Assembly (NCBI RefSeq): GCF_036053395.1
Contig: NZ_CP107942.1
Location: 8,450,501 to 8,514,500 of the forward strand
DNA from: Actinoplanes sp. NBC_00393
GTDB taxonomy: Bacteria > Actinomycetota > Actinomycetes > Mycobacteriales > Micromonosporaceae
Direction of reading: 5' to 3'
DNA length: 64,000 bases
Shown here piece by piece: positions 1-64,000 of the stretch. Numbering within the stretch: the first letter of the stretch is position 1; every line of letters starts with the position of its first letter. The translations under genes and the position numbers were made by a program. Under the pieces are notes generated by a model. The model worked only from the letters and a program-made list of their open reading frames with translations, was not told where the DNA came from and ran no database searches.

Positions 1-240
1 ATCTCCCGCAGCCGGCCCCGGCTCGCCTCGTCCAGCGGCGCGGCCCGCACCTCTTCGAGGAGCTGCTTGATCATGCTGCCGATGCGCATGACCTTCGCCG
101 GCTGCTCGATGAGATTGCCCGGCTCCTCCGGGGTGAGCGTGCCGTCCTGCTCGACCGTGCCCATCGGGCGGCCGTCAGGGCCCACGACGATGACGGAGCC
201 GTCTTCCTTCTGCTCAGTGGTGCGGGTGTCGTCGGTCATG
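1..240 (-). CDS. bpa: Bacterial proteasome activator Bpa (N-terminal part, cut by window edge)
   Basis: The reverse strand from the ATG at 238-240 encodes 80 residues and runs off the left edge, so the C-terminus is not visible. After a variable acidic N-terminus comes the stretch EQPAKVMRIGSMIKQLLEEV, followed closely by RAAPLDEASRGRLREI. This closely matches my recollection of mycobacterial Bpa (Rv3780). Bpa forms a dodecameric ring that opens the 20S proteasome without ATP and feeds it unfolded proteins. The C-terminal GQYL-type docking motif should lie beyond the window. The next gene in the same direction starts 24 bp upstream of this start, so co-transcription is possible. Family assignment is strong; everything past residue 80 is unseen. 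Confidence 0.88.
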
Positions 241-264
241 CAGTCCATCTTTGCGCACGGCCGT

Positions 265-1104
265 TCACGACCGAAGTTCGGCTACGGCACATTTGACACT
301 TCCGCCACCCCTCTTCAGCTCGGAGAGGTCCACGTGGACCGGCAGGTAACCGGCTTCGCGCACCTTGTGGCCCATCGCGACGGCTTCCGTGTTGAGAATC
401 ACGTGGCGGCCGTCGCTGACCAGGTTCAGCCCGAAGGCCTCGGCGTCGGCGCGGTCGGCCAGCACGGCGTCCGGGAAGAGCTGGGCGAGAATCTGCTGGG
501 AGGCCGGGGAGAAGGCGCCCGGGTAGTACGTGACGTGGCGGTCGTCGAGGGCGGCCAGCGCGGTGTCCAGGTGGTAGAAGGCCGGGTCGACCAGCTTCAG
601 CGAGATCACCGGGCGGCCGAGCACCTCCTGCGCCTCGGCGTGCGCGGCCGGGTCGGTGCGGAAGCCGTAGCCGGCGAGGACGATGCCGCCGTAGGCCGCC
701 GGGAGGTACGCGAAGTCGCCCTCGCCTTCGTTGACGTGCTCGGGTGCGACGAACTTCCACCCGCCGGAGGTCGCGTAGAACGCCTGGTGAGCGGGGGCCT
801 CGTCGGCACGCTGCGGATGCTTGAAGCGGGCGCCGTAGACGGTGCCGTCGACCGAGAACGCGCCGTTCGCCGAATAGACCATGTCGGGCAGGCCGGGCCG
901 GGCGTCCAGCACGTGCACCAGGTGCCCGAGATCGGTGAGGGTGGTGCGCAGCATCTCCCACTGCTTGAGCGCCAGCGCGGCGTCCACCGCGGCCGAGGTG
1001 TCCATCCACGGGTTGATCGCGTACTCGACCGTGAAATGCTCGGGGGGACACATGAGGTATGTCCGGTTTCGCGGCAAGCGCTCGATGTGGTTCATGAGGT
1101 TCAA
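265..1104 (-). CDS. Dimethylargininase / guanidino-group hydrolase family protein
   Basis: A 279-residue soluble protein of the arginine deiminase/DDAH beta-alpha propeller superfamily. The likely catalytic residues are visible: His178 in FYHLDTAL and Cys272 in GGGSVKCA near the C-terminus. The conserved substrate loop is present as YSANGAF (77-83). The family hydrolyses guanidino groups, for example methylarginine or arginine to citrulline; the exact substrate cannot be read from sequence. It is divergent from an Lrp/AsnC regulator, an arrangement I recall from M. tuberculosis Rv2323c/Rv2324, where ornithine aminotransferase genes follow. Here no rocD is adjacent; Bpa is the downstream neighbour. 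Two in-frame ATGs (1104 and 1095) could start it. Confidence 0.85.
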   Translation of the reverse strand: MNLMNHIERLPRNRTYLMCPPEHFTVEYAINPWMDTSAAVDAALALKQWEMLRTTLTDLGHLVHVLDARPGLPDMVYSANGAFSVDGTVYGARFKHPQRADEAPAHQAFYATSGGWKFVAPEHVNEGEGDFAYLPAAYGGIVLAGYGFRTDPAAHAEAQEVLGRPVISLKLVDPAFYHLDTALAALDDRHVTYYPGAFSPASQQILAQLFPDAVLADRADAEAFGLNLVSDGRHVILNTEAVAMGHKVREAGYLPVHVDLSELKRGGGSVKCAVAELRS

Positions 1105-1163
1105 GGGTAGGTAGGCTGCGTTGCAGCAAACAGCTCAAAATCTTGCTGCTCGGAGGCGAATCG

Positions 1164-1616
1164 TTGCAGATGGACGCCGTGGACCAGCGAATCATTGCGC
1201 ATCTGGTGGCCGACGCTCGCGCTTCGTACGCCGAGATCGGCGCCAAGGTCTCGCTGTCCGCCCCCGCCGTGAAGAGACGTGTCGATCGCTTGCGCGCCAA
1301 CGGCGTGATCAAGGGATTCACCGCGGTCATCGAGCCGTCCGCGGTCGGCTGGACCACCGAGGCGTTCGTGGAGCTGTTCTGCACCGGGCGCACCACGCCG
1401 GCCCAGATCACCGTGGCCACCCGGCGCCACCCCGAGGTGGTGGGCGCCTACACGGTCTCCGGGCAGGCGGACGCGCTCGTGCACCTGCGGGCCGCCGACA
1501 TCGGGCACCTGGAGCAGGCGCTGGAGCGGCTGCGCGCCGAGCCGTTCGTGACCTCGACGCGCAGCATGGTGGTGCTGTCCCGGCTCGTGGAGACGCCGAC
1601 CGCAGTGCCGTTCTAG
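1164..1616 (+). CDS. Lrp/AsnC family transcriptional regulator
   Basis: About 150 residues. An N-terminal winged helix-turn-helix (DQRIIAHLVADARASYAEIG, then SAPAVKRRVDRL) is followed by a RAM/AsnC ligand domain (VVGAYTVSGQADALVHLRA). Such proteins bind an amino acid or related effector and usually control a neighbouring metabolic gene. It faces away from the guanidino-hydrolase gene, with only about 60 bp between the starts, so that gene is the probable target. A GGAGG at 1152-1156 lies 7 nt before TTG 1164 and 13 nt before ATG 1170; I chose TTG 1164. Its TAG stop shares the tetranucleotide CTAG with the stop of the convergent neighbour. Confidence 0.9.
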   Translation: MQMDAVDQRIIAHLVADARASYAEIGAKVSLSAPAVKRRVDRLRANGVIKGFTAVIEPSAVGWTTEAFVELFCTGRTTPAQITVATRRHPEVVGAYTVSGQADALVHLRAADIGHLEQALERLRAEPFVTSTRSMVVLSRLVETPTAVPF

Positions 1617-2689
1617 AGGTACATCCCCGGGCGGTGCTGATCGTCCGCGGGACGCTCCTTGGCCGGCACCGGCTTGTCACCCTCGCCGAAGAACCGCTTG
1701 CCGCCGAACTCGCCGTGCAGCCGATCGTCCAGCTCGTCGGCAAGACCGGTCATCACCTGGACGGCGAGCATGAGGTGGATGGCCTGGAAGTTGCGACCGA
1801 ACACCGGGATCGACGCCCAGACCGTGTCCTGCGCGCAGTACAGCCGACCGATCGGCATCCGGTTGGTCAGCTCGGAGAGCTTCACGTAGAGCTGCTCCGT
1901 GGGCTCGACCTCGGTCAGGATCGGCGAGAAGACGTCCACCAGCGGCGGATTGTCACGGACCCGGACGAACACCATCGCCGAGCCGGCCCGGATGCCGACG
2001 TCGCCGTCCGCGTCGACCTGCAGCTGGTCGACGGTGGTCTTCGACATGGTGGCGACGACCGTGCGCACCCGCTCCTCGAGCGGGACGACGTCCTCGGTCA
2101 CATTCGCCAGAGCCGCCTCGAGCGAGTCTTCGTCAAGGCCGAAGTCGCCCTCGATGCTCGGCTCGTGCCGTGCGGTCCCGAGCGGGGAGGCGTCGATCGG
2201 CTCGTCCTCCTCGTCGTGGACCAGGTAGACGAGGAAGGCCGGGTGAGGTGCGCCGTAGACGTCGCGCAGCGTCCGGGAGACCACGGTGGCGAGCTGGGTC
2301 GCCGTCTCCTGCGACGAGCGCAGACCGAACGAGTCACCGGAGCCGGCCAGCACCCCCGGGGGTGACCAGCCGAGCGCGACCAGGTCGGCGACGGCCGCCC
2401 GGTCCATCCGGAACTCCGGGGGCAGCTCCGCGTTGCCGACGGCGAGCGCCTCGACCACGCCGTCGGGCAGGACGCGGATGCTCACCGAGTAGACCGCGGT
2501 GCCCGTGCCGGAAGCGGTGGGGTCGAGAGTGATGTCGACGTGCGCACCGGGCGGCAGCTCGGGCACCAAGCCGGCCAGCGAACTCGCGAACTCACGCCAC
2601 GCCTGGGTCACCTTGGCCTTCAGGTCGGCCGTGGTGGGCTCGTCAAGCAACACACCCTCGGACGTTTCGCCGGCGCCTTCTGCCGTCAT
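1613..2689 (-). CDS. TY-Chap / YbjN-type putative chaperone domain protein
   Basis: A 358-residue acidic cytoplasmic protein without signal or membrane segments. The layout fits the actinobacterial T3SS-chaperone/YbjN-like (TY-Chap) architecture. An N-terminal domain (about 25-120) has an amphipathic alternating pattern. The central region (about 120-180) contains a DEEDEPID acidic stretch. The C-terminal YbjN-like domain (about 190-345) has VDADGDVGIRAGSAMVFVRV and LYVKLSELTNRMPIGRLY. Its role is proposed as peptide binding and is not proven. ATG 2689 is preceded by GGAGG at 7 nt; a more upstream in-frame start at 2710 lacks this. It ends convergently with the Lrp gene. Confidence 0.72.
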   Translation of the reverse strand: MTAEGAGETSEGVLLDEPTTADLKAKVTQAWREFASSLAGLVPELPPGAHVDITLDPTASGTGTAVYSVSIRVLPDGVVEALAVGNAELPPEFRMDRAAVADLVALGWSPPGVLAGSGDSFGLRSSQETATQLATVVSRTLRDVYGAPHPAFLVYLVHDEEDEPIDASPLGTARHEPSIEGDFGLDEDSLEAALANVTEDVVPLEERVRTVVATMSKTTVDQLQVDADGDVGIRAGSAMVFVRVRDNPPLVDVFSPILTEVEPTEQLYVKLSELTNRMPIGRLYCAQDTVWASIPVFGRNFQAIHLMLAVQVMTGLADELDDRLHGEFGGKRFFGEGDKPVPAKERPADDQHRPGMYL

Positions 2690-2746
2690 GATCGCACCTC
2701 CGTCTGTCACCCTATCGAGCGGCGATCCATGCTGGAGCCAGGGATG

Positions 2747-2986
2747 TCAGGCTTTGCGATCAGGCCATGCCAGGGCCAGGGCGCTGATTTTCGCGGCGGC
2801 CTCCGCGGGGGCGAGACCACGCCCCACAGCCAGCCCCATCAGGTACGCCGTGACCGGCGCCCCGGGCCGCAGGACGTTGTGCGCCACATCGCGGGCCACG
2901 TCGAGCAACTCCTTCGCCGGCACCTCGTCCGGCGAGACGCCCAGCTCGGCCCCGGCCGCGGCGATCCACGCGTCCAACTCGTTCAT
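2747..2986 (-). CDS. DUF6457 small protein, mobA-coupled
   Basis: A 79-residue helical protein (MNELDAWIAAAGAELGVSPD, then ELLDVARDVAHNVLRPGAPV, then LAVGRGLAPAEAAAKISALA) matching the small DUF6457 family as I recall it. Its ATG overlaps the mobA stop as ATGA, with GAGGA 9 nt upstream, so it is translationally coupled to mobA. An ATG at 2995 is an alternative start. DUF6457 genes typically sit beside mobA or other molybdenum cofactor genes, so an accessory role in guanylyl-molybdopterin formation or delivery is likely. No catalytic motif is visible. Confidence 0.72.
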   Translation of the reverse strand: MNELDAWIAAAGAELGVSPDEVPAKELLDVARDVAHNVLRPGAPVTAYLMGLAVGRGLAPAEAAAKISALALAWPDRKA

Positions 2987-3582
2987 CTCGCCCATTCCTC
3001 AGCCGTCCGCAGGTCGTCGTCGGTGTCGCAGTCGAACCACGGCGGCGGCCCCGGCCGGCGCCAGGACACCTCGGCGATCCGCAGGTTCGCCAGCAAGGCC
3101 CGCACCGGCGCGCCGTGCAGACTGCCGCGCTCCTCGGCGAGGCGGTTGATCGCGGCACGCAACGACGCCGTACGCCAAACCCCGCACAACACCTGCAACT
3201 GCCCCTCGGCGTCCCGATAGACCGCGCCCTCCATCGGCGCCGACTCCATGGTCAGCCGCAGCACGTCGATCGCCTCACCGGTCAGCAACGGCAGATCGGC
3301 GGCGAGCAGCGCGGTGAAAGCGATGTTCTCCGGCACCAGCGCCAGCCCCGCGGCGGCCGCGGCCACCGGCCCGCCACCCGGCGGCTCCTCCCGTGTCACG
3401 TGCACCTGAACCGGCAGGTCGGGTGGCACCCGGCCGACCACGACACGCGGGTCGGCGTCGTGCACGGCCGCGAGCACCCGGGTCAGCATCGACTGCCCGC
3501 CGACGGGCAAGGTCGGCTTGTCGGCCCCACCCATCCGCCGCGCCGCACCGCCCGCCAGTACCACCGCCGCAAATCCCCCCAC
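2983..3582 (-). CDS. mobA: Molybdenum cofactor guanylyltransferase MobA
   Basis: A 199-residue Rossmann-type nucleotidyltransferase that attaches GMP from GTP to Mo-molybdopterin. The N-terminal signature AVVLAGGAARRMGGADKPTL matches the family pattern LAGGxSxRMGxDK. Further conserved elements are ALLAADLPLLTGEAIDVL, with the metal-binding Asp, and a C-terminal FDCDTDDDLRTAEE, the usual NxNTPED-like end. The start is GTG 3582, preceded by a TACGGT -10 box six bases upstream (complement of 3589-3594) and no Shine-Dalgarno, so the message is probably leaderless. It is divergent from fdhD and overlaps the DUF6457 gene by four bases. Confidence 0.9.
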   Translation of the reverse strand: MGGFAAVVLAGGAARRMGGADKPTLPVGGQSMLTRVLAAVHDADPRVVVGRVPPDLPVQVHVTREEPPGGGPVAAAAAGLALVPENIAFTALLAADLPLLTGEAIDVLRLTMESAPMEGAVYRDAEGQLQVLCGVWRTASLRAAINRLAEERGSLHGAPVRALLANLRIAEVSWRRPGPPPWFDCDTDDDLRTAEEWAR

Positions 3583-3654
3583 GTGAGTACCGTATCCCGA
3601 GCGCGTGCCGGACGTGACCACGCGCTCAGTTCGACGCGGTCGTAAGCTCCCGCC
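3583..3654. promoter_or_regulatory. Divergent mobA/fdhD promoter region with two leaderless -10 boxes
   Basis: The 72-bp gap carries TAAGCT at 3643-3648, six bases before the fdhD ATG. On the other strand it carries TACGGT (plus-strand ACCGTA, 3589-3594), six bases before the mobA GTG. Neither start has a Shine-Dalgarno sequence. TANNNT placed 6-8 bases ahead of a start codon is the known signature of leaderless actinobacterial transcripts. I see no clear -35 for either. Confidence 0.6.
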
Positions 3655-4482
3655 ATGGGACGGAACACGGCGCGCCGCACGGTGGTGAGCATCGACGTCG
3701 GCGAGTCGCCGGCGGTCCGGCGCCGCCCGGACGAGCTGGCCGCCGAGGAGCCGCTGGAGATCCGGATCCGGAAGCAGCCGCTGGCGGTCACCATGCGCAC
3801 CCCCGGGCACGACCTCGACCTGGCCATGGGTTTCTTGCTCAGCGAGGGCGTGATCGGCAAGGCGGAGGACGTGGTGACGGCCCAGCTCTGCGCCGGGACG
3901 GACACGCCGAACACGTACAACGTGGTGGACGTGGTGCTTGATCCGCACGTGCCGCCGCCGGTGACCGACCCGAGCCGGAACTTCTACACCACCAGCTCGT
4001 GCGGAGTCTGCGGGAAGGCGAGCATCGACGCCATACGCACCCGCTCGCTCTTCGACGTGACGGCCGACCCGCTGGAGATCCCGGCGCGACTCCTCGCCGA
4101 GCTGCCGGGCAAGTTGCGTGCGGCACAGCGGACGTTCGACCGTACGGGTGGGCTGCACGCCGCCGGACTGTTCACCGCCGCCGGTGACCTGCTCGTCCTG
4201 CGCGAGGACGTGGGCCGGCACAACGCGGTCGACAAGGTGCTCGGCTGGGCGCTGCGCGAGGGCCGGCTGCCGCTGGCCGGGCACGTCCTGCTCGTCTCCG
4301 GCCGGGCCAGCTTCGAGCTGATGCAGAAGGCCTGGATGGCCGGGTTGCCGCTGCTGGCCGCGGTGTCGGCGCCGAGCACGCTCGCCGTCGAGCTGGCCGA
4401 CGAGGCCGGGATGACGCTCGTCGGTTTCCTCCGGGAGCCGACGATGAACGTCTACGCCGGGGCACATCGCGTCACGGTCTGA
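3655..4482 (+). CDS. fdhD: Formate dehydrogenase accessory sulfurtransferase FdhD
   Basis: A 275-residue FdhD protein. It transfers sulfur from a cysteine desulfurase to the molybdenum cofactor before insertion into formate dehydrogenase. The redox/sulfur loop CGVCGK has Cys116 and Cys119. Other family blocks are TPGHDLDLAMGFLLSEGVI near the N-terminus, REDVGRHNAVDKVLGWAL for bis-MGD binding, and LLVSGRASFELMQKAWMAG. It lies divergent to mobA, which makes the bis-MGD it needs. No formate dehydrogenase structural gene lies in this window. The start is probably leaderless (see the divergent promoter region). Confidence 0.93.
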   Translation: MGRNTARRTVVSIDVGESPAVRRRPDELAAEEPLEIRIRKQPLAVTMRTPGHDLDLAMGFLLSEGVIGKAEDVVTAQLCAGTDTPNTYNVVDVVLDPHVPPPVTDPSRNFYTTSSCGVCGKASIDAIRTRSLFDVTADPLEIPARLLAELPGKLRAAQRTFDRTGGLHAAGLFTAAGDLLVLREDVGRHNAVDKVLGWALREGRLPLAGHVLLVSGRASFELMQKAWMAGLPLLAAVSAPSTLAVELADEAGMTLVGFLREPTMNVYAGAHRVTV

Positions 4483-4553
4483 CCACATGGGATTCGGATC
4501 CCCGTAAGCCCTGATCACATTTACCTTCATCCATCTTCGCGAGGCTGCGATGC

Positions 4554-6203
4554 ATGCCGATCTCGCGTCGAACCCTGTTGCTGAGCTCTGCCGCCGCCGG
4601 TGCTGCCGGAGCGGTCACGACGTGGCCGCTCTCCGCGCAGGCCGCGCCCTATCGGGGACCGTTGCAATCCGATCCGTTCACCCTCGGAGTCGCGTCCGGC
4701 GACCCGGACCCGGACGGCTTCGTGCTCTGGACCCGGCTCGCCACCACCCCGCTCGCCGATGACGGGCTGGGTGGCATGCCGTCTCGGAACGTGCCGGTGA
4801 CCTGGGAACTCGCCGCCGACGGGCGGTTCCGCAAGGTGGTCCGCCGCGGTGTCGTGATCGCCCGGGCGGACCGGGCGCACAGCGTGCACGTGGAACTGAA
4901 CGGCCTCTCCGCCGACCGGGAGTACTTCTACCGCTTCCACGCCGAGCGCTACACCTCGCCGGTGGGCCGGACCCGCACCGCACCCGCGCGCTGGGCAGCC
5001 GGCGGTGCGCTGGCCATGGCGTTCGTCTCCTGCTCCCAGTACGAGCACGGCTACTTCACCGCATACCGCCGGCTGGCCGAGGACGAGCCGGACCTGATCC
5101 TGCACCTCGGCGACTACCAGTACGAGTACGCGCCGGACACGTACAACATCCCGGGCGGCAACCCGCGTGACCACGAGGGCCCGGAGACCGTCACGCTGGC
5201 GAACTACCGTCAGCGGCACGCGCAGTACAAGACCGACCCGGACCTGCAGGCCGCGCACGCGGTGGCGCCCTGGGCCGTGGTCTGGGACGACCACGAGACC
5301 GAGAACAACTGGGCCGACGAGGTCCCCGAGGCGCCCGACTCGAACTTCCTCGCCCGGCGGGCGGCGGCGTTCCAGGCGTACTACGAGAACATGCCGCTGC
5401 GCCGCACCTCGGTCCCGAACGGCATCGACCTGCAGCTTTACCGGCGGCTGCACTGGGACCGGCTGGCCACCTTCCACATGCTCGACACCCGTCAGTACCG
5501 GGACGACCAGGGCTGCGGTGACGGGTACAAGGACTGCCCGGCCGCGTACGACCCGGCGCGCAGTATCACCGGCGCCGAGCAGGAAGCCTGGCTGCTCGAC
5601 GGCTTCCGCCGGTCCACCGCGCGCTGGGACATCCTCGGCCAGCAGGTCTTCTTCGGGCAGCGGGACAACAACTCCGGCCCGCAGAAGGTGCTCAGCATGG
5701 ACTCGTGGGACGGATACCAGGCGTCCCGGGACCGGATCACCCGCGGCTGGGTGGAGGCCGGGGTCCGCAACCCGGTGGTGCTCACCGGTGACGTGCACGC
5801 GCACTGGGCCGGCGAGCTCAAGCTCGATTACGACGACCCGACCTCCAAGACCGTCGGCACCGAGCTGGTCTGCTCGTCGATCACCTCCGGCGGCAACGGC
5901 GCGGACGTGCCGAGCGGCCAGCACAGCTGGGCGGCGTGGAATCCGCACCTGCGCTTTTACAACAACCAGCGCGGTTACGTCCGGACCCGGATCGCGGCGG
6001 ACTCGCTGACCGCGGACTTCGTGGTCCTGCCCTATGTGACGACCGCGGGCGCCGCGGCGCACACCCGGGCCAGTTTCGTCATCGAGGACCGGGTGCCGGG
6101 CCTGAACCAGGTGGCGGACAACCCGACTCCGGCCGCCACGTTGCGCTCCGGGCCGGTCGACCTCGGTGAGGAGACCATTCGGCAGGAGACCGCGCGGCCC
6201 TGA
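4554..6203 (+). CDS. phoD: PhoD-family alkaline phosphatase/phosphodiesterase, Tat-exported
   Basis: A 549-residue secreted metallophosphatase. It opens with a twin-arginine signal (SRRTLLLSSAAAGAAGAV, cleavage near AQA). An N-terminal PhoD beta-sandwich follows (FTLGVASGDPDPDGFVLWTR). The metallophosphoesterase core has the metal-site motifs FVSCSQYEHGYF, LHLGDYQYEY, VWDDHETENNW and LTGDVHAHWAGEL. It should release phosphate from phosphoesters or teichoic-type polymers outside the cell, normally under phosphate starvation. I see no clear PHO-box, and ATG 4554 has no strong Shine-Dalgarno. It ends 5 bp from the convergent DUF4192 gene. Confidence 0.9.
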   Translation: MPISRRTLLLSSAAAGAAGAVTTWPLSAQAAPYRGPLQSDPFTLGVASGDPDPDGFVLWTRLATTPLADDGLGGMPSRNVPVTWELAADGRFRKVVRRGVVIARADRAHSVHVELNGLSADREYFYRFHAERYTSPVGRTRTAPARWAAGGALAMAFVSCSQYEHGYFTAYRRLAEDEPDLILHLGDYQYEYAPDTYNIPGGNPRDHEGPETVTLANYRQRHAQYKTDPDLQAAHAVAPWAVVWDDHETENNWADEVPEAPDSNFLARRAAAFQAYYENMPLRRTSVPNGIDLQLYRRLHWDRLATFHMLDTRQYRDDQGCGDGYKDCPAAYDPARSITGAEQEAWLLDGFRRSTARWDILGQQVFFGQRDNNSGPQKVLSMDSWDGYQASRDRITRGWVEAGVRNPVVLTGDVHAHWAGELKLDYDDPTSKTVGTELVCSSITSGGNGADVPSGQHSWAAWNPHLRFYNNQRGYVRTRIAADSLTADFVVLPYVTTAGAAAHTRASFVIEDRVPGLNQVADNPTPAATLRSGPVDLGEETIRQETARP

Positions 6204-6208
6204 CAGGT

Positions 6209-7246
6209 TCACCTGCTGCTCCGGCGGCGAATTCCGATGCGGGATTCGCCGCCGGTCACCATGTGCGGGGACAGCCCGTACCCGAGCAGGTTGTGCAACA
6301 TCGCGGCGATCTGGTGCTGCGGCTCCTCGCGCAGCGCCCGGTCCACGGCGACCCTGGCCAGGGCACCTCGCCCGGATCGCCAGGCGGAGTAACCCAGCAG
6401 GCAGGCCGGCGCCGCCACATACGCCGGCTCGACCCGGCGCAGCACGTCGGTCCAGAGCCGGATCCGCCACTCGTCCGGGCCGGCCCGGTCGAACGCGTAG
6501 TCCTCCACCGCCTTGTCCACCAGCAGCACCCCGAGCCAGGCGGCCTCGTCGTCGGTGAGTGTCCGGCCCGACCGGTACCGCCGCTCGGCCTCCCGGACCG
6601 CGGTCCGCCCGGCACGCCGGATCATCCGCCCGTACCGCGCGGCGTCCCGGTCCTCACCGAGCAGGTCGTCGGCGAGCAGATCGGTGAACCGCCGCCGGGC
6701 CCGCTCGGTGGCCGCGACCATGGCTTTCCGGGCTGCCCCGTCGACCGGCGCCACCTGGGCGACCAACTCGCGCCGGCTGGGCAGGGCGACGTGCCCGCGC
6801 AGGGTCGCCTCGGCGGCGATCACACTGTGCTCCGGCAGGCACGCCGTGCCCTCCGGGCTGCAGCAGCGCGGGTCGTCGCACAGGTACGACCACCACCGGC
6901 CGTCGGTGACCCGCATCGCGTCGTCCACCCGGACGTTCAAGGTCTGCAGAGCCTGCGTGAGACGCAACACCGCCGGGGTGACCCGTTCGGCCGGCCCGAA
7001 TCCGACGATCACGATCGACGCCGCGTCCTGCCGGGCGACCGTCTCGGCGATGACCCGGGCCGCCTCACGGGCGTCGTCGGCGCTGCAATCCGGCGGCGGC
7101 AGGTCGTAGCACGCGCCGAAGTCCACCCGCGTACCGCTGAGGCCGACCATCGTCACGCTGTCGACCGGGTGGTAGCCCAGCAGGTAGGGCACCGCCGCGA
7201 TGAGGTCGGACGGGGTACGGATGACGAGTGCGCATTCGGCTGACAT
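6209..7246 (-). CDS. DUF4192 domain-containing protein
   Basis: A 345-residue cytoplasmic protein matching DUF4192, an actinobacterial family of unknown function. The hallmark N-terminus is visible: LVIRTPSDLIAAVPYLLGYHPVDSVTMVGL. A Cys-containing middle follows (YLCDDPRCCSPEGTACLP), and the C-terminal half is helical with a TPR-like end (LLGYSAWRSGRGALARVAVDRAL). The DDPRCCSPEG element is typical of the family and could bind metal, but that is inference. It stands alone on the minus strand between a convergent phosphatase and an acetyltransferase. Confidence 0.85.
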   Translation of the reverse strand: MSAECALVIRTPSDLIAAVPYLLGYHPVDSVTMVGLSGTRVDFGACYDLPPPDCSADDAREAARVIAETVARQDAASIVIVGFGPAERVTPAVLRLTQALQTLNVRVDDAMRVTDGRWWSYLCDDPRCCSPEGTACLPEHSVIAAEATLRGHVALPSRRELVAQVAPVDGAARKAMVAATERARRRFTDLLADDLLGEDRDAARYGRMIRRAGRTAVREAERRYRSGRTLTDDEAAWLGVLLVDKAVEDYAFDRAGPDEWRIRLWTDVLRRVEPAYVAAPACLLGYSAWRSGRGALARVAVDRALREEPQHQIAAMLHNLLGYGLSPHMVTGGESRIGIRRRSSR

Positions 7247-7295
7247 GGCAGGCAGCCTGGCCGCTCGGCGAGGCGGCCCGTGTGCCGAACTTCGC

Positions 7296-7327
7296 GCCTG
7301 TGGACGACACGCCCGTCATCCACAGGC
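7296..7327 (-). terminator. Hairpin downstream of the GNAT gene
   Basis: GCCTGTGGA at 7296-7304 and its complement TCCACAGGC at 7319-7327 form a stem that extends by GAC/GTC after one wobble pair, leaving a short loop. It sits 19 bases past the stop of the minus-strand acetyltransferase and before the DUF4192 start. There is no T-tract, so termination strength is uncertain. Confidence 0.5.
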
Positions 7328-7346
7328 GGCCCGCGCGAAAGCCCAG

Positions 7347-7850
7347 CTAGGAGCGGAACGGCAACTCGTGGAGTTGCAGCCCCTCCTGGTTCCAGGGGTG
7401 GGAGTGCCGGTCCAGATCCATGGTCAGCTCGATCGAGGAGACCACGTCGTACCCGGCGGCGTGCAGGCTGCGGATCGCCTCCACGTTGCGGGACTCGGGC
7501 GAGATGGTCAGCGAGGTCATGTTCCGCTTCTTCGCCTCCGCCGCGACGTGCTGCAGCAGCAGCCGGCCGACCCCCTTGTGCCGGTGACCGATCGTCACCA
7601 CCACCGGGTCGACCTCGCCGGCCCGGCCGCGAATGATCAGCCCGACCATCCCGATGACCCCGTCGTCGGCGTGGTCGGCAACCCAGAGCCCGGAGAGATC
7701 GAGCCTGGTCAGATACTCCTCGAAGCCTGCGCCGCCGTCGTCGGTGTGTTCCCCGTACATCTCGTTGTGCTGTCTGGTGAGCTCCGCCCACAAACGCCGG
7801 CCCGCGGAATGGTCACTCGGGCGATAGGAACGCACCGCGACAGGGGTCAT
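7347..7850 (-). CDS. GNAT family N-acetyltransferase
   Basis: A 167-residue acetyltransferase. The acetyl-CoA site is seen as VVVTIGHRHKGVGRLLLQHV (the R/Q-x-x-G-x-G/A loop reads RHKGVG). It is followed by helix alpha-4 and the strand NVEAIRSLHAAGYDVVSSIEL, which is typical of GNAT motif B. The N-terminus is VRSYRPSDHSAGRRLWAEL. The substrate cannot be told. ATG 7850 follows CATGAT by six bases and has no Shine-Dalgarno. It is divergent from the fructosamine kinase gene with 56 bp between starts. Confidence 0.85.
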   Translation of the reverse strand: MTPVAVRSYRPSDHSAGRRLWAELTRQHNEMYGEHTDDGGAGFEEYLTRLDLSGLWVADHADDGVIGMVGLIIRGRAGEVDPVVVTIGHRHKGVGRLLLQHVAAEAKKRNMTSLTISPESRNVEAIRSLHAAGYDVVSSIELTMDLDRHSHPWNQEGLQLHELPFRS

Positions 7851-7906
7851 GTCGCCATCATGCCTGCGAATTGGGACGTCCGTCACCAGAAGCGGAAGAT
7901 AAGCAC

Positions 7907-8800
7907 GTGGACCTGGCGTACCTGCGCGCGCACCCCCAGCATCTCCCGACATTTCTCACTCACCAGCGGATTCGCGAAACCCCGGTGGGCGGCGGCGTGT
8001 GCAACGCCAGCCGATTGACCCTCGACGACGGTTCGTCGCTGTTCGCCAAGACCTGGCCCACCGGCCCGGCGCCGGACGGCATGTTCGCCGCCGAGGCGGC
8101 CGGGCTGGCCTGGCTACGGTCAGCCGGGGCGGTTCCGGTGCCGGAAGTGCTGGTCGCCCTTCCGGAAATGCTCGCCATGGAATGGGTCGAGCCCGGCGAG
8201 CCGACCCCGGCGGCGGCAGCACAATTCGGCCGAGATCTGGCCGCGCTGCATCGCAGTGGCGCCGACGCCTACGGCGCCGATTGGGCGGGTTACATCGGTC
8301 CGCTGCCGCTGGACAACACACCCTCCACGGGCGACTGGGGGTCCTGGTTCGCAGCCCGGCGCCTGGCGCCCTACCTGCGAACTTCCGCGGATCGCGGTGC
8401 GCTTTCCGGCGCCGACATCGCGGTGGTCGAGCAGGTCATCAACACCATTGAGGGGTACGGGGTACCGGAGGCGCCCGCTCGCGTCCACGGGGATCTGTGG
8501 CCGGGGAACCTGCTGTGGGGGGCTGACGGGCGAGGATGGCTCGTCGATCCGGCTGCGCACGGCGGGCATCGGGAGACCGACCTGGCGACGCTCGCGCTGT
8601 TCGGCGGGGTTCCTCATCTGGACACGATCCTGGGGGCCTATCAGGAAGTATGGCCTCTTGCGGACGGGTGGCGCGTACGCGTACCTCTGCATCAATTGCA
8701 CCTGTTGCTGGTGCACACCGCGGCTTTCGGTGGGGGTTATCGCAGCGCGGTGCGCGCAGCGGCCGATGCGGCCCTACGTGGGCTCCCTCCGCAATGTTGA
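7907..8800 (+). CDS. Fructosamine kinase family protein
   Basis: A 297-residue aminoglycoside-phosphotransferase-fold kinase of the fructosamine/ketosamine-3-kinase family. It phosphorylates sugar adducts on lysines (or free ketosamines) so that the glycation product decays. Visible landmarks are the nucleotide loop GGGVCNASRL, the Lys in SLFAKTW, the catalytic loop HGDLWPGNLLWG and the metal site LVDPAAHGGHRETDLATLAL. Start GTG 7907 has AGCGGAAG about 8 bases upstream; a longer reading from TTG 7871 lacks support. It is a single gene, followed by a 130-bp gap with a DnaA-box-like sequence and then moaA. Confidence 0.9.
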   Translation: MDLAYLRAHPQHLPTFLTHQRIRETPVGGGVCNASRLTLDDGSSLFAKTWPTGPAPDGMFAAEAAGLAWLRSAGAVPVPEVLVALPEMLAMEWVEPGEPTPAAAAQFGRDLAALHRSGADAYGADWAGYIGPLPLDNTPSTGDWGSWFAARRLAPYLRTSADRGALSGADIAVVEQVINTIEGYGVPEAPARVHGDLWPGNLLWGADGRGWLVDPAAHGGHRETDLATLALFGGVPHLDTILGAYQEVWPLADGWRVRVPLHQLHLLLVHTAAFGGGYRSAVRAAADAALRGLPPQC

Positions 8801-8835
8801 TCAATAGGGTAGATCGGCCCGGTGTGACGGGCTGG

Positions 8836-8844
8836 TTGTCCACA
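8836..8844 (+). promoter_or_regulatory. DnaA-box-like 9-mer TTGTCCACA
   Basis: An exact match to the high-GC actinobacterial DnaA box TTGTCCACA, in the intergenic region 39 bases ahead of the predicted moaA -10 box. A single box can be chance or could titrate DnaA; nothing else here resembles oriC. Confidence 0.4.
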
Positions 8845-8882
8845 GGTCGAAATGCGTAGCGGCACGGCGAGGCAGGAGCGGC

Positions 8883-8888
8883 TAGATT
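8883..8888 (+). promoter_or_regulatory. Predicted moaA operon -10 box TAGATT
   Basis: TAGATT stands six bases before a GTG at 8895, the spacing of a leaderless transcript whose first codon is that GTG. If so, the moaA mRNA begins at a short upstream reading frame and not at moaA itself. Confidence 0.5.
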
Positions 8889-8894
8889 CGATTC

Positions 8895-8942
8895 GTGAGC
8901 CTCTCCTGGAGATCATCCGCCCGAGCGCGGAGGCGGCGGTGA
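8895..8942 (+). CDS. 15-codon leader ORF overlapping moaA start
   Basis: GTG 8895 opens a 15-residue frame, MSLSWRSSARARRRR, whose TGA at 8940-8942 overlaps the moaA GTG start (GTGA). It follows a TAGATT -10 box by six bases, as leaderless genes do. The peptide is Arg-rich at its end and includes AGA, CGA and AGG codons. Translation of the leader would carry ribosomes to the GGAGG of moaA, so coupling or attenuation is plausible. The peptide has no known homologue that I recall. Evidence is positional only. Confidence 0.4.
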   Translation: MSLSWRSSARARRRR

Positions 8943-9946
8943 CACCGCTCGCCGATCGCTTCGGCCGCGTCGCCACCGATCTGCGCGTGTCGCTGACCGA
9001 TCGGTGCAATCTGCGCTGCACCTATTGCATGCCCGCAGAGGGTCTGGCGTGGATGCCGCAGCCTCAGCAGCTGACCGACGACGAGGTCAGCCGGCTGGTG
9101 CGGATCGCTGTGGAGCAGCTCGGTGTGACCGAGGTCCGGTTCACCGGTGGTGAGCCGCTGATCCGTCGTGGGCTGGTGCGCATCGTTACCGAGGCCGCGC
9201 AGCTCGACCCCCGGCCACGACTGTCGGTCACCACGAACGGCATCGGGCTCGACCGGATCGCGGCGCCGCTGCGGGACGCCGGCCTCGATCGGGTGAACGT
9301 TTCGCTCGACACCCTGGACCCGGCAAGGTTCCACACCTTGACCAGGCGTGATCGGCACGCTGATGTGCTGTCCGGTCTGCGGGCCGCAGCTGAAGCGGGT
9401 TTGACTCCCGTGAAGATCAATACCGTGCTGATGCGCGGGGTGAACGATGACGAGGCGCCGGCCCTGCTGCGGTTCGCGCTGGACCATGGCTATCAGTTGC
9501 GCTTCATCGAGCAGATGCCGCTGGATGCGCAACACCAGTGGGACCGGCACGAGATGGTCACCGCGGAGGAGATCCTCGCGGCCCTCGAGCCGTTCGGCCT
9601 GCAGCCCGACAATGTTTCACGTGGAACAGCGCCGGCTGAGACCTGGCTGGTTCCCGGACACATCGATGCGGCGGGGGAGCCGGCCCGGGTCGGCGTGATC
9701 GCGAGTGTGACGCGTCCGTTCTGCGGCGATTGCGACCGCACCCGGCTTACCGCCGACGGTCAGGTCCGCAACTGCCTGTTCGCGACCGAGGAGAGCGACT
9801 TGCGCAAGTTGCTGCGCGACGGTGCGCCGGACGGTGAGATCGCCGAGGCCTGGCGAGTCGCCATGTGGGGCAAGCGCGCCGGTCACGGCATTGATGACCC
9901 GTCGTTCCTGCAGCCCGCCCGTCCCATGTCCGCCATCGGAGGCTGA
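8939..9946 (+). CDS. moaA: GTP 3',8-cyclase MoaA
   Basis: A 335-residue radical-SAM enzyme that starts molybdenum cofactor synthesis by rearranging GTP to 3',8-cyclo-GTP. The N-terminal cluster motif CNLRCTYC (Cys23, 27, 30) is present. RFTGGEPLIRRGL and LSVTTNGIGL follow. The C-terminal cluster lies in PFCGDCDRTRLTADGQVRNC, and the protein ends in a GG dipeptide (MSAIGG) as active MoaA does. GTG 8939 has GGAGG five bases upstream; an in-frame ATG at 8852 would give a longer form but has no ribosome site. moaD follows after two bases, so they form an operon. Confidence 0.93.
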   Translation: MTPLADRFGRVATDLRVSLTDRCNLRCTYCMPAEGLAWMPQPQQLTDDEVSRLVRIAVEQLGVTEVRFTGGEPLIRRGLVRIVTEAAQLDPRPRLSVTTNGIGLDRIAAPLRDAGLDRVNVSLDTLDPARFHTLTRRDRHADVLSGLRAAAEAGLTPVKINTVLMRGVNDDEAPALLRFALDHGYQLRFIEQMPLDAQHQWDRHEMVTAEEILAALEPFGLQPDNVSRGTAPAETWLVPGHIDAAGEPARVGVIASVTRPFCGDCDRTRLTADGQVRNCLFATEESDLRKLLRDGAPDGEIAEAWRVAMWGKRAGHGIDDPSFLQPARPMSAIGG

Positions 9947-9948
9947 CC

Positions 9949-10191
9949 GTGCTCACCGTGCGCTACTTCGCGGGTGCCCGCGCGGCCGCCGGCGGGACCT
10001 CGTCGGAGTCTGTTGCTGCCGGGTCCCTCGACGAACTCACCCAGGTGCTGGTCGAACGGCATGGTGAGCGGCTCGGGCTGGTGCTCAAGGCGGCCAGCTT
10101 TCTGGTCGACGGCCTGACCTGCCACGACCGTCAGGCAGCTCTGCCGGGCGGCGCGACCGTGGACATCCTGCCGCCGTTCGCGGGCGGCTGA
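9949..10191 (+). CDS. moaD: MoaD/ThiS family sulfur carrier protein
   Basis: An 80-residue ubiquitin-fold protein ending in PPFAGG. The C-terminal Gly-Gly is adenylated and thiocarboxylated to give the sulfur donor of molybdopterin synthase. The start LTVRYFAGARAAAG and the stretch VDILPPFAGG are typical of MoaD. The GTG start lies two bases after the moaA stop, with GGAGG inside the end of moaA. Its partner MoaE is encoded 12 kb away at 21.4-21.9 kb, not next to it. Confidence 0.9.
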   Translation: MLTVRYFAGARAAAGGTSSESVAAGSLDELTQVLVERHGERLGLVLKAASFLVDGLTCHDRQAALPGGATVDILPPFAGG

Positions 10192-10221
10192 TTTGTCGTA
10201 CCCCTCCGGCAGCATGCTGGC

Positions 10222-10770
10222 ATGCCCGTTCACGTCGCCAGCCGCCGCCGGAAGCCGGAGTCTGTCCGCGCTGCGTACCCAGAGGCCACGATCGTCGACG
10301 TGACCTCCCGGGGGCCGGAGCCATGGGTGCGGCTGAGCCCGTTCTATCCGCACGGTGGCATTCCGGTGCCGCTGAGCGCGGGTGCCGTCAGTGCATCTGT
10401 TGAGGGCATCTGGCAGGCGCTCAAGGTGTTCGAGCAAGCCGACGTCGATCCGTCGAAGCTCGCGGTGACGAGCATGACGGGGCTGAAGCGCACGGTCCGG
10501 CGGTTCGGTCCGGTGCGAGGGCATCGCGCCGGGCTGCTCGGTGAGGCCCTGCTCGGGTATCAGGAGGCACGGCAGCAGATCTATCTGCCGGCGTACCGGT
10601 GGATGCTGGAACACCGAGCTCAAGAGCTGGTGGAACGGCTGCGGGAGATGGCCGGTGGCGATCTGGTGCTGCTGGACTACACCACCAACGGGGACCTGGC
10701 GGATACCTCGAGCCCGCTGTCGCATGCTGCTCTCATCGCGCGCTACATCGCAGGCCGGTGGCCGGGGTGA
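10222..10770 (+). CDS. Uncharacterised protein (possibly DUF6939)
   Basis: A 182-residue soluble protein that I cannot assign with confidence; it resembles what I recall as DUF6939. It has a basic N-terminus (VASRRRKPESVRAAYPEA), a middle with PWVRLSPFYPHGGIPVP and SASVEGIWQALKVFEQADVD, and a basic helix MTGLKRTVRRFGPVRGHRAG. Its C-terminal part is YLPAYRWMLEHRAQELVERL and LDYTTNGDLADTSSPLSHAA. The Y/W/H-rich blocks look like an enzyme or nucleic-acid-binding core. It lies 30 bp after moaD in the same direction, but I see no functional link. A GC-rich minisatellite follows its stop. Confidence 0.65.
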   Translation: MPVHVASRRRKPESVRAAYPEATIVDVTSRGPEPWVRLSPFYPHGGIPVPLSAGAVSASVEGIWQALKVFEQADVDPSKLAVTSMTGLKRTVRRFGPVRGHRAGLLGEALLGYQEARQQIYLPAYRWMLEHRAQELVERLREMAGGDLVLLDYTTNGDLADTSSPLSHAALIARYIAGRWPG

Positions 10771-10800
10771 GGCCGGGTAGGCCGGGCGGCCAGGTGAGGC

Positions 10801-10927
10801 CGGTGGTGGCCCGGTCGGGCCGGTGGCCCGGCCAGGGCGGTGGCCCGGCCAGGGCGGTGGCCCGTCGGCCAGGGCGGTGGCCCTGCGGCCAGCGCGGTGG
10901 CCCGGTCAGGCTGGTGGCCCGGTCAGG
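10801..10927. repeat. GC-rich 17-20-bp minisatellite in a convergent intergenic region
   Basis: About seven imperfect copies of a unit close to CGGTGGCCCGGCCAGGG, varying from 16 to 20 bp, fill most of the 200-bp gap between two convergent genes. No reading frame with coding character crosses it. Slippage and expansion are the likely origin. Confidence 0.75.
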
Positions 10928-10970
10928 TGAGGGCGGTAGTCGGGATGAGGCCCGCCTGGCCGGTTTGGGA

Positions 10971-11819
10971 TCAGTCGCCGCGGCCCTCCCAGGTTGTCAC
11001 GCAGGCCTCGTTGCCCTCGGCGTCGGCGAGTACCCAGAAGGCCGGCGCACGATCGGCCGAGACCAGACGCCCGCCGGCTGCCAGGGCGGCCTCGACCCGG
11101 GCCTCGGCCACGTCATGCGGGACGGCGATGTCGAAGTGGATGCGGTTCCGCTGCGGCCGCGGCGCATCCATCTGCTGGAACCAGACCACCGGCGAGAGCC
11201 CGAGCGGGTCGATGATCGTGCCATCGCCGCCCGGCTTGTCGACGTAGGCGAGGACGGCCTTCCAGAACGGGCGGATCGCGGCGATGTCCAAGGCGTCGAT
11301 GGCGATATCGAGGATCTGCAGCTGCCCCAGGTCGAGGTCAGGATCGGCAGCGTCGTGCAGCGCCGCGGACATCCGGTCGGCCGGGGCCGGGTTGGGGATG
11401 TCAGCTTCGTGCGGCGCCGCGGACATCTGGCGGGCCGGGTCCAGGTTATGGGTGGCAGCGTTGTGCAGCGCCGCGGAGATTTGGTGGGCCTGGGCGACGT
11501 CGCGGGCGGTCAGGGTGGCGATGGTGCGGGTCTGCAGGGTGAGCATCACCCGGTTGGGGCGGAGGTCCACGTGTAGGTGGTCATCGGCGTCGCTGCCGCA
11601 AGCCTCGACGGCGGCCGCCGCGACCTCGGCGGCCCGGCGCAGCGAGTCGACGGGCACCGCCGTTCGGAGCGTGCCGAGGACGAGCCGCCATCCGTGATCG
11701 CTGACGGCCTCCGATGCCTGCCGCCGGTTCAGCCTGCGCTCCGCGGTTGCCGGCCGGTCCGGTCGCCCGTCCGCCGATTCGAGCGCTCCGGGCTCCGGGT
11801 CGGGCGGTTTCTGATTCAC
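10971..11819 (-). CDS. PCD-like plus VOC (glyoxalase) domain fusion protein
   Basis: A 282-residue two-domain protein. The N-terminal half (about 25-125) resembles pterin-4a-carbinolamine dehydratase: RRQASEAVSDHGWRLVLGTL, then a degenerate active-site stretch with DDHLHVDL and, further on, LTARDVAQAHQIS. The C-terminal part (about 165-282) is a vicinal-oxygen-chelate domain with LQILDIAIDALDIAAIRPFW and FDIAVPHDVAEARVEAALAA, ending AFWVLADAEGNEACV. Between them lies a linker of three 18-residue repeats. The substrate is unknown. The start is GTG 11819, with only weak ribosome-site support. The fusion type is known in actinobacteria; the repeat linker looks local. Confidence 0.8.
   Translation of the reverse strand: MNQKPPDPEPGALESADGRPDRPATAERRLNRRQASEAVSDHGWRLVLGTLRTAVPVDSLRRAAEVAAAAVEACGSDADDHLHVDLRPNRVMLTLQTRTIATLTARDVAQAHQISAALHNAATHNLDPARQMSAAPHEADIPNPAPADRMSAALHDAADPDLDLGQLQILDIAIDALDIAAIRPFWKAVLAYVDKPGGDGTIIDPLGLSPVVWFQQMDAPRPQRNRIHFDIAVPHDVAEARVEAALAAGGRLVSADRAPAFWVLADAEGNEACVTTWEGRGD
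11330..11495 (-). repeat. Three 54-bp repeats encoding the linker of the PCD-VOC protein
   Basis: The linker reads as three 18-residue units: HQISAALHNAATHNLDPA, RQMSAAPHEADIPNPAPA and DRMSAALHDAADPDLDLG. Their DNA is similarly repeated (GCAGCGCCGCGGA recurs on the plus strand). The boundaries given are approximate. Confidence 0.7.
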
Positions 11820-11976
11820 CCGGACAGGGTGGCAGAAACGTCGGCCCGGACGCAGTCCCCGAGCAGTTGAGCAAAGCTGAGACAGGCCTGAGAGGCACCT
11901 GCGGTGAGTCGGGGACACTGGTTTCCGGCAAGCTGTTACACGCGCGGCCGGAGCGGCCGTTGGGGGAGGGTTTTCG

Positions 11977-13284
11977 TTGGGCTTCGTCGCGGTGGTCCTG
12001 CTGATCATCGGTCTGATCCATTTGTACCTGTGGAAGCGGCTGGTCCGCGACCCCCTGCGGCCCGGGTGGGGACGCCGCGTCGGCACGGCGTTGATCGTGC
12101 TTTTCGCTCTGTCGGTGCCGGTGACTCTGATCGGCGTCCGCAACGGCCATTTCCAGTGGCTCTCGTGGCCCGGCTACCTGTGGATCGCGGTCATGTTCTA
12201 CCTGCTGGTGACGCTCGCGGTCCTGGAACTGCCACGACTCGCCGCGGTCCTGCTGTGGGCCAACCGTGGGCGTACCCCCAAGGAAGCGCAGCCAGCGACC
12301 GCCGCAAGCAGCGCCGCCCCGGCCGGGACGAGCGAAGCCGGGCTGAGCAAAGCCAGGCTGAACGAAGCCGTGCCGGTCGGTCCGGCCTCAGACATCAGCG
12401 ACGCTGATGGGACCAGCCGATCCATCGCGGAGGCTGAACCAGGCGACGCCAAGACCGACGAAGGCATCAACCGACGGCTGCTCCTGGCCCGCGGCACGGC
12501 CATCTTCGCCGGTCTCACGGCGGCGAGCGTGACCGGGTACGGCGTGAAGACCGCAACCGGCGCTCCCCAGATCGACCGGGTGCAGATCCCGCTGGCCAAA
12601 CTCCCCCGAGCGATGGACGGCACCCGGCTCGCGGTCGTCTCCGACATTCACATCGGCCCGCTGACCGGCGTCAACCATGCCCGGCGGATCGTCCAGGTGA
12701 TCAACTCGGTGGACGCCGATCTGGTCTGCGTCGTGGGCGACCTGGTCGACGGCAGCGTTGCGGAGCTGGGCGAGTTCGCCGCCCCGCTGGCCGGCATCGA
12801 GTCGCGGCGCGGGGCTTTCTTCGTGACCGGCAACCACGAGTACTACTCGGGCCACGAGCAGTGGATCGACGAGGTCGCCCGGCTCGGGCTGCGTCCGCTG
12901 CGCAACGAGCGGCTGGAGATCGAGGGCCTGGACCTCGCCGGGGTGAACGATCTGAACGGCGAGGAACACGGCGACGCCCCCGACTTCGCCCGCGCCCTGG
13001 GTGACCGGGATCCGAGCCGCCCGGTCGTCCTGATGGCGCACCAGCCGGTGGCGGCGAAAGAGGCCGCACCTTTCGGTGTCGACCTGCAGATCTCCGGTCA
13101 CACCCACGGCGGTCAGATGGTGCCGTTCAACTTCCTCGTGAAGTTGCAGCAACCGGTAGTCTCCGGCTTCGGAGAGGTGGACGGCGTGCCGGTGTACGTG
13201 ACCAACGGCGCGGGGTTCTGGGGTCCACCGGTCCGGGTCGGCGCACCCCCGCAGGTCACGGTCATCGAATTGCGTACGGCGTAA
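11977..13284 (+). CDS. Membrane-anchored metallophosphoesterase (YkuE/Icc-like)
   Basis: A 435-residue protein. Three N-terminal membrane helices (about 2-20, 36-55, 62-88) are followed by a low-complexity Ala/Ser/Glu linker and a further hydrophobic segment near 165-185 behind NRRLLLARG. The calcineurin-like domain has all metal motifs: VVSDIHIGP, VVGDLVDG, TGNHEYYSG and ISGHTHGGQ. The domain is probably extracytoplasmic and could hydrolyse phosphodiesters or lipid-linked phosphates; the substrate is unknown. The start is TTG 11977, six bases after GGGAGGG. An upstream region of 157 bp separates it from the divergent PCD-VOC gene. Confidence 0.87.
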   Translation: MGFVAVVLLIIGLIHLYLWKRLVRDPLRPGWGRRVGTALIVLFALSVPVTLIGVRNGHFQWLSWPGYLWIAVMFYLLVTLAVLELPRLAAVLLWANRGRTPKEAQPATAASSAAPAGTSEAGLSKARLNEAVPVGPASDISDADGTSRSIAEAEPGDAKTDEGINRRLLLARGTAIFAGLTAASVTGYGVKTATGAPQIDRVQIPLAKLPRAMDGTRLAVVSDIHIGPLTGVNHARRIVQVINSVDADLVCVVGDLVDGSVAELGEFAAPLAGIESRRGAFFVTGNHEYYSGHEQWIDEVARLGLRPLRNERLEIEGLDLAGVNDLNGEEHGDAPDFARALGDRDPSRPVVLMAHQPVAAKEAAPFGVDLQISGHTHGGQMVPFNFLVKLQQPVVSGFGEVDGVPVYVTNGAGFWGPPVRVGAPPQVTVIELRTA

Positions 13285-13364
13285 CCCATCAAGATCGGTA
13301 AGTGTGTTTGAGCGTGGCGATTCGTGGTGGCACCGACGGCCGTGACAGGATGCGGGGCGTGGGA

Positions 13365-16300
13365 GTGACCGCTGATGCATATGTCGCGGACCTCCACATT
13401 CACTCGCGTTATTCGCGGGCCTGCAGCCGTGATCTGACGCTGCCCAACCTGGCCTGGTGGGCGCGGCGCAAGGGAATCGCGTTGCTCGGCACCGGCGACT
13501 TCACGCATCCGGCGTGGTTCGAGCACCTCAAGGAGAGTCTCGAGCCCGCCGAGCCGGGCCTGTTCCGGCTGGCCGATGAGAAGCCGGTGACGAAGCGCCT
13601 GCCCGGTTCGCTGCGCGGCACCGACCCGGCCCGGTTCATGCTCAGCGTGGAGATCTCGACGATCTACAAGCGGGACGATCGCACCCGCAAGGTGCACCAC
13701 CTGCTGTACGCACCGGACTTCACCTCGGTCGAAAAGATCAACACCGCACTGGGCCGGATCGGCAACCTGACCGCCGACGGCCGCCCGATCCTCGGCCTGG
13801 ACTCGCGGAACCTGCTCGAGATCACCCTGGAGGCCGGCGGCTATCTGATCCCGGCGCACATCTGGACGCCGTGGTTCTCCGCGCTCGGCTCGAAGTCCGG
13901 CTTCGACGCGATCGCCGACTGCTACGCCGACCTGGCCGAGCACGTCACGGCTGTGGAGACCGGCCTCTCCTCGGACCCGGAGATGAACTGGCGGGTCTCC
14001 AGCCTCGACCGGTACCGCCTGGTGTCGAACTCCGACGCGCACTCACCGGCCGCCCTGGCCCGCGAGGCCACCCTCTTCACCGGCACCCCGGACTACTTCG
14101 CGGTCAAGGACGGCGTCGGCCTGGCCGGCACGCTGGAGTTCTTCCCGGAAGAGGGCAAGTACCACGCTGACGGCCACCGCGCCTGCGGCGTCAACTGGGA
14201 GCCTTCGAAGACACGCGCCGCGAACGGTCGCTGCCCCGAGTGCGGCCGGCCGCTCACCGTCGGCGTGCTCAGCCGGGTCGAGGACCTCGCCGACCGCCCG
14301 CTCGGTTTCCACAAGGACACCCACGTCGAGCACCTGATCCAGCTGCACGAGATCCTCGGCGAGATCCACGGGGTCGGCCCGAAGTCGAAGACCGTCGAGT
14401 CGCAGCTCAACCACCTGGTCGCCACGCTCGGCGCGGAGCTGGACATCCTGCGCAAGATCCCGGTCGAGGAGATCGGCAAGGCCGGTGGCGAGGAGCTGCG
14501 CGAGGCGATCACCCGCCTCCGGCGCGGCGATGTGCGCCGGGTGCCGGGCTACGACGGCGAGTACGGCGTGATCACCCTCTTCGACCCGGGCGAGCTGCGC
14601 AATCGGACGAGTGCTCCGCAGGTCGAGACGCTGTTCGACATGCTCCCGACGGAAATCGCGGAGAAGCCGCGGACGCCGGCGAAGGACGAGAAGCCGAAGC
14701 CGAAGGCCAAACCGGCGAAGGAGAAGCCGGCTCCGCCGCCACTCGCACCGCCGCCCAGCCCGCACGAGCCGTTCGAGCCGATGCTGGCCGGAATGGAAGA
14801 GGTCGGCACCGGCCTGCTCGACCGGCTCGACGCGATGCAGCGGGTGGCCGCGTCCGCGCCGGGCGGGCCGCTGCTCATCGTGGCCGGCCCGGGCACCGGC
14901 AAGACCCGCACGCTGACGCACCGGATCGCGTACCTCTGTGCCGAGCTGGGCGTCTTCCCGGAGCGGTGCCTGGCGATCACCTTCACCCGGCGGGCCGCCG
15001 CCGAACTGAAGGAGCGACTCGAGGCGCTGCTGGGTGACGTCGCCGAGGACATCACGGTCGGCACGTTCCACTCGCTGGGCCTGACCGTGCTGAAGGAGAA
15101 CGCGAAGGCGGCCGGCCTCGGTTCCGGCTGGCGGATCGCGGACGATCAGGAGCAGGCTCAGGCTCGGGAGCAGGCCGGCGAGGACGACGCGGCGTATCGC
15201 AAGCTGCTGCGCCAGCAGGACCTGGTGGATCTGGACGACCTGATCAGTGTGCCGATGACGCTGCTGCGCGAAGATCCGGCGCTGGTCGAGAAGTACCGCA
15301 GGCGCTGGCAGTGGATCTTCGTGGACGAGTACCAGGACGTCGACGAGCTCCAGTACGAGCTGCTGCGGCTGCTCAGCCCGGCCGACGGCAACCTGTGCGC
15401 GATCGGCGACCCGGACCAGGCGATCTACTCGTTCCGCGGCGCCGACGTGCGGTACTTCCTCCGCTTCAACCAGGACTTCGTGGACGCCCGGCTGGTCCGG
15501 CTGACCCGCAACTACCGGTCGTCGGCGCCGATCCTGGCCGCCGCGGTGCAGGCCATCGCTCCGTCGTCGCTGGTGAGCGGCCGGCGGCTGGACCCGGCCC
15601 GGCTGGATCCGGAGGCCGCGCTGGTCGGTCGCTACCCGGCGCGCAGTGTCGCCGACGAGGCCGACTTCGTGGTGCGCACGATCGACGAGCTGGTCGGCGG
15701 CCTGTCTCACCGGTCGCTCGACTCGGGCCGCGTGGACTCCCGCGCCACCGTCGTCGGCAACTTGTCATTTTCGGACATCGCGGTGCTGTATCGCACCGAC
15801 ACGCAGTCCGGCCCGATCGTCGACGCGCTGTCGCGAGCCGGCATTCCGGTGCAGAAGCGCTCGCACAACCGGCTGCGCGACCGCGCCGGGGTCCAGGTCA
15901 TCGCCCGCGAGCTGCGGCACGCGGGCGGGCCGGCCGGTTCACTTCCGGTCCGGGTCAAGGCCGCCGCGCAGACACTGGCCCAGAGGTACGCGGCACCCAC
16001 ACTCGACGGCGGCCAGCTCACCCCGGAAGACGTCTGGTCCTCGGCGGAACTGCTGATGCCGCTGGCCAACCGGGTCGGCGAGGACCTGCCGCTGTTCCTG
16101 CAGCAGCTGGAGACCGGCGCTGAGGTGGACGCCCTGGACCCGCGGGCCGAGGCGGTCAACCTGCTGACCCTGCACGCCGCGAAGGGCCTGGAGTTCCCGG
16201 TCGTCTTCCTGGTCGGCTGCGAGGACGGGCTGCTCCCGCTGCGCTGGCCCGGCTCGGCACCGTCGGACGATGACATCGCCGAGGAGCGCCGGCTGTTCTT

Positions 16301-16484
16301 CGTCGGCCTGACCCGCGCCCAGGACCGGCTGTACGTGAGCTACTCGGCGAAGCGGTTCCGGCACGGCAGCGAGCGCGAGCAGACCCCGACGCCGTTCCTC
16401 GACGTGATCGACTCCGGTCTGTTCGAGCGGTTGGGCGAGGCCGCACCGAGCCGCCCCAAGGACCGCCAGCTCCGGCTGCTCTGA
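13365..16484 (+). CDS. PHP-domain / UvrD-type helicase fusion protein
   Basis: About 1039 residues. The N-terminal ~420 residues are a PHP-type metal phosphoesterase (ADLHIHSRYSRACSRD, GTGDFTHPAWFE, and a CPECGRPL zinc knuckle near 285-290) like the TIGR00375 family. A Lys/Pro-rich linker (~430-465) leads to a superfamily-1 helicase. The helicase shows Walker A GPGTGKT near 510, GTFHSLGL, Walker B VDEYQD near 653, GDPDQAIYSFRGAD, LTRNYRSS, LTLHAAKGLEFPVVFL and VGLTRAQDRLYVS near 980. The fusion suggests coupled nuclease-like and unwinding activity in DNA repair. GTG 13365, GTG 13359 and ATG 13350 are all possible starts; none has a good ribosome site. Confidence 0.88.
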   Translation: MTADAYVADLHIHSRYSRACSRDLTLPNLAWWARRKGIALLGTGDFTHPAWFEHLKESLEPAEPGLFRLADEKPVTKRLPGSLRGTDPARFMLSVEISTIYKRDDRTRKVHHLLYAPDFTSVEKINTALGRIGNLTADGRPILGLDSRNLLEITLEAGGYLIPAHIWTPWFSALGSKSGFDAIADCYADLAEHVTAVETGLSSDPEMNWRVSSLDRYRLVSNSDAHSPAALAREATLFTGTPDYFAVKDGVGLAGTLEFFPEEGKYHADGHRACGVNWEPSKTRAANGRCPECGRPLTVGVLSRVEDLADRPLGFHKDTHVEHLIQLHEILGEIHGVGPKSKTVESQLNHLVATLGAELDILRKIPVEEIGKAGGEELREAITRLRRGDVRRVPGYDGEYGVITLFDPGELRNRTSAPQVETLFDMLPTEIAEKPRTPAKDEKPKPKAKPAKEKPAPPPLAPPPSPHEPFEPMLAGMEEVGTGLLDRLDAMQRVAASAPGGPLLIVAGPGTGKTRTLTHRIAYLCAELGVFPERCLAITFTRRAAAELKERLEALLGDVAEDITVGTFHSLGLTVLKENAKAAGLGSGWRIADDQEQAQAREQAGEDDAAYRKLLRQQDLVDLDDLISVPMTLLREDPALVEKYRRRWQWIFVDEYQDVDELQYELLRLLSPADGNLCAIGDPDQAIYSFRGADVRYFLRFNQDFVDARLVRLTRNYRSSAPILAAAVQAIAPSSLVSGRRLDPARLDPEAALVGRYPARSVADEADFVVRTIDELVGGLSHRSLDSGRVDSRATVVGNLSFSDIAVLYRTDTQSGPIVDALSRAGIPVQKRSHNRLRDRAGVQVIARELRHAGGPAGSLPVRVKAAAQTLAQRYAAPTLDGGQLTPEDVWSSAELLMPLANRVGEDLPLFLQQLETGAEVDALDPRAEAVNLLTLHAAKGLEFPVVFLVGCEDGLLPLRWPGSAPSDDDIAEERRLFFVGLTRAQDRLYVSYSAKRFRHGSEREQTPTPFLDVIDSGLFERLGEAAPSRPKDRQLRLL

Positions 16485-16489
16485 AGGGC

Positions 16490-17227
16490 TCAGGCCGCCA
16501 CCACTCCGAGCAGGGCGCCGGCCAGCAACGCCGGCCCGAAGGGCAGGGCACGCCCGCCGCGTGCCCGCCCGGTGACCAGCAGCCAGCCCGCCACCACCCC
16601 GTTGATCAGGTGCGCCGCCGCGAAGCCGACGGCGACCGCTGCCCATCCACCGAAGCCGAGCAGCAGCGCCAGCACCGCACCCAGCTTCACGTCGCCCAGC
16701 CCGAGTCCGCGCCCGGGCAGGAGGGCAATCGCCAGGTAGACGATGCCGACCGCGGCGCCGGCGGCCACCGCGGTACCGATTCGGGCCGGCTCGATCAGGG
16801 CGAGCGGCACTCCGACCACCAGGGCCAGTGCGCCGACCAGCGGATCGGGCAGGCGCAGGCACCGCAGGTCGATCATGGCCAGCAGTACCCCGAGCACTCC
16901 GGCGATCAGCAGCACCGGAAGGCCCGGGACCGGCCCGAGCAACGCCGCCGGCACCCCGGCAACAGCCGCCGACGCGACCACCGGGCCGAGCCAGCCGCTA
17001 AGGAAAGCCTCGGCACGCGAAGCGAAAAGGACTCGCGGTGGGAAGGGGGCGCTCGGAGGAAAGCAGGCACAGGCTGCGCCGACATGGATCCAGCCGGCCG
17101 CTCCCGCTGGGAAACGGCGGCCACACCGATGGCATTCGCTGCGCACCGGTTCCGCGTACGCCACAGCCAGCCGATAAGCCACCCGAGGCAGAAAAGCCGC
17201 CGTCGCCGCCCCGAAGACCAGCGCCAT
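16490..17227 (-). CDS. A24 family (type IV prepilin) peptidase
   Basis: A 245-residue polytopic membrane aspartyl protease. The two catalytic Asp motifs are visible in AMIDLRCLRLPDPL and GLGLGDVKLGAV (GxGD). The N-terminal region retains a CHRCG knuckle with a second Cys pair in GAACAC, as in full prepilin peptidases with a zinc-binding loop, though the methylase part is reduced. Seven to eight hydrophobic segments follow. It would cut type IV pilin or Flp-type prepilins, but no pilus genes are in this window. ATG 17227 was chosen; a GTG at 17248 is possible. It is convergent with the helicase (5-bp gap) and divergent from the LppU-like gene. Confidence 0.82.
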   Translation of the reverse strand: MALVFGAATAAFLPRVAYRLAVAYAEPVRSECHRCGRRFPAGAAGWIHVGAACACFPPSAPFPPRVLFASRAEAFLSGWLGPVVASAAVAGVPAALLGPVPGLPVLLIAGVLGVLLAMIDLRCLRLPDPLVGALALVVGVPLALIEPARIGTAVAAGAAVGIVYLAIALLPGRGLGLGDVKLGAVLALLLGFGGWAAVAVGFAAAHLINGVVAGWLLVTGRARGGRALPFGPALLAGALLGVVAA

Positions 17228-17395
17228 GATCACGATTGGTGTCGACACGATCGTGGACCGTAACGCCCACCGGACCGGCCCGGGATCGGGTTGCCGACAG
17301 CCGGTACGATTCGTCCCCGCGATTCCGGCACGGGCGGGTTCTGGAGCGCACGCTACCGTGGCAGGCAGCGAATTCCGCTTCTGGAGGGACTCCCG

Positions 17396-17998
17396 ATGTC
17401 GCACAACGGGCCCTACCCCGGTCAGCCGTGGCCGGGAGGCAGCCCCGACGAGCCGTATGTGGAGCCGTCCGATCCGTGGCGCGAGCAGCCGGAGCCGCCG
17501 TGGACGCCACCTCCGGCGCAGATTCCGCACCAGCAGCCGTACGCCGCTCCGGCCCGGTCATGGCCGGCGCCGCAACCGGTCCGGCGGGGTTTCGCGATGG
17601 GCGCCCTCGTCGCGTTCCTGAGTGTCCTGGTCGGGGGCGGCCTGGCCACCACGGCCTGGTTCCTGATCGGCCGGGAGGAGAAGACCACCCCGGCCGCGGC
17701 GCCCTCGACCGTGCCGGCGAACGCGCCGCGCCCGCAGACCAGCGAGGACGCCCGGTTCGCGGTGAAGGGCCAGTGTGTCCGGAACGAGGGCACCAACGCC
17801 GAGCCGAAGCTGCGCATCGTGATCTGCGCGGCCAACACGTTCGAGGTGCTCAAGCGCATCGACGGCAAGACGACCGGCGAGAAGGACGCAGTGGGCAAGT
17901 GCGCGAAGGTGACGGGCTACACGAACTGGTACTACTACGACACTGAGTACGACGATGTCGATTTCGTGCTCTGCCTCAAGGAGTATGGGCCCGTCTAG
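17396..17998 (+). CDS. LppU/SCO3897-like membrane-anchored protein
   Basis: A 200-residue protein. A Pro/Gln/Tyr-rich cytoplasmic N-terminus (about 1-60) is followed by one membrane helix (MGALVAFLSVLVGGGLATTAWFLI, about 66-90) and a Pro/Ala linker. An outside domain has paired cysteines: FAVKGQCVRNEGTNAEPKL, VICAANTFEVLKRIDGKT, CAKVTGYTNWYYYD and DFVLCLKEYG. This matches the LppU/SCO3897 family of actinobacterial surface proteins of unknown role. ATG 17396 has GGAGGG 7 bases upstream. Its TAG stop lies in the first TCTAGC half-site of the operator array ahead of the next gene. Confidence 0.8.
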   Translation: MSHNGPYPGQPWPGGSPDEPYVEPSDPWREQPEPPWTPPPAQIPHQQPYAAPARSWPAPQPVRRGFAMGALVAFLSVLVGGGLATTAWFLIGREEKTTPAAAPSTVPANAPRPQTSEDARFAVKGQCVRNEGTNAEPKLRIVICAANTFEVLKRIDGKTTGEKDAVGKCAKVTGYTNWYYYDTEYDDVDFVLCLKEYGPV

Positions 17999-18067
17999 CA
18001 AGATCTAGCCCAAAGGCTAGACAGCCGTAGAGGGGTAAATCGAGGCAACTCTAGCGTCCACGCTAGA
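17994..18067. promoter_or_regulatory. Tandem CTAG-type operators before the AAA ATPase gene
   Basis: Two perfect 7+7 inverted repeats with 4-base spacers are present: TCTAGCC-N4-GGCTAGA (18004-18021) and TCTAGCG-N4-CGCTAGA (18050-18067). They are 46 bp apart centre to centre. A lone TCTAGC half-site is at 17994-17999. CTAG is usually rare in such genomes, so five copies in 74 bp are striking. The second repeat covers the expected -35 position of the promoter whose -10 is TACTGT at 18076-18081, eight bases before the ATG. This is what a repressor of the TetR or MarR type would need. Confidence 0.75.
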
Positions 18068-18089
18068 CGGCCCGATACTGTCCTACGGC

Positions 18090-19295
18090 ATGGATCCGGT
18101 GCGGAACCCGTACGCTCCCGGCGCCGGCCAGCGCCCACCCGAGCTGGCCGGGCGCGGCCGTGAGCTGGACGCTTTCGACGTAGTCCTGGAGCGAGTGGCG
18201 CGCGGCCGCCCGGAGCGCAGCCTGGTGCTGACCGGTCTGCGTGGCGTCGGCAAGACGGTGCTGCTCAACACCCTGCGCTCGGCGGCCATCGGCCGGCTCT
18301 GGGGCACCGGCAAGATCGAGGCCCGGCCCGACCAGTCGCTGCGCCGCCCGGTCTCCGGCGCGCTGCACATGGCGATCCGCGAGCTGGCCCCGCACCATCG
18401 CGACCCGGACCGGGTCGACGAGGTGCTCGGCGTGCTCAAGGCGTTCGCGCTGCGGGCCAACGAGACCAACGGGAAGATCCGGGATCGCTGGGCGCCCGGT
18501 ATCGACGTGCCACCGGCCCGCGGCCGCGCCGACTCCGGTGACATCGAGATCGATCTGGTCGAGCTCTTCACCGACGCCGCCTCGCTCGCCACCGACGTGG
18601 GCACCGGCATCGCCCTGTTCATCGACGAGATGCAGGACCTGAGCGCCACCGACGTGTCGGCGCTCTGCGCGGCGTGCCACGAGTTGTCGCAGCTGGGGGC
18701 TCCGCTGATTGTGGTGGGCGCCGGGCTGCCGCATCTGCCGGCCGTGCTGTCCGCCGCCAAGTCCTACTCCGAGCGCCTCTTCCGGTATCAGCGGATCGAC
18801 CGTCTGGACCGGGATGCGGCCGATCTGGCGCTGGGTGTGCCGGCCGAGCGGGAGGGCGTCGACTACGACCAGGAGGCGCTGGACCTGCTCTACGAGAAGT
18901 CCGGCGGGTATCCGTACTTCGTCCAGGCGTACGGAAAAGCGACCTGGGACCATGCGCCGCAGACGCCGATCACCGCTGATGACGTCGCGGTCGCCGCACC
19001 CGAGGCCGAAGGCGAGCTGGCGGTCGGTTTCTTCGGCTCCCGCTTCGAGCGCGCCACGCCGGCCGAGCGGGAGTACATGCGGGCGATGGCGACGCTCTCC
19101 AGCGATCCGGGCAACGACATGGACGCGGCCGTGCCGACCTCGGACATCGCGACCTCGCTCGGCCGCAAGCCGGCCAGCCTCTCCCCGGCCCGGGACGCGC
19201 TGATCAAAAAGGGACTCATCTACTCGGGGGAACGCGGCACGGTGGCGTTCACCGTCCCGCACTTCGGCCGGTACCTCAGAACGCAGCCGGTGTGA
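18090..19295 (+). CDS. AAA ATPase (ORC/Cdc6-like ATP-binding protein)
   Basis: A 401-residue P-loop ATPase. Walker A is GLRGVGKT (49-56), Walker B is GIALFIDEMQDL (near 175-185), and sensor-like VVGAGLPHLP follows. The lid and C-terminal part contain GYPYFVQAYGKATWD and a winged-helix end (SDIATSLGRKPASLSPARDA, then LIKKGLIYSGERGTVAFTVP) that may bind DNA. The layout is like stand-alone archaeal-type or STAND ATPases; its role is unknown. ATG 18090 has a TACTGT box eight bases upstream and no ribosome site, so it is probably leaderless. Tandem CTAG-type operators precede it. Confidence 0.82.
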   Translation: MDPVRNPYAPGAGQRPPELAGRGRELDAFDVVLERVARGRPERSLVLTGLRGVGKTVLLNTLRSAAIGRLWGTGKIEARPDQSLRRPVSGALHMAIRELAPHHRDPDRVDEVLGVLKAFALRANETNGKIRDRWAPGIDVPPARGRADSGDIEIDLVELFTDAASLATDVGTGIALFIDEMQDLSATDVSALCAACHELSQLGAPLIVVGAGLPHLPAVLSAAKSYSERLFRYQRIDRLDRDAADLALGVPAEREGVDYDQEALDLLYEKSGGYPYFVQAYGKATWDHAPQTPITADDVAVAAPEAEGELAVGFFGSRFERATPAEREYMRAMATLSSDPGNDMDAAVPTSDIATSLGRKPASLSPARDALIKKGLIYSGERGTVAFTVPHFGRYLRTQPV

Positions 19296-19323
19296 GCACG
19301 CGGTTACGGGTATAACGAAATTC

Positions 19324-19869
19324 ATGAAGCCCGTACGCACCGCAGCCCGAGCCATGCTCGCTTCGATCTTCGTGATCAGCGGGGTCCGCGTGCTGATGAG
19401 CCCCGGTGAGGGGCGCGTCGAGGCGGCCCGCCGGGTCACCGACAAGGTAGGACCGCTGCTGGAGAAGACCGACCCACGTCTGCCCACCGACCCGGAGACG
19501 CTGATCCGGATCAAGGCGGCGAGCGATGTGGTGGCCGGGTTTGCGCTGGCCACCGGGCGTTTCACCCGGCCCGCCGCGGCCGTGCTGGCAGCCGGCCTGA
19601 TCCCGACCACCATCGCCGGCCACCCGTTCTGGTCCGCGTCCAAGGAGGATCGGCCCAACCAGCAGACCCATTTCCTGAAAAACCTGGGCCTGCTCGGCGG
19701 TCTGCTGCTGGCCGCGGCGGACACCGAGGGCCGGCCGGGGCTGCGCTATCGCACCACCCACGCGGTGGACCGGTCGCAGCGGTCGGTGCGGCGCGCGGTG
19801 CGTACCGCCAAGCGCGAAGCCAAGATCGCAGCGGTCTCGGCAACCGCGGCGCGCAAGCTCCCCGGGTGA
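19324..19869 (+). CDS. DoxX family membrane protein
   Basis: A 181-residue protein with four hydrophobic segments (MLASIFVISGVRVL, VVAGFALATGRF, AAAVLAAGLIPTTIAGHPFW, LGLLGGLLLAAAD) and the DoxX-type motif F-N-QTHFLKNLGLLGG. A basic C-terminal tail of about 45 residues (VRRAVRTAKREAKIA) is cytoplasmic. DoxX proteins are quinone- or thiol-linked membrane redox components in some species; the role here is open. It starts 28 bp after the AAA ATPase gene in the same direction. Confidence 0.85.
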   Translation: MKPVRTAARAMLASIFVISGVRVLMSPGEGRVEAARRVTDKVGPLLEKTDPRLPTDPETLIRIKAASDVVAGFALATGRFTRPAAAVLAAGLIPTTIAGHPFWSASKEDRPNQQTHFLKNLGLLGGLLLAAADTEGRPGLRYRTTHAVDRSQRSVRRAVRTAKREAKIAAVSATAARKLPG

Positions 19870-20068
19870 ACCCGTTTGTCCGGGTAACAACCTATAAGCG
19901 GCCTTTGCGTTAAAGCGGACGAGGGGCCGCGCGGTCGGTCTGCGCCTTCTAAGCTCGCTTCCGCCCGGCTTACGACCTGCCGCCGCTCCCGTCCGATTCG
20001 CCCCAAGGCGCCGGACGGGGTCGTGCGACAGGCCGTGCCGGGCCCGGGGACGAGACGGGGGTCGCGCC

Positions 20069-21397
20069 ATGCCGGCAGTCAACAATGCGCGTCGCGCTGC
20101 GCGCACGCGGTCCACGGTGGTCACGCTGGGCATTCTCGGCACGCTCTGCTTGATCACTCTGTGCATTCATCGGTACGGGTTGAGCACGCTCTCCGTCGAG
20201 TTGGCGGCGATCCGGAGCTGGCTGGGCGGTGACGGGCTCTACGCGTACCGTGTCCCCGGAACTGAAACCAGCGCCGCGTTCTCCCCGGTCCTGGCCCTGC
20301 TGCTGGCGCCGCTCTCGATCCTGCCGCGGCAAGCGGCCGGCTGGCTGCTCGCCCTCGCCGGTGTCGCCGCGCTCGTGCTCGCCTCGATCGTGCTGGCCGG
20401 TCCGATAGCACGCCGTTACGGCCACCGCCGTTCCTCGGTAGTCGTCGCCGTCGCCTCGCTGGCCCTGCTCGCCGGGCCGGTCCGCGCCACGATCGGTCTC
20501 GGCCGTCCCGACCTCCTGCTGTTCGGCCTGGTCGTCGCCGACCTGGTGGCGCTGCGCCGAGCCGCCTGGGCCCGCAGCCGGGCCACCTGGTGGCCGAGCC
20601 GGACCGCCTCGCAACCACCCCGGGACCGGTCCCCGCTCGGCCGGCTGCGCCGCGGCTGGGCGACCGGCGCCTGGGCCGGGGTCGGCACCGGCCTCGCCAC
20701 CGCGCTCTCCCTGGCGCCGGTGCTGTTCATCGGCTATCTGCTGATCACCCGGCAGCTGCGGGCCGCCCTGACCGCGCTCGCCACCGCCGCCACCGTGACG
20801 CTCGGTGCGCTGCTCGTCGTCCCCCACGAGACGCTGACCTGGTACGGCACCGTCGTGTGGGAACTGGACCGGATGGCGCCGCTGAGCGCCCCCGACAACC
20901 AGTCCCTGGCCGGGGTGCTGGCCCGGCTGTACGGCTTCTCCGCGCCCCCGGTGCTGGTCTGGTTCTCCTTCGGGGTGCTGGTGCTGGCGGTCGGCCTGAT
21001 CCGCGCCCGCTCCGCGCACGTGGACGGTGACGAGATCTCCGCGTTCACGCTGGTCGCGCTGACCGGCGCGGTGGCCGGACCGGTCACCGGGCAGGCCGAG
21101 ACGGTCTGGCTGATCCCGGCCGTGCTGATCCTGGCCGACGCGGCGATGCGGCGCCGGCTCAGCACGCGGCTACCCCGGTCGGCGCGCTTCGCCGGCGCCG
21201 GTTTTGCGGTGGCCGCCCTGATCGGATACCTCTTGCTGGTCGTCGGACCGCATTGGGCGTACGGGTGGAACGGCACCGCATTCGTGCTGATCCTGCTGGT
21301 CAACGCGCTGCCCTGGCGGCACGGCAGCGCACCGGCGATCCTGATCCGGCGGCCGGTGAGGCGGCCGGCCGCGATCCCGGTCCCGCGGGGCGGCTAG
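20069..21397 (+). CDS. GT87/DUF2029-type polytopic mannosyltransferase-like protein
   Basis: A 442-residue membrane protein with about ten helices. It begins with a basic N-terminus and the segment VVTLGILGTLCLITLCIH, then a luminal loop WLGGDGLYAYRVPGTETSAAFSP in the position of the GT-C catalytic loop. TIGLGRPDLLLFGLVVADLV and the later loop LDRMAPLSAPDNQSLAGVLA fit GT87 (polyprenyl-phosphate-mannose-dependent alpha-1,2-mannosyltransferase) proteins. The likely role is glycan or lipoglycan extension at the outer membrane face. It ends convergently with moaE in a shared CTAG. Confidence 0.8.
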   Translation: MPAVNNARRAARTRSTVVTLGILGTLCLITLCIHRYGLSTLSVELAAIRSWLGGDGLYAYRVPGTETSAAFSPVLALLLAPLSILPRQAAGWLLALAGVAALVLASIVLAGPIARRYGHRRSSVVVAVASLALLAGPVRATIGLGRPDLLLFGLVVADLVALRRAAWARSRATWWPSRTASQPPRDRSPLGRLRRGWATGAWAGVGTGLATALSLAPVLFIGYLLITRQLRAALTALATAATVTLGALLVVPHETLTWYGTVVWELDRMAPLSAPDNQSLAGVLARLYGFSAPPVLVWFSFGVLVLAVGLIRARSAHVDGDEISAFTLVALTGAVAGPVTGQAETVWLIPAVLILADAAMRRRLSTRLPRSARFAGAGFAVAALIGYLLLVVGPHWAYGWNGTAFVLILLVNALPWRHGSAPAILIRRPVRRPAAIPVPRGG

Positions 21398-21906
21398 GGG
21401 CAGTTCACCCACTCGTCGGTGCCGTCCAGGAAGACCTGCCGCTTCCAGATCGGCAGTCGCGCCTTGGCCTCGTCGACCAGCCGGGCGCAGGCCGCGAACG
21501 CCGCCGCCCGGTGCGCGGTGCTGACCGCGGCGACCAGCGCGACGTCGCCGATCTGCAGGGTGCCGATCCGGTGCGAGACCGCGACCGCATAGACGTCCGG
21601 GTCGGCGGCGATCTCCTCGGCCACCTCGCGCAGGATCGCGCCGGCGGTGGGATGGCCCTCGTACTCGAGCAGGGTCACGCTCCGGCCGTGATCGTGGTCG
21701 CGGACGACGCCCTGGAAGGAGACGACCGCCCCGGCTTTGTTGTCGGCGACGGCGGCCTCGTGCGCGGCCAGGTCCAGCGTCTCGTCGACGACCTCGGCTC
21801 GGGCCACTGAACCTTTTTCAACGTGGCGAGGGCGATCGCGCCCGGTGCTGACCATCGGCTCGGACCCTTCTCGCCCGATGCCAGGTTGAGAAAGGTTCAT
21901 TGTCAT
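21394..21906 (-). CDS. moaE: Molybdopterin synthase catalytic subunit MoaE
   Basis: A 170-residue protein that, with thiocarboxylated MoaD, converts cyclic pyranopterin monophosphate to molybdopterin. Family motifs are GAVVSFQGVVRDHDHGRSV, LLEYEGHPTAGAIL, HRIGTLQIGDVAL and ARLPIWKRQVFLDGTDEWV, which holds the catalytic Lys. A 34-residue N-terminal extension is unusual for the family. ATG 21906 overlaps the moeA stop as ATGA with GGGGAG upstream, which supports the long form through translational coupling; GTG at the ARAEVV site would give the classic length. It is last in the moaC-mog-moeA-moaE operon. Confidence 0.92.
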   Translation of the reverse strand: MTMNLSQPGIGREGSEPMVSTGRDRPRHVEKGSVARAEVVDETLDLAAHEAAVADNKAGAVVSFQGVVRDHDHGRSVTLLEYEGHPTAGAILREVAEEIAADPDVYAVAVSHRIGTLQIGDVALVAAVSTAHRAAAFAACARLVDEAKARLPIWKRQVFLDGTDEWVNCP

Positions 21907-23126
21907 GATCGCTCCCCGGGGGTCAGCGGAAGGGGCAGGAACGGGACCAGGTCGCCGGCCGCGGCCTCGGTGCCGGGCCGGACCACCACGAAACCATGCG
22001 AGTTGGCCAACCCGCGCAGCATCGCTGAACCGACATGACCGACCGGGGTCGCTGTGCGGCCGGTGGAGTCGAGGGCGGCCAGAGCGAGGTGGGTGAAGTC
22101 GCCGCGGCCCGGAACTGCTGCGCCCGCTTCCACCCTGGGCAGTTCCGGCAGCGGGCGGCCGCGCAGGCCGGCCAGCAGCGGGGCGACCAGGGTGACCAGG
22201 GCGATCACCGCGGACTGCGGGTTGCCGGGGAGACCGGCCAGGAACCGCGGCCGGCCGTCCGGACCGAGCACCCGGGCGAGCAGCATCGGGAAGCCGGGTC
22301 GCACGGCGACGGTGTTCACGATGTACTCGCCGCCCAGCTCGGCGAGCGCGGGGTGCAGATGGTCGACCGGGCCGTGCATCGTGCCGCCGGTGGTGCAGAC
22401 CAGGTCGGCGACTTCCAGTCCGGAGCGGATGGCGTCGAGGTGGGCGACCAGGGTGTCCTTCACCGGGCCGGTCACGGTCTGCACGGTGGCGCCGTACCGC
22501 CGCAGCCAGCCGGGCACCTGCGGGCCGAGGGAGTCCCGGACCCGGCCGGCGCCGGGCGGGCCGGACGTCAGCAACTCGTCGCCGAAGACCAGCAGCGCGG
22601 CCCGCGGCTCCGCGAAGACCTGCAGACTCTCGTAACCGCAGGTGGCCGCGACGCCGATGACTGCGGGGTCGACAGCCGTACCGGCCGGGAACAGCTCCTC
22701 GCCGCGGTGCGCCTCCTCGCCGGGCAGACGCCAGTCCGGCAGTCGACGCGGCTCGCCGGAAACCCGGCCGTCCCCGCCGGTCGTCGAGTCCTCGATCCGG
22801 ACCAGCGCAGTGGAACCGTCCGGCACCATCGCGCCGGTGGCGATCTCGACGCAGGTCCCGTCCTCGGTCAGCGGCGGCGGCGTGCTGCCGGCCAGCACCC
22901 GACCCACCGGCCGCCACGGGCCGGTGCCGCGCACCGCCCAGCCGTCGATGCTCGACGTGGGGAACGCGGGCAGGTCGGTGAGGGTCCGCAGCGGCTCAGC
23001 GAGGGTACGGCCGTCCGCCTCGGCGAGCGGCACCTGCTCGGCACCGGTCGCCGCGGCCCGGCCCGCCTCGTAGGCCAGGCGGCGCGCCTGCTCCCAGTCG
23101 ACCGGAAGGTTCTCGTCAGCGCTCAC
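21903..23126 (-). CDS. moeA: Molybdopterin molybdenumtransferase MoeA
   Basis: A 407-residue MoeA that inserts molybdate into adenylated molybdopterin. Characteristic stretches are PAFPTSSIDGWAV (the MDGYA equivalent), VEIATGAMVPDGSTALVRIED, LLVFGDELL, CTTGGTMHGPVDHL, FLAGLPGNPQSAVIALVTLV and a small C-terminal domain. The GTG start at 23126 is 23 bp after the mog stop. The C-terminal end overlaps moaE by four bases. The central loop reads GGTMHGPVDH and not the more usual GGVSVGDYD form, a variant seen in actinobacterial MoeA. Confidence 0.92.
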   Translation of the reverse strand: MSADENLPVDWEQARRLAYEAGRAAATGAEQVPLAEADGRTLAEPLRTLTDLPAFPTSSIDGWAVRGTGPWRPVGRVLAGSTPPPLTEDGTCVEIATGAMVPDGSTALVRIEDSTTGGDGRVSGEPRRLPDWRLPGEEAHRGEELFPAGTAVDPAVIGVAATCGYESLQVFAEPRAALLVFGDELLTSGPPGAGRVRDSLGPQVPGWLRRYGATVQTVTGPVKDTLVAHLDAIRSGLEVADLVCTTGGTMHGPVDHLHPALAELGGEYIVNTVAVRPGFPMLLARVLGPDGRPRFLAGLPGNPQSAVIALVTLVAPLLAGLRGRPLPELPRVEAGAAVPGRGDFTHLALAALDSTGRTATPVGHVGSAMLRGLANSHGFVVVRPGTEAAAGDLVPFLPLPLTPGERS

Positions 23127-23149
23127 AACGGACAGCCTAGTGACCCTTT

Positions 23150-23617
23150 TCAGTGATCCCCGCCGCGGATCTGGTCGACGGTGTGCGCCAACAACGGGCC
23201 CAGGACGGCCAGCCCGTCCTTCGCCCCGCCGGTCGATCCGGGCAGGTTGACGATCAGCGTGCGCCCGGCGACTCCGGCCAGCCCGCGGGAGAGCGCGGCG
23301 GCTGGGACCCGGTCCCGGCTGTAGGCACGGATCGCCTCGGCGATGCCCGGGATCTCGAAGTCGAGCAGGCCGCGGGTGGCCTCCGGGGTGCGGTCGGTCG
23401 GGGTGACGCCGGTTCCGCCGCTGGTCAGCACCACGTCGATGCCATCGGCGACGGCGGTTCGCAGCGCCTCGGCCACCGGGTGGCCGTCCGGTACGACCAC
23501 TGGCTCGTCCACCTCGCAACCGAGCTCCCGCAGGCCGTTGACGAGGCGGGGGCCGCTCGTGTCGGCGTACACCCCGGCGGCGGCGCGGTTCGAGGCGACG
23601 ATCACTCTGGCTTTCAT
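23150..23617 (-). CDS. mog: MogA/MoaB family molybdopterin adenylyltransferase
   Basis: A 155-residue protein of the MogA/MoaB fold that adenylates molybdopterin ahead of metal insertion. The motifs VIVASNRAAAGVYADTSGP and DVVLTSGGTGVTPTDRTPEA (GGTG loop) and the C-terminal LPGSTGGAKDGLAVL are all present. The ATG overlaps the moaC stop (ATGA), so the two are translationally coupled. Confidence 0.92.
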   Translation of the reverse strand: MKARVIVASNRAAAGVYADTSGPRLVNGLRELGCEVDEPVVVPDGHPVAEALRTAVADGIDVVLTSGGTGVTPTDRTPEATRGLLDFEIPGIAEAIRAYSRDRVPAAALSRGLAGVAGRTLIVNLPGSTGGAKDGLAVLGPLLAHTVDQIRGGDH

Positions 23618-24105
23618 GGGCGGTCGTCCGGGCGTACCCAATCCCCGGTCTTCCCGCCCTGCTTGCGCAGCACCCGGACCGCTTCCAGGCTCGCCGCCGG
23701 GTCCACCGCCTTGATCATGTCGATCATGGCGAGCCCGGCCGTCGCGACGGCGGTAAGCGCCTCCATCTCGACGCCCGTCCGGTCGGCGGTCTTGGTGGTC
23801 GCGGTGATCTCCACGGTGGTGTCGGTGGGCTCCAACTCCACGGTGACGCCGTGCAGCCCGATCGGGTGACACAGCGGAATCAGATCCGGCGTCTTCTTCG
23901 CACCCATGATCCCGGCCAGCCGCGCCACGGCGAGGGCGTCACCCTTCGGCAGGCCGTCGCGGCGCAGCAGGTCGATCACCTCAGCGGTCGTGCGGACGCG
24001 GCCGGCGGCGACCGCGCGGCGGTCGCTCACCACCTTGGCGGACACGTCGACCATGCGGGCGGCGCCGGCCTCGTCGACATGAGTCAGCTGGAATTCCTGG
24101 GGCAT
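23614..24105 (-). CDS. moaC: Cyclic pyranopterin monophosphate synthase MoaC
   Basis: A 163-residue MoaC that converts MoaA's cyclo-GTP product to cyclic pyranopterin monophosphate. Signature segments are LTHVDEAGAARMVDVSAK, AGIMGAKKTPDLIPLCHPI (with the active-site Lys and His) and GVEMEALTAVATAGLAMIDM. It is first in the moaC-mog-moeA-moaE operon, 12-15 kb from moaA-moaD. The start ATG is six bases behind TAAGCT, with no ribosome site, so it looks leaderless. Confidence 0.93.
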   Translation of the reverse strand: MPQEFQLTHVDEAGAARMVDVSAKVVSDRRAVAAGRVRTTAEVIDLLRRDGLPKGDALAVARLAGIMGAKKTPDLIPLCHPIGLHGVTVELEPTDTTVEITATTKTADRTGVEMEALTAVATAGLAMIDMIKAVDPAASLEAVRVLRKQGGKTGDWVRPDDRP

Positions 24106-24111
24106 ACCGGG

Positions 24112-24117
24112 AGCTTA
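24112..24117 (-). promoter_or_regulatory. moaC operon -10 box (TAAGCT on the minus strand)
   Basis: TAAGCT, followed by CCCGGT, leads directly into the moaC ATG. The fdhD promoter has the same TAAGCT followed by CCCGCC and ATG, so two molybdenum-cofactor promoters share ten of twelve bases here. Confidence 0.55.
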
Positions 24118-24233
24118 TAGAAGACTGATGAGCCCCGCGTTCGCATCACCGCCGTATTGGCTTCACACTTTGTCCATAACCGCTGGTCATGCTGTCGGCA
24201 CTGCTCATGGGCGTGGTCTGGTCGGCGAGAATG

Positions 24234-24295
24234 GAATTCAAGGCACAGTTCCATCGCAACGAGTTTCCAAATAGAAACTGTGCGTAACTGAATTC
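24234..24295 (+). promoter_or_regulatory. Nested inverted repeats / mutually exclusive hairpins upstream of the GGDEF-EAL gene
   Basis: Outer arms GAATTCA (24234-24240) and TGAATTC (24289-24295) enclose middle arms GCACAGTT (24243-24250) and AACTGTGC (24276-24283). A small hairpin AGTTTC-CAAATA-GAAACT spans 24262-24279. The GAAACT arm overlaps the AACTGTGC arm, so the long stem and the small hairpin cannot form together. This could be a switch in the mRNA leader or a large operator. Confidence 0.5.
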
Positions 24296-24557
24296 AATTC
24301 GATTCTCGCATTTTGCGCATACCGACACGATCCACTGGAAACAGACACCCATTTCGCCTTAACGTCTCTCCTGTCGCGACGGACAGGCAAGGGCAGCGAC
24401 GCCGGCAGACCCACGAGAGTCCCGGCGTTCGGCACGGGTTAGGAGATGGGTCATGCGCGAGACCGAGTGGGGCTGAGTGCCCAGATGCGCGCAAAGTCGC
24501 GCATCCATTACCTTGAGTTCGAGCGACGGAACCGTCGCGCTCGGCGATCAGGATCCA

Positions 24558-27080
24558 ATGACTGAGACTCGCACCAACGACGACGCGACCGATCAGCGGC
24601 TTCGGCTGCTCGTCGGTCTCGTCGTCGTTTTCGGGGTCGGCATGGCTGCGGCCGTCATCGCTTTCGGCATAGCGCATCCGCAGCCGGCGCCCAGCCCTGC
24701 GGCACTGGTGACTCTCACTCTCTTCGTGATCGCCGCCAAACGTGTGCGGGTCTACGTACGCCTACGGTCCAGTCTCGACAGCTCGACCTGGGGCGAAATT
24801 CCCGTTCTGGTGAGCTTGGTCCTGCTGCCGGCGCCCTGGGTGGTGCTGTGTGCCGTCACCGGCACAACGATCCTTCGGCTTCTGGTCTGGACCGGGCCAC
24901 TGAAAACCGCCTTTGCCATCGCCAAGGAGTCGTTGACGGCCGGCACTGCCGCCCTGGTGTTCATCGCTCTGGGCATCCAACCGAGTCTCAGCGATCCGCC
25001 GCTGACGATCATTCCGACCATCCTCGCGCTTTGCGCCACGATCCTCGTCGATCACCTGGCCTTCGTGCCGGTGATGGCGGCGAGTACCGGGTCGAGCCTC
25101 AAACGGACCGTCCTGCACAACATCGGCATCAAGGCCGTCGGATATCTGTTCCGGCTCGGCGCGGCCCTCCTGATGATCGGCGTTCTGGCCAGTGGCCGCA
25201 GCCTGCTGCTCCTCCTCGTCGCCCCACTCGTTGTGGCTTGCATGCACCTGTGGCAGTCCCGCAGCATCCGCACCCGCGAAGAGCGCGAGTCATGGCAGCG
25301 TTTGGCCAAGGCCACGGACGAGCTCAACGCCGTAGATCTGACCCGGGTCCTGCACTCGGCCACGACCCGGGCGGCTGAAATCTTCTCCGCCGCCGAAGCG
25401 AGCATCGATCTTCCCAGCGACGGCCGCACTGTCCGAGCCAGCGAGGCGCGGGTGCTCTCAGACGGGCCGCTGCTCGTCAACCCGGGCCCTCGGGACGAGA
25501 CGACCGTTGACCTTGTCGCGCACGACGGCAGCATCCGCGTCGGCGTGCTGCGTCTGCGTTTCGGTGGAACCGTCCGGCTCACCGAGGTCGAGCAGTACAA
25601 ACTACGCACTTTCGCCTCGGCAATCTGCACCGCCATCCGCAACGCCCAGGCCTACGCCGAGCTCGCCCGGATCGCCGCCGAGAACGCCCACGCCGCCACC
25701 CACGACCCGCTGACCGGCCTGGCCAACCGCCGCCGCCTCTACGACACCGCCGGCCAGCTCTTCCAGGCCGCCGGCCACGACGGCATGTTCGCCCTGCTCC
25801 TGATCGACCTCAACCACTTCAAAGAGGTCAACGACACCCTCGGCCACGCCGCCGGCGACGACGTGCTGCGCCAGGTCGCCGACCGGCTGCGCAACTCGGC
25901 GTCCTCCGGTGACCTGGTGGCCCGGCTCGGTGGCGACGAGTTCGCGGTGCTGCTCACCGGCCTGCCCACGCCGGCCCTGGCCAACCACCGCGCCACCGGC
26001 ATGCTGGCCGCCCTCGACGCCGGCATCGAGGTGGAGGGCATGCAGATCACCGTCGAGGCGGCCGGCGGCATCGCCCTGGCGGCCGGCACCGGCAGTGTCG
26101 AGGAGTTGATGCGCCGCGCCGACATCGCCATGTACCAGGCGAAACGCTCCGGCGAGCAGACCGTCGTGTACGCACACGCCCGCGACACCGCCAACCTGGA
26201 ACGGCTGATGCTCACCGGCGAACTGCGCCGCGCCGTCGCCGAGCACGAGTTCACTGTGGACTTCCAGCCGATCGTCGACCTGGGTTCCGGCGAGGTGATC
26301 GCCGCCGAGGCCCTCGCCCGCTGGCACCACCCTGAGCAGGGCAATCTCACCCCGGTGCAGTTCCTCGAGACAGTCGAACGTTCGGGACAGCTCCCTGCCT
26401 TCGCCGACGCCGTGCTGGAGCAGTCGCTGATCGCCATGCAGTCGTGGCGTGAGGCCGGGTTCGACCTGCCGGTCGCGGTCAACGTCTCCCCGCGCAGCCT
26501 GCTCGACGCCACGTTCCCCGGCGCCGTCCTGGCCCGCCTCGCCCGGCACGACGTGCCGCCGAACCGCCTGGTCCTGGAACTGGCCGAGACCCTCACCATC
26601 AGCCAGCTCGACGTGGTGGAGCGGACCCTCGCCGAGCTGCGCAACGCCGGCGTCCGGTTGGCGATCGACGACTTCGGCACCGGCGTCTCGTCGCTCTCGG
26701 TGCTCTCCCGCATCCCGGTGCACCAGTTGAAGATCGACCGCGAGTTCGTGGCCTCGGTGGAGACCTCCGCCGAAGCCGCCGCGGTGATCCGTACGACCGT
26801 CGACCTGGCCCGCAACCTGCACCTGACGGTCGTCGCCGAGGGTGTCCAGAGCGAGCCGCAACGGCGCGCCCTCTGGGAGCTGGGCTGTCTCGCCGGGCAG
26901 GGGCAGTTGTTCGCCCGGCCGTACTCGGCGGCGCGTTTCCTCGGTGTGCTGCAGCGCGGCTCCGGCGGACAGCCAGGCGTGCTCGCGGCCGCTCTGCACG
27001 ACGCCGGTGCCGTGGTCCGGCTACCGGTACGCCGGGCGTCCGGCGGCGGGCCTGCGCCTCTGCCACACTTGCCCGCGTGA
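24558..27080 (+). CDS. Membrane GGDEF-EAL cyclic-di-GMP enzyme
   Basis: An 840-residue protein. About seven N-terminal membrane helices (residues 15-235) are followed by a GAF-like linker region (~250-370), a GGDEF domain and an EAL domain. GGDEF is intact at about residue 458 (ARLGGDEFAVLLTG), but the RxxD inhibitory site that should lie five residues before it is absent. EAL is at about 584 (AAEALARWHHPEQGNL) with AVNVSPRSL, LVLELAET, AIDDFGTGVSSLS, LKIDREFVAS and VVAEGVQSE. Both synthesis and breakdown of cyclic-di-GMP are therefore possible. ATG 24558 was chosen. Its stop overlaps the next gene by four bases. Confidence 0.9.
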   Translation: MTETRTNDDATDQRLRLLVGLVVVFGVGMAAAVIAFGIAHPQPAPSPAALVTLTLFVIAAKRVRVYVRLRSSLDSSTWGEIPVLVSLVLLPAPWVVLCAVTGTTILRLLVWTGPLKTAFAIAKESLTAGTAALVFIALGIQPSLSDPPLTIIPTILALCATILVDHLAFVPVMAASTGSSLKRTVLHNIGIKAVGYLFRLGAALLMIGVLASGRSLLLLLVAPLVVACMHLWQSRSIRTREERESWQRLAKATDELNAVDLTRVLHSATTRAAEIFSAAEASIDLPSDGRTVRASEARVLSDGPLLVNPGPRDETTVDLVAHDGSIRVGVLRLRFGGTVRLTEVEQYKLRTFASAICTAIRNAQAYAELARIAAENAHAATHDPLTGLANRRRLYDTAGQLFQAAGHDGMFALLLIDLNHFKEVNDTLGHAAGDDVLRQVADRLRNSASSGDLVARLGGDEFAVLLTGLPTPALANHRATGMLAALDAGIEVEGMQITVEAAGGIALAAGTGSVEELMRRADIAMYQAKRSGEQTVVYAHARDTANLERLMLTGELRRAVAEHEFTVDFQPIVDLGSGEVIAAEALARWHHPEQGNLTPVQFLETVERSGQLPAFADAVLEQSLIAMQSWREAGFDLPVAVNVSPRSLLDATFPGAVLARLARHDVPPNRLVLELAETLTISQLDVVERTLAELRNAGVRLAIDDFGTGVSSLSVLSRIPVHQLKIDREFVASVETSAEAAAVIRTTVDLARNLHLTVVAEGVQSEPQRRALWELGCLAGQGQLFARPYSAARFLGVLQRGSGGQPGVLAAALHDAGAVVRLPVRRASGGGPAPLPHLPA

Positions 27081-28312
27081 CGAAGACCGGCGGCCTGCTC
27101 GTACGCATCGACCGGGCGGCCGGTGGACTCGCCGCCGACCTGGGCCTCTACTCGCTCTCCGCCCTCTTCGCCCTGATCACCGCGCTGACGTCTACGCTGT
27201 TGCCGCACCGGGCCTGGGGCGCGGTGGCCGCCTGGGGTTACCTGATCGCCGCTCTCGTGGTGGCCGGCCAACTGATGCTGCGCCGCCCGCGGGCCCGGGA
27301 AGCGATCGCCTGGGTCACGTACGCGGCGGTGGCCCTGCTCCCGCTCGTCATCCAGGCAGTCCAGCGGGCCGGGGGCCGCACCGACCGCGCCCAGGAGGAA
27401 GTGGTCGTCGTCGAGCACATGGGCGAGTCGCTCCTGCACAGCGGCACCCCGTACCTCGGCCGGGCCGAGATCGCCGCCCTTCCGCTCGACGAGCGCCTGC
27501 TCGGCTACCGCCCGTACCAGCCCGGCATGGCCATCTTCGGTCTGCCGCGGGCCGCCGCCGGCGACTTCTGGTGGACCGATGCGCGGATCTGGTTCGCGAT
27601 CGCCACGGTGGTCGCGCTGGGCGTGGCCGTCGCCCTCCTGGCCAACGGTCCGCACCGGGTACGCGCCATCCAGGCCGCCACGGTTCTCCCGGTTACCGCG
27701 TTGACCCTGGCCACCGGGGGTGACGACATCCCCGTACTCGCTCTCTGTCTTCTCGCTCTCGCCCTCGCCGCCACCGGTCGCTTCGGCTGGTCGGGCGCCG
27801 CGGTGGGCGCGGCCGCGGCCTGCAAGCTCTTCGCCCTGCCGGTGCTCGCCGTCCTCGCCGTGCTGGCCATCGCCACCGGCAACTGGCGCCGTTTCCTGCC
27901 ACCGGCCCTCGGCCTGCCCCTGCTGGCCCTGCTTCCGCCGTTGCTCGCCGATCCGGACGCCCTGGTCGAGAACGTGCTGCGTTTCCCGCTCGGGCACGGG
28001 CTGGTCACCAGCCCGGCCCAGTCACCGTTTCCCGGCTACCTGATCGCGCAGGCCGTCCCCTTCCTGGCGACCGCCCTCCTGGTCGCCGCCGCCGCGGTGA
28101 TCGGCCTTCTCCTGCTCCGCCGGCCACCGCGCACCGCCGCCGCAGCCGCCCTGTTCTGCGGATTCGGCCTGCTCACCGCGATCCTCCTGATGCCCACGAC
28201 GCGCTTCGGCTACGTGCTCTACCCGGCCGCGTTCCTGCTCTGGGTCGCCGCACTCAGCAATCACACAGCTACATCAGCCCCACGGAGTGACACGGCCTTG
28301 TACCGTCATTGA
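27077..28312 (+). CDS. GT87/DUF2029-like polytopic membrane protein
   Basis: A 411-residue protein with about ten membrane helices. Its GT87 features are a first outside loop VVVVEHMGESLLHSGTPYLG with YRPYQPGMAIFG further on, VTALTLATGGDDIPVLALCL and AAVGAAAACKLFALPVLAVL (the GAA-x-KL-x-x-P motif of this family). It is probably a lipid-linked-sugar mannosyltransferase. The GTG start overlaps the GGDEF-EAL stop as GTGA, so the two are co-translated; a link between cyclic-di-GMP and envelope glycan is a possible reading. Confidence 0.8.
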   Translation: MTKTGGLLVRIDRAAGGLAADLGLYSLSALFALITALTSTLLPHRAWGAVAAWGYLIAALVVAGQLMLRRPRAREAIAWVTYAAVALLPLVIQAVQRAGGRTDRAQEEVVVVEHMGESLLHSGTPYLGRAEIAALPLDERLLGYRPYQPGMAIFGLPRAAAGDFWWTDARIWFAIATVVALGVAVALLANGPHRVRAIQAATVLPVTALTLATGGDDIPVLALCLLALALAATGRFGWSGAAVGAAAACKLFALPVLAVLAVLAIATGNWRRFLPPALGLPLLALLPPLLADPDALVENVLRFPLGHGLVTSPAQSPFPGYLIAQAVPFLATALLVAAAAVIGLLLLRRPPRTAAAAALFCGFGLLTAILLMPTTRFGYVLYPAAFLLWVAALSNHTATSAPRSDTALYRH

Positions 28313-28313
28313 G

Positions 28314-28712
28314 ATGCAGATGACCTGTCCCAAGTGTCACGGCGAGATGCGGGTCTACGAGCGCAGCGGCGTCACGATCGACCAGTGCACCGAGTGCCGC
28401 GGAATCTTCCTGGACCGCGGTGAGCTGGAGAAACTCTTCGCGGCCGAGCAGAGTTGGAACGCCCGGCCCGCCGGTGCGGGGCAAGCCCCGCCTCCGCCCG
28501 CTCCGCATCAGCAGCCCCACGGCGGCGGTTACGTGCCCCCGCCCCCGCCTCCGCCGCAGCCCGGTTACGGCGCCCCGCAGCCGCACGCATATCCCCCCGC
28601 AGCCGCCGCTCCGTACGGCGCTCGTCCCTACGGCCACCACGGTCACTATCGTCAGCAGCACCACGGCCACTACCGCCGCCGGGGCAGCTTCCTTCACAAC
28701 CTGTTCGACTGA
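28314..28712 (+). CDS. zf-TFIIB domain protein with Pro/Gly/Tyr/His-rich tail
   Basis: A 132-residue protein. An N-terminal zinc ribbon of the zf-TFIIB type (MTCPKCHGEMRVYERSGVTI, then DQCTECRGIFLDRGELEKLF) has the CPKC and CTEC metal pairs. The rest is a disordered tail rich in Pro, Gly, Tyr and His (repeats of PPPPP, GYGAPQPHAYPP and HHGHYRQQHHGHYRRR). The role is unknown; relatives are common in actinobacteria. The start is two bases after the upstream GT87-like stop. A strong terminator follows. Confidence 0.85.
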   Translation: MQMTCPKCHGEMRVYERSGVTIDQCTECRGIFLDRGELEKLFAAEQSWNARPAGAGQAPPPPAPHQQPHGGGYVPPPPPPPQPGYGAPQPHAYPPAAAAPYGARPYGHHGHYRQQHHGHYRRRGSFLHNLFD

Positions 28713-28739
28713 GCCTTCGGCTCGTCGAGACCATGGCAT

Positions 28740-28769
28740 GGCCCTGCGCAACCTGGCTTGCGCAGGGCC
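28740..28769 (+). terminator. Intrinsic terminator after the zf-TFIIB gene
   Basis: A perfect 12-bp stem (GGCCCTGCGCAA with TTGCGCAGGGCC) around a 6-base loop, followed nearby by TCTTTTAT. It ends the GGDEF-EAL / GT87 / zf-TFIIB transcription unit. Confidence 0.85.
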
Positions 28770-28780
28770 GCATGTCTTTT

Positions 28781-29221
28781 ATCGGTACGCGCAACGAGCT
28801 GGACAACCGCAGCTACACGTACCGCGAGTGCCACGCGGCCTGAGCACTCCCGTCGGCCCCAACGCGCCCGCCGGGCTGAAGCAGTCCGTTGATGGGCCAC
28901 GGCCGTCCGCAAATTGGGACGGCTTCACGATGTCACGCGCCGTTGATTCCGCCGAGCTCTCTACCGACGGTAATCACCCTGGCGTCTGCTGTGGACTGTT
29001 TCAGCAGCGTGCCTCCACTTGAATCCAGCTCGGCCGCCAGCCCTCCAGTGGCATTGATCACTCTCGGTGACCACGAAGCGAAGCCACTCGGTCACTTTGA
29101 AGTGAGCTATTTCGATAAGCCTCTCTTTTCGCGTGCGTTACGAAGTCACTGGAATACGCAACGTCGCTGATCTTGGGTATTGTCACGTCGCCCCCCTGTC
29201 GCGGCGAACGGAGGAACAACC
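28781..29221. other. 440-bp intergenic stretch before ybaB
   Basis: No convincing gene. Only a short frame (28771-28842, MSFIGTRNELDNRSYTYREC and three more residues) begins at the foot of the terminator, with AGGG six bases before its ATG. The rest is somewhat AT-richer near 29090-29190 and should hold the ybaB promoter. Confidence 0.5.
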
Positions 29222-29563
29222 GTGACTGAAACAGCAGATCCAGCGGCAAATCAGGCCCTTCGCAACGACCTCGAAGACGTCTACGGCCGATATGAGGAAC
29301 TGCGCTCCGGAGTGGACGAACTACAACGCAGCCTGGCGACCATGCAGGTCAGCGTCGCGTCCCCGGACGGCGTCGTGCGCGCAACGGTGGATGCCGATGG
29401 AAAGCTGGTCGACCTTCAGCTGAATCAGCAGGCATGCCGGGAATGGAACGCCGAAACCCTCGCCCGCGTCATCGTGGAAACCGTGCAACAGGCTTCGGCC
29501 GGAACGTCCCGGCAAATCGAAAAACTCGTGACGAACCACCGATCGCCCGAAGACGAGGCCTGA
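29222..29563 (+). CDS. YbaB/EbfC family nucleoid-associated protein
   Basis: A 113-residue protein with the YbaB shape. A coiled-coil N-terminus (LRNDLEDVYGRYEELRSGVD, then ELQRSLATMQ) is followed by the beta strands VVRATVDADGKLVDLQLNQQ and a final helix (ETLARVIVETVQQASAGTSR). YbaB-type proteins dimerise and bind DNA; many actinobacteria carry paralogues next to type VII secretion genes, but none are seen here. GTG 29222 has GGAGGAAC seven bases upstream. A repeat-filled non-coding tract follows. Confidence 0.82.
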   Translation: MTETADPAANQALRNDLEDVYGRYEELRSGVDELQRSLATMQVSVASPDGVVRATVDADGKLVDLQLNQQACREWNAETLARVIVETVQQASAGTSRQIEKLVTNHRSPEDEA

Positions 29564-30356
29564 CCGACGCCTGCCACGCCGGGCGGGGGCCGCGGCCACG
29601 CCGCGACCCGGCGTGACGGCAGGTTCAGATTTCCGAGTTGAGGGGTCTGGGTAGGCCAACAGGGTGGCCGGTCACGCACCGCCAGATGCCGTGCCGCCGG
29701 TTGCCGCGCCGCTGGATGCCGCGCCGCTGGATGCCGCGCCGCTGGATGCCGCGCCGCTGGATGCCGCGCCGCTGATGCCGCGCCGCTGATGCCGCGCCGC
29801 TGATGCCGCGCCGCGGTGCTTCGCTTCCCGGCTGATCGGCCGGTGAAAGCGCCAACGCGCGGCTGAGGCCCCAGTTTCGGCCTACTCGCTCACTCAGCCG
29901 CCCACCAGTGCCGTGTGGCGGGCGGAATGACGCCACCACCGCACGGCCGACTGATCAACTAAGCCCGAATCAAGGCTTCAGCCGCACGGCAGCGACGTCA
30001 CCGCCGCCGAACTGATCGTCGAGCCCGCAGCGGCCCAGCCGTCCTCCGTGCTGTTGGCATCGCCTTACGAGCCGCCGCCCCCTTCAGGCAACACGCGGCG
30101 TCCGCGCCGGAGGACAGTCACAGGGCACAGCTGAGCCGGCAGAGTTACGGCTGTCACCTGATCCACAAGGCAGGGTCACAACGCCGCTCCACTACACCGC
30201 CGGGCCGGCTGGCTCCCTGGTCTCGGCGCGCGGCACCCGACCGGCGGGCTCAGACGCTGCCACGACCGACGCTCACAGCACAACCGCGGACCCGGGCACC
30301 GCCGCGACCGGCACTCACGGCACAACCGCGCCGAGCGGACCTCGATCCCTCTGCGT
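29564..30356. other. 793-bp non-coding tract between convergent ybaB and dnaB
   Basis: No plausible gene. It holds a 14/15-bp minisatellite at 29685-29815 and an imperfect duplication near 30264-30330 (CTCACAGCACAACCGCG versus CTCACGGCACAACCGCG). The remaining sequence is GC-rich without coding periodicity and might be the decayed remnant of a gene. Confidence 0.55.
29685..29815. repeat. 15-bp minisatellite (GATGCCGCGCCGCTG) with 14-bp variants
   Basis: About nine tandem units: two diverged copies, then at least four perfect 15-bp copies of GATGCCGCGCCGCTG, then two to three 14-bp copies that lost one G. The change of period in the array shows local slippage. Confidence 0.85.
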
Positions 30357-31778
30357 CTAGATGGCCATGTCGACGAAGCGCGACAGGTGCAGCTGCGCCG
30401 CCACCGTCACCGTGTCGGTGGGCCCGTTACGGTGCTTGGCAACGATGAAGTCGGCCTCGCCGGCGCGTGGCGACTCCTTGTCGTAGTAGTCGTCACGGTG
30501 CAACAGGATGACGACGTCGGCGTCCTGCTCGATCGAGCCCGACTCACGGAGGTCGGAGAGCTGGGGCCGCTTATCGGTGCGCTGCTCCGGACCACGGTTC
30601 AGCTGGCTGACCGCGATGACCGGGCACTCGATCTCCTTGGCCAGCAGTTTCAGACCACGGGACAGCTCGGAGACCTCCTGCTGCCGGCTCTCCGTCTTTT
30701 TCGGCGAGGACATCAGCTGGAGATAGTCGATGACGAGCAGCCGCAGGTTGTGGCGCTGCTTGAGCCGGCGCGCCTTCGCCCGGATCTCCATCAGGTTCAT
30801 GTTGGGCGTGTCGTCGACGAAGATCGGCGCCTGGCTGATCTCGCCCATCCGGCGGGCCAGTTTCGTCCAGTCGTCGTCGGACAGCTGCCCGGACCGAAGG
30901 GTGTGCAGCGGCACCCGCGCCTCCGCGGACAGCAACCGCATCACCATCTCGATCTTGCTCATTTCCAGCGAGAAGATGGCGCTGGCGCACCCGCTCTGGA
31001 TCGCCGCGTTGCGGGCGAAGTCCATGCTCACGGTCGACTTACCGAGACCAGGGCGACCGGCCACGATGATCAGCTGGCCGGCATGCAGACCGTTCAACAG
31101 GCGGTCGAGGTCGACGAAGCCGGTCGGCACACCGGTCATCACGCCGCCGGACGCGCCGACCGCCTCGATCTCGTCGAGGGTCGGCTGCAGCATGTCGCCG
31201 AGGGCCGCGAAGTCCTCGCTGACCCGCTTCTCGGTCACGTCGTAGATGGCCTGCTGGGCCAGGTCGACGATGTCGTCGACGTCACGGCCGCCGTTGCCGC
31301 CCGTCCCGTAGCCGAGCTGGACGATTTTCGTCCCCGCTTCGACGAGGCGCCGCAGGATGGCCCGCTCCGACACGATCCGGGCGTAGTAGGAGGCGTTGGC
31401 CGCGGTGGGGACGCTCTCGATGAGCGTGTGCAGGTAAGGAACGCCACCGATGCGCTGCAGATCACCGGAGTCGGCGAGCGCCGCGGCGACGGTCAGGGCG
31501 TCGGCCGGCTCACCCCGACCGTACAGATCGAGGATCGTGTCGTAGATCGTGGCGTGCACCGGCCGGTAGAAGTCCGGCGTCTTGAGGATCTCGACCACAT
31601 CGGCGATCGCGTCCTTGGAGAGCAGCATGCCGCCGAGCACGCCCTGCTCCGCCGCGACGTCCTGCGGCGGTGCCTTGTCGAAGCCACCGGCACCCCCGGA
31701 CGGACCGCCGCCGGATTTGCCGCCGCCGGGCTGCGACGGCGGCCGAGACTCCGGCCGCGCGTCATCGGTGATCGACAC
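30357..31778 (-). CDS. dnaB: Replicative DNA helicase DnaB
   Basis: A 473-residue DnaB-family helicase that unwinds the replication fork. A Gly/Pro/Ser-rich N-terminal extension (~1-38) precedes the DnaB N-domain (DVAAEQGVLGGMLLSKDAI). The RecA-like domain has Walker A AGRPGLGKST, then AIFSLEMSKIEMVMRLL, Walker B LVIDYLQLM, and SQLNRGPEQRTDKRPQLSDL with LRESGSIEQDADVV. It is not interrupted by an intein, unlike the M. tuberculosis dnaB. GTG 31778 has GGGAG upstream. In related genomes it follows rplI directly; here a 4.2-kb gene on the opposite strand separates them. Confidence 0.96.
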   Translation of the reverse strand: MSITDDARPESRPPSQPGGGKSGGGPSGGAGGFDKAPPQDVAAEQGVLGGMLLSKDAIADVVEILKTPDFYRPVHATIYDTILDLYGRGEPADALTVAAALADSGDLQRIGGVPYLHTLIESVPTAANASYYARIVSERAILRRLVEAGTKIVQLGYGTGGNGGRDVDDIVDLAQQAIYDVTEKRVSEDFAALGDMLQPTLDEIEAVGASGGVMTGVPTGFVDLDRLLNGLHAGQLIIVAGRPGLGKSTVSMDFARNAAIQSGCASAIFSLEMSKIEMVMRLLSAEARVPLHTLRSGQLSDDDWTKLARRMGEISQAPIFVDDTPNMNLMEIRAKARRLKQRHNLRLLVIDYLQLMSSPKKTESRQQEVSELSRGLKLLAKEIECPVIAVSQLNRGPEQRTDKRPQLSDLRESGSIEQDADVVILLHRDDYYDKESPRAGEADFIVAKHRNGPTDTVTVAAQLHLSRFVDMAI

Positions 31779-32166
31779 CCCGGACTCCCTTCGTCGGCCA
31801 TGGCCGCCATCACGATCGAACTACTCGGGTACGACACTTTCGGCTGATCCGGGCCCGGAGATCAGAAGAACCCTCGGATCAAAGTGCGGGCTCGGGGCTG
31901 GACCACTGTACGAACCGGGCCACCACCTGCCCAACTACCGCGGTGGACGAGTCTCGGGACAACCTGTGGACATCTCCCTTCTGCCTGTGCACACCATGTG
32001 GACAACTTCTGGGGACAGCGCATGTGGCACGTACCTCAGCAGGACTTTTACTGTCCCCAGCTGTGGAGGCAGAAAAGGTTCCAGATCAGGGGAAATACCG
32101 ACGGGCGTGAGCAAGCCGTCGCACTGAGGCGTTGCGGTTCCGTCCCGGGCACGTCACCCTTTTCAC
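31779..32166. promoter_or_regulatory. 388-bp divergent region of dnaB and the giant repeat protein; DnaA-box-like sites
   Basis: TGTGGACAA at 31997-32005 is an exact reverse match to the DnaA box TTGTCCACA, and TGTGGACAT at 31965-31973 differs by one base. The sequence around them repeats GGACA motifs (GGGACAACCTGTGGACA, GTGGACAACTTCTGGGGACA). No gene is visible. DnaA control of dnaB transcription, or DnaA titration, is possible. Confidence 0.5.
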
Positions 32167-35100
32167 GTGGACCAACGGGAGTGGGACTATGGCGCCCGCA
32201 TGTCGCGCGATCGGCGCGCTGCGGAGGCTTGGCCCACCCGGGAGCCGGAGGTCAGCGAGTCCGAGCCCCGATGGGCCTCGCTCGCCGACACCGGCAGCCT
32301 GACGCCGAGCGACGAGGCGCTGACCTGGCAGCGCCGCGCTGACGCATGGGCTCAGCAGGCCGAAGTCGAGCCGTACAGCAGTGGAAGCCAGGCTGTGGAG
32401 CCGGTGAACCGGTGGTCCGAGGTCGCCTCCACGGGCCGCCCCACGTTCCCCGCCGACGGCGTCGGCTGGCGTACTCAGACTTCCGAGTGGCGGGCCACCG
32501 GCGCCCGCTGGCGGCAGACCACCGAGTGGCGGTCGTCGACCGGTTCGCACGTCTGGCGCTCGACCACCGAGGCCTGGCAGAGCGACGAGGACATCACTCC
32601 GGAGAGGGAAAAGCCCGCGATCGCCGGCACTGCCTGGCCGACCCCGGACTCCGACTCCGACTCGTCGACGCCGTCCTGGCAGCAGCAGTCCACCCCTTCC
32701 TGGCAGCAGCAGTCGACTCAGACGCCCTCTTGGCAGGAGTCGTCGACCCAGACGCCGTCCTGGCAGCAGTCCTCGACGCAAACGCCTTCCTGGCAGCAGC
32801 CCTCGACGCAAACTCCCTCCTGGCAGCAGCCCTCGACTTCGACGCCGTCCTGGCAGCGACGCGAACCAGAGGAGCCTTCTTGGCAGCGGCGCGAGCAGCC
32901 GGAGAAACCGTCCTGGCAACGGTCCGACGAGCCCGGCCGGGCCACCCGACCCGTCGAGCAGACCTGGTCCGGCGCCGCCCCGGCGGCCACGCCGTCCTGG
33001 CAGCTGTCGGCCGCCACGACGCCCTCCTGGCAGCGGTCCGACGACTCCCGGGGCCGTGGTTCCGCCGACCAGCCGCCCGGTGAGAACACCGTCGGCATGA
33101 CCCGCTGGGAGCGGACGGAAGCGCCCGGTTGGCAGACTTCCCCGGTCGAGGACGCCCAGCACCTGGTCCGCGAGGACGACCGGGCCGCCTGGCGGCGTGA
33201 TTCCGCCTATGCGGAACAGCCGCCCCGCCGAGGCCGCCGCCGTGCGCCGGAGACCGACGCCACCCCTTCCGGGGGTACGGGTTGGTCGACCGCCGGGGAG
33301 TCGGACAACTGGTCCCGGCACACCGACACCGGCAACATCCAGTCCTCGCCGGACGACACGGGCAGAGCTCCGGAGCAGGCCGGCGGGCGACGCAGCCGCC
33401 GGGCCGAGACGTCCCGGCAAGCAACAACCCCTGTTTCGTACGCGGAACCGACCAGCGCCGCCCCCGCCCCCTATCCCGGCAGTCCCGCGGAAAGCCCGCG
33501 CCCCGCGGCGGACCGTCCCCGACGTGGCCGGCCGAACCGCTACAACGCGAACGTCACCGACTGGCGCGAGGACACCGCTTCCTGGGAGGCGGAGCCGGAC
33601 ACCAGCAACTGGACCCGCGACCCGGACACCGGCCAGTGGAGCCGCGCCGAGGACGATCCGCGCATCCTGGCGTGGCGCGCGGAGGCAGCCCGCCGCGAGT
33701 CGATGAAGGAGAGCGGCGAGGAGGACACCGCTCCCCGCAACGGCCGCAGCCGCCGAGCCGAGCAGCCGAGCGGAGGCGTCCCCGGGGGCCCGCTCCCGAG
33801 CAGTGGCGTTCCCGACGGTTCCGCTGCCGCCTGGCCGGCCAGCGGCGTTCCGGACGCCCGCATCGGCGTGCCGAGCACCCGCCCACGCAGCGCGATGCCC
33901 GGCGCTGCCCGCCCACGCAGCGCCATGCCTGACGCCACCCGCCCACGCAGCGCCATGCCCGACGCCATCCGGCCGAACAGCGCGATGCCGGGCCGCGCCG
34001 CCGGTCCTTCGCCGGACACCACCGGCAGCACGCCGTGGAGCGGCTCGACGGCGCCGAGCGTCCCGGGCGCCTACGAGCCGGGCCGCGGTCGCCGCCAGCG
34101 GGACGACGCTGCCGAGCCCCCGGCCGGCGGTGGCCGTCGCCGGGCACCGGACCCGCAGAGCGCCGAGCCGTGGCAGGCCGCGCCGGAGCCCCGGCCCAGC
34201 CGTCAGTCCCGCCGCCAGAACGCGGAGCCCGAGGAGTACCCGACCGACGGCTGGCGACAGGGCCCTCTGCCGCCCCGCCAGGATCCGCCTCGCGAGCTCC
34301 CGGCCGGCGGCCCGTCCTGGGGCCGCCAGTCGTACGGCAGCCCCCGCGAACTGCCGGCCGGCAGCTCCCCTTGGCCCGACACCGGCCGCCAGACCAACGG
34401 CACCCCGCGCGATGTCCCTGCGAACGGCTCGCCGTGGCCCGACAGCAGCCGCCAGACCAACGGCGCCCCGCGCGACGTCCCTGCGAACGGCTCGCCGTGG
34501 CCCGAGAGCAGCCGCCAGACCAGCGGCGGCTCTCGCGACCTGCCCACAAGCGGTTCCCCGTGGCCCGACACCGGCCGCCAGGCGAACGGCCGGCCCGACG
34601 GTGGTCGCCAGGGCTATCCGGCACGGGAGCTTCCCGCCGGTGGGCCGTCGTGGGCGGAGCAGGAACCTCGCCCCGGCTACCGCGGCCAGGGCCCGGCCAG
34701 CGATCCGTGGGCTGAGCAGGAACAGCGCCGGCCTAGTCGCGACCAGTCGTCCTGGGGGAACCAGGACGGACGCAGGCCGTACCGGGACCAGGGTCCTGGC
34801 CGGGACGTGCCTTCCTGGGCCGATCCGGAACCCCGCCCGGGCTACCGCGACCAGGGCCCGGCGCGAGACATGCCGTCCGGCGCGCCGTCCTGGTCCGATC
34901 AAACTCGTGCGGTTCCTTCCGATGAGCCGTCGTGGGCCGATCGGGAGACCCGCCGTCCCGGCTACGGCGCCTCACGCGAACTTCCCGCCGGCGGTTCACC
35001 GCGTCCCGACACCGCTCGCCAGCCCTACCCGGCCCGGGAGCTTCCCGCCGGGCCGTCCTGGGCCGCGCCGGAGCCTCGCCGCCCCACCTACGGCACGCCA

Positions 35101-36324
35101 CGCGCGCTGCCCGCGGGCAGCGGCGCCTGGCCCGAGCCCGGCGGCCCGACCCGTCCAGACGCGCGCGAACCCGGCAGCCCGGGCTGGCAGGACCCCCGTC
35201 AGCCCGGCGGCCCGACCCGTCCGGACGCCCGCGGATCCGGCAGCCCAAGCTGGCAGGACTCCCGCGAGCCCGGCTGGCAGGACTCCCGTGACTCCGGCGG
35301 CGCGAGCTGGCAGGAATCCGGCGGCCCGGGCTGGCAGGAACCCGGCGGCGCGAGGTGGCAAGAACCTGGCAGCCCTGGCCGTCCGGATCCCCGGCGACCC
35401 CAGCCGGGCGGTCCGACCTGGGCTGACTCGACGTCGCGGGACGCACGGCGGGCGCCCTACGGTGCGGCCGGGGCCGCGCAGTGGCCGGACCCGCTGAGCC
35501 AGCCACGCCGGGCCAGCGCGCCGGCCTACGGCGCCTCCGAGGCACAGCGCGGCTTCGACGACCGGGACGATCTGCCTGGTGGAGGCGGCTACGGCCAGGC
35601 TCCCGCGGCCAACGACTGGCTCACCGCCGAGCGTGCCGCACGCCGCGGCCCCCAGTACCGCGACAGCGCCGGACGGGACGGTGAGACCGACTGGCGCCAG
35701 GAGCTGTCCCGGGACAATGCCCTCGAGGAGGGTGAATCCCGCCGTTACGACACGTCGGACTTTCCGCCCTTTCGGCCAAGTGGGTCCGCCACCGTCGCCG
35801 GATCGTCGAACCTGGCGCTGAGTGCCACCTCGGTCATCTCCCGGGTGCCTGAGGCACCGGCCGCCGACGTCGTCGAGGAGGACACCTCCTGGCCGCCGCG
35901 TCGCACCACCGGCGCGTTCCAGGGCACCGGCTCCTACGAGCGCCGCCCGGTCAGTGGGAACCTGGTCACCGGCGGGGGCAGCGATCTGCTCAACCCGGAC
36001 GACGACGAGGAGGACGAGGAGACCACCGGCGGTCCGCTGGCCGCCGTCGGTTACACAGTCGTCTGGTACGGCGTGCCCGTGATCCTCTTCGTCGCCGGCA
36101 TGTTCCTACTCAACAGCGGCCAGCGCAACCATGCTCTGGACACCCTCGCCGGCGCAGCCCCCGAGTTCGGCGTCTCGCTCGCGCTGAGCATGCTGGTGGC
36201 GATCTGCCTGCGCTGGGCCACCTCCGCCTGGAAGTCCGCCAGCGTCGGCCTGGCTGCCGCGGTGGTCGGTGGCGGCCTGGCCACCGTGCTGAGCTCCGCC
36301 ATCACCGGCAACAGCCTCAGCTGA
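32167..36324 (+). CDS. Giant Trp-rich disordered repeat protein with C-terminal membrane anchor
   Basis: A 1385-residue protein. Residues 1-1285 are predicted disordered by composition: Ser, Pro, Arg, Gly and Glu rich, yet with a strikingly regular Trp. Repeat blocks follow one another: TPSWQQ units (~168-293), RPRSAMPDA units (~575-606), 21-residue units around PRDVPANGSPWPD (~735-800), and WQD/WQE units (~995-1065). An acidic stretch (DDDEEDEETT) precedes three C-terminal helices (VGYTVVWYGVPVILFVAG, FGVSLALSMLVAICLRW, VGLAAAVVGGGLATVLSSAI). I recognise no catalytic domain. It probably sits on the inner membrane as a long cytoplasmic brush or scaffold. GTG 32167 was chosen; ATG 32200 is possible. 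Confidence 0.78.
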   Translation: MDQREWDYGARMSRDRRAAEAWPTREPEVSESEPRWASLADTGSLTPSDEALTWQRRADAWAQQAEVEPYSSGSQAVEPVNRWSEVASTGRPTFPADGVGWRTQTSEWRATGARWRQTTEWRSSTGSHVWRSTTEAWQSDEDITPEREKPAIAGTAWPTPDSDSDSSTPSWQQQSTPSWQQQSTQTPSWQESSTQTPSWQQSSTQTPSWQQPSTQTPSWQQPSTSTPSWQRREPEEPSWQRREQPEKPSWQRSDEPGRATRPVEQTWSGAAPAATPSWQLSAATTPSWQRSDDSRGRGSADQPPGENTVGMTRWERTEAPGWQTSPVEDAQHLVREDDRAAWRRDSAYAEQPPRRGRRRAPETDATPSGGTGWSTAGESDNWSRHTDTGNIQSSPDDTGRAPEQAGGRRSRRAETSRQATTPVSYAEPTSAAPAPYPGSPAESPRPAADRPRRGRPNRYNANVTDWREDTASWEAEPDTSNWTRDPDTGQWSRAEDDPRILAWRAEAARRESMKESGEEDTAPRNGRSRRAEQPSGGVPGGPLPSSGVPDGSAAAWPASGVPDARIGVPSTRPRSAMPGAARPRSAMPDATRPRSAMPDAIRPNSAMPGRAAGPSPDTTGSTPWSGSTAPSVPGAYEPGRGRRQRDDAAEPPAGGGRRRAPDPQSAEPWQAAPEPRPSRQSRRQNAEPEEYPTDGWRQGPLPPRQDPPRELPAGGPSWGRQSYGSPRELPAGSSPWPDTGRQTNGTPRDVPANGSPWPDSSRQTNGAPRDVPANGSPWPESSRQTSGGSRDLPTSGSPWPDTGRQANGRPDGGRQGYPARELPAGGPSWAEQEPRPGYRGQGPASDPWAEQEQRRPSRDQSSWGNQDGRRPYRDQGPGRDVPSWADPEPRPGYRDQGPARDMPSGAPSWSDQTRAVPSDEPSWADRETRRPGYGASRELPAGGSPRPDTARQPYPARELPAGPSWAAPEPRRPTYGTPRALPAGSGAWPEPGGPTRPDAREPGSPGWQDPRQPGGPTRPDARGSGSPSWQDSREPGWQDSRDSGGASWQESGGPGWQEPGGARWQEPGSPGRPDPRRPQPGGPTWADSTSRDARRAPYGAAGAAQWPDPLSQPRRASAPAYGASEAQRGFDDRDDLPGGGGYGQAPAANDWLTAERAARRGPQYRDSAGRDGETDWRQELSRDNALEEGESRRYDTSDFPPFRPSGSATVAGSSNLALSATSVISRVPEAPAADVVEEDTSWPPRRTTGAFQGTGSYERRPVSGNLVTGGGSDLLNPDDDEEDEETTGGPLAAVGYTVVWYGVPVILFVAGMFLLNSGQRNHALDTLAGAAPEFGVSLALSMLVAICLRWATSAWKSASVGLAAAVVGGGLATVLSSAITGNSLS
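32668..33045 (+). repeat. 30-bp coding repeats (TPSWQQxSTQ)
   Basis: Eleven PSWQ motifs within about 125 residues. The central ones recur at exactly ten residues (30 bp), as TPSWQQSSTQ and TPSWQQPSTQ, then drift to PSWQRRE, PSWQRSD and PSWQLSA. The DNA units are nearly identical in the core, so they arose by recent tandem duplication. Confidence 0.85.
33889..33987 (+). repeat. 27-bp coding repeats (RPRSAMPDA)
   Basis: Four 9-residue units: RPRSAMPGA, RPRSAMPDA, RPRSAMPDA and RPNSAMPGR. The DNA reads CGCCCACGCAGCGCCATGCC with few changes between units. Confidence 0.85.
34380..34585 (+). repeat. 63-bp coding repeats (21-residue PRDVPANGSPWPD units)
   Basis: Three tandem 21-residue units of the form GRQTNGTPRDVPANGSPWPD with one more residue. 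The last has PRD changed to SRD and VPAN to LPTS. The DNA identity between the first two units is very high. Confidence 0.8.
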
Positions 36325-36441
36325 GGCCATCCACCACCGCCGTCCCGGCATCGGGGCCACCGAATCGGCAGCGCCCGGCTGGTGGCCAGGAAAGAGGCGC
36401 GTGGGCCGGCGAAATGCCTGGGCTGCCCGGCGGAAGATGCA

Positions 36442-36476
36442 AAACAGCGCCCCGAGGTAAGCCTGGGGCGCTGTTT
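36442..36476 (-). terminator. Intrinsic terminator of the rpsF-ssb-rpsR-rplI operon
   Basis: AAACAGCGCCCC and GGGGCGCTGTTT form a 12-bp stem around an 11-base loop, 13 bases past the rplI stop. On the minus strand the right arm ends in TGTTTTGC. It may also serve the plus-strand repeat-protein gene. Confidence 0.85.
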
Positions 36477-36489
36477 CGGTGAGGCCTTG

Positions 36490-36939
36490 TTACTTGGCGG
36501 CCACCACGTTCACCGGGAACGTCGCGGTCACCTCGGGGTGCAGCTTGACCTGAACCGTGTACGAGCCGGTGGTCTTGATGTGACCCGGCAGCTCGAGACG
36601 GCGACGGTCGAGGGCCGGGCCGCCGGCGGCCTTGACCGCGTCGACGATCTCGGCCGGGGTGATCGAGCCGAAGAGGCGGCCGCCGTTGCCGGAACGCGCC
36701 GACAGCGTGACCTTGAGGCCGGCGAGCTGGCCCTTGACCTCGTTGGCCTGACCCAGGTCGCGGATCTCACGGGCCTCACGGGCCCGCTTGATGACGACGA
36801 CCTGCTTCTCGGCGCCCTTGGTCCACTGGATGGCGAAGCCCTGCGGGAGCAGGTAGTTGCGGCCGTAGCCGTTCTTCACCTCGACGATGTCGCCGGGGGT
36901 GCCGAGGCCCGACACCTCCTGCGTGAGGATGATCTTCAT
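36490..36939 (-). CDS. rplI: 50S ribosomal protein L9 (bL9)
   Basis: A 149-residue bL9. The N-terminal 23S-binding domain ([20 protein letters not shown], then [20 protein letters not shown]) is joined by the long connecting helix to the C-terminal domain ([19 protein letters not shown], then [20 protein letters not shown]). It is last in the rpsF operon, 14 bp after rpsR, and followed by a strong terminator. Confidence 0.97.
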
Positions 36940-36953
36940 TTCGGTGACCCTCC

Positions 36954-37193
36954 TCAGCGCGCCGTGGCCGTGTACGGCAGGAGCGCCATCTCGCGGGCGT
37001 TCTTGACCGCGCGGGCGATCTGCCGCTGCTGCTGCGAGGTCACACCGGTGACGCGGCGGGCACGGATCTTGCCGCGGTCGGAGATGAACTTGCGCAGGAG
37101 CGCGGTGTCCTTGTAGTCGATGTAGGTGATCCCGTCCTTGTCGAGCGGGTTCACCTTCTTCTTCGGCTTGCGAAGCGCCGCAGCCTTAGCCAT
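36954..37193 (-). CDS. rpsR: 30S ribosomal protein S18 (bS18)
   Basis: A 79-residue bS18 with a basic N-terminus ([20 protein letters not shown]) and the core [19 protein letters not shown] and [20 protein letters not shown]. It lacks the four Cys zinc residues of the paralogue type, so it is the zinc-free form. ATG 37193 has AGGAG eight bases upstream. It binds S6 in the small subunit. Confidence 0.96.
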
Positions 37194-37229
37194 TGCTCTT
37201 ACTCCTGAACTCAAGAAAGCCCGAAGGGC

Positions 37230-37805
37230 TTAGAAGGGAGGCTCGTCGTCGAACGAGGAGTTGCCGCCGCCACCGCCGGAGCGGTTGCCGCTGGAGGCCG
37301 GTGCCGCCGAGGCCCAGGGGTCGTCGTCGAAGCCGCCGCCGCTGTTGCCGCCGCCGCCCCGGTTGCCGCCGCCACTGAACTGCCGGTTGCCGCCACCACC
37401 GCCGCCGGAGGCGCCGAAGCCGCCCCCTCCGCCGCCGGAGCGGCTCATCTTCTGCACCTTCGCCGTGGCGTAGCGCAGGGATGGGCCGATCTCGTCGACC
37501 TCGAGCTCGATGACGGTGCGCTTCTCTCCCTCTTTGGTCTCGTAAGACCGCTGGCGCAGCCGACCCTGCACGATCACTCGAGCGCCACGCTGCAGCGACT
37601 CGGCGACGTGCTCGGCGGCGTCACGCCAGATGTTGCAGGCGAGGAAGAGTGGCTCGCCGTCTTTCCACTCGCCCGATTGGCGATCCAACGTCCGCGGCGT
37701 GGAAGCGATGCGGAAATTGGCGACCGCCGCACCCGACGGGGTGAAGCGCAGCACGGGGTCGTCGGTCAGGTTGCCGACGACCGTGATGGTGGTTTCTCCT
37801 GCCAT
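37230..37805 (-). CDS. ssb: Single-stranded DNA-binding protein
   Basis: A 191-residue SSB. The OB fold spans about 1-115 ([60 protein letters not shown]). A Gly-rich tail made of [11 protein letters not shown] and GGNSGG blocks follows and ends in the acidic tip DDEPPF, the docking site for partner proteins. It lies between rpsF and rpsR as in most actinobacteria, linking replication and ribosome genes. Confidence 0.96.
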
Positions 37806-37870
37806 GAAACTTCTCCTCGCCGCTTCAGTCGTTGAGGCAAAGGGTCTCAGGACCCTCTGACAAAAACGCC

Positions 37871-38161
37871 TCAGCGGGTCTCGGGACGGATGACCTTGGT
37901 ACGCAGGATGGACTCGTTGAGCCGGAGCTGACGGTCCAGCTCGGCCACGGCCTCGGGCGTCGCCTGCAGGTCGACGACCGCGTAGATGCCTTCAGCCTTC
38001 TTGTTGATCTCGAACGAGAGCCGGCGACGGCCCCAGACGTCGAGCTTCTCCACCGAGCCACCCGCGGTCCTGATCACGTTCAGGTACTGGTCGAGCGACG
38101 GAGCAACGGTGCGCTCCTCGAGCGAAGGGTCGAGGATCACCATGAGTTCGTAATGACGCAA
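37871..38161 (-). CDS. rpsF: 30S ribosomal protein S6 (bS6)
   Basis: A 96-residue bS6 ([20 protein letters not shown]; then [20 protein letters not shown]; then [20 protein letters not shown]). The start codon is TTG at 38161, preceded by AGGAGGTGAG. It is first in the rpsF-ssb-rpsR-rplI operon. The leader upstream folds into two hairpins with interchangeable arms and may mediate feedback by S6/S18. Confidence 0.96.
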
Positions 38162-38189
38162 GACGTTCTCACCTCCTGTGGGCTATGCG

Positions 38190-38266
38190 GCCACGGTCTC
38201 TCCGTGGCAGGAGGTCTTGTGTCGAACGCAGCAGAAAGCCGTGGGATCTTCAAGAGCGCCCACGGC
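38190..38266 (-). promoter_or_regulatory. Paired-hairpin leader of the rpsF operon
   Basis: In the minus-strand RNA the first hairpin has arms GCCGTGGG/CCCACGGC (plus 38259-38266 and 38238-38245). The second has arms GCCACGG/CCGTGGC (38202-38208 and 38190-38196) with a 5-base loop, just before the ribosome site. CCGTGG and CCACGG arms are interchangeable between them, so alternative pairing is possible. S6:S18-binding leaders are known before rpsF in many bacteria; identity with that motif is not established here. Confidence 0.5.
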
Positions 38267-38320
38267 GAACACACTGCGAACCGAGCCAGCATACCCAGGT
38301 CGGGCGCTGGGCCCAAAAAC

Positions 38321-38348
38321 GACGACCCCGTCCGGGGACGAGGTCGTC
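38321..38348 (-). terminator. Intrinsic terminator of the secreted-protein gene
   Basis: GACGACC and GGTCGTC arms, with an inner CCCCG/CGGGG pairing, are followed on the minus strand by GTTTTTGGG. It lies between the secreted-protein gene and the rpsF leader and insulates the ribosomal operon. Confidence 0.85.
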
Positions 38349-38460
38349 GGGAGGAAGAGCCGCGGGGCGTCCGGCCCGATTCGTTGGGTGGGACCTGGGG
38401 AGGAACGACCACACCGATGAGGTTGGACGCGTCCGCCCCGCGGAGCTTTCACCGAGGAGC

Positions 38461-39444
38461 TTACGCGATGTTTGTGCGAGATGCACGTTGCGACACGATT
38501 GCCCGAATCGCGGCGGTTGAGACACCGATGACGCACACCAGGGCGGTCAGCCCGAGCAGGCCGATCGGGCGGCCCTCCCGGATCGGCCCGACCGCTGCGA
38601 CCGGCTCGGCGACGGTTCCGCTGACCGGCACGGTGGTCTCCGGAACCGGCACGCCCTCGGCAGTGGGCGTCGCAGTCTGCGCGTGGTGCACAGCGGGAAC
38701 ATCGGCGGCCGCAGCCGAGGCCGACGTCGTGGGCAGGATCGTCTTGCGTTCACCCGGCGGCATGCCGGCGAAAGCGGGTGCGCCCACTCCGGCCGTACCC
38801 CGCATGCTCTTGATCTTGAGACGCGGGCTGACCTGCGCCGCGCTGGTCGCGCTCGCCGGAGGGGACCCGGCGGCCTTCCGCGTCCCCGGCCGGGACGAAC
38901 CGGCGGCGGTGCGTGCCGGGCGCTGAGCCGGAGAGGCCGAGTCCGGCAGCGCCGAGCCGGCCCGGGAATCCGTCGGCGAACCGGCCGGCCGGGACATCAT
39001 CGTGGCCGCCTTCCCACCGGACGGAGCGGGCACCGGGTCAGGCGTCGACGGATTCGACGGCTCGGCGGTGACCAGCACCGGCGTCACGTCGCCGCCGACC
39101 GCGCAATCCGGCGTGAGCAGCACCGACGTGGTGCCGCGGCGGAACACGACCTCGGCCGAGCCGTTCTCCGGAACGGTGCCCTTCGACGTGCCGCCGAGCC
39201 GGAGCCGGGCGTCGTGGCCGGTCCGGTTGTGCACCTTGACCACGGATTCGGCCGGCACGGTCAGCGACTCCACGTTCGGGCGCGACTCGCAGGAGAGACC
39301 GAGCACCCCGCCGTCGAAGGTCACCTGGCGGTCGCTCTCGTCGACCTGCTCGGCGCTCGCCGTCCCGTTCGTGAGCAGCGGCGCGCCGAAGATCAACCCG
39401 CTCAGCATCAGCGCCGCCACCCGGTATCGGAACTGCCGCGACAT
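38461..39444 (-). CDS. Secreted/surface protein with signal peptide and C-terminal helix
   Basis: A 327-residue protein. The signal peptide RYRVAALMLSGLIFGAPLLT is followed by a cleavage site near ASA. A folded N-terminal part (~30-130) has one Cys pair (LGLSCESRP and TPDCAVGGD) and the sequence VVKVHNRTGHDARLRLGGTS. A long Pro/Ala/Ser/Thr-rich stalk (~130-290) follows, then a C-terminal helix (PIGLLGLTALVCVIGVSTAA) and a short basic tail. There is no LPxTG-like signal. It is probably wall-spanning and anchored by its C-terminal helix; the function is unknown. ATG 39444 has GGGGGATGG upstream. Confidence 0.75.
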   Translation of the reverse strand: MSRQFRYRVAALMLSGLIFGAPLLTNGTASAEQVDESDRQVTFDGGVLGLSCESRPNVESLTVPAESVVKVHNRTGHDARLRLGGTSKGTVPENGSAEVVFRRGTTSVLLTPDCAVGGDVTPVLVTAEPSNPSTPDPVPAPSGGKAATMMSRPAGSPTDSRAGSALPDSASPAQRPARTAAGSSRPGTRKAAGSPPASATSAAQVSPRLKIKSMRGTAGVGAPAFAGMPPGERKTILPTTSASAAAADVPAVHHAQTATPTAEGVPVPETTVPVSGTVAEPVAAVGPIREGRPIGLLGLTALVCVIGVSTAAIRAIVSQRASRTNIA

Positions 39445-39572
39445 GCACCATCCCCCAGTCCACCGCCGGCCGCGCCGGCATCCCGTCAAGCCTGATCAAT
39501 GCAGCTAACGAGGAGCCGCAGAGCACGGTGACGCGTGAGGAAAGCGTCGTACCCGCGTCGTAGGCTCGTCCC

Positions 39573-40349
39573 ATGCGCATCGGAGCCCATGTCGACCCTG
39601 CTGACCCGCTGGCCGAGGCCGCTGCCCGCGGCGCGGAGGCGGTGCAGTTCTTCCTCACCGACCCACAGGGATACAAGACGCCCAAACCGCGCGAGGACGC
39701 GGAACAACTACGGGCGTCCGAGGTGGACATCTACATTCACGCGCCATACATCATCAATGTCGCCACGCTGAACAACCGGATCCGCATCCCCAGCCGCAAG
39801 CTGCTGATGGCGCACGCCAAGGCCGCCGCCGAGCTCGGCGCGAAAGGCCTGATCGTGCACGGTGGGCACGTCGGCGCCGGCGCCGACCTCGCCGCCGGGT
39901 TCGCAAACTGGAAAAAGGCATTTGAGTACGCGGAGAGCGACGGCGGACTGCCACTCCCAGTGCTGATCGAGAACACGGCCGGTGGTGACAACGCCTGTGC
40001 CCGGCGGTTCGATGCTCTCGCCCGCCTCTGGGAGGCCGTCGGGCCCTATGGCGCCGGGTTCTGCCTGGACACCTGCCATGCCTACGCCGGTGGGGAAGAC
40101 CTCGTCGGCATCGTCGACCGGGTCAAATCCATCACCGGGCGGATCGACCTGATCCACGCCAACGATTCGAAGGGTGGATTCGACTCCGGCCAGGACCGGC
40201 ACGACAACCTCGGGAGTGGGAAGATCGATCCCGAGTTGGTGGTGGCGGCGATCCGCGCCTCCGGGGCGCCGGCCATTGTGGAGACCCCGGGTGGCGTGGA
40301 GGGCCAGACCGCCGACATCGCCCTTCTGCGGGAGCGGGCGGGCAGCTGA
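39573..40349 (+). CDS. nfo: Deoxyribonuclease IV / AP endonuclease (Nfo-type TIM barrel)
   Basis: A 258-residue TIM-barrel endonuclease that cuts 5' of abasic sites in base excision repair. Metal-site motifs are IGAHVDPADPLAEA, LIVHGGHVGAGADL, VLIENTAGGDN, GFCLDTCHAYAGGEDL, DLIHANDSKGGFDSGQDRHD and PAIVETPGG. The start ATG follows TAGGCT by six bases with no ribosome site, so a leaderless message is likely. The downstream glycosyltransferase-like gene starts 22 bp after. Confidence 0.92.
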   Translation: MRIGAHVDPADPLAEAAARGAEAVQFFLTDPQGYKTPKPREDAEQLRASEVDIYIHAPYIINVATLNNRIRIPSRKLLMAHAKAAAELGAKGLIVHGGHVGAGADLAAGFANWKKAFEYAESDGGLPLPVLIENTAGGDNACARRFDALARLWEAVGPYGAGFCLDTCHAYAGGEDLVGIVDRVKSITGRIDLIHANDSKGGFDSGQDRHDNLGSGKIDPELVVAAIRASGAPAIVETPGGVEGQTADIALLRERAGS

Positions 40350-40371
40350 CGCCGAGCGGCACGGGAGGGTC

Positions 40372-42810
40372 ATGACCGAGCAGCCGAAACCGGCCCCACC
40401 TGGGCCGGCCAGCGGCCCGGACGGGTCGCGCTCACCGGCGCCCACCGCCACGGTTCCCGAGAAGAGCGGTTCGTCCCTGCCGCTCAGCGAGGTCGAGCGG
40501 AGTGCCCGCTTCGGGCAGGCCGCCGAGAAGGCACCGGACGATCACCCCGCCGCGCCCAAACGCCGGAGACGATTCGGCATCTTCGCTGCGAGGCGATCGC
40601 CGAGCACCACCACACCGTCTCCGGTCAGCAAGCCGGACACCGGCGCGGAGTCGGCTCCCGCTGCGCCGCCCGCTGCTCCACAACAGACCCGGCCCGCCGG
40701 CGCGCTTCCACGGCAGCGCAAGGCGCTGCCGACGACCCGACCGCCCGGCGCCCCGCCGGACCCGTGGACGGCCTTCGCCACCATCCCGGAGCAGTCACCC
40801 GGTCGCGTCCGGCGCGCTACTCGGACCGTGCGCCGGGCTCTGGTCCACGAGTACGCGCTCGTCATCTACGCCGGTTCGGTGCTGGCCGTCCTGATGACCT
40901 GGCCCACCCTGCGGTACCCGCTGCACACCCTCCCGCAGGACCTCGGCGACCCGGCCCGGCAGGCCTGGCAGATCTCCTGGGCCGGCCACATCCTCGCCAC
41001 CGATCCGATCCGGCTGTGGCACTCCAACGCCTACTACCCGGAAGCGCTCAGCTTCGGGTTCGGCGACAGTCTGCTCGGCTATGCGCCGTTCGCGCTGGTT
41101 GGTGACGGGCCGGCCGCTGCGGTGCTGCGATACAACCTGCTCTTCGTGGCCGCACACGCCCTGCTGGCGATCGGCGCCTACGCCCTGGTGCGCCAGCTCG
41201 GCGCCCGGCCGATCGGCGCATCGGTGGCGGCCGTCGCTTTTGCGTACGCGCCGTGGCGGCTCGCCCAGGAAGGGCACCTGGACGTCATCTCCGCCGGCGC
41301 CATCCCGCTCGCCCTGGCCATGCTGGCTCGCGGCCACGGCTACTCGATGCGGTACGGGTTCCGGCCAGCACGCCGTCACGCGGGCTGGGCCGCGGCCGGC
41401 TGGGCGGCGGCCACGTGGCAGATCAGTCTCGGCTTCTCGCTCGGTGTTCCCTTCGCCTATGTGCTCGCCATCATCCTGATCGTTCTGCTGGTCGCCTCGG
41501 TCGTGCACGGCGTGCGGCACAACGGCAAGACAGCGCTGCATCGCTTCCTGCGCGGCAAGCACGATTCACTGCTCGGCTGGCGCCTCGTCGCGACGGACAC
41601 GCTCGGGGCCACGATCTTCACCGGCGTCGCGCTGCTGATCGCCGTGCCGTATGCGTTGGTTCCGGATTCCAGCTCGCGCCTTCAAGAGATCCGGTTCTTC
41701 TCGCCACCGCTGCGCAGCCTGCTGATCGGGCCGGCCGAGTCACGCATCTGGGGCGCGTCCCACGTCGTGCCCCGGTCGACGCTCGGCTGGGCCGGCGAGA
41801 TGTCCCTGCTGCCGGGCTTCGCGCTCTACGCGCTCGCCCTGGCCGGCCTGATCTTCTCGGTCTGGCGGCTCCGGCACCGGCTCCTGCTGTTCCTGGGCCT
41901 GGTCGTCGCGGTCGTGCTGACCTTGGGTACGACGTTCTTCGGCGGCCGCTGGACCTACCTGCCGCTCTTCGGATCGTTCCCGGCCTCGTTCGACCTGCGC
42001 ATCCCCGGGCGCCTGATGCTCTGGGTGACGCTGATCCTGGCCATCCTCGCCGCGGGCGCGGTCGACGACTTCGTCCGCCGGGCCGAGCACCTGGCCGCCC
42101 AGCGGGTGCCACCCTGGCCCGGCCCCTGGATGCGGACGGCGATGCTGGCGCCGCTGGTCCTGGTCGCGCTGGAGGGCTGGAACGCGACGGCGCACCCGGT
42201 GGTGCCCCCGCAGCCCGCCGCGATGCGTACGGTCACCGGCCCCATGCTGGTGCTACCGACTGGCGAGCTCTCCGATCAGATGGTTCAGCTCTGGTCCACG
42301 TCCCGCTTCGAATCGATGGCCAACGGTGGCGGCACCTTCGCCGGTGCGCGGCAGAACGAATTGCGCAGCAAGGTTGCTTCGTTCCCGGACCAGGCGAGCA
42401 TCGAGTATTTGCGGTCCATCGGTGTCACCACGGTGGTGCTGCTTCGCAACGAGGTGGCCGGCACGCGGTGGGAACGCTCCGGTGAGATCCCGGTGGATGG
42501 GCTCGGTATCCAGCGGGAGGATCTGCCGGACGCGGTGGTGTTCCGGTTGCGTCCGGCGACGCCGTCGCCGCAGCCGTCGGATCCGAATGCGCCGCCGGGT
42601 CAGGTGCCCAGCCCGACGGTGAGCACCAGCCTTCCGTCCGGCTTGGGGACGGTGCCGCCCGGCTTGGGAACGGTGCCGCCTGGCTTGGGGACGGTGCCTG
42701 GCTTGGAAACGGTGCCGCCGAACTTGGGGACGGTGACGCCGACAACGCCGCCCGGCACCCTCGGCACGGTTACCACCGGCCAGCAGGGAAGCCTTGGCGT
42801 AGGCCCGTAG
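40372..42810 (+). CDS. Large polytopic GT-C-type membrane glycosyltransferase-like protein
   Basis: An 812-residue protein. A disordered cytoplasmic N-terminus (~1-160; Pro/Ala/Ser and an Arg-rich run KRRRRFGIFAARR) precedes about 11 membrane helices. The first outside loop has the likely catalytic region LPQDLGDPARQAWQISWAGH. Later loops have YAPWRLAQEGHLDVISAGAI and FFGGRWTYLPLFGSFPASFD. A soluble C-terminal domain (~620-740) and a tail of PPGLGTVPPGLGTVPGLETV-like repeats close the protein. The likely role is glycan transfer across the membrane. ATG 40372 has GGGAGGG upstream. A 38-bp minisatellite follows. Confidence 0.8.
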   Translation: MTEQPKPAPPGPASGPDGSRSPAPTATVPEKSGSSLPLSEVERSARFGQAAEKAPDDHPAAPKRRRRFGIFAARRSPSTTTPSPVSKPDTGAESAPAAPPAAPQQTRPAGALPRQRKALPTTRPPGAPPDPWTAFATIPEQSPGRVRRATRTVRRALVHEYALVIYAGSVLAVLMTWPTLRYPLHTLPQDLGDPARQAWQISWAGHILATDPIRLWHSNAYYPEALSFGFGDSLLGYAPFALVGDGPAAAVLRYNLLFVAAHALLAIGAYALVRQLGARPIGASVAAVAFAYAPWRLAQEGHLDVISAGAIPLALAMLARGHGYSMRYGFRPARRHAGWAAAGWAAATWQISLGFSLGVPFAYVLAIILIVLLVASVVHGVRHNGKTALHRFLRGKHDSLLGWRLVATDTLGATIFTGVALLIAVPYALVPDSSSRLQEIRFFSPPLRSLLIGPAESRIWGASHVVPRSTLGWAGEMSLLPGFALYALALAGLIFSVWRLRHRLLLFLGLVVAVVLTLGTTFFGGRWTYLPLFGSFPASFDLRIPGRLMLWVTLILAILAAGAVDDFVRRAEHLAAQRVPPWPGPWMRTAMLAPLVLVALEGWNATAHPVVPPQPAAMRTVTGPMLVLPTGELSDQMVQLWSTSRFESMANGGGTFAGARQNELRSKVASFPDQASIEYLRSIGVTTVVLLRNEVAGTRWERSGEIPVDGLGIQREDLPDAVVFRLRPATPSPQPSDPNAPPGQVPSPTVSTSLPSGLGTVPPGLGTVPPGLGTVPGLETVPPNLGTVTPTTPPGTLGTVTTGQQGSLGVGP
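42630..42790 (+). repeat. Repeats encoding the PPGLGTV tail
   Basis: Successive units GLGTVPP, GLGTVPP, GLGTV, GLETVPP and NLGTVTP end the membrane protein. The DNA unit is about 24 bp (GGCTTGGGGACGGTGCCGCC and variants). Confidence 0.75.
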
Positions 42811-43153
42811 TGGCGTGCATGCATGGCCGCTTCAAGGCCGGACCCCACACCTCACCGGACCCGGTAGGGCCCGCTTGCGGCTTGGGGGCTGAGGGCTGGG
42901 GGCCGGCTGGGGCCTGAGGTCGGCTGGGGCCTGAGGCCGGCCGGCTGGGGCCTGAGGTCGGCTGGGGCCTGAGGCCGGCCGGCTGGGGCCTGAGGTCGGC
43001 TGGGGCCTGAGGCCGGCCGGCTGGGGGCTGAGGGCTGGCTGAGGGCTGAGGCCTGAGGACGACGAGCAAGCCCGGCCCAGGGCTGAGCCGAACCGAGCCG
43101 GGCAGCTCGGGGCCGAGCTGAGACGGGGGTGGGTGGGAGCTGAGCCAGGGTGC
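42811..43153. other. 343-bp intergenic gap between convergent membrane-protein genes
   Basis: Most of the gap is repeats (42903-43060). The rest has GAGGGCTG- and GAGCCG-rich low complexity. No gene and no clear terminator with a T-tract is visible. Confidence 0.7.
42903..43020. repeat. 38-bp perfect tandem repeats
   Basis: Three identical 38-bp units begin at 42903, 42941 and 42979, with a fourth partial one at 43017. Each unit is itself two nearly equal halves built on CGGCTGGGGCCTGAGG. Perfect identity points to very recent expansion. Confidence 0.9.
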
Positions 43154-44695
43154 TCAGGCCTTGACGGCGACGGGCGGCTCGGGGGCGGTGGGCGGCTCGG
43201 CAGTGGTTGGCGGCTCGGTGACGGCGGCCTCCTTGGAGGGGCCGACGCCGAACATGCGGCGGAAGCCGGTGACCCAGCCGGCCTCTGGGCCGTCGAGGGG
43301 GCCCGCATCCGGGTCGGCGCCGTCGTAGGACTGCCGGACCACGTCCAGCTCGGGGCGCCAGACCTCGCGCGCCACCAGGTAGAAGAGCAGGGCGACGGTC
43401 ACGAACCTGGCCGTTGACGCCAGCACGAAAGTGCCCTCTGGGATGACGGTCTTGCCGCCCGCGCCGATGAGCTCGGCGTAGAAGGCCGCGAGGTAGCCGA
43501 CCTCGGCGACCGTCCACGCGATGATCGCGCCCCACTTCGGGCGGGCCAGCACGATGAGCGGGAGGAGCCAGAGCACGTACTGCTGCGACCACACCTTGCT
43601 GAACAGCAGGAACGCGGCCACCACCAGGAAGGCCAGCTGGGAGATGCGGGGGCGGCGCGGTGCGAGCAGGCCGAGGAGCAGGATGCCCAGGCAGGCGAGG
43701 GCGAACAACGCGTACGAAAGAAGGTTGAGTGTTGGAATGTGGTTGCTCAACCACTGGAACGGGCCCTGGTCACCGTCGGCGCCGGTGTTCCATTTTCCGT
43801 CCAGGTAGCGCCCGATGTACCAGAACGTCCCCCAGTCGATGGGCCGCTCCGAGTTGAGCCGGAAGAACCGCAGCCAACTCTCGTGATGCCAGTAGTAGAC
43901 CGGGAAGTTGACCACGGCCCAGGTCGCGGCGCTCGCCACGAATGCGCTGAAGAACGGTCGTAGCCGGCCGGTGCGCAGGGCGAGGACCAGGATCGGCCCG
44001 AGGATGAAGATCGGCCAGAGTTTCGCGGCCGCGCCCAACCCGAGGAAGATGCCCGCCCACACCGGCTTGCGCTGGACCCACAGGTAGAGGCCGATCGCGG
44101 CGAGCCCGATCGCCAGGAAGTCCCAGTTGATCGTGGCGGTGAGCAGGACGATCGGCGACACCGCGAAGATCGCCGCGTCCCAGGGCCGGCGGCGCCGCAG
44201 CGCGAGGATGGCCGCGACCGTGGCGACCGCGAAGAGCGAGAGCACCAGGGCGTTGGCGTTGTAGAACCAGCTGCCCTGGTTGATGTCCGGGTGGCTTTCC
44301 CCGTACGCATGCACCGGCAGCCCGAGCGCACCCATGAAGTATCCGGTGACCACCGGATATTCGACCGGATGGTCGACGTAAGGCACTTTGCCCTCGTTGA
44401 TGCCCTCGGCGAAGTAGAGCGCGAGCACGTCGGTGTAGCAGTACCGCGTGTACTGGGCGTTCTTCTGCCAGTTCCCGTCCATGCAGGGTGACTTCTGCAC
44501 CCAGGAGAGCGCCAGGACCAGGCAGGTCAGCGCGAGCACGATCCGTGGGGCGGTCCAGAACCGGCCGGTTCGCTTCTCCGGCGGCACGGCGTGCGAGCCG
44601 AGTGGCCCGCCGATGAACTGGGACAGTCCCCGCACGAAACCGTCCTCGGTCGCCTGCGAGACGTCGGGCCGGTCGGTGGACGGTTGCGCGCTCAT
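43154..44695 (-). CDS. GT87-like polytopic membrane protein (Rv0051-type)
   Basis: A 513-residue protein with about 11-12 membrane helices. It has the loop QKSPCMDGNWQKNAQYTRYC, then GINEGKVPYVDHPVEYPVVT, the family motif GLGAAAKLWPIFILGPILVL, and WYIGRYLDGKWNTGADG. The C-terminal tail is Pro/Glu/Thr-rich and cytoplasmic. It matches the membrane protein next to ponA1 in mycobacteria (Rv0051) in type and position. The role is presumably mannosyl transfer to an envelope glycan. A strong terminator separates it from the PBP gene on the same strand. ATG 44695 has no ribosome site. Confidence 0.85.
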   Translation of the reverse strand: MSAQPSTDRPDVSQATEDGFVRGLSQFIGGPLGSHAVPPEKRTGRFWTAPRIVLALTCLVLALSWVQKSPCMDGNWQKNAQYTRYCYTDVLALYFAEGINEGKVPYVDHPVEYPVVTGYFMGALGLPVHAYGESHPDINQGSWFYNANALVLSLFAVATVAAILALRRRRPWDAAIFAVSPIVLLTATINWDFLAIGLAAIGLYLWVQRKPVWAGIFLGLGAAAKLWPIFILGPILVLALRTGRLRPFFSAFVASAATWAVVNFPVYYWHHESWLRFFRLNSERPIDWGTFWYIGRYLDGKWNTGADGDQGPFQWLSNHIPTLNLLSYALFALACLGILLLGLLAPRRPRISQLAFLVVAAFLLFSKVWSQQYVLWLLPLIVLARPKWGAIIAWTVAEVGYLAAFYAELIGAGGKTVIPEGTFVLASTARFVTVALLFYLVAREVWRPELDVVRQSYDGADPDAGPLDGPEAGWVTGFRRMFGVGPSKEAAVTEPPTTAEPPTAPEPPVAVKA

Positions 44696-44776
44696 GACTT
44701 GGCATCATGCCCCATCCGGCGTCTTCAGCGGGGACAGGCCACGGTGCGAAACCGATCTTCACAGGACAGTGCGAAA

Positions 44777-44813
44777 AAGCGGCGCCCACCTCGAGTCGAG
44801 GTGGGCGCCGCTT
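44777..44813 (-). terminator. Intrinsic terminator downstream of the PBP gene
   Basis: AAGCGGCGCCCACCTCGA and its exact complement form an 18-bp inverted repeat with a single central base, so a 16-bp stem with a 5-base loop. On the minus strand it runs into CTTTTTCGC. It is the strongest hairpin in the window and lies 18 bases past the PBP stop. Confidence 0.92.
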
Positions 44814-44830
44814 CATGAGTTCAGCGGGCG

Positions 44831-47488
44831 TCAATCGCCGTCGTCGTTGTCGCCCTGACCAGGACCCTGGTTGTTGTTGCCGCCCTGGTTGTTGTTGCCG
44901 CCCTGGTTGTTGTTACCGCCCTGGTTGTTGTTGCCACCCTGATTGCCGCCCTGGTTGTTCACTTCCTGGCAGATCTGCAGTTGCGGCGCGTTCTGGCAGA
45001 GGGCGAGCAGGTTGGGGTCGACCTGCGGCTGCTGCGGGGGCTCGATGCCGTTGCCCATGGCCGCCGGGTCACCGGTCTTGATCCGCTCCGGGAACCGTTC
45101 GACGTCCCAGTCGAGTTCCTCGGTCACGGTGTTGATGAACTCTTTCCAGATGTCAGCCGGCGTGCCGGAACCGAACATGTCCCGGTTGCCGTCCTTCAGC
45201 TGGACCTTGTCCTTGGCGCCACCCACCCAGACGGTCGCGGCCAACTGCGGGATGCCACCGACGTACCAGGTGTCACCGTTGCCGTCGCCGAACTCCCAGG
45301 TACCACTCTTGGAGACGGCGGGCCGGCCGTTACGCAGGGTGTTGCCCTGGTCGCCCGGGATCTGGCCCATGACTCCGAGGAGGTTCGAGGTTTCCGCAGC
45401 AGGGAAGACCTGGGTGCCCTTGGTCTTCGCGCTCTTCCAGGCCACGTACTTACCGGTGGTCGGGTCGAGCCGCTTCACCGTCTTGATGAAGTGGGCGTTC
45501 TGCCGAACACCGCCGTTGAGGATGGTGGCGACACCGGCCGCGTGCTCCAGCGGGATGACTCGGAACTGCCCGAACGCGACCTCGTTCGAGAAGTTCGCCT
45601 TCCAGGTGGCTTCCTTGGTGGTGGTGAAGTCGATCATCTTGCCGGACGGGTACTTCTTCGAGCCGTTGGTCCACATGTGCTCGACGCCGGCGGCCTTGGC
45701 GGCCGCGATGACGTTCTCGTGCCCGATCTTGTCGGCGATCCAGTAGAACGGGAAGTTGTACGACTTGATCGTCGCCCGCTCCAGCTGGCAGTACTCGATA
45801 TCCCCGCTGCCTCTACAGACGTTCGCGTCCTCGGCGCCGGCGTTACTGATCTCGTCGCGGCCTTCGGGCTTCAGGTTGCCGTTCCAGCGAGAATCGAAGG
45901 AGAGGCCCTTCTGGAGGCCGGCCATCAGCGTGTAGATCTTGAACGTCGAGCCGGGCGACTGACCGCCCCACTCCACGATGCCCTTGCCGTCGCCGGACAG
46001 ATAGCCGCCGTAGTCGGTGCCGTTGGGGTCGTCGCCACCGTAGTAGCCGAGCACCTCACCGGTCTTCGGGTCGATACCAATGACCGCGGCCTGGTAGCTC
46101 TTCGGCTTGTTCTTCATCGGCGAGCTGTCGCTCTTGCGCGAACCGGCCTTCTCGGCCGCCTTCTGCACCTCGGGGTTGATCGTGGTGACGATCTGGAGGC
46201 CACCCTTTGTGATGTCGTCCTCGGTGACGCCCATCTGCTTCAGTTCGTAGTCCACATGCCGCATGATCATCCCGACCGGCTTGCCGTCGGCGCAGGTCTT
46301 GCACTTCGTGCTCTTAGCCTTGGCCTCCGGATACTTACGGGCGGCGTACTGCTCGGGGGTGATCCACTTCTCCTCGAGCATGTTCTTGAGGGTGTACTCC
46401 CAGCGCGCCTTGGCGTCCACGAGGTTCACCGTCGGGTCGTAGCCCGCATGTGTCGCCGTCTTGTAGGGCTGCTTGATGATCGAGGCGATCACCGCGGCCT
46501 CGTAGACGTTGATCTCGTTCTTGCTGCCCTTGATCACCGATTTGCCGAAGTAGCCGTTCGCGGCCGCCTCGACACCGAGCCGCCCCTGCCCGAGATCGAT
46601 GTAGTTCAAGTAGAGACCCATGATCTCGTCCTTGTCGTACTTCGACTCGAGCTTGCGGGCGATGACCGCCTCACGCAGCTTCCGGCTGTAGCTGATCTCT
46701 TTCAGGTCAGCGACGTGCCGGGCGTACTGCTGGGTGATCGTCGAGGCACCCTGCTTGTCGCCACCGGTAAAGTTGTTCCACGCGGCACGGGCGATGCCCT
46801 TCATATCGATACCGCTGTGCCGGTAGAAGTTCTTGTCCTCGGCACCAGCGACGGCCTTCTGCATCACGTCGCTGATGTTCTGGTAGGGGACGTTGATGCG
46901 CGGCTCCCCCTCCCGCGCCAGCACCTGGTTCTTGGCGTTGTAGATGACGTTCATCTGCGCCTCCGCCTCCGGCGTGGGCAGTTCGACGTCATCGAAGAAG
47001 TAGGTGCCGCCGACGATGCCGACGCCGAGCATGATGACCAGCACAGCAGCGGCCGCGGTGAGGATGTTGGCCCGGCGGTACTTCTTGTCCGCCTTGCTCC
47101 GGCCCTTACCCCCGCCCAGCCCGCCACCGCCAGGGCCGCCCGGACCGCCGGGACCACCCGGACCTCCCGGGCCACCCGGACCTCCGGGGCCACCCGGCGG
47201 CACCGGACGGACGGCCGCGCGGGCCACCGAGGCACGCCCACCCGACGGTGGCGCCACCGCGGCTGCGGCACGGGCCGCGCCCGCACCGACGGATGCCCGC
47301 CCGGCTGAGGCGCCGCCCACAGACGCACGCCCGGCCGAGCCGGGTACGGAGGCGGCACCGGACGGACGCCGGTACGCGTCCGGAGCCGGCCGGCCCCCGT
47401 ATGGCTCGTCGTCAGGCGTGGAAGCAGCGGACGGCCCGGGCACTCGGGCCCGGGCTCGTGCGGACTGCGGATCGCCGTACGCGTTCAT
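44831..47488 (-). CDS. ponA: Class A penicillin-binding protein (PonA1-type)
   Basis: An 885-residue bifunctional peptidoglycan synthase. A disordered cytoplasmic head (Ala/Arg/Ser repeats, then seven or so GGP units) leads to one membrane helix (ILTAAAAVLVIMLGVGIVGG). The GT51 transglycosylase domain has AVAGAEDKNFYRHSGIDMKG and DKQGASTITQQYARHV. The transpeptidase domain has the nucleophile motif SPGSTFKIYT, SYNFPFYW for SxN, and SKSGTWEFGD for KTG. The tail is NNNQGG repeats ending in DDGD. The gene order PBP, DUF5318, padR, ino1 is the one seen in mycobacteria. ATG 47488 was chosen over an upstream ATG at 47554. Confidence 0.93.
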   Translation of the reverse strand: MNAYGDPQSARARARVPGPSAASTPDDEPYGGRPAPDAYRRPSGAASVPGSAGRASVGGASAGRASVGAGAARAAAAVAPPSGGRASVARAAVRPVPPGGPGGPGGPGGPGGPGGPGGPGGGGLGGGKGRSKADKKYRRANILTAAAAVLVIMLGVGIVGGTYFFDDVELPTPEAEAQMNVIYNAKNQVLAREGEPRINVPYQNISDVMQKAVAGAEDKNFYRHSGIDMKGIARAAWNNFTGGDKQGASTITQQYARHVADLKEISYSRKLREAVIARKLESKYDKDEIMGLYLNYIDLGQGRLGVEAAANGYFGKSVIKGSKNEINVYEAAVIASIIKQPYKTATHAGYDPTVNLVDAKARWEYTLKNMLEEKWITPEQYAARKYPEAKAKSTKCKTCADGKPVGMIMRHVDYELKQMGVTEDDITKGGLQIVTTINPEVQKAAEKAGSRKSDSSPMKNKPKSYQAAVIGIDPKTGEVLGYYGGDDPNGTDYGGYLSGDGKGIVEWGGQSPGSTFKIYTLMAGLQKGLSFDSRWNGNLKPEGRDEISNAGAEDANVCRGSGDIEYCQLERATIKSYNFPFYWIADKIGHENVIAAAKAAGVEHMWTNGSKKYPSGKMIDFTTTKEATWKANFSNEVAFGQFRVIPLEHAAGVATILNGGVRQNAHFIKTVKRLDPTTGKYVAWKSAKTKGTQVFPAAETSNLLGVMGQIPGDQGNTLRNGRPAVSKSGTWEFGDGNGDTWYVGGIPQLAATVWVGGAKDKVQLKDGNRDMFGSGTPADIWKEFINTVTEELDWDVERFPERIKTGDPAAMGNGIEPPQQPQVDPNLLALCQNAPQLQICQEVNNQGGNQGGNNNQGGNNNQGGNNNQGGNNNQGPGQGDNDDGD

Positions 47489-47666
47489 TTCTTCACACCT
47501 ACCGGTCGCGGGGGCGCGGGCGGGCGGCCGGATGCCGTTCCGTTGAAGCGCCACGAGCGGACGTTTTCGGCTGCGCCCCGCGCAACCGCCTTGTCAAAAG
47601 ACCGAGATGAGCAATGGCTGCCCTCATCAGTCACAATCCTGTACACGTTAGCGAGATCGATCGGGT

Positions 47667-48089
47667 TCACCGTCGGACCTCCCCGCGGTGTGACACGGAA
47701 CCCGCCACTGAGTCCTCAGCGGAGAGGCCGTCGCGGCCGAGCACATAGCGCTCGATCAAGTGGTTCCACGCGCAGGAGCGGCAGACCTCCACCACGAAGA
47801 CCTGAAACTCACGGAGCGTCATCGCCAGCACCGGCAGCTCAGCCAGCTTCCTGGCCTGTCCGGCGGACTGTTTCAGCTCCTCGCCATACACGTAGTGCAC
47901 CAGCGTCAGGTTGTCCCGGCGGCAGATCGGACAGCGCTCGTCGGTCGGCTCGCCGTGGAAGGTCGCCGCGTTTCTCAAGTAAGGAGACGCGTCGCACACT
48001 TCGAGCGTGCCGATTCGGCCGTTCCGAACGTCACGCAGAACCGCCCGCCTCTGTAGCGAGTAGTCGACGATCTGCCGCTGCGTGCGCAT
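47667..48089 (-). CDS. DUF5318 family protein
   Basis: A 140-residue protein of the actinobacterial DUF5318 family, with the zinc pairs CPICRRDNLTL and CRSCAWNHLIERY. The N-terminus is RTQRQIVDYSLQRRAVLRDV. The function is unknown; the gene stands between padR/ino1 and ponA in many actinobacteria, which hints at a role near cell-wall synthesis. ATG 48089 follows TACTCT by seven bases with no ribosome site, so it is likely leaderless. Confidence 0.85.
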   Translation of the reverse strand: MRTQRQIVDYSLQRRAVLRDVRNGRIGTLEVCDASPYLRNAATFHGEPTDERCPICRRDNLTLVHYVYGEELKQSAGQARKLAELPVLAMTLREFQVFVVEVCRSCAWNHLIERYVLGRDGLSAEDSVAGSVSHRGEVRR

Positions 48090-48201
48090 GGCGAGAAGAG
48101 TACGCGGTCAGCGCGAGCCCGGCGATAGTCATCACGGAGCGTGGCGTGGCGACTCCGGAGCATGTCCGAGTTGCGCACCGGCGTACGCCGATCTACGGTT
48201 G

Positions 48202-48224
48202 CGATGTATCGGGCCGATACATCG
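48202..48224. promoter_or_regulatory. PadR operator: perfect 11+1+11 inverted repeat
   Basis: CGATGTATCGG, one central G, then CCGATACATCG. It contains the ATGT...ACAT core recognised by PadR-type repressors and lies 27 bp ahead of the padR GTG. Autoregulation, and control of ino1 downstream, are the natural reading. Confidence 0.85.
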
Positions 48225-48250
48225 GGACAACGTTCAGTAGAGGAGGGCCG

Positions 48251-48856
48251 GTGCTGGAACTGGCGATCCTCGGCCTCCTGCAGGAGGCCCCGATGCACGG
48301 GTACGAGCTTCGCAAGGAGCTCGCCACCAAGCTGGGCACTCTGCGCGCCGCGATCAGTTACGGGACTCTCTACCCGACGTTGAAGCGACTCAAGCTGGCC
48401 GGCTGGATCAGCGAGGCCGAGACCAGCAGCGACATCATTCCCCCGATGACCAGCAAACGGGGCAGGGTTGTCTACAAGATCACGGCGGAGGGCAAGGAGC
48501 GGTTCGCTGAACTGCTCACCCAGACCGGCCCGGAGACGTACGACGACGCCGGCTTCGGGGTGCACTTCACCTTCTTCTCGCGCACCGACCGGGCGACCCG
48601 GCTTCGCATCCTGGAGGGCCGGCGGCGCCGTGTCGAGGAGCGCCGCGAGGGTTTGCGCGAGGTGCTGTCCCGGGCTGCCGACCGCCTCGACGCCTACACC
48701 CTGGAGCTGCAGCGACACGGTCTCGACGCCTGTGAGCGCGAGGTCCGGTGGCTGGAAGAACTGATCACCAACGAACGCTCCGGTCGTACCCCCGCTTTCC
48801 GCAATCGTGCGGAAATCACCCCAGAACCACCGCGTCCGCAATCGGACCGGCCGTGA
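48251..48856 (+). CDS. PadR family transcriptional regulator
   Basis: A 201-residue regulator. The N-terminal winged helix is [20 protein letters not shown], then [21 protein letters not shown] beta wing follows ([20 protein letters not shown]), and a long C-terminal helical dimerisation region ([20 protein letters not shown]) ends in a disordered tail. GTG 48251 has AGGAGG just upstream. ino1 follows 20 bp after, so both form an operon behind the CGATGTATCGG operator. The mycobacterial homologue is Rv0047c, next to ino1. Confidence 0.92.
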
Positions 48857-48876
48857 TGAACAAGGAGGCAAACGCG

Positions 48877-49956
48877 ATGGGCTCCGTCCGCGTCGCCATC
48901 GTCGGTGTGGGTAACTGCGCCTCGTCCCTCGTGCAGGGCGTGGAGTATTACAAGAACGCCGACCCCAACGACCGCGTCCCGGGTCTCATGCACGTGACCT
49001 TCGGCGACTACCACGTATCCGACGTGAAGTTCGTCGCGGCGTTCGATGTGGACGCCAAGAAGGTCGGCATGGACCTGAGCGAAGCGATCGTCGCCAGCGA
49101 GAACAACACCATCAAGCTGACCGACGTGCCGCCGAGCGGCGTCACCGTCCAGCGTGGACCGACCTTCGACGGTCTCGGTACGTACTACCGCGAGATCATC
49201 GAAGAGTCGTCGGCCGAGGCCGTCGACGTCGCGCAGGCTCTGCGGGACGCCGAGGTCGACGTGGTCGTCTCCTACCTCCCGGTGGGTTCCGAGGAGGCCG
49301 ACAAGTTCTACGCCCAGGCCGCGATCGACGCCGGCTGCGCGTTCGTGAACGCCCTGCCGGTCTTCATCGCCTCGGACCCGGCGTGGGCACAGAAGTTCAC
49401 CGATGCCGGTCTGCCGATCGTCGGTGACGACATCAAGAGCCAGGTCGGCGCGACGATCGTGCACCGCGCGCTCGCCAAGCTCTTCGAAGACCGCGGTGTC
49501 GAGCTGCTGCGCACGTACCAGCTCAACTTCGGCGGCAACATGGACTTCATGAACATGCTGGAGCGCAACCGCCTGGTCTCGAAGAAGATCTCGAAGACCC
49601 AGTCGGTGACGTCCCAGATCCCGCACGAGATGGTCAAGAGCGACGTGCACATCGGCCCGTCGGACCACGTGCCGTGGCTGGACGACCGCAAGTGGGCGTA
49701 CATCCGCCTGGAGGGCCGCTCCTTCGGTGACACCCCGCTCAACGCCGAGCTCAAGCTCGAGGTGTGGGACTCCCCGAACTCGGCCGGTGTGATCATCGAC
49801 GCGGTCCGCGCGGCGAAGATCGCCAAGGACCGCGGTATCGGCGGCCCGATCCTGTCGGCGTCGTCCTACTTCATGAAGTCCCCGCCGGTGCAGTACAGCG
49901 ACCACGACGCCCACGCGGCCGTCGAGGCCTTCATCAAGGGTGACATCGAGCGCTGA
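48877..49956 (+). CDS. ino1: Myo-inositol-1-phosphate synthase (inositol-3-phosphate synthase)
   Basis: A 359-residue NAD-dependent enzyme that converts glucose-6-phosphate to inositol-1-phosphate, the first step to phosphatidylinositol, PIMs and mycothiol. Visible blocks are [20 protein letters not shown] (NAD loop), [54 protein letters not shown] and [20 protein letters not shown]. The start ATG has AAGGAGG eight bases upstream and lies after padR. Codon use is very biased, as for a highly expressed gene. A bidirectional terminator follows. Confidence 0.95.
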
Positions 49957-49967
49957 ATCAGCTCGCT

Positions 49968-50017
49968 CTGAATACCAGAGGCCGGTCCACAGCCGTGGGC
50001 CGGCCTCTGGTATTCAG
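49968..50017. terminator. Bidirectional terminator between ino1 and ogt
   Basis: An 18-bp perfect stem (CTGAATACCAGAGGCCGG at 49968-49985 and its complement at 50000-50017) with a 14-base loop. The right arm covers the stop codon of the convergent ogt gene (50014-50016). No long T-tract is present on either side. Confidence 0.8.
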
Positions 50018-50469
50018 CCCCAGGCCCGGGTCAGCGCCACTCGGGCCTCCAGCTCCAGCAGCTTGCGTTTGCGCTCCAGCCCACCACCGAAGCCGACCAT
50101 CTTGCCGCCGGCGCCGACCACCCGATGACATGGCACGATCACCGGAATCGGATTGTGGTTGCAGGCCGTGCCGACGGCCCGGGCCGCACCGGGGTCGCCC
50201 AGCGCGGTGGCGATCGCCCCATAGGTGATCATCTCGCCGTAAGGAATCCGAGCGATCTCGCCCCACACCGCCCGCTCGAACTCCGAGCCGCCCCGCAACT
50301 CGAACGGCACGTCGAAGTCGGTGATCTCCCCGGCGAAGTAGGCCCGCAACTGCTCGGCCGCTGGATGCTCGGCGACCGGCCCGGACGGCACGCCGAAGCG
50401 CACCCCCACCACGACGTCGCCCTCGACGGCGACGCCGAGCGGCCCGATCGGTGACTCGACGACGAACAT
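50014..50469 (-). CDS. ogt: Methylated-DNA-[protein]-cysteine S-methyltransferase
   Basis: A 151-residue suicide repair enzyme that takes alkyl groups from O6-alkylguanine onto a cysteine. The active site is IPVIVPCHRVVGAGG, preceded by PYGEMITYGAIATALGDPGA (DNA recognition helix) and GTACNHNPIP; GGGLERKRKLLELE follows. ATG 50469 is six bases behind CAGAAT and may be leaderless; ATG 50514 upstream would add 15 residues. It is divergent from a sigma factor gene. Confidence 0.92.
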   Translation of the reverse strand: MFVVESPIGPLGVAVEGDVVVGVRFGVPSGPVAEHPAAEQLRAYFAGEITDFDVPFELRGGSEFERAVWGEIARIPYGEMITYGAIATALGDPGAARAVGTACNHNPIPVIVPCHRVVGAGGKMVGFGGGLERKRKLLELEARVALTRAWG

Positions 50470-50572
50470 GCTCCGATTCTGCGCCAGGGGTACGACAAGT
50501 TCCTTCGAAGCCATATGCAAGATTCCCGATCGACGCCGCGTCTGACTGTCCGGAGACAGCGAACGGAGTGGC

Positions 50573-51094
50573 ATGAAGGAATCGCTGGAGGCGGAGTTCA
50601 CCGCCTTCGTCGCGGATCGGGGGCAGGCGCTGCTCCGGATCGCGCATGCCCTGACCGGGGAGCGGGCCACCGCGGAGGATCTGGTGCAGGGGGCGCTGGC
50701 CAAGGCGTACGCCCGGTGGCCGCGGATCCACGGTGACGCCGAGGCCTACGTCCGGAGGATCATCTACAACGACCGGGCGTCGTTCTGGCGGCGACCCGCC
50801 CGCCAGCGTGAGGTCTCGATGGCCGAGCCGCCGGACCGCCCGTACGGGAGCCGCCCGGATCAGGAGGTCACCAACCGGCTGGCGGTCCGGGAGGCGCTGC
50901 TCACCCTGCCCGCCCGTCAGCGTGCCGTGCTGGTCCTGCGCTATCTGGAGGACCGCAGCGTCGAGGAGACCGCCGAGGTGCTCGGCTGCCGGCCCGGAAC
51001 GGTGGCCAGTCAGACCTCGCGGGCCCTGGCCAAACTTCGTGATCTGGTCGGCGACGCCGACGTGTGGACGCATTCGACGGGAGGTTCGCGATGA
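50573..51094 (+). CDS. SigE-family ECF RNA polymerase sigma factor
   Basis: A 173-residue sigma factor of the actinobacterial SigE-type ECF group. Region 2 is FTAFVADRGQALLRIAHALT with GERATAEDLVQGALAKAYAR, and YVRRIIYNDRASFWRR closes it. Region 4 is LPARQRAVLVLRYLEDRSVE with ETAEVLGCRPGTVASQTSRA. No anti-sigma factor of the usual zinc type follows; instead its stop overlaps the start of a membrane beta-propeller-like gene (ATGA), which may act as its sensor. ATG 50573 has GGAG upstream. Confidence 0.9.
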   Translation: MKESLEAEFTAFVADRGQALLRIAHALTGERATAEDLVQGALAKAYARWPRIHGDAEAYVRRIIYNDRASFWRRPARQREVSMAEPPDRPYGSRPDQEVTNRLAVREALLTLPARQRAVLVLRYLEDRSVEETAEVLGCRPGTVASQTSRALAKLRDLVGDADVWTHSTGGSR

Positions 51095-52194
51095 AATATC
51101 TGGAGGAATCGGTGCGGGTCGCCGTCGAGGAGTTGGCCGCCTCCGCGCCGTACTCGCACGACCTGGCCACCGTCGCGCGTTCCCGGGGCCGGCGGATCCG
51201 GCGACGTCAGCAGATGGCCGTCGGCTTGGCAGCAGTTCTGCTGGTCGGGGCGGTGGTCACCCCGTACGCCATCCTGGACGGACGTCAGGCCGCCCCGGTG
51301 CCGATCGCGCCCAGCCCCTCGCCCACCGAGCTTGCGCCGGCCCCGGTGATCAGCGAGCAGTGGTGGAAGGAGCCGGTACGCCTCCCCGGCGGCTTCGTCA
51401 TCACCGCGCTGAGCCAGCCCGGGAAACGTCTGGGCCAGGGTAAGAGCGGTGGCTCCACCCCGCAGACCGGCAACGTGGTCCTGGACCGGTCGACCGGCCG
51501 GTACCGGGTCCTGGACGGCGAATTCTCGACCGTCATCGGCGCTCCGGCCGGCAAATACGCCATCGTCTACCGAGGCCAGGACCTCGGCATCGCCGACAGC
51601 ACCACCGGCCAGGTACGACAGTTCGACTTCGGCCCGGCCACGTCGTTCGGCGCCCAGTGGTCCCCGGACGGCACCCGGCTGCTGCTCACCCGGGAGAACG
51701 GATTCCGGATCCTGGACCCGGCGACCGGCGAGCATCAGGACCGGGACACGCCCGGCGGCCTGTCGAACTGTGCCGACCAGTGCTTCTTCGCCTGGTTGTC
51801 GCCGACCGAGGTCAGCCTGCCGCAGCGTCAGGCCTCGAGTCAGGCCGTCGCCGCCATGCACGTCTTCTCGACCGGGAACGGCGCGCTGCTCCGTACCGTT
51901 CCGCTCGTGCGCACCCCGGTCAGCGGCCAGAACGCGGTCTCCCCGGACGGCCGGCACATGCTGATCGATCCGGACCGCAACGACATGTACGCCCGCGAGT
52001 TCATTGACGTCCGCTCCGGCCGAACCGTCGGCACCTTCCGCGGGATCGGCCCGGCGCACTTCGTCGCGGACGACCAGATCCTGGTCGTCGGCAGCAAAGC
52101 GGCAGTCCTCTACGACCTCGCCGGCAACGAACTGCAGAGCACTTCGATGCCGCCGGAGTTCTCCGGCCGCCGGATCAGCGTGGGCCGCCTCTAG
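51091..52194 (+). CDS. Membrane-anchored WD40/TolB-like beta-propeller protein
   Basis: A 367-residue protein. A short N-terminal cytoplasmic part (MKYLEESVRVAVEELAASAP, then VARSRGRRIRRRQ) precedes one membrane helix (MAVGLAAVLLVGAVVTPYAI). A Pro/Ser linker leads to an outside domain of beta-propeller-type repeats (QWSPDGTRLLLTRENGFRIL, GQNAVSPDGRHMLIDPDRND, LVVGSKAAVLYDLAG). Coupled translation with the ECF sigma factor, and a small cytoplasmic N-terminus, suggest a co-regulator or sensor. This is inference from position. It ends convergently with cca in a shared CTAG. Confidence 0.75.
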   Translation: MKYLEESVRVAVEELAASAPYSHDLATVARSRGRRIRRRQQMAVGLAAVLLVGAVVTPYAILDGRQAAPVPIAPSPSPTELAPAPVISEQWWKEPVRLPGGFVITALSQPGKRLGQGKSGGSTPQTGNVVLDRSTGRYRVLDGEFSTVIGAPAGKYAIVYRGQDLGIADSTTGQVRQFDFGPATSFGAQWSPDGTRLLLTRENGFRILDPATGEHQDRDTPGGLSNCADQCFFAWLSPTEVSLPQRQASSQAVAAMHVFSTGNGALLRTVPLVRTPVSGQNAVSPDGRHMLIDPDRNDMYAREFIDVRSGRTVGTFRGIGPAHFVADDQILVVGSKAAVLYDLAGNELQSTSMPPEFSGRRISVGRL

Positions 52195-53621
52195 CTGATG
52201 TGCCCCTGATCGCGGGCCCACTTGAAGAGCTCCGCCTCGGCCTCGTCGCGATCCAGCGGCCCCCGGTCCAGGCGGAGCTCCTTCAGGAAGCGCCACGCCT
52301 GCCCGACGATCGGGCCCGGCGGCACCCCGAGCAGCTCCATGATCGCGTTGCCGTCCAGGTCGGGGCGGACCTTGGCCAGGTCTTCCTCGGCCGCGATCCG
52401 GGCGATCCGCTCCTCCAGCGCGTCGTAGTCGGCGGCCAGCTGGGCGGCCTTGCGCCGGTTCCGCGTGGTGACGTCGGAGCGGGTCAGCTTGTGCAGACGG
52501 TCGAGCAGCGGGCCGGCGTCGGTGACGTAGCGGCGCACCGCGGAATCGGTCCACTCGCCGCGCCCGTACCCGTAGAACCTCAGGTGCAGCGCGACCAGCC
52601 CGACCACCTCGGAGGTCACGTCCTTGGGGTATTTGAGGGCCCGCATCCGCTGCTTGGTGAGCCGGGCGCCGACCACCTCGTGGTGGTGGAAGCTGACCCG
52701 GCCGTCCCGCCCGACCGCCTTGGTGGCCGGCTTGCCGACGTCGTGCATCAGTGCGGCCATCCGCAGGATGAAGTCGGGGGCGTCGTCGCCCTCCAGCCGC
52801 ATCGCGTTCTGCACGACGATCAGCGTGTGCTCGTAGACGTCCTTGTGCTGGGCGTGCTCGTCAATCTCCAGCTTCAGCCCGGAGACCTCGGGAAGGAAGC
52901 GGTCGCCCAGGCCGGTGTCGACCAGCAGGCGCAGCCCGGCGATCGGGTCGGCCGCGCTCATCAGCTTGGTGAACTCGTCCCGGATGCGTTCCGCGGTGAT
53001 CCGGTCGAGATCAGCGGACATTTCCGTCATGGCGGTGATTACCGCGGGATCCACTGTGAACTGGAGCTTCGCGGCGAACCGGGCCGCCCGCAGCATCCGA
53101 AGTGGATCATCGCCGAACGAGATCGCCGGCGCCGCGGGGGTCCGGATCGTCCGCGAAGCCAGGTCGGTCAGCCCACCGAACGGGTCCGTGAACTCGTGCC
53201 CCGGCACCGAGACGGCCATCGCGTTGATCGTGAAGTCGCGCCGGGACAGGTCCTCCAGCAGCGACGTCCCGTAGGAGACGACCGGATTGCGGGTCACCCC
53301 GTCATAGGCCTCGGCCCGGAACGTGGTGATCTCGATCCGCAGACCGTTCTTCTGGATGCCGATCGTGCCGAACTCGCGGCCGGTCTCCCAGATCGCGTCG
53401 GCCCAGCCGTTCACCACGGCGAGCGTCTGCTCCGGCCGGGCATCGGTGCAGAAGTCGAGGTCATCGCCGAGGCTGCCGAGCAGCGCGTCGCGTACCGAAC
53501 CCCCGACCAGGTGCAACTCGTGGCCCGCGGTGGCGAACCGGCGGCCTAGTTCGTCAGCGACGGGCGAGACGCGGAGCAGCTCGGCTACCGCTTTCTGCTG
53601 GGCAGTGTTCAACACAGACAT
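52191..53621 (-). CDS. cca: CCA tRNA nucleotidyltransferase (PcnA-type)
   Basis: A 476-residue class II enzyme that adds or repairs the 3' CCA of tRNA. The head domain has LHLVGGSVRDALLGSLGDDL and DFCTDA. ITTFRAEAYDG and DLSRRDFTINAMAVSV follow, with the RNA/nucleotide site DDPLRMLRAARFAAKL. A C-terminal HD domain (LRMAALMHDVGKPATKAVG) follows, as in actinobacterial proteins of this family. In mycobacteria this gene (Rv3907c) is near mviN and sigM, as here. The start is probably leaderless (TACGCT nine bases before). Confidence 0.93.
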   Translation of the reverse strand: MSVLNTAQQKAVAELLRVSPVADELGRRFATAGHELHLVGGSVRDALLGSLGDDLDFCTDARPEQTLAVVNGWADAIWETGREFGTIGIQKNGLRIEITTFRAEAYDGVTRNPVVSYGTSLLEDLSRRDFTINAMAVSVPGHEFTDPFGGLTDLASRTIRTPAAPAISFGDDPLRMLRAARFAAKLQFTVDPAVITAMTEMSADLDRITAERIRDEFTKLMSAADPIAGLRLLVDTGLGDRFLPEVSGLKLEIDEHAQHKDVYEHTLIVVQNAMRLEGDDAPDFILRMAALMHDVGKPATKAVGRDGRVSFHHHEVVGARLTKQRMRALKYPKDVTSEVVGLVALHLRFYGYGRGEWTDSAVRRYVTDAGPLLDRLHKLTRSDVTTRNRRKAAQLAADYDALEERIARIAAEEDLAKVRPDLDGNAIMELLGVPPGPIVGQAWRFLKELRLDRGPLDRDEAEAELFKWARDQGHIS

Positions 53622-53678
53622 GGGGTGACCAGCGTATCTTCTGTGGCAGTCAGCGCCGTCGCCGGGCAGGATGACAGG

Positions 53679-54545
53679 GTGCCCCTACCCGAGCGACTGC
53701 TGCGCCTGATCCAGGACCCCGGGTTCTGGGCCGGCGAGTTCAGCGAAGAAGAGCCTCTCCGCGTGTCGTTTCCGGTGGTGGGCGGCTATGGGCTGATCCT
53801 CGACATCGACCCGCCGTCGGGTGAGCGCACGCTCGGTCTGCGCTGTCCCGCCTCCAGCGAACCGGTGCAGCTCGGCTGGGCGCCGGCCGACGGGCCGTAC
53901 CCGGCAGCGCTGCAGTGGTGGGAACTCGAATCCTGCGCACGGGTGATCGCCCTGGCCGATCCGATGCTGCCGCATCCCGGGATCGTGGTGGCTCTTCTTT
54001 CCCCGTTCGCCCCGGCCGGGCCGGAGGACGACACGACCGCGGTGGCGGCGGTGCGCGAGGCGGCGTACCGGTCGCTGCGCCGGGAGGTGCCCGCGGTCGC
54101 TCCGGCCGGGCCGGAGCAGACCCCGCTTCCGCTCTTCCGCGACGAGCAGTGGTGGCCGGCGCCCGCAGCGCCGTCGCCGCAGGTGCTGGACGAGGCCGCG
54201 ATCGCGGCATTGAGCGCGCCGCACACGGCGACGATCACGGTCCGCTGGGACAAGCGCTTCCCGCACGAGCAGATGGCCGATCTGGCCCGCCGGGCCGCGG
54301 CCCATCTGCACCAACTTCCCAACCAGGATTGGTACGCGCAAACGCGCTCGTTGGCCACCAGGATCGCCGCCTCGGGCGACCTGGTCTCGGTACCGGCTCT
54401 GCTCGGCGCGCTGACCGAGGCCGGCTGTGATCATCCGACAGTTCTGGATGCGCTGAGTGAGCCTCTGGTGCCGCTGGAGGCATGCTGGATGGTGGAAACC
54501 CTGGCCGGCGCCGAACCCGGCACCCTCCTGCGTCACCACGTGTGA
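53679..54545 (+). CDS. Uncharacterised protein upstream of murJ
   Basis: About 288 residues with no signal, membrane helix or known motif. The N-terminal half begins VPLPERLLRLIQDPGFWAGE and includes VSFPVVGGYGLILDIDPPSG. The C-terminal half has ITVRWDKRFPHEQMADLARR and PALLGALTEAGCDHPTVLDA, which is helical and repeat-like, resembling HEAT-type pairs. The start is unsure: GTG 53679 leaves 57 bp to the divergent cca start, while GTG 53625 would leave almost nothing. It lies 51 bp ahead of murJ in the same direction. I do not recognise the family. Confidence 0.65.
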   Translation: MPLPERLLRLIQDPGFWAGEFSEEEPLRVSFPVVGGYGLILDIDPPSGERTLGLRCPASSEPVQLGWAPADGPYPAALQWWELESCARVIALADPMLPHPGIVVALLSPFAPAGPEDDTTAVAAVREAAYRSLRREVPAVAPAGPEQTPLPLFRDEQWWPAPAAPSPQVLDEAAIAALSAPHTATITVRWDKRFPHEQMADLARRAAAHLHQLPNQDWYAQTRSLATRIAASGDLVSVPALLGALTEAGCDHPTVLDALSEPLVPLEACWMVETLAGAEPGTLLRHHV

Positions 54546-54596
54546 CCTTCCCCTTTATGGTGGGTCGGACATCGGCACGTCTGGAGGTGGCTCGGG

Positions 54597-56351
54597 GTGA
54601 ACGGCGGTCTCTACCGCAGCACGCACGCGGCACCTGACGGTCAGCCGCCGCACCAGGACGGCGTGACCGTGGTCTCGGTGGACGCCCAGGTGCCCGGCGG
54701 CGACCAGGCGCTGCCCCCCGAGAACCTGCCGGCCGGTAAGAACGACACGAACACCACCGGGCAGAGCGCGATCATGGCGGTCGGCAGCCTGGTGAGCCGG
54801 GTGATCGGCTTCGTCCGGAACGCGCTGATCGGCATGGCTCTCGGCGCGGGCGTCGGCAACGCCTACACGAGCGCCCAGTTCCTCCCGAACCAGATCTATG
54901 AGCTGCTGCTCGGCGGCATCCTCTCCAGCGTGCTGGTTCCGCTGCTGGCCCGCCGGCGCAAGGCGGACAGTGACGGCGGCCAGGAGTTCACCCAGAAGCT
55001 GCTCACCTTCGCGGTCACCGCGCTCGGGATCGCCACCCTCCTGGTGGTGGCGGCCGCCCCGCTGATCACCGCGATCCAGGCCGGCAGGGAGAACACCCCG
55101 GCCTACCGGGACCTGGTCACCAGCTTCGCGTACCTGATCCTGCCGATCATCTTCTTCACCGGCCTCTCCGCGCTGATCGGCGCGGTGCTCAACGTCCGCG
55201 GGCACTTCGCCGCGCCGATGTGGGCGCCGATCCTGAACAACCTGGTCATCATCGCGACCTGCGGTGTCTTCCTGCTGGTCTTCGGCACCGACGAGGGCCT
55301 GAGCCCGGAGACGGTCACCGCCGCTCAGATCGCCCTGATCGGCGGCGGCACCCTGCTCGGCATCGTCGTGCAGTCGATCGGCCTGCTGCCCGCGCTGCGC
55401 AAGGTCGGCTTCCGGTGGAAGTGGCGGTGGGACCCGCGCGCGCTCGGCCTGCGCGAGATCGGCAGCCTGGCCGGCTGGATGCTGCTCTACGTGGCGGCGA
55501 ACCAAGTCGCCGTCTTCGTCGTGGTCCGCATCCTCAACCAGGTGGCCGACAAGGGCGACGCCAGCGTGCTGGCCTTCAACAACGTCTTCCTGCTGACCAT
55601 GATGGCGCACGGCATCGTCGGCGTGTCGGTGATGACCGCGCTGCTGCCGAAGATGAGCGCGGCCGCCTCCGATGGCCGGTACGCCGAGGTCAGCGCCGAT
55701 CTGAGCCGGGGCATCAAGCTCACCTCCGCGGCGCTCGCCCCGATCGCCGTGGTGTACGCGGTGCTCGGCACGCCGATCGCCGTCGTGCTGTTCCAGGGCG
55801 GTAACTACAGCAACGACGCCGCCCTGGACACCGGTGTGGTCCTGACGGTGGCCGCGTTCGCCGTGCTCCCCCTGTCGATCAGCTACCTCTGCACGTACGC
55901 CTTCTACTCCCTGCAGGGCAACCGGACGGTCGCGCTGATCAACCTGCCGGTGGTGGCGGTCCGGATCGGGGCGTACTTCCTGCTCGCCGCGGTGCTGGAC
56001 GAGACCCTCTCGGCAGCCGGTATGACCGCCGCGAACGCGCTGTCGTACCTGGTCTCGGCCTTGATCTCGCTGGCTGTGCTGCGGCGCCGGATCGGCCGGC
56101 TGAACCTGGGCACGGTGCTGATGTCGCTGATCAAGGTGGCGTTGGCCGCCGCGATCGCCGCCGGGCTCGGTTTCCTGGTGCTGAAGCTGCTGCCCGGAAC
56201 CGGTCAGCCGGACGGCAAGGTCGAGGCCCTGGTCCAGGTGATCGTCGGCGGCGCGGTGATTCTCGTCGCCTACCTGGCCGCCGCGCTCGCCCTGCGTGTC
56301 CACGAGATCAGCCAGGTGGTCGGGATGGTACGCCGCAAACTCGGCCGCTGA
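54597..56351 (+). CDS. murJ: Lipid II flippase MurJ (MviN)
   Basis: A 584-residue polytopic protein with about 14 membrane helices. It flips lipid II to the outer face for peptidoglycan synthesis. A cytoplasmic N-terminus of ~55 residues precedes SLVSRVIGFVRNALIGMALG, the family hallmark, and FLPNQIYELLLGGILSSVLV. Later segments are AHGIVGVSVMTALLPKMSAA and YTFYSLQG-like AFYSLQGNRTVALI. In mycobacteria MurJ is fused to a pseudokinase domain; here the pseudokinase is a separate gene just downstream. GTG 54597 follows GGAGGTGG. Confidence 0.92.
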   Translation: MNGGLYRSTHAAPDGQPPHQDGVTVVSVDAQVPGGDQALPPENLPAGKNDTNTTGQSAIMAVGSLVSRVIGFVRNALIGMALGAGVGNAYTSAQFLPNQIYELLLGGILSSVLVPLLARRRKADSDGGQEFTQKLLTFAVTALGIATLLVVAAAPLITAIQAGRENTPAYRDLVTSFAYLILPIIFFTGLSALIGAVLNVRGHFAAPMWAPILNNLVIIATCGVFLLVFGTDEGLSPETVTAAQIALIGGGTLLGIVVQSIGLLPALRKVGFRWKWRWDPRALGLREIGSLAGWMLLYVAANQVAVFVVVRILNQVADKGDASVLAFNNVFLLTMMAHGIVGVSVMTALLPKMSAAASDGRYAEVSADLSRGIKLTSAALAPIAVVYAVLGTPIAVVLFQGGNYSNDAALDTGVVLTVAAFAVLPLSISYLCTYAFYSLQGNRTVALINLPVVAVRIGAYFLLAAVLDETLSAAGMTAANALSYLVSALISLAVLRRRIGRLNLGTVLMSLIKVALAAAIAAGLGFLVLKLLPGTGQPDGKVEALVQVIVGGAVILVAYLAAALALRVHEISQVVGMVRRKLGR

Positions 56352-56565
56352 GGCGCCTCTGCCCCTTCCCGATCAGGTCTTTCCCGCCGGAATCGGACAT
56401 GATTGACCCGGTTCGTACCCTCGGGTACCGATGCCGCGCCGGGGGGACGACCTGCCAGACCATGGCCTGGTGCGGGTATGGTCGGTGTCGGCATGTGCGC
56501 GGGAGCACCCTGTCCTGAGCACCGAGTCATGCACCACCGAGGTATGCACCACCGAGGGAGGACTG

Positions 56566-58107
56566 GTGACCCAGGTCGGCGAAGGCCACGAGACCGCGGC
56601 CGACGAGGCCGGACCGGTCTTGACCTTCGGTGCGCCCACCGTCGGTGAGATCCTGGCCGAGCGTTACCAGCTGGAGCAGCACGTCAACAACGACAGTGCG
56701 GGCCGGCAGGTCTGGCGGGGCATCGACGTGGTGCTGCGCCGCCCGGTCGCCGTCGTGCTCCGGCACCCCGGCGGTAATTCGGCCACCGAGATGCTGCAGG
56801 CCGCGGTCGCCGCGAGCCGCGTCATCCACCCCAACCTGGTCGGCGTCTACGACGCGATCGACGAGGAGGACCGGGCCTACGTGGTCCGCGAGTGGGTGGA
56901 CGGCGAGTCGCTGCGTGACATGGTCGGCGCGGAGGGCCCGCTGGATCCGTCCCGCGCGATCGCGATCGCGCACGCCGTGGCCGACGCGCTGACCGCGGTG
57001 CACGCCACCGGCATGGTGCACGGCAACGTGCACGCGGGCAGCACCCTGATCGCCGACGACGGCCGGGTCGTGCTCGCCGACGCCCGGGCCGACGAGGCGG
57101 ACAGCTTCGAGTCGGACATCCGCGCCGTCGGTGGCGTCCTCTACTTCGCGCTCACCGGCCACTGGCCGCACGCCGAGGTGGGCGACTCCGCCCTGCCCGA
57201 TGCGAATCGTGACAGTTCCGGCAACCCGGCTGCGCCTCGGCAGGTCCGGGCCGGTGTCCCGGCGTACCTCGACGATCTCACCATGGACCTGCTGGACGGC
57301 CGCGTGGCCGCTCCGGCCGCCGACGCGCTCACCGCGGAGCTGGGCCGGCTCGACGCCGCGTCCGAGGACGAGGAGTTCGAGGACGTCGGGCCGCTGCGGT
57401 TCGTGCAGAGCTCGTCGGCCTCGACCGAGCAGATCCGCAGCACACCCAAGATCCTCATCGGGGTCGGCGCGCTGGTGGTGATCGCGATCATCGGCCTGGT
57501 CTTCGGGATCCGCGCGATCAGCAACTCCACCCAGCCGAACACCCAGGCCACCGCGCCGGTCAACGCGGGCGCCGGTCAGGGCCCGGGCGACAACGTGCAG
57601 ACCCCCGCGCCGGACCCGACGAAACTCCCGCTCGACGCCGACATGGTCCGCATCGTCGACCCTCCGGACGGCCAGCGCAAGGACAGCGACCAGGCGCCGA
57701 ACGTGGTGGACGGCGACGCTGAGACCGCGTGGGAGACCTCGCGCTACAACACCTCGGACTTCGGTGGGCTCAAGGACGGCATGGGCGTCCTGATCTCGCT
57801 GGACACCGCCCGCAACCTCTCCGAGGTCAGCGTCTCGACCTCGGCGCCGGGCGTGACGATGGACGTCCGGGTCGGCAGCCGCGATCCCGGCGACAACTCG
57901 AAGGGCGACGAGAAGCTCCTCAAGGAGTTCACGCCGCTCAACGACGAGGTGCAGAACAAGAACGAGGGCACCAACTTCCGGTTCACCGGCTTCGACCCGA
58001 ACCAGAAGTACCAGTACGTGCTCGTGTTCCTGACCGGCCTGCCGCGCGCCGACGACGGTGACCGCTTCAAGATCGCCGTAAACGAGATCGAGCTGTACGG
58101 ATACTGA
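56566..58107 (+). CDS. Pseudokinase with membrane helix and extracellular sugar-binding-like domain (MviN C-terminal counterpart)
   Basis: A 513-residue protein. Residues ~30-270 form a Ser/Thr kinase fold that lacks catalytic residues: the VAVK Lys is replaced (VAVVLRHP), the HRD loop reads VHGNVHAGSTLI and the DFG is LADARAD. One membrane helix (ILIGVGALVVIAIIGLVFGI, ~297-316) and a linker lead to an outside discoidin-like domain (VVDGDAETAWETSRYNTSDF, LISLDTARNLSEVSVSTSAP, FKIAVNEIELYGY). This is the domain order of the C-terminal half of mycobacterial Rv3910. GTG 56566 has GGAGG five bases upstream. A 15-bp direct repeat (ATGCACCACCGAGG plus one base) lies just before it. Confidence 0.88.
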   Translation: MTQVGEGHETAADEAGPVLTFGAPTVGEILAERYQLEQHVNNDSAGRQVWRGIDVVLRRPVAVVLRHPGGNSATEMLQAAVAASRVIHPNLVGVYDAIDEEDRAYVVREWVDGESLRDMVGAEGPLDPSRAIAIAHAVADALTAVHATGMVHGNVHAGSTLIADDGRVVLADARADEADSFESDIRAVGGVLYFALTGHWPHAEVGDSALPDANRDSSGNPAAPRQVRAGVPAYLDDLTMDLLDGRVAAPAADALTAELGRLDAASEDEEFEDVGPLRFVQSSSASTEQIRSTPKILIGVGALVVIAIIGLVFGIRAISNSTQPNTQATAPVNAGAGQGPGDNVQTPAPDPTKLPLDADMVRIVDPPDGQRKDSDQAPNVVDGDAETAWETSRYNTSDFGGLKDGMGVLISLDTARNLSEVSVSTSAPGVTMDVRVGSRDPGDNSKGDEKLLKEFTPLNDEVQNKNEGTNFRFTGFDPNQKYQYVLVFLTGLPRADDGDRFKIAVNEIELYGY

Positions 58108-58142
58108 GTCCGAACGGTGCACGACAGATAGTCGCGGTGGAC

Positions 58143-58148
58143 TACATT
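58143..58148 (+). promoter_or_regulatory. sigM -10 box TACATT (leaderless)
   Basis: TACATT is followed by six bases and then GTG 58155, the likely first codon and transcript start of sigM. This decides the start over GTG 58137, which would lie upstream of the box. Confidence 0.55.
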
Positions 58149-58154
58149 GCTGGC

Positions 58155-58844
58155 GTGACTTTCCGGGACGTTTCAGCCGGCGCGCCCGGTGCGGGGGATT
58201 CCGCGCCGACCGACGCCGAGCTGATCCGTGCCCACGTCGACGGCGATCCCGAGGCCTTCGCCGAGCTGGTCCGCCGGCATCGGGACCGGCTCTGGGCGGT
58301 TGCGTTGCGGACCGTGGGCGACCGCGAGGAGGCCGCCGACGCCGTCCAGGACGCCCTGCTGAACGCGCATCGCAACGCCGCCCGGTTCCGCGGCGACTCG
58401 GCGGTCACCACCTGGCTGCACCGGATCGTGGTGAACGCCTGCCTGGACCGGATCCGGCGGCGTCAGGCACACCCCACCGTGCCGCTGCCGGACGGCAGCC
58501 ACCCGGACGACCGGCCCACCGGCCCCGAGCCGGCCGCGCCGGCACCCGACCAGGACACCGTTCTGGTGGTCCGCGACGCGCTGGCCGCCCTGCCCGTCGA
58601 GCAGCGCGCCGCGATCGTTCTGGTGGACGTCCAGGGTTATCCGGTGGCCGAGGCAGCCGAGATGCTCGGCGTGGCCGAGGGCACGGTGAAGAGCCGCTGC
58701 GCCCGCGGCCGGGCCCGGATGGCCACCACTCTCGGCTTTCTGCGCGGCCGGGACGGGAACCATACGGGTCGTGGGAACGTCCCATCCGGGTCGGCAGCGG
58801 TTGCTCCGCTGCCCAACGGACACGATCGGAGGGACCAGCGGTGA
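58155..58844 (+). CDS. sigM: ECF RNA polymerase sigma factor SigM
   Basis: A 229-residue sigma factor. Region 2 is DAELIRAHVDGDPEAFAELV, RRHRDRLWAVALRTVGDREE and AADAVQDALLNAHRNAARFR. Region 4 is LPVEQRAAIVLVDVQGYPVA with EAAEMLGVAEGTVKSRCARG. Its position between the MviN pseudokinase and the anti-sigma/trxB genes is exactly that of mycobacterial sigM (Rv3911), which directs late-growth and surface genes. The C-terminal tail is Gly/Arg/Asn-rich. Its stop overlaps the anti-sigma start (GTGA). Confidence 0.9.
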   Translation: MTFRDVSAGAPGAGDSAPTDAELIRAHVDGDPEAFAELVRRHRDRLWAVALRTVGDREEAADAVQDALLNAHRNAARFRGDSAVTTWLHRIVVNACLDRIRRRQAHPTVPLPDGSHPDDRPTGPEPAAPAPDQDTVLVVRDALAALPVEQRAAIVLVDVQGYPVAEAAEMLGVAEGTVKSRCARGRARMATTLGFLRGRDGNHTGRGNVPSGSAAVAPLPNGHDRRDQR

Positions 58845-59722
58845 CGGGCGCCGAGTTCGAGGGAGTCGACCTCGATCTGCTCGCTGACTACGTCGGCGGC
58901 GCCCTGCTCGGCACCCCCGAGGAGGAGCGGGTGGCCACGCTGGTCGCCGAGGATCCGGCCTGGCAGGCGGCCTATCAGGAGCTGGCCCCGGCCATGGCAG
59001 CGGTCGGCGCGTCACTGCTGGACCTGCCGCCGGAGCCGATGCCCGAGGACCTCGCCGCGCGGCTGGACGAGATGTTCCGCACGACTCCGGACGTGTCGGC
59101 AGGCGAGTCCGCGGAGCCCGTACCCGCCAGGGTTCTGGATCTGGAGAAAGGCCGGCGCGATCGCGCCGCACGGACCGGGCGGCGTCGGGCGCCGCGCTGG
59201 GCCAAACCGGTCGCTGTGGCCGCCGGCCTGGTGGCCTTCGCCGGGTTCGGCCTGAACCAGCTCAGCAGTCCGGCCTACGACGAGGCGCAATCGACGGCCG
59301 CCGGGGCCGCTCCGGACGCCGAGGCGGCCACCATGGTCGCGGCGATGCCCGACCAGGTCCTGCAGAGCGGCACTGATTACAACTGGGCCTCACTGGGCAC
59401 ATCAGCAACGCTGGACAGTGCCGCAAAGGAGCCCCGGACCTTTATCAGTTCCGACGCCGTCAACGGTCAGAGCGCGACAGGCAGCGCGCTGGCCCGCCTC
59501 TTGGCGCCGGACCTGCTGCTCTCCTGCCTCGAGAAGATCGCCGCGGAGAACGCCGGCGGGCCACTGTCGGTGCTCTTCGTCGACTACGCCAGCTTCGAGG
59601 GCGCCCCGGCACTGATCGTCCGGTTCACCGCCGCCAACGGCGGCTGGAGCTGGGCGGTCGGCCCGGACTGCGGCACGCCCGCGGCAGGCGCGGCGGAGCT
59701 GGCCAAAGTCCCGGTACGCTGA
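58841..59722 (+). CDS. Membrane anti-sigma factor of SigM
   Basis: A 293-residue protein. A cytoplasmic acidic N-terminal part (DLLADYVGGALLGTPEEERV) forms the expected sigma-binding region, but the zinc Cys/His motif of ZAS anti-sigma factors is not visible. One membrane helix follows (VAVAAGLVAFAGFGL, ~124-138), and an outside domain (VLFVDYASFEGAPALIVRFT, with Cys in LLSCLEKIA and GPDCGTPA). It matches the Rv3912-type protein between sigM and trxB. Coupled translation with sigM supports the pairing. GTG 58841 has GGAGGGACC upstream. Confidence 0.82.
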   Translation: MTGAEFEGVDLDLLADYVGGALLGTPEEERVATLVAEDPAWQAAYQELAPAMAAVGASLLDLPPEPMPEDLAARLDEMFRTTPDVSAGESAEPVPARVLDLEKGRRDRAARTGRRRAPRWAKPVAVAAGLVAFAGFGLNQLSSPAYDEAQSTAAGAAPDAEAATMVAAMPDQVLQSGTDYNWASLGTSATLDSAAKEPRTFISSDAVNGQSATGSALARLLAPDLLLSCLEKIAAENAGGPLSVLFVDYASFEGAPALIVRFTAANGGWSWAVGPDCGTPAAGAAELAKVPVR

Positions 59723-59761
59723 CCGCACCCCGGGCGTGAGGTCGGACACGAGCCGGTCCGG

Positions 59762-59789
59762 GGAATGGTGAATGCCTAGCTTGACGTTC
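59762..59789 (+). promoter_or_regulatory. SigR/SigH-type promoter of trxBA
   Basis: GGAAT at 59762-59766 and CGTT at 59785-59788 are separated by 18 bases, matching the oxidative-stress promoter GGAAT-N18/19-GTT used by SigR (Streptomyces) and SigH (mycobacteria). trxBA is a classical target of these factors. The element starts 85 bp ahead of the trxB GTG. Confidence 0.7.
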
Positions 59790-59846
59790 TAGCGTGCAGT
59801 GTTGCCGACCTATCCGTGCGGCGACAGACAGACTGAGGAGTCGGCA

Positions 59847-60806
59847 GTGGACGAAGTCCGCAATCTGATCATCATCGGTTCCGGACCGTCCGGATACACG
59901 GCGGCTTTGTATGCGGCTCGAGCGAACCTGAAGCCCCTGGTGATCGAGGGCGTCCAGTCCGGCGGCGCGCTGATGACGACCACCGAGGTGGAGAACTTCC
60001 CGGGCCACCGGGACGGCATCATGGGTCCCGAGCTGATGGACAACATGCGTGCCCAGGCGGAGCGGTTCGGCGCCGAGTTCCTGACCGACGACGTCACCCG
60101 GGTCGAGCTGGGCGACAAGCCGACCGAGCCGGGCACCGAGGGTCTCAAGACCGTCTGGGTCGGTGAGCAGCAGTTCTTCGCCCGCGCCGTGATCCTGGCC
60201 ACCGGTTCCGCGTGGCGGCCGATCGGTGTCCCCGGTGAGCAGGAGCTGCTCGGCCACGGCGTCTCGTCGTGTGCCACCTGTGACGGGTTCTTCTTCCGCA
60301 ACCAGCACATCGTGGTGGTCGGCGGCGGCGACTCGGCGATGGAGGAGGCCACCTTCCTCACCCGCTTCGCCGAGACGGTGACGATCGTGCACCGTCGCGA
60401 CACCTTCCGGGCCAGCAAGGTCATGCAGAAGCGGGCCTTCGACAACCCGAAGATCAAGGTCGAGTGGAACTCGGTGGTCGAGGAGATCCTCGGCGCCGAC
60501 GGCAAGGTCTCCGGTGTCCGGTTGCGCAACGTGCAGTCCGGCGAGACCAAGGAGCTGGACGTCACCGGCGTGTTCGTGGCGATCGGCCACGACCCGCGCA
60601 GCGAGCTCTTCAAGGGCCAGATCGAGCTGGACGACGAGGGCTACGTGAAGGTCGACTCGCCCAGCACCCGGACCAACGTCCCCGGCGTGTTCGCCGCGGG
60701 TGACCTGGTCGACCACACGTACCGGCAGGCCATCACCGCCTCCGGCACCGGCTGTGCAGCGGCGCTGGACGCCGAGCGCTTCATCGCTTCATTCGTAGAG
60801 CTGTAA
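59847..60806 (+). CDS. trxB: Thioredoxin reductase TrxB
   Basis: A 319-residue FAD/NADPH enzyme that reduces thioredoxin. FAD loop [20 protein letters not shown], redox pair [15 protein letters not shown] loop [20 protein letters not shown], then [20 protein letters not shown] and the end [23 protein letters not shown] 59847 has GAGGAG six bases upstream. trxA follows after 16 bp. Confidence 0.96.
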
Positions 60807-60822
60807 GACCCGGGAGGTCCTG

Positions 60823-61146
60823 GTGGGAGCAAACAAGGTGGTCACCGACGCCACCTTCGACACTGACGTGCTGAAGTCCGACAAGCTGGTTCTGGTGGAC
60901 TTCTGGGCCGAGTGGTGCGTGCCCTGCAAGAAGGTCGACCCGCTGCTGGCCGAGATCGCCGGCGAGCTGGGCGACAAGGTGGAGATCGTCAAGGTCAACA
61001 TCGACGAGAATCCGCAGACCGCCCTGGCCTACCAGGTGATGACCGTCCCGACGCTGACGCTGTTCAAGGACGGCGAGCGGGTCAACTCGGTGCACGGCGC
61101 GAAGCCGAAGAGCTTCCTGGTCAACTTCATCGAGTCGGCGCTCTGA
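60823..61146 (+). CDS. trxA: Thioredoxin TrxA
   Basis: A 107-residue thioredoxin with active site WCVPCKK, one residue off the common WCGPC (Gly replaced by Val, with Lys after). VTDATFDTDVLKSDKLVLVD, IVKVNIDENPQTALAYQVMT and VPTLTLFKDGERVNS complete the fold. GTG 60823 has GGGAGG upstream. Mycobacterial TrxC, in this position, has WCGPC, so the Val may tune redox potential. Co-transcribed with trxB. Confidence 0.95.
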   Translation: MGANKVVTDATFDTDVLKSDKLVLVDFWAEWCVPCKKVDPLLAEIAGELGDKVEIVKVNIDENPQTALAYQVMTVPTLTLFKDGERVNSVHGAKPKSFLVNFIESAL

Positions 61147-61158
61147 CGTCCACGCGTG

Positions 61159-61187
61159 CGCCCCGCGCCCTTTTGGGGTGCGGGGCG
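61159..61187 (+). terminator. Hairpin after trxA
   Basis: CGCCCCGC and GCGGGGCG arms with inner CCC/GGG pairing around TTTT follow the trxA stop by 12 bases. No T-tract follows, so it may be a weak terminator, or a processing hairpin before cwlM. Confidence 0.55.
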
Positions 61188-61242
61188 TACGCTCGTCGAG
61201 GTCGTCCTTTCTCGCCCCTTTCTCGCCCCTAGGGAGTCCTGA

Positions 61243-62394
61243 GTGCGGTCCATCCGACGCGGAGACACCGGTCCAGCCGTTTCCGAGATCCGGTCGATCC
61301 TGGTCGGCCTGGAGCTGCTGGGCGCGGCCGAGCCGGACGTCTTCGACGACGCGCTGGAGACCGCGGTCCGCGCCTTCCAGCAGGACCGGGGGCTCGGCGT
61401 CGACGGCATGGTCGGCGACGAGACCTGGGGCGCGCTGGACGCGGCCCGCTGGCGGCTCGGCTCCCGGACCCTCTTTCACTCGGTGCCCGACGCGCTGGTC
61501 GGCGAGGACGTGCGGACCCTGCAGGAGCGGCTGCTCGAGATGGGGTTCGACACCGGCCGGCCGGATGCGATCTACGGCGCCCGGACCGCGCGGGCGGTGG
61601 CACAGTTCCAGCGCGAGGTCGGCCTGGTTCCGGACGGCTCGTGCGGCCCGCAGACCATGAAGGCGCTGCGCCGGCTCGGCCGCAAGGTGGTCGGCGGCCG
61701 CCCGCAGTGGCTGCGTGAGGCCGAGGCGTTCCGGCAGTCCGGACCCAACCTGGTGGGCAAGACCATCGTGATCGATCCTGGACACGGCGGTGGTGACGAC
61801 ACCGGCGTCATGGTGCCCGACGGCCCGCTCCGGTGGAACGAGGCGGATCTGGTCTTCGACCTGGCCGCCCGGCTCGAGGGCCGGCTCGCCGCGGCCGGGA
61901 TGCGGGTGCACCTGACCCGCGGCCCGTCACCGACGACCCCGCTGAGTGGCGCCGAGCGCGCCGCGCTGGCCAACAGCCTCGGCGCCGACCTGCTGATCTC
62001 CCTGCACCTGGACGGGCACTCCAGCACCGCGGCCGAGGGCGTCGCGACTTATCACTACGGCACCGGCAACGGGCTGAGCTCCACCGTCGGCGAGCGCCTG
62101 GCCAACCTGGTGCAGCGCGAGATCGTGGTGCGGACCGGGATGCACGACTGCCGGACCCACGCCAAGACCTGGGACCTGCTCCGGCTCACCCGGATGCCCA
62201 CGGTACGGGTGGATCTCGGTTACCTGACTTCGCCGGCCGATCGGGAGCGGCTCATCGACCCGATGTTCCGCGAGCAGATCGTCGAGGCGATGCTCGCCGC
62301 CGTCCAGCGGATGTACTTCCCGGTCGAGCGCGACGTCCCGACCGGGTCGATCGACGTCCGCCAGCTGCGCATGGCGCTGGCGGATCGCGCCTAG
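61243..62394 (+). CDS. cwlM: CwlM-like N-acetylmuramoyl-L-alanine amidase family protein
   Basis: A 383-residue protein without a signal peptide. Two peptidoglycan-binding repeats (SIRRGDTGPAVSEIRSILVG, then LVGEDVRTLQERLLEMGFDT) precede an Amidase_3 domain (KTIVIDPGHGGGDDTGVMVP, WNEADLVFDLAARLEGRLAA, ADLLISLHLDGHSSTAAEGV). The last active-site stretch is VRVDLGYLTSPADRERL, in which Asp stands where the catalytic Glu of amidases is usual. In mycobacteria CwlM is cytoplasmic and, when phosphorylated, activates MurA and does not cut the wall. The lack of a signal peptide fits that role here. GTG 61243 has GGAG upstream. Confidence 0.9.
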   Translation: MRSIRRGDTGPAVSEIRSILVGLELLGAAEPDVFDDALETAVRAFQQDRGLGVDGMVGDETWGALDAARWRLGSRTLFHSVPDALVGEDVRTLQERLLEMGFDTGRPDAIYGARTARAVAQFQREVGLVPDGSCGPQTMKALRRLGRKVVGGRPQWLREAEAFRQSGPNLVGKTIVIDPGHGGGDDTGVMVPDGPLRWNEADLVFDLAARLEGRLAAAGMRVHLTRGPSPTTPLSGAERAALANSLGADLLISLHLDGHSSTAAEGVATYHYGTGNGLSSTVGERLANLVQREIVVRTGMHDCRTHAKTWDLLRLTRMPTVRVDLGYLTSPADRERLIDPMFREQIVEAMLAAVQRMYFPVERDVPTGSIDVRQLRMALADRA

Positions 62395-63065
62395 TTGTCC
62401 ACCGACCGGGTCGCCGTCACGGGGCGGACCGGGCGCAGCAACGTCTCCGGGCTCATCGAGCCGAGAAGCTTCTCCAACGCGTACTCGACGTCGGACTTCC
62501 AGGACAACGCCGTGCGCAACTCCAGCCGCAGCCGCGGGTAACGCGGGTGCGGCCGGATCGTCTTGAACCCCACCGACAGGAAGAAGTCGACCGGGGCGAC
62601 ACAGGTGCCGGCCCGCTCGTCGTCCTCGTCGGCCTCGCCCGCCTTGGCGTCACCGAACGCCTCGATCGCCTTGATCCCCCGCTTGGTGAGATCCCGGGCC
62701 ACGCCCTGGACCAGCATCCGGCCGAGGCCGCCGCCGACGAAGGCCGGCACCACCTTGGCGGTCGTCAGCAGGGCGGCGTCCGCGCTCACCGGGGACGTCG
62801 GGAACGCCATCGAGCGCGGGACGTAGGCGGGTGGCGCGTACATCACGAAACCGGCCGGCATGCCGTCCACGTACGCCAACTTGCCGCAGGAACCCCACTC
62901 CAGCAGTGTCTGGGAGACCCAGGCCTCCTTCTCCAGCCCGGGGTCGCCGGTGGCGCAGGCCCGCTCGGCCGAGACCGGGTCGAGCTCCCAATACACACAC
63001 TGACGGCAGGGCCGGGGCAAATCCTCGAGGGTGTCGAGGGTGAGATTGACCAGGCGTCGCGACAT
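62391..63065 (-). CDS. GNAT family N-acetyltransferase (Rv3916c-type)
   Basis: A 224-residue protein of the GNAT fold. The acetyl-CoA loop is VVPAFVGGGLGRMLVQGVAR. The N-terminus has a Cys pair in DLPRPCRQCVYWELDPVSAE and ERACATGDPG, and CGKLAYVDGMPAGFVMYAPP follows. Its place after cwlM and on the opposite strand is that of Rv3916c, close to parB. The substrate is unknown. Its stop shares CTAG with cwlM. Confidence 0.85.
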   Translation of the reverse strand: MSRRLVNLTLDTLEDLPRPCRQCVYWELDPVSAERACATGDPGLEKEAWVSQTLLEWGSCGKLAYVDGMPAGFVMYAPPAYVPRSMAFPTSPVSADAALLTTAKVVPAFVGGGLGRMLVQGVARDLTKRGIKAIEAFGDAKAGEADEDDERAGTCVAPVDFFLSVGFKTIRPHPRYPRLRLELRTALSWKSDVEYALEKLLGSMSPETLLRPVRPVTATRSVDN

Positions 63066-63275
63066 GGCGGACCCCTACTTCAGACACGGACGTGACCGGT
63101 ATCGAAGCACGGTCGCCTCCACGTGCTTCGCCGCGCCCCCGCCGAATCTTACGTCGGAATCGCCATGAACGGGACCAGGTCGGGCAACAGCCTCCTCTTC
63201 ATCAACGCCGGTCCGTGCGCCTGGCGACTAGGATCGACGAAGTCTGTCGACAACCGATGCGACAAGGAGAGCCGC

Positions 63276-64000
63276 ATGTCCGGCACAACCCAGGACGATT
63301 ACACCGATTTGTACGCGCGACGAGTGCGCGGAATGACCACCTCCGAGATCCGCGCGCTGTTCGCCGTGGCGAGCCGCCCCGAGGTGGTCTCGCTGGCCGG
63401 CGGCTCGCCGTACATCGCCGCGCTCCCGCTCGACGCGGTCGGTGAGATGCTCGACCGCCTCGCCTCCGAGCAGGGCGCCAGCAGCCTGCAGTACGGCATC
63501 GGTCAGGGCACCATCGACCTGCGCGAACGCATCTGTGACGTGATGACCCTGTCCGGCATCAACAACGCCTCACCGGACGACGTCGTGGTCACCGTCGGTG
63601 GACAGCAGGCCCTCGACCTGCTTGCCCGGCTGTTCCTCGACCCGGGCGACGTGGTGCTCGCCGAGGGGCCGACCTACGTCGGCGCACTCGGCGTCTTCCA
63701 GGCCGCCCAGGCACAGGTACGGCACGTGGCAATGGACGCAGACGGTCTCATCCCGGCAGCACTCGAGGAGGCCATCGAGGCCACCGCGCGGGCCGGCCGG
63801 CGCGCCAAGTTCCTGTACACCATTCCCACATTCCAGAACCCGGCCGGCGTCACCCTGTCGGAGGAACGACGCGAGCAGATTCTGGACATCTGCGAGCGCG
63901 CCGGACTGCTGGTGATCGAGGACGATCCGTACGGAATGCTCTCTTTCGAGGGTGACGCCCCGCTGCCGCTGCGGGCCCGCCGCCGTGACGGTGTCTTCTA
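63276..64000 (+). CDS. PLP-dependent aminotransferase, class I/II (cut by window edge)
   Basis: The visible 241 residues begin at ATG 63276 with AAGGAGAG upstream and run off the right edge. PLP-fold features are SLAGGSPYIAALPLDAVGEM, SSLQYGIGQGTIDLRERICD, VVVTVGGQQALDLLARLFLD (PLP phosphate loop), VLAEGPTYVGALGVFQAAQA, FLYTIPTFQNPAGVTLSEER and LLVIEDDPYGMLSFEG. It resembles the stand-alone LysN/2-aminoadipate-type or MocR-derived aminotransferases. The Lys that binds PLP lies beyond the window. In related genomes a gene of this type lies near parAB. Confidence 0.88.
   Translation, partial: MSGTTQDDYTDLYARRVRGMTTSEIRALFAVASRPEVVSLAGGSPYIAALPLDAVGEMLDRLASEQGASSLQYGIGQGTIDLRERICDVMTLSGINNASPDDVVVTVGGQQALDLLARLFLDPGDVVLAEGPTYVGALGVFQAAQAQVRHVAMDADGLIPAALEEAIEATARAGRRAKFLYTIPTFQNPAGVTLSEERREQILDICERAGLLVIEDDPYGMLSFEGDAPLPLRARRRDGVF

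Follow-up and report, generated by a model that had tools for sequence, protein, structure and literature searches.

Between dnaB and rplI of Actinoplanes sp. NBC_00393 lies a gene, usual at this place in most of the family searched, for a 1385-aa protein in which a long Trp-rich tail precedes a conserved three-helix membrane anchor. From its sequence signals we read this protein, at a probability of about 0.42, as a lineage-wide, membrane-tethered multivalent scaffold that would face the cytoplasm and may be switched by Thr kinases. Positions given below are those of the window, the whole stretch of 64,000 nucleotides that was analysed.

A coding gene beside dnaB

The ORF occupies 32167-36324 on the + strand (1385 codons), and the coordinates, strand and length given in an earlier sequence-only reading were right. 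The gene, its start and its upstream region are:

32167..36324, + strand: gene for the 1385-aa protein, with a predicted cytoplasmic tail (about aa 1-1290) and a three-helix membrane anchor (ORF, homologues, third-position-biased substitutions)
32167..32232, + strand: conserved N-terminal peptide (aa 1-22) MDQREWDYGARMSRDRRAAEAW, supporting a GTG start at 32167 (comparison across genera)
31779..32166, no strand: 388-bp divergent intergenic region between dnaB and the gene, with DnaA-box-like sites at 31965 and 31997 (site search)

Aligned to the close relative L049, the gene shows substitutions at the three codon positions of 26/23/88 over aa 1-360, 180/161/287 in the middle part with its repeats (the least certain stretch of the alignment), 19/20/51 over aa 1091-1270 and 6/3/28 at the C-terminus, a pattern that is protein-coding constraint in the 1385-codon frame, weakest in the repeat-rich middle. 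Frameshifts in relatives, which the sequence-only reading had named as evidence against the gene, were looked for, and the frame was found open instead; a spurious ORF is ruled out by the frame kept in relatives together with the third-position bias. Along the gene, GC is 0.80-0.90 at codon position 3 and also high at position 2, 0.57-0.75 by segment. The start is backed by the conserved N-terminal peptide VDQREWDYG..., which reads VDYRDW..G or VSYRDW..G in other genera. A 938-aa antisense ORF (32086-34902, - strand) is a shadow, because the + strand frame is a real coding gene. Our crude gene caller (GC3 minus GC2) missed the 1385-aa gene and chose two short antisense shadows inside it. The lineage-conserved protein has at least partly been missed by annotation as well: the ORF at this place in the Actinoplanes-type L051 has 1485 aa, and the database entry AMIS_80870 is a hypothetical protein of 124 aa. 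A search of the NBC_00393 genome, a single contig of 11.4 Mb, with the C-terminal 155 aa gave one match, and the gene stands about 48 kb from the dnaA match, in agreement with the origin-proximal place proposed for it.

Of 200 genomes drawn from the same family, which we take to be Micromonosporaceae from the placement of 18 named loci (Actinoplanes, Paractinoplanes, Phytohabitans, Asanoa, Micromonospora and Planosporangium), 171 have a match to the C-terminal 155 aa (E <= 0.001). The whole ORF was read at 79 places (the window, the 18 named loci and 60 stretches picked from matched genomes), and these 79 proteins were chosen by their anchor. In the window the gene starts 388 bp from the divergent dnaB and its end precedes the convergent rplI (Pfam identifies DnaB and L9). 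Of the 79 loci, 77 show dnaB and 75 show rplI; at all of these the gene diverges from dnaB and converges with rplI, respectively, and sometimes other genes intervene. In G013 and G014, rplI is elsewhere (about 335 kb and 28 kb off) and the gene still adjoins dnaB. Thus the location inside the rplI-dnaB neighbourhood stands, with the orientation now given precisely, whereas the claim that the gene had been "inserted" there falls: since it is found beside dnaB across most of the family searched, this arrangement is usual for the lineage and ancestral, with occasional absence, and not an insertion in one genome.

A profile built from 57 anchors (A1) found four more matches among 20 further family genomes (19 unmatched earlier and G181). 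When the order was searched with it, scoring at most 14 candidates per genome, so that remote relatives elsewhere are not excluded, 56 of the 298 genomes matched, among them G117 and also G049, which has no match to the C-terminal 155 aa; three matched genomes were outside the family, all weak (G233, G337 and G412, E 5e-6 to 7e-4), and weak second matches also occurred inside it. Two candidates, L180 (G233) and L183 (G197), were rejected as homologues, being membrane ORFs with no Trp-rich tail and no dnaB or rplI match in the fetched stretch; we take their similarity as chance membrane likeness. L184 (G065), another weak match, has no dnaB or rplI match in its stretch either.

Absences take several forms. 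The gene was not found in L169, L171 and L174 (three genomes, two genera), where the dnaB-rplI gap holds another gene, nor in G036 and G181, where the gap is short (611 bp and 409 bp); with no match and a 409-bp gap, the gene looks dispensable in G181 (genus group g4). Five more loci (L172, L173, L175, L176 and L177) gave no gene match, and there dnaB is not present or the gap has other genes.

The DNA upstream of dnaB was taken as 420 bp at each of 90 loci. Sites reading TGTGGACA or TGTCCACA, called DnaA-box-like from the DnaA box consensus, number 98 in these 37.8 kb and 14 in the remaining 867 kb of the loci, with at least one upstream of dnaB at 66 of the 90 loci and none at 24. Because dnaB has TGTGGACA or TGTGGATA sites upstream of it at loci that gave no match to the gene (L169, L170 and L178) and in two other families (L179 and L182) as well, these sites belong to dnaB, and the gene shares dnaB's DnaA-box-like control region.

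The membrane anchor and its orientation

Whole proteins run from 115 to 1707 aa (n = 79), with tails from almost nothing to about 1600 aa, while the last 112 or so residues, with the three helices, align throughout all 79 and are conserved. A conserved three-helix end behind a Trp tail of variable length is what the earlier proposal for a search among relatives had anticipated, and the three helices and the acidic stretch that it described at the C-terminus are both present:

35983..36021, + strand: acidic stretch DLLNPDDDEEDEE (aa 1273-1285) (alignment, sequence)
36037..36111, + strand: predicted membrane helix 1 (aa 1291-1315) (hydropathy, alignment, AlphaFold2)
36166..36210, + strand: predicted membrane helix 2 (aa 1334-1348) (hydropathy, alignment, AlphaFold2)
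36211..36237, + strand: positive, predicted cytoplasmic loop RWATSAWKS (aa 1349-1357) (net positive in 79/79 proteins)
36238..36303, + strand: predicted membrane helix 3, Gly-rich (aa 1358-1379) (hydropathy, alignment, AlphaFold2)

Some genera are almost tailless (eight proteins of 115-176 aa), so the tail is not needed everywhere for the anchor's role. AlphaFold2 models three helices in the anchor at low confidence (mean pLDDT 57).

In the window protein, 19-residue hydropathy exceeds 1.5 only from aa 1290 on, and no hydrophobic stretch was found before aa 1250 (highest 19-aa Kyte-Doolittle mean, 0.95); judged by hydropathy and loop charges only, no signal peptide or exported N-terminus was found. 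With loop limits taken from the window protein and rows that are related to each other, the TM2-TM3 loop is net positive in 79/79 proteins, and the TM1-TM2 loop has a mean charge of -0.94, with two Cys in 45 proteins, none in 34 and one in 0. Because the TM2-TM3 loop is positive and the TM1-TM2 Cys are paired or absent, we put the tail in the cytoplasm and the TM1-TM2 loop outside (N-in, C-out). This predicted topology makes an outward envelope brush unlikely and tells against the cell-envelope tether that had been suggested.

Composition, repeats and motifs of the tail

Of the 66 Trp residues in the window protein, 63 fall in the first 1273 aa (4.9%), a span whose net charge is -15; the whole protein has Lys at 4 and Cys at 1 of its 1385 positions. 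The background, a crude set of 331 ORFs from 20 genome stretches and the window (including the two antisense shadow ORFs inside the gene), has 1.5% Trp, or 1.3% in its low-hydrophobicity segments (8622 residues); Trp reaches at least 4% in eight such segments, all short (60-127 aa) and including one antisense shadow from within the gene. Most Actinoplanes-type and Micromonospora tails have 4-5% Trp, and among long tails Lys is below 1% in nearly all, Arg is balanced by Asp/Glu and aliphatics are scarce. Trp-poor long tails exist (L082 1.2%, L107 1.7%, L108 1.6%, L101 1.6%), and three Actinoplanes-type tails have 2.5-2.9%.

The sequence-only reading took about 1285 residues to be low-complexity; the tail is indeed Trp-rich and unusual, but its first 137 or so residues are strongly conserved. 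They are its best-conserved part, with 58 invariant columns in 23 Actinoplanes-type proteins, and beyond them the tail is a mixture of conserved islands and DNA tandem repeats of 15-90 bp:

32167..32577, + strand: conserved Trp-rich module (aa 1-137); the 23 Actinoplanes-type proteins have 58 invariant columns here, among them every one of the 12 Trps of the window protein's copy
32464..32577, + strand: WR-T block (aa 100-137), in which Trps are spaced by 6-9 residues (modelled as three strands of low confidence, block pLDDT 56-63)
32668..32922, + strand: variable TPSWQQ repeat array (30/33/90-bp DNA repeats) (repeat search; shorter in L049)
33157..33198, + strand: conserved island QHLVREDDRAAWRR (aa 331-344) (relatives' alignment)
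33319..33342, + strand: TDTG core HTDTGNIQ (aa 385-392) (motif listing)
33598..33663, + strand: DTSNW/DTGQW island (aa 478-499), T-x-x-W motif common across genera (motif and relatives)
33876..33989, + strand: variable RPRSAMPD repeat array (30 bp) (repeat search)
34321..34590, + strand: variable GSPWPD repeat array (63 bp, 21 aa) (repeat search)
35133..35370, + strand: variable W-containing repeats (24/33/66 bp) (repeat search)
35686..35790, + strand: conserved pre-membrane island TDWRQELSRDNALEEGESRRYDTSDFPPFRPSGSA (aa 1174-1208) (relatives' alignment)

The exact form of the island QHLVREDDRAAWRR was not found in 9 of the 23 Actinoplanes-type proteins. AlphaFold2 gives aa 1-165 no confident fold (mean pLDDT 46) and draws three strands over aa 100-138 (block means 56-63), so that a small WR-T sheet is possible there in the model; if this block folds, its Trps would be structural and not stickers.

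Trp at regular intervals, as first described, was borne out. In the window tail none of the 63 Trps is less than six residues from another, and the variance of window counts comes to 0.63 of its mean over 500 shuffles and is lower than in any of them, i.e., the spacing is more even than chance. Much of the regularity after residue 165 or so stems from the DNA tandem repeats (units 15-90 bp); the separation of Trps is also seen in homologues whose repeats are different. For motifs and spacing, the tests were run on a choice of representatives (22, 20 or 17 tails) or on the 58 of the 79 tails that have 250 aa or more and no fewer than 10 Trps. Across 17 representatives, a Trp within five residues of another was counted six times vs about 177 expected (pairs counted twice), and at each of the ten positions within five of a Trp another occurred 0 or 1 times vs 17.7 expected. 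In 40 of the 58 tails, fewer than 5% of shuffles show as small a share of Trp gaps of 4 or less, while window-level evenness reaches the 5% level in only 21 of them. The Trps of the window protein are kept in aligned columns at 59/60 (L049), 54/60 (L031) and 48/59 (L053). The length of L098 (788) is inflated, because its ORF start overlaps dnaB; it did not serve as a representative and had too few Trps for the spacing test, and it is included among the 61 tails of the [DEH]TGx[WILYF] count given below. Elsewhere, starts that ran too far upstream were cut back to the conserved N-terminal peptide before motifs and spacing were tested, and were left untrimmed for composition.

A test of gapped three-residue patterns (22 representative tails, 20 shuffles, largest shuffle z 6.6) brought out TG.W, with 58 occurrences vs 3.8 expected (z 9.1) in 18 of the 22 tails, and about half of the 22 have F-W-S-G...R-L pre-membrane boxes. 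The site listing shows a nine-residue unit, W-x-R-x-T-D-T-G-x-W, with the recurrent core T-D-T-G-x-W. Strict [DE]T[GS]xW is present in 15 of 20 representatives and missing in five, including both Micromonospora ones; the looser [DEH]TGx[WILYF] is in 48 of 61 tails. A genome-wide search of NBC_00393 with ACNGAYACNGGNNNNTGG, a DNA pattern for the core, gave two sites, neither in the gene (control, 0); the gene's own copy reads P-D-T-G-Q-W.

Thr stands three residues before Trp 130 times vs 32.0 expected, an about four-fold excess, and Ser 36 times vs 46.9 (471 Trps, 20 representatives). After similar contexts were dropped, the count for Thr is 97 vs 27.0 (397 contexts), with 19 of the 20 representatives above expectation; L082 has no such excess. 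Over 1555 Trps in 285 crude genes of NBC_00393 the count is 93 vs 90.5, i.e., no excess. Sites of bacterial Ser/Thr kinases and FHA domains are expected to have Thr rather than Ser with a large hydrophobic residue at +3, and the Thr sites of the tail fit that FHA-type pattern. A search of the NBC_00393 genome gave five FHA matches, and two lie about 44 kb from dnaA. For PknA/PknB, the accessible part of one study reports substrates mostly on Thr and names the M. tuberculosis motifs E-x-x-pT, pT-x-P and P-pT (PMC5845002); these differ from T-x-x-W, so the kinase-site match is only partial.

Readings of the protein and its likeness to known systems

No known domain accounts for the protein, as had been supposed: the window protein matches no Pfam or NCBIfam family at E <= 0.001, members of A1 searched singly in Pfam gave at best E 0.0018 (DUF7937), and a PDB sequence search gave no significant relative (best E 0.04 and 0.17). 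Passing resemblances to the Asp-box and to PQQ repeats were dropped, as the spacing differs. In the open-licence PMC literature no paper was recognised as describing the protein, and the accessible parts of PMC4389566 and PMC7682106 have nothing on it.

Under the scaffold reading, the three C-terminal helices would fix the protein in the plasma membrane (N-in, C-out), from which a long tail, disordered in vivo and balanced between Arg and Asp/Glu, would reach into the cytoplasm. Its spaced Trps, with Arg and few Lys, may act as weak sticky sites, through which many copies would self-associate into a dense, dynamic multivalent layer at the membrane. Partners would be bound by the conserved islands (N-terminal peptide, Trp-rich module, T-D-T-G-x-W units and pre-membrane boxes). 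The Thr at -3 of Trp would be the likely switch, at which phosphorylation by PknB-type Ser/Thr kinases could alter stickiness and/or recruit FHA-domain proteins; FHA adaptors serve cell-wall and division control in actinobacteria, and a role in polar growth, septation or replication coupling may follow. The organising scaffold with aromatic stickers that the sequence-only reading put forward remains, in our view, a good candidate idea. A bolder form, in which a phosphorylation-switched Trp-sticker membrane condensate carries a T-x-x-W code read by FHA proteins, has co-evolved with the dnaB control region and couples replication to polar growth or septation in Micromonosporaceae, we consider a long shot. 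The tail obeys readable rules (Trps keep apart, Thr stands at -3), and if these reflect phosphorylation-controlled self-association, the family would be a natural bacterial system for how a disordered membrane scaffold works and evolves, for which tails ranging from next to nothing to about 1600 residues in length would be useful.

The protein might instead be a small membrane signalling or adaptor protein, with an essential anchor, an outward and often disulfide-closed loop and a tail that docks a few folded partners with no condensate. No part but the anchor is kept in all 79 proteins (which were chosen by it), the Cys of the TM1-TM2 loop are paired, and the conserved islands are discrete, with a low-confidence beta block among them; yet some 60 Trps, at this density and spacing, go beyond the need of a few docking sites, and we hold this reading to be rather unlikely. 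Unlikely, too, is a passive entropic spacer or crowding brush, whose bulk and not its motifs would matter, which would tolerate repeat slippage and whose composition would reflect high G+C and avoidance of folding. An about 15-fold variation in whole-protein length, repeats that expand and contract and the near-neutral polyampholyte character of the tail would suit it; against it stand Trp at 4.9% vs 1.3% in sampled low-hydrophobicity segments, a Thr(-3) excess that background genes do not share, Trps that keep apart and an N-terminal module with 58 invariant columns in 23 proteins.

The neighbourhood invites a further proposal, namely that the protein would be a replication-linked factor, under a control region with DnaA boxes that it shares with dnaB, and would tie the replisome or origin to the membrane. 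The gene is divergent beside dnaB and stays there in G013 and G014, where rplI was seen elsewhere, TGTGGACA/TGTCCACA sites are concentrated upstream of dnaB, and dnaA is 48 kb away. However, DnaA-box-like sites also lie upstream of dnaB at loci without a match to the gene and in two other families, 24 of 90 upstream regions are without a TGTGGACA site, and neighbourhood alone is weak evidence of function, which leaves this proposal improbable. Short repeats rich in W, T and G superficially resemble wall-binding repeats, and an exported surface or cell-wall-binding protein, like those with choline-binding repeats, would draw on that likeness; but there is no hydrophobic stretch before aa 1250 (max 0.95), the topology signals place the tail inside and no Pfam repeat family was matched, so that we give it hardly any weight.

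The scaffold reading has partial parallels among known systems. Sticker-and-spacer disordered proteins that form condensates are a general class, and the tail is like them in its spaced aromatics (more even than chance in the window protein), its richness in Arg, poverty in Lys and near-neutral charge; it is unlike them in that its stickers would be Trp rather than Tyr/Phe and that it is membrane-anchored. The juxtamembrane regions of StkP and PknB are phosphorylated, and that of PknB interacts with FhaA, according to the accessible part of PMC12077195. Like these regions, the tail is a Thr-bearing, predicted cytoplasmic stretch beside a membrane helix; unlike StkP and PknB, the family protein has no kinase domain.

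As described in the accessible part of PMC10522489, GlpR (Cgl0885) of Corynebacterium glutamicum is the receptor of the gephyrin-like Glp, binds Wag31/DivIVA, has three TM segments and cytoplasmic disordered regions and links division and polar growth (divisome and elongasome). Judged from its sequence signals, the family protein is likewise an actinobacterial membrane protein with three predicted helices and a long cytoplasmic disordered part. We set the two apart by description and gene order rather than by sequence comparison: as described, GlpR has two oppositely charged IDRs (27-218 and 263-340) and lies near glp (Cgl0883/Cgl0885), whereas the protein studied here has one near-neutral N-terminal tail and three clustered C-terminal helices, and its gene is not near a glp-like gene. 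The nearest of five MoeA matches is about 9 kb from the gene, beside a moaC-like gene, and a galU/moeA/acetyltransferase cluster followed by a membrane-protein-like ORF lies at about 7.68 Mb (names by reading of the ORFs). GlpR is the closest described protein that we found, and on the accessible description the family member, which is not GlpR, may be somewhat alike in its working.

DnaA-box-like sites and dnaB

Across 90 loci, the 420 bp upstream of dnaB carried DnaA-box-like sites at a density ~160-fold that of the remaining locus sequence. DnaA may control dnaB, or the upstream region may act as a DnaA titrator. The corresponding region of the window is:

31779-32166: DnaA-box-like sites, dnaB upstream region

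Matches to dnaB itself were partial in several Micromonospora loci (L036, L037, L038, L040-L042, L044, L045) and in others, a pattern that would fit a dnaB interrupted by inteins or other insertions.

Reading frames at the tail-gene locus

A further open reading frame overlaps the Trp-rich tail gene:

32086-34902, minus strand: antisense ORF, 938 aa

We rejected it as a gene, regarding it as a shadow ORF arising from high G+C. Annotation may miss the tail, judging by the database protein P0008 (AMIS_80870), which has 124 aa vs. 1485 aa for the ORF at the apparently corresponding Actinoplanes-type locus, L051. At L169, L171 and L174 (three genomes from two genera) the tail gene is missing, and another ORF of 494-582 aa fills the same divergent dnaB-rplI slot; that of L171 is lipoprotein-like.

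Comparison with the Glp locus

About 9 kb from the tail gene lies a pair, named from our reading of the ORFs:

21903-24105, minus strand: moeA gene adjoining a moaC-like gene

The pair has the appearance of ordinary molybdopterin genes rather than of the Glp locus, which in Corynebacterium glutamicum encodes GlpR and its ligand, the gephyrin-like Glp.
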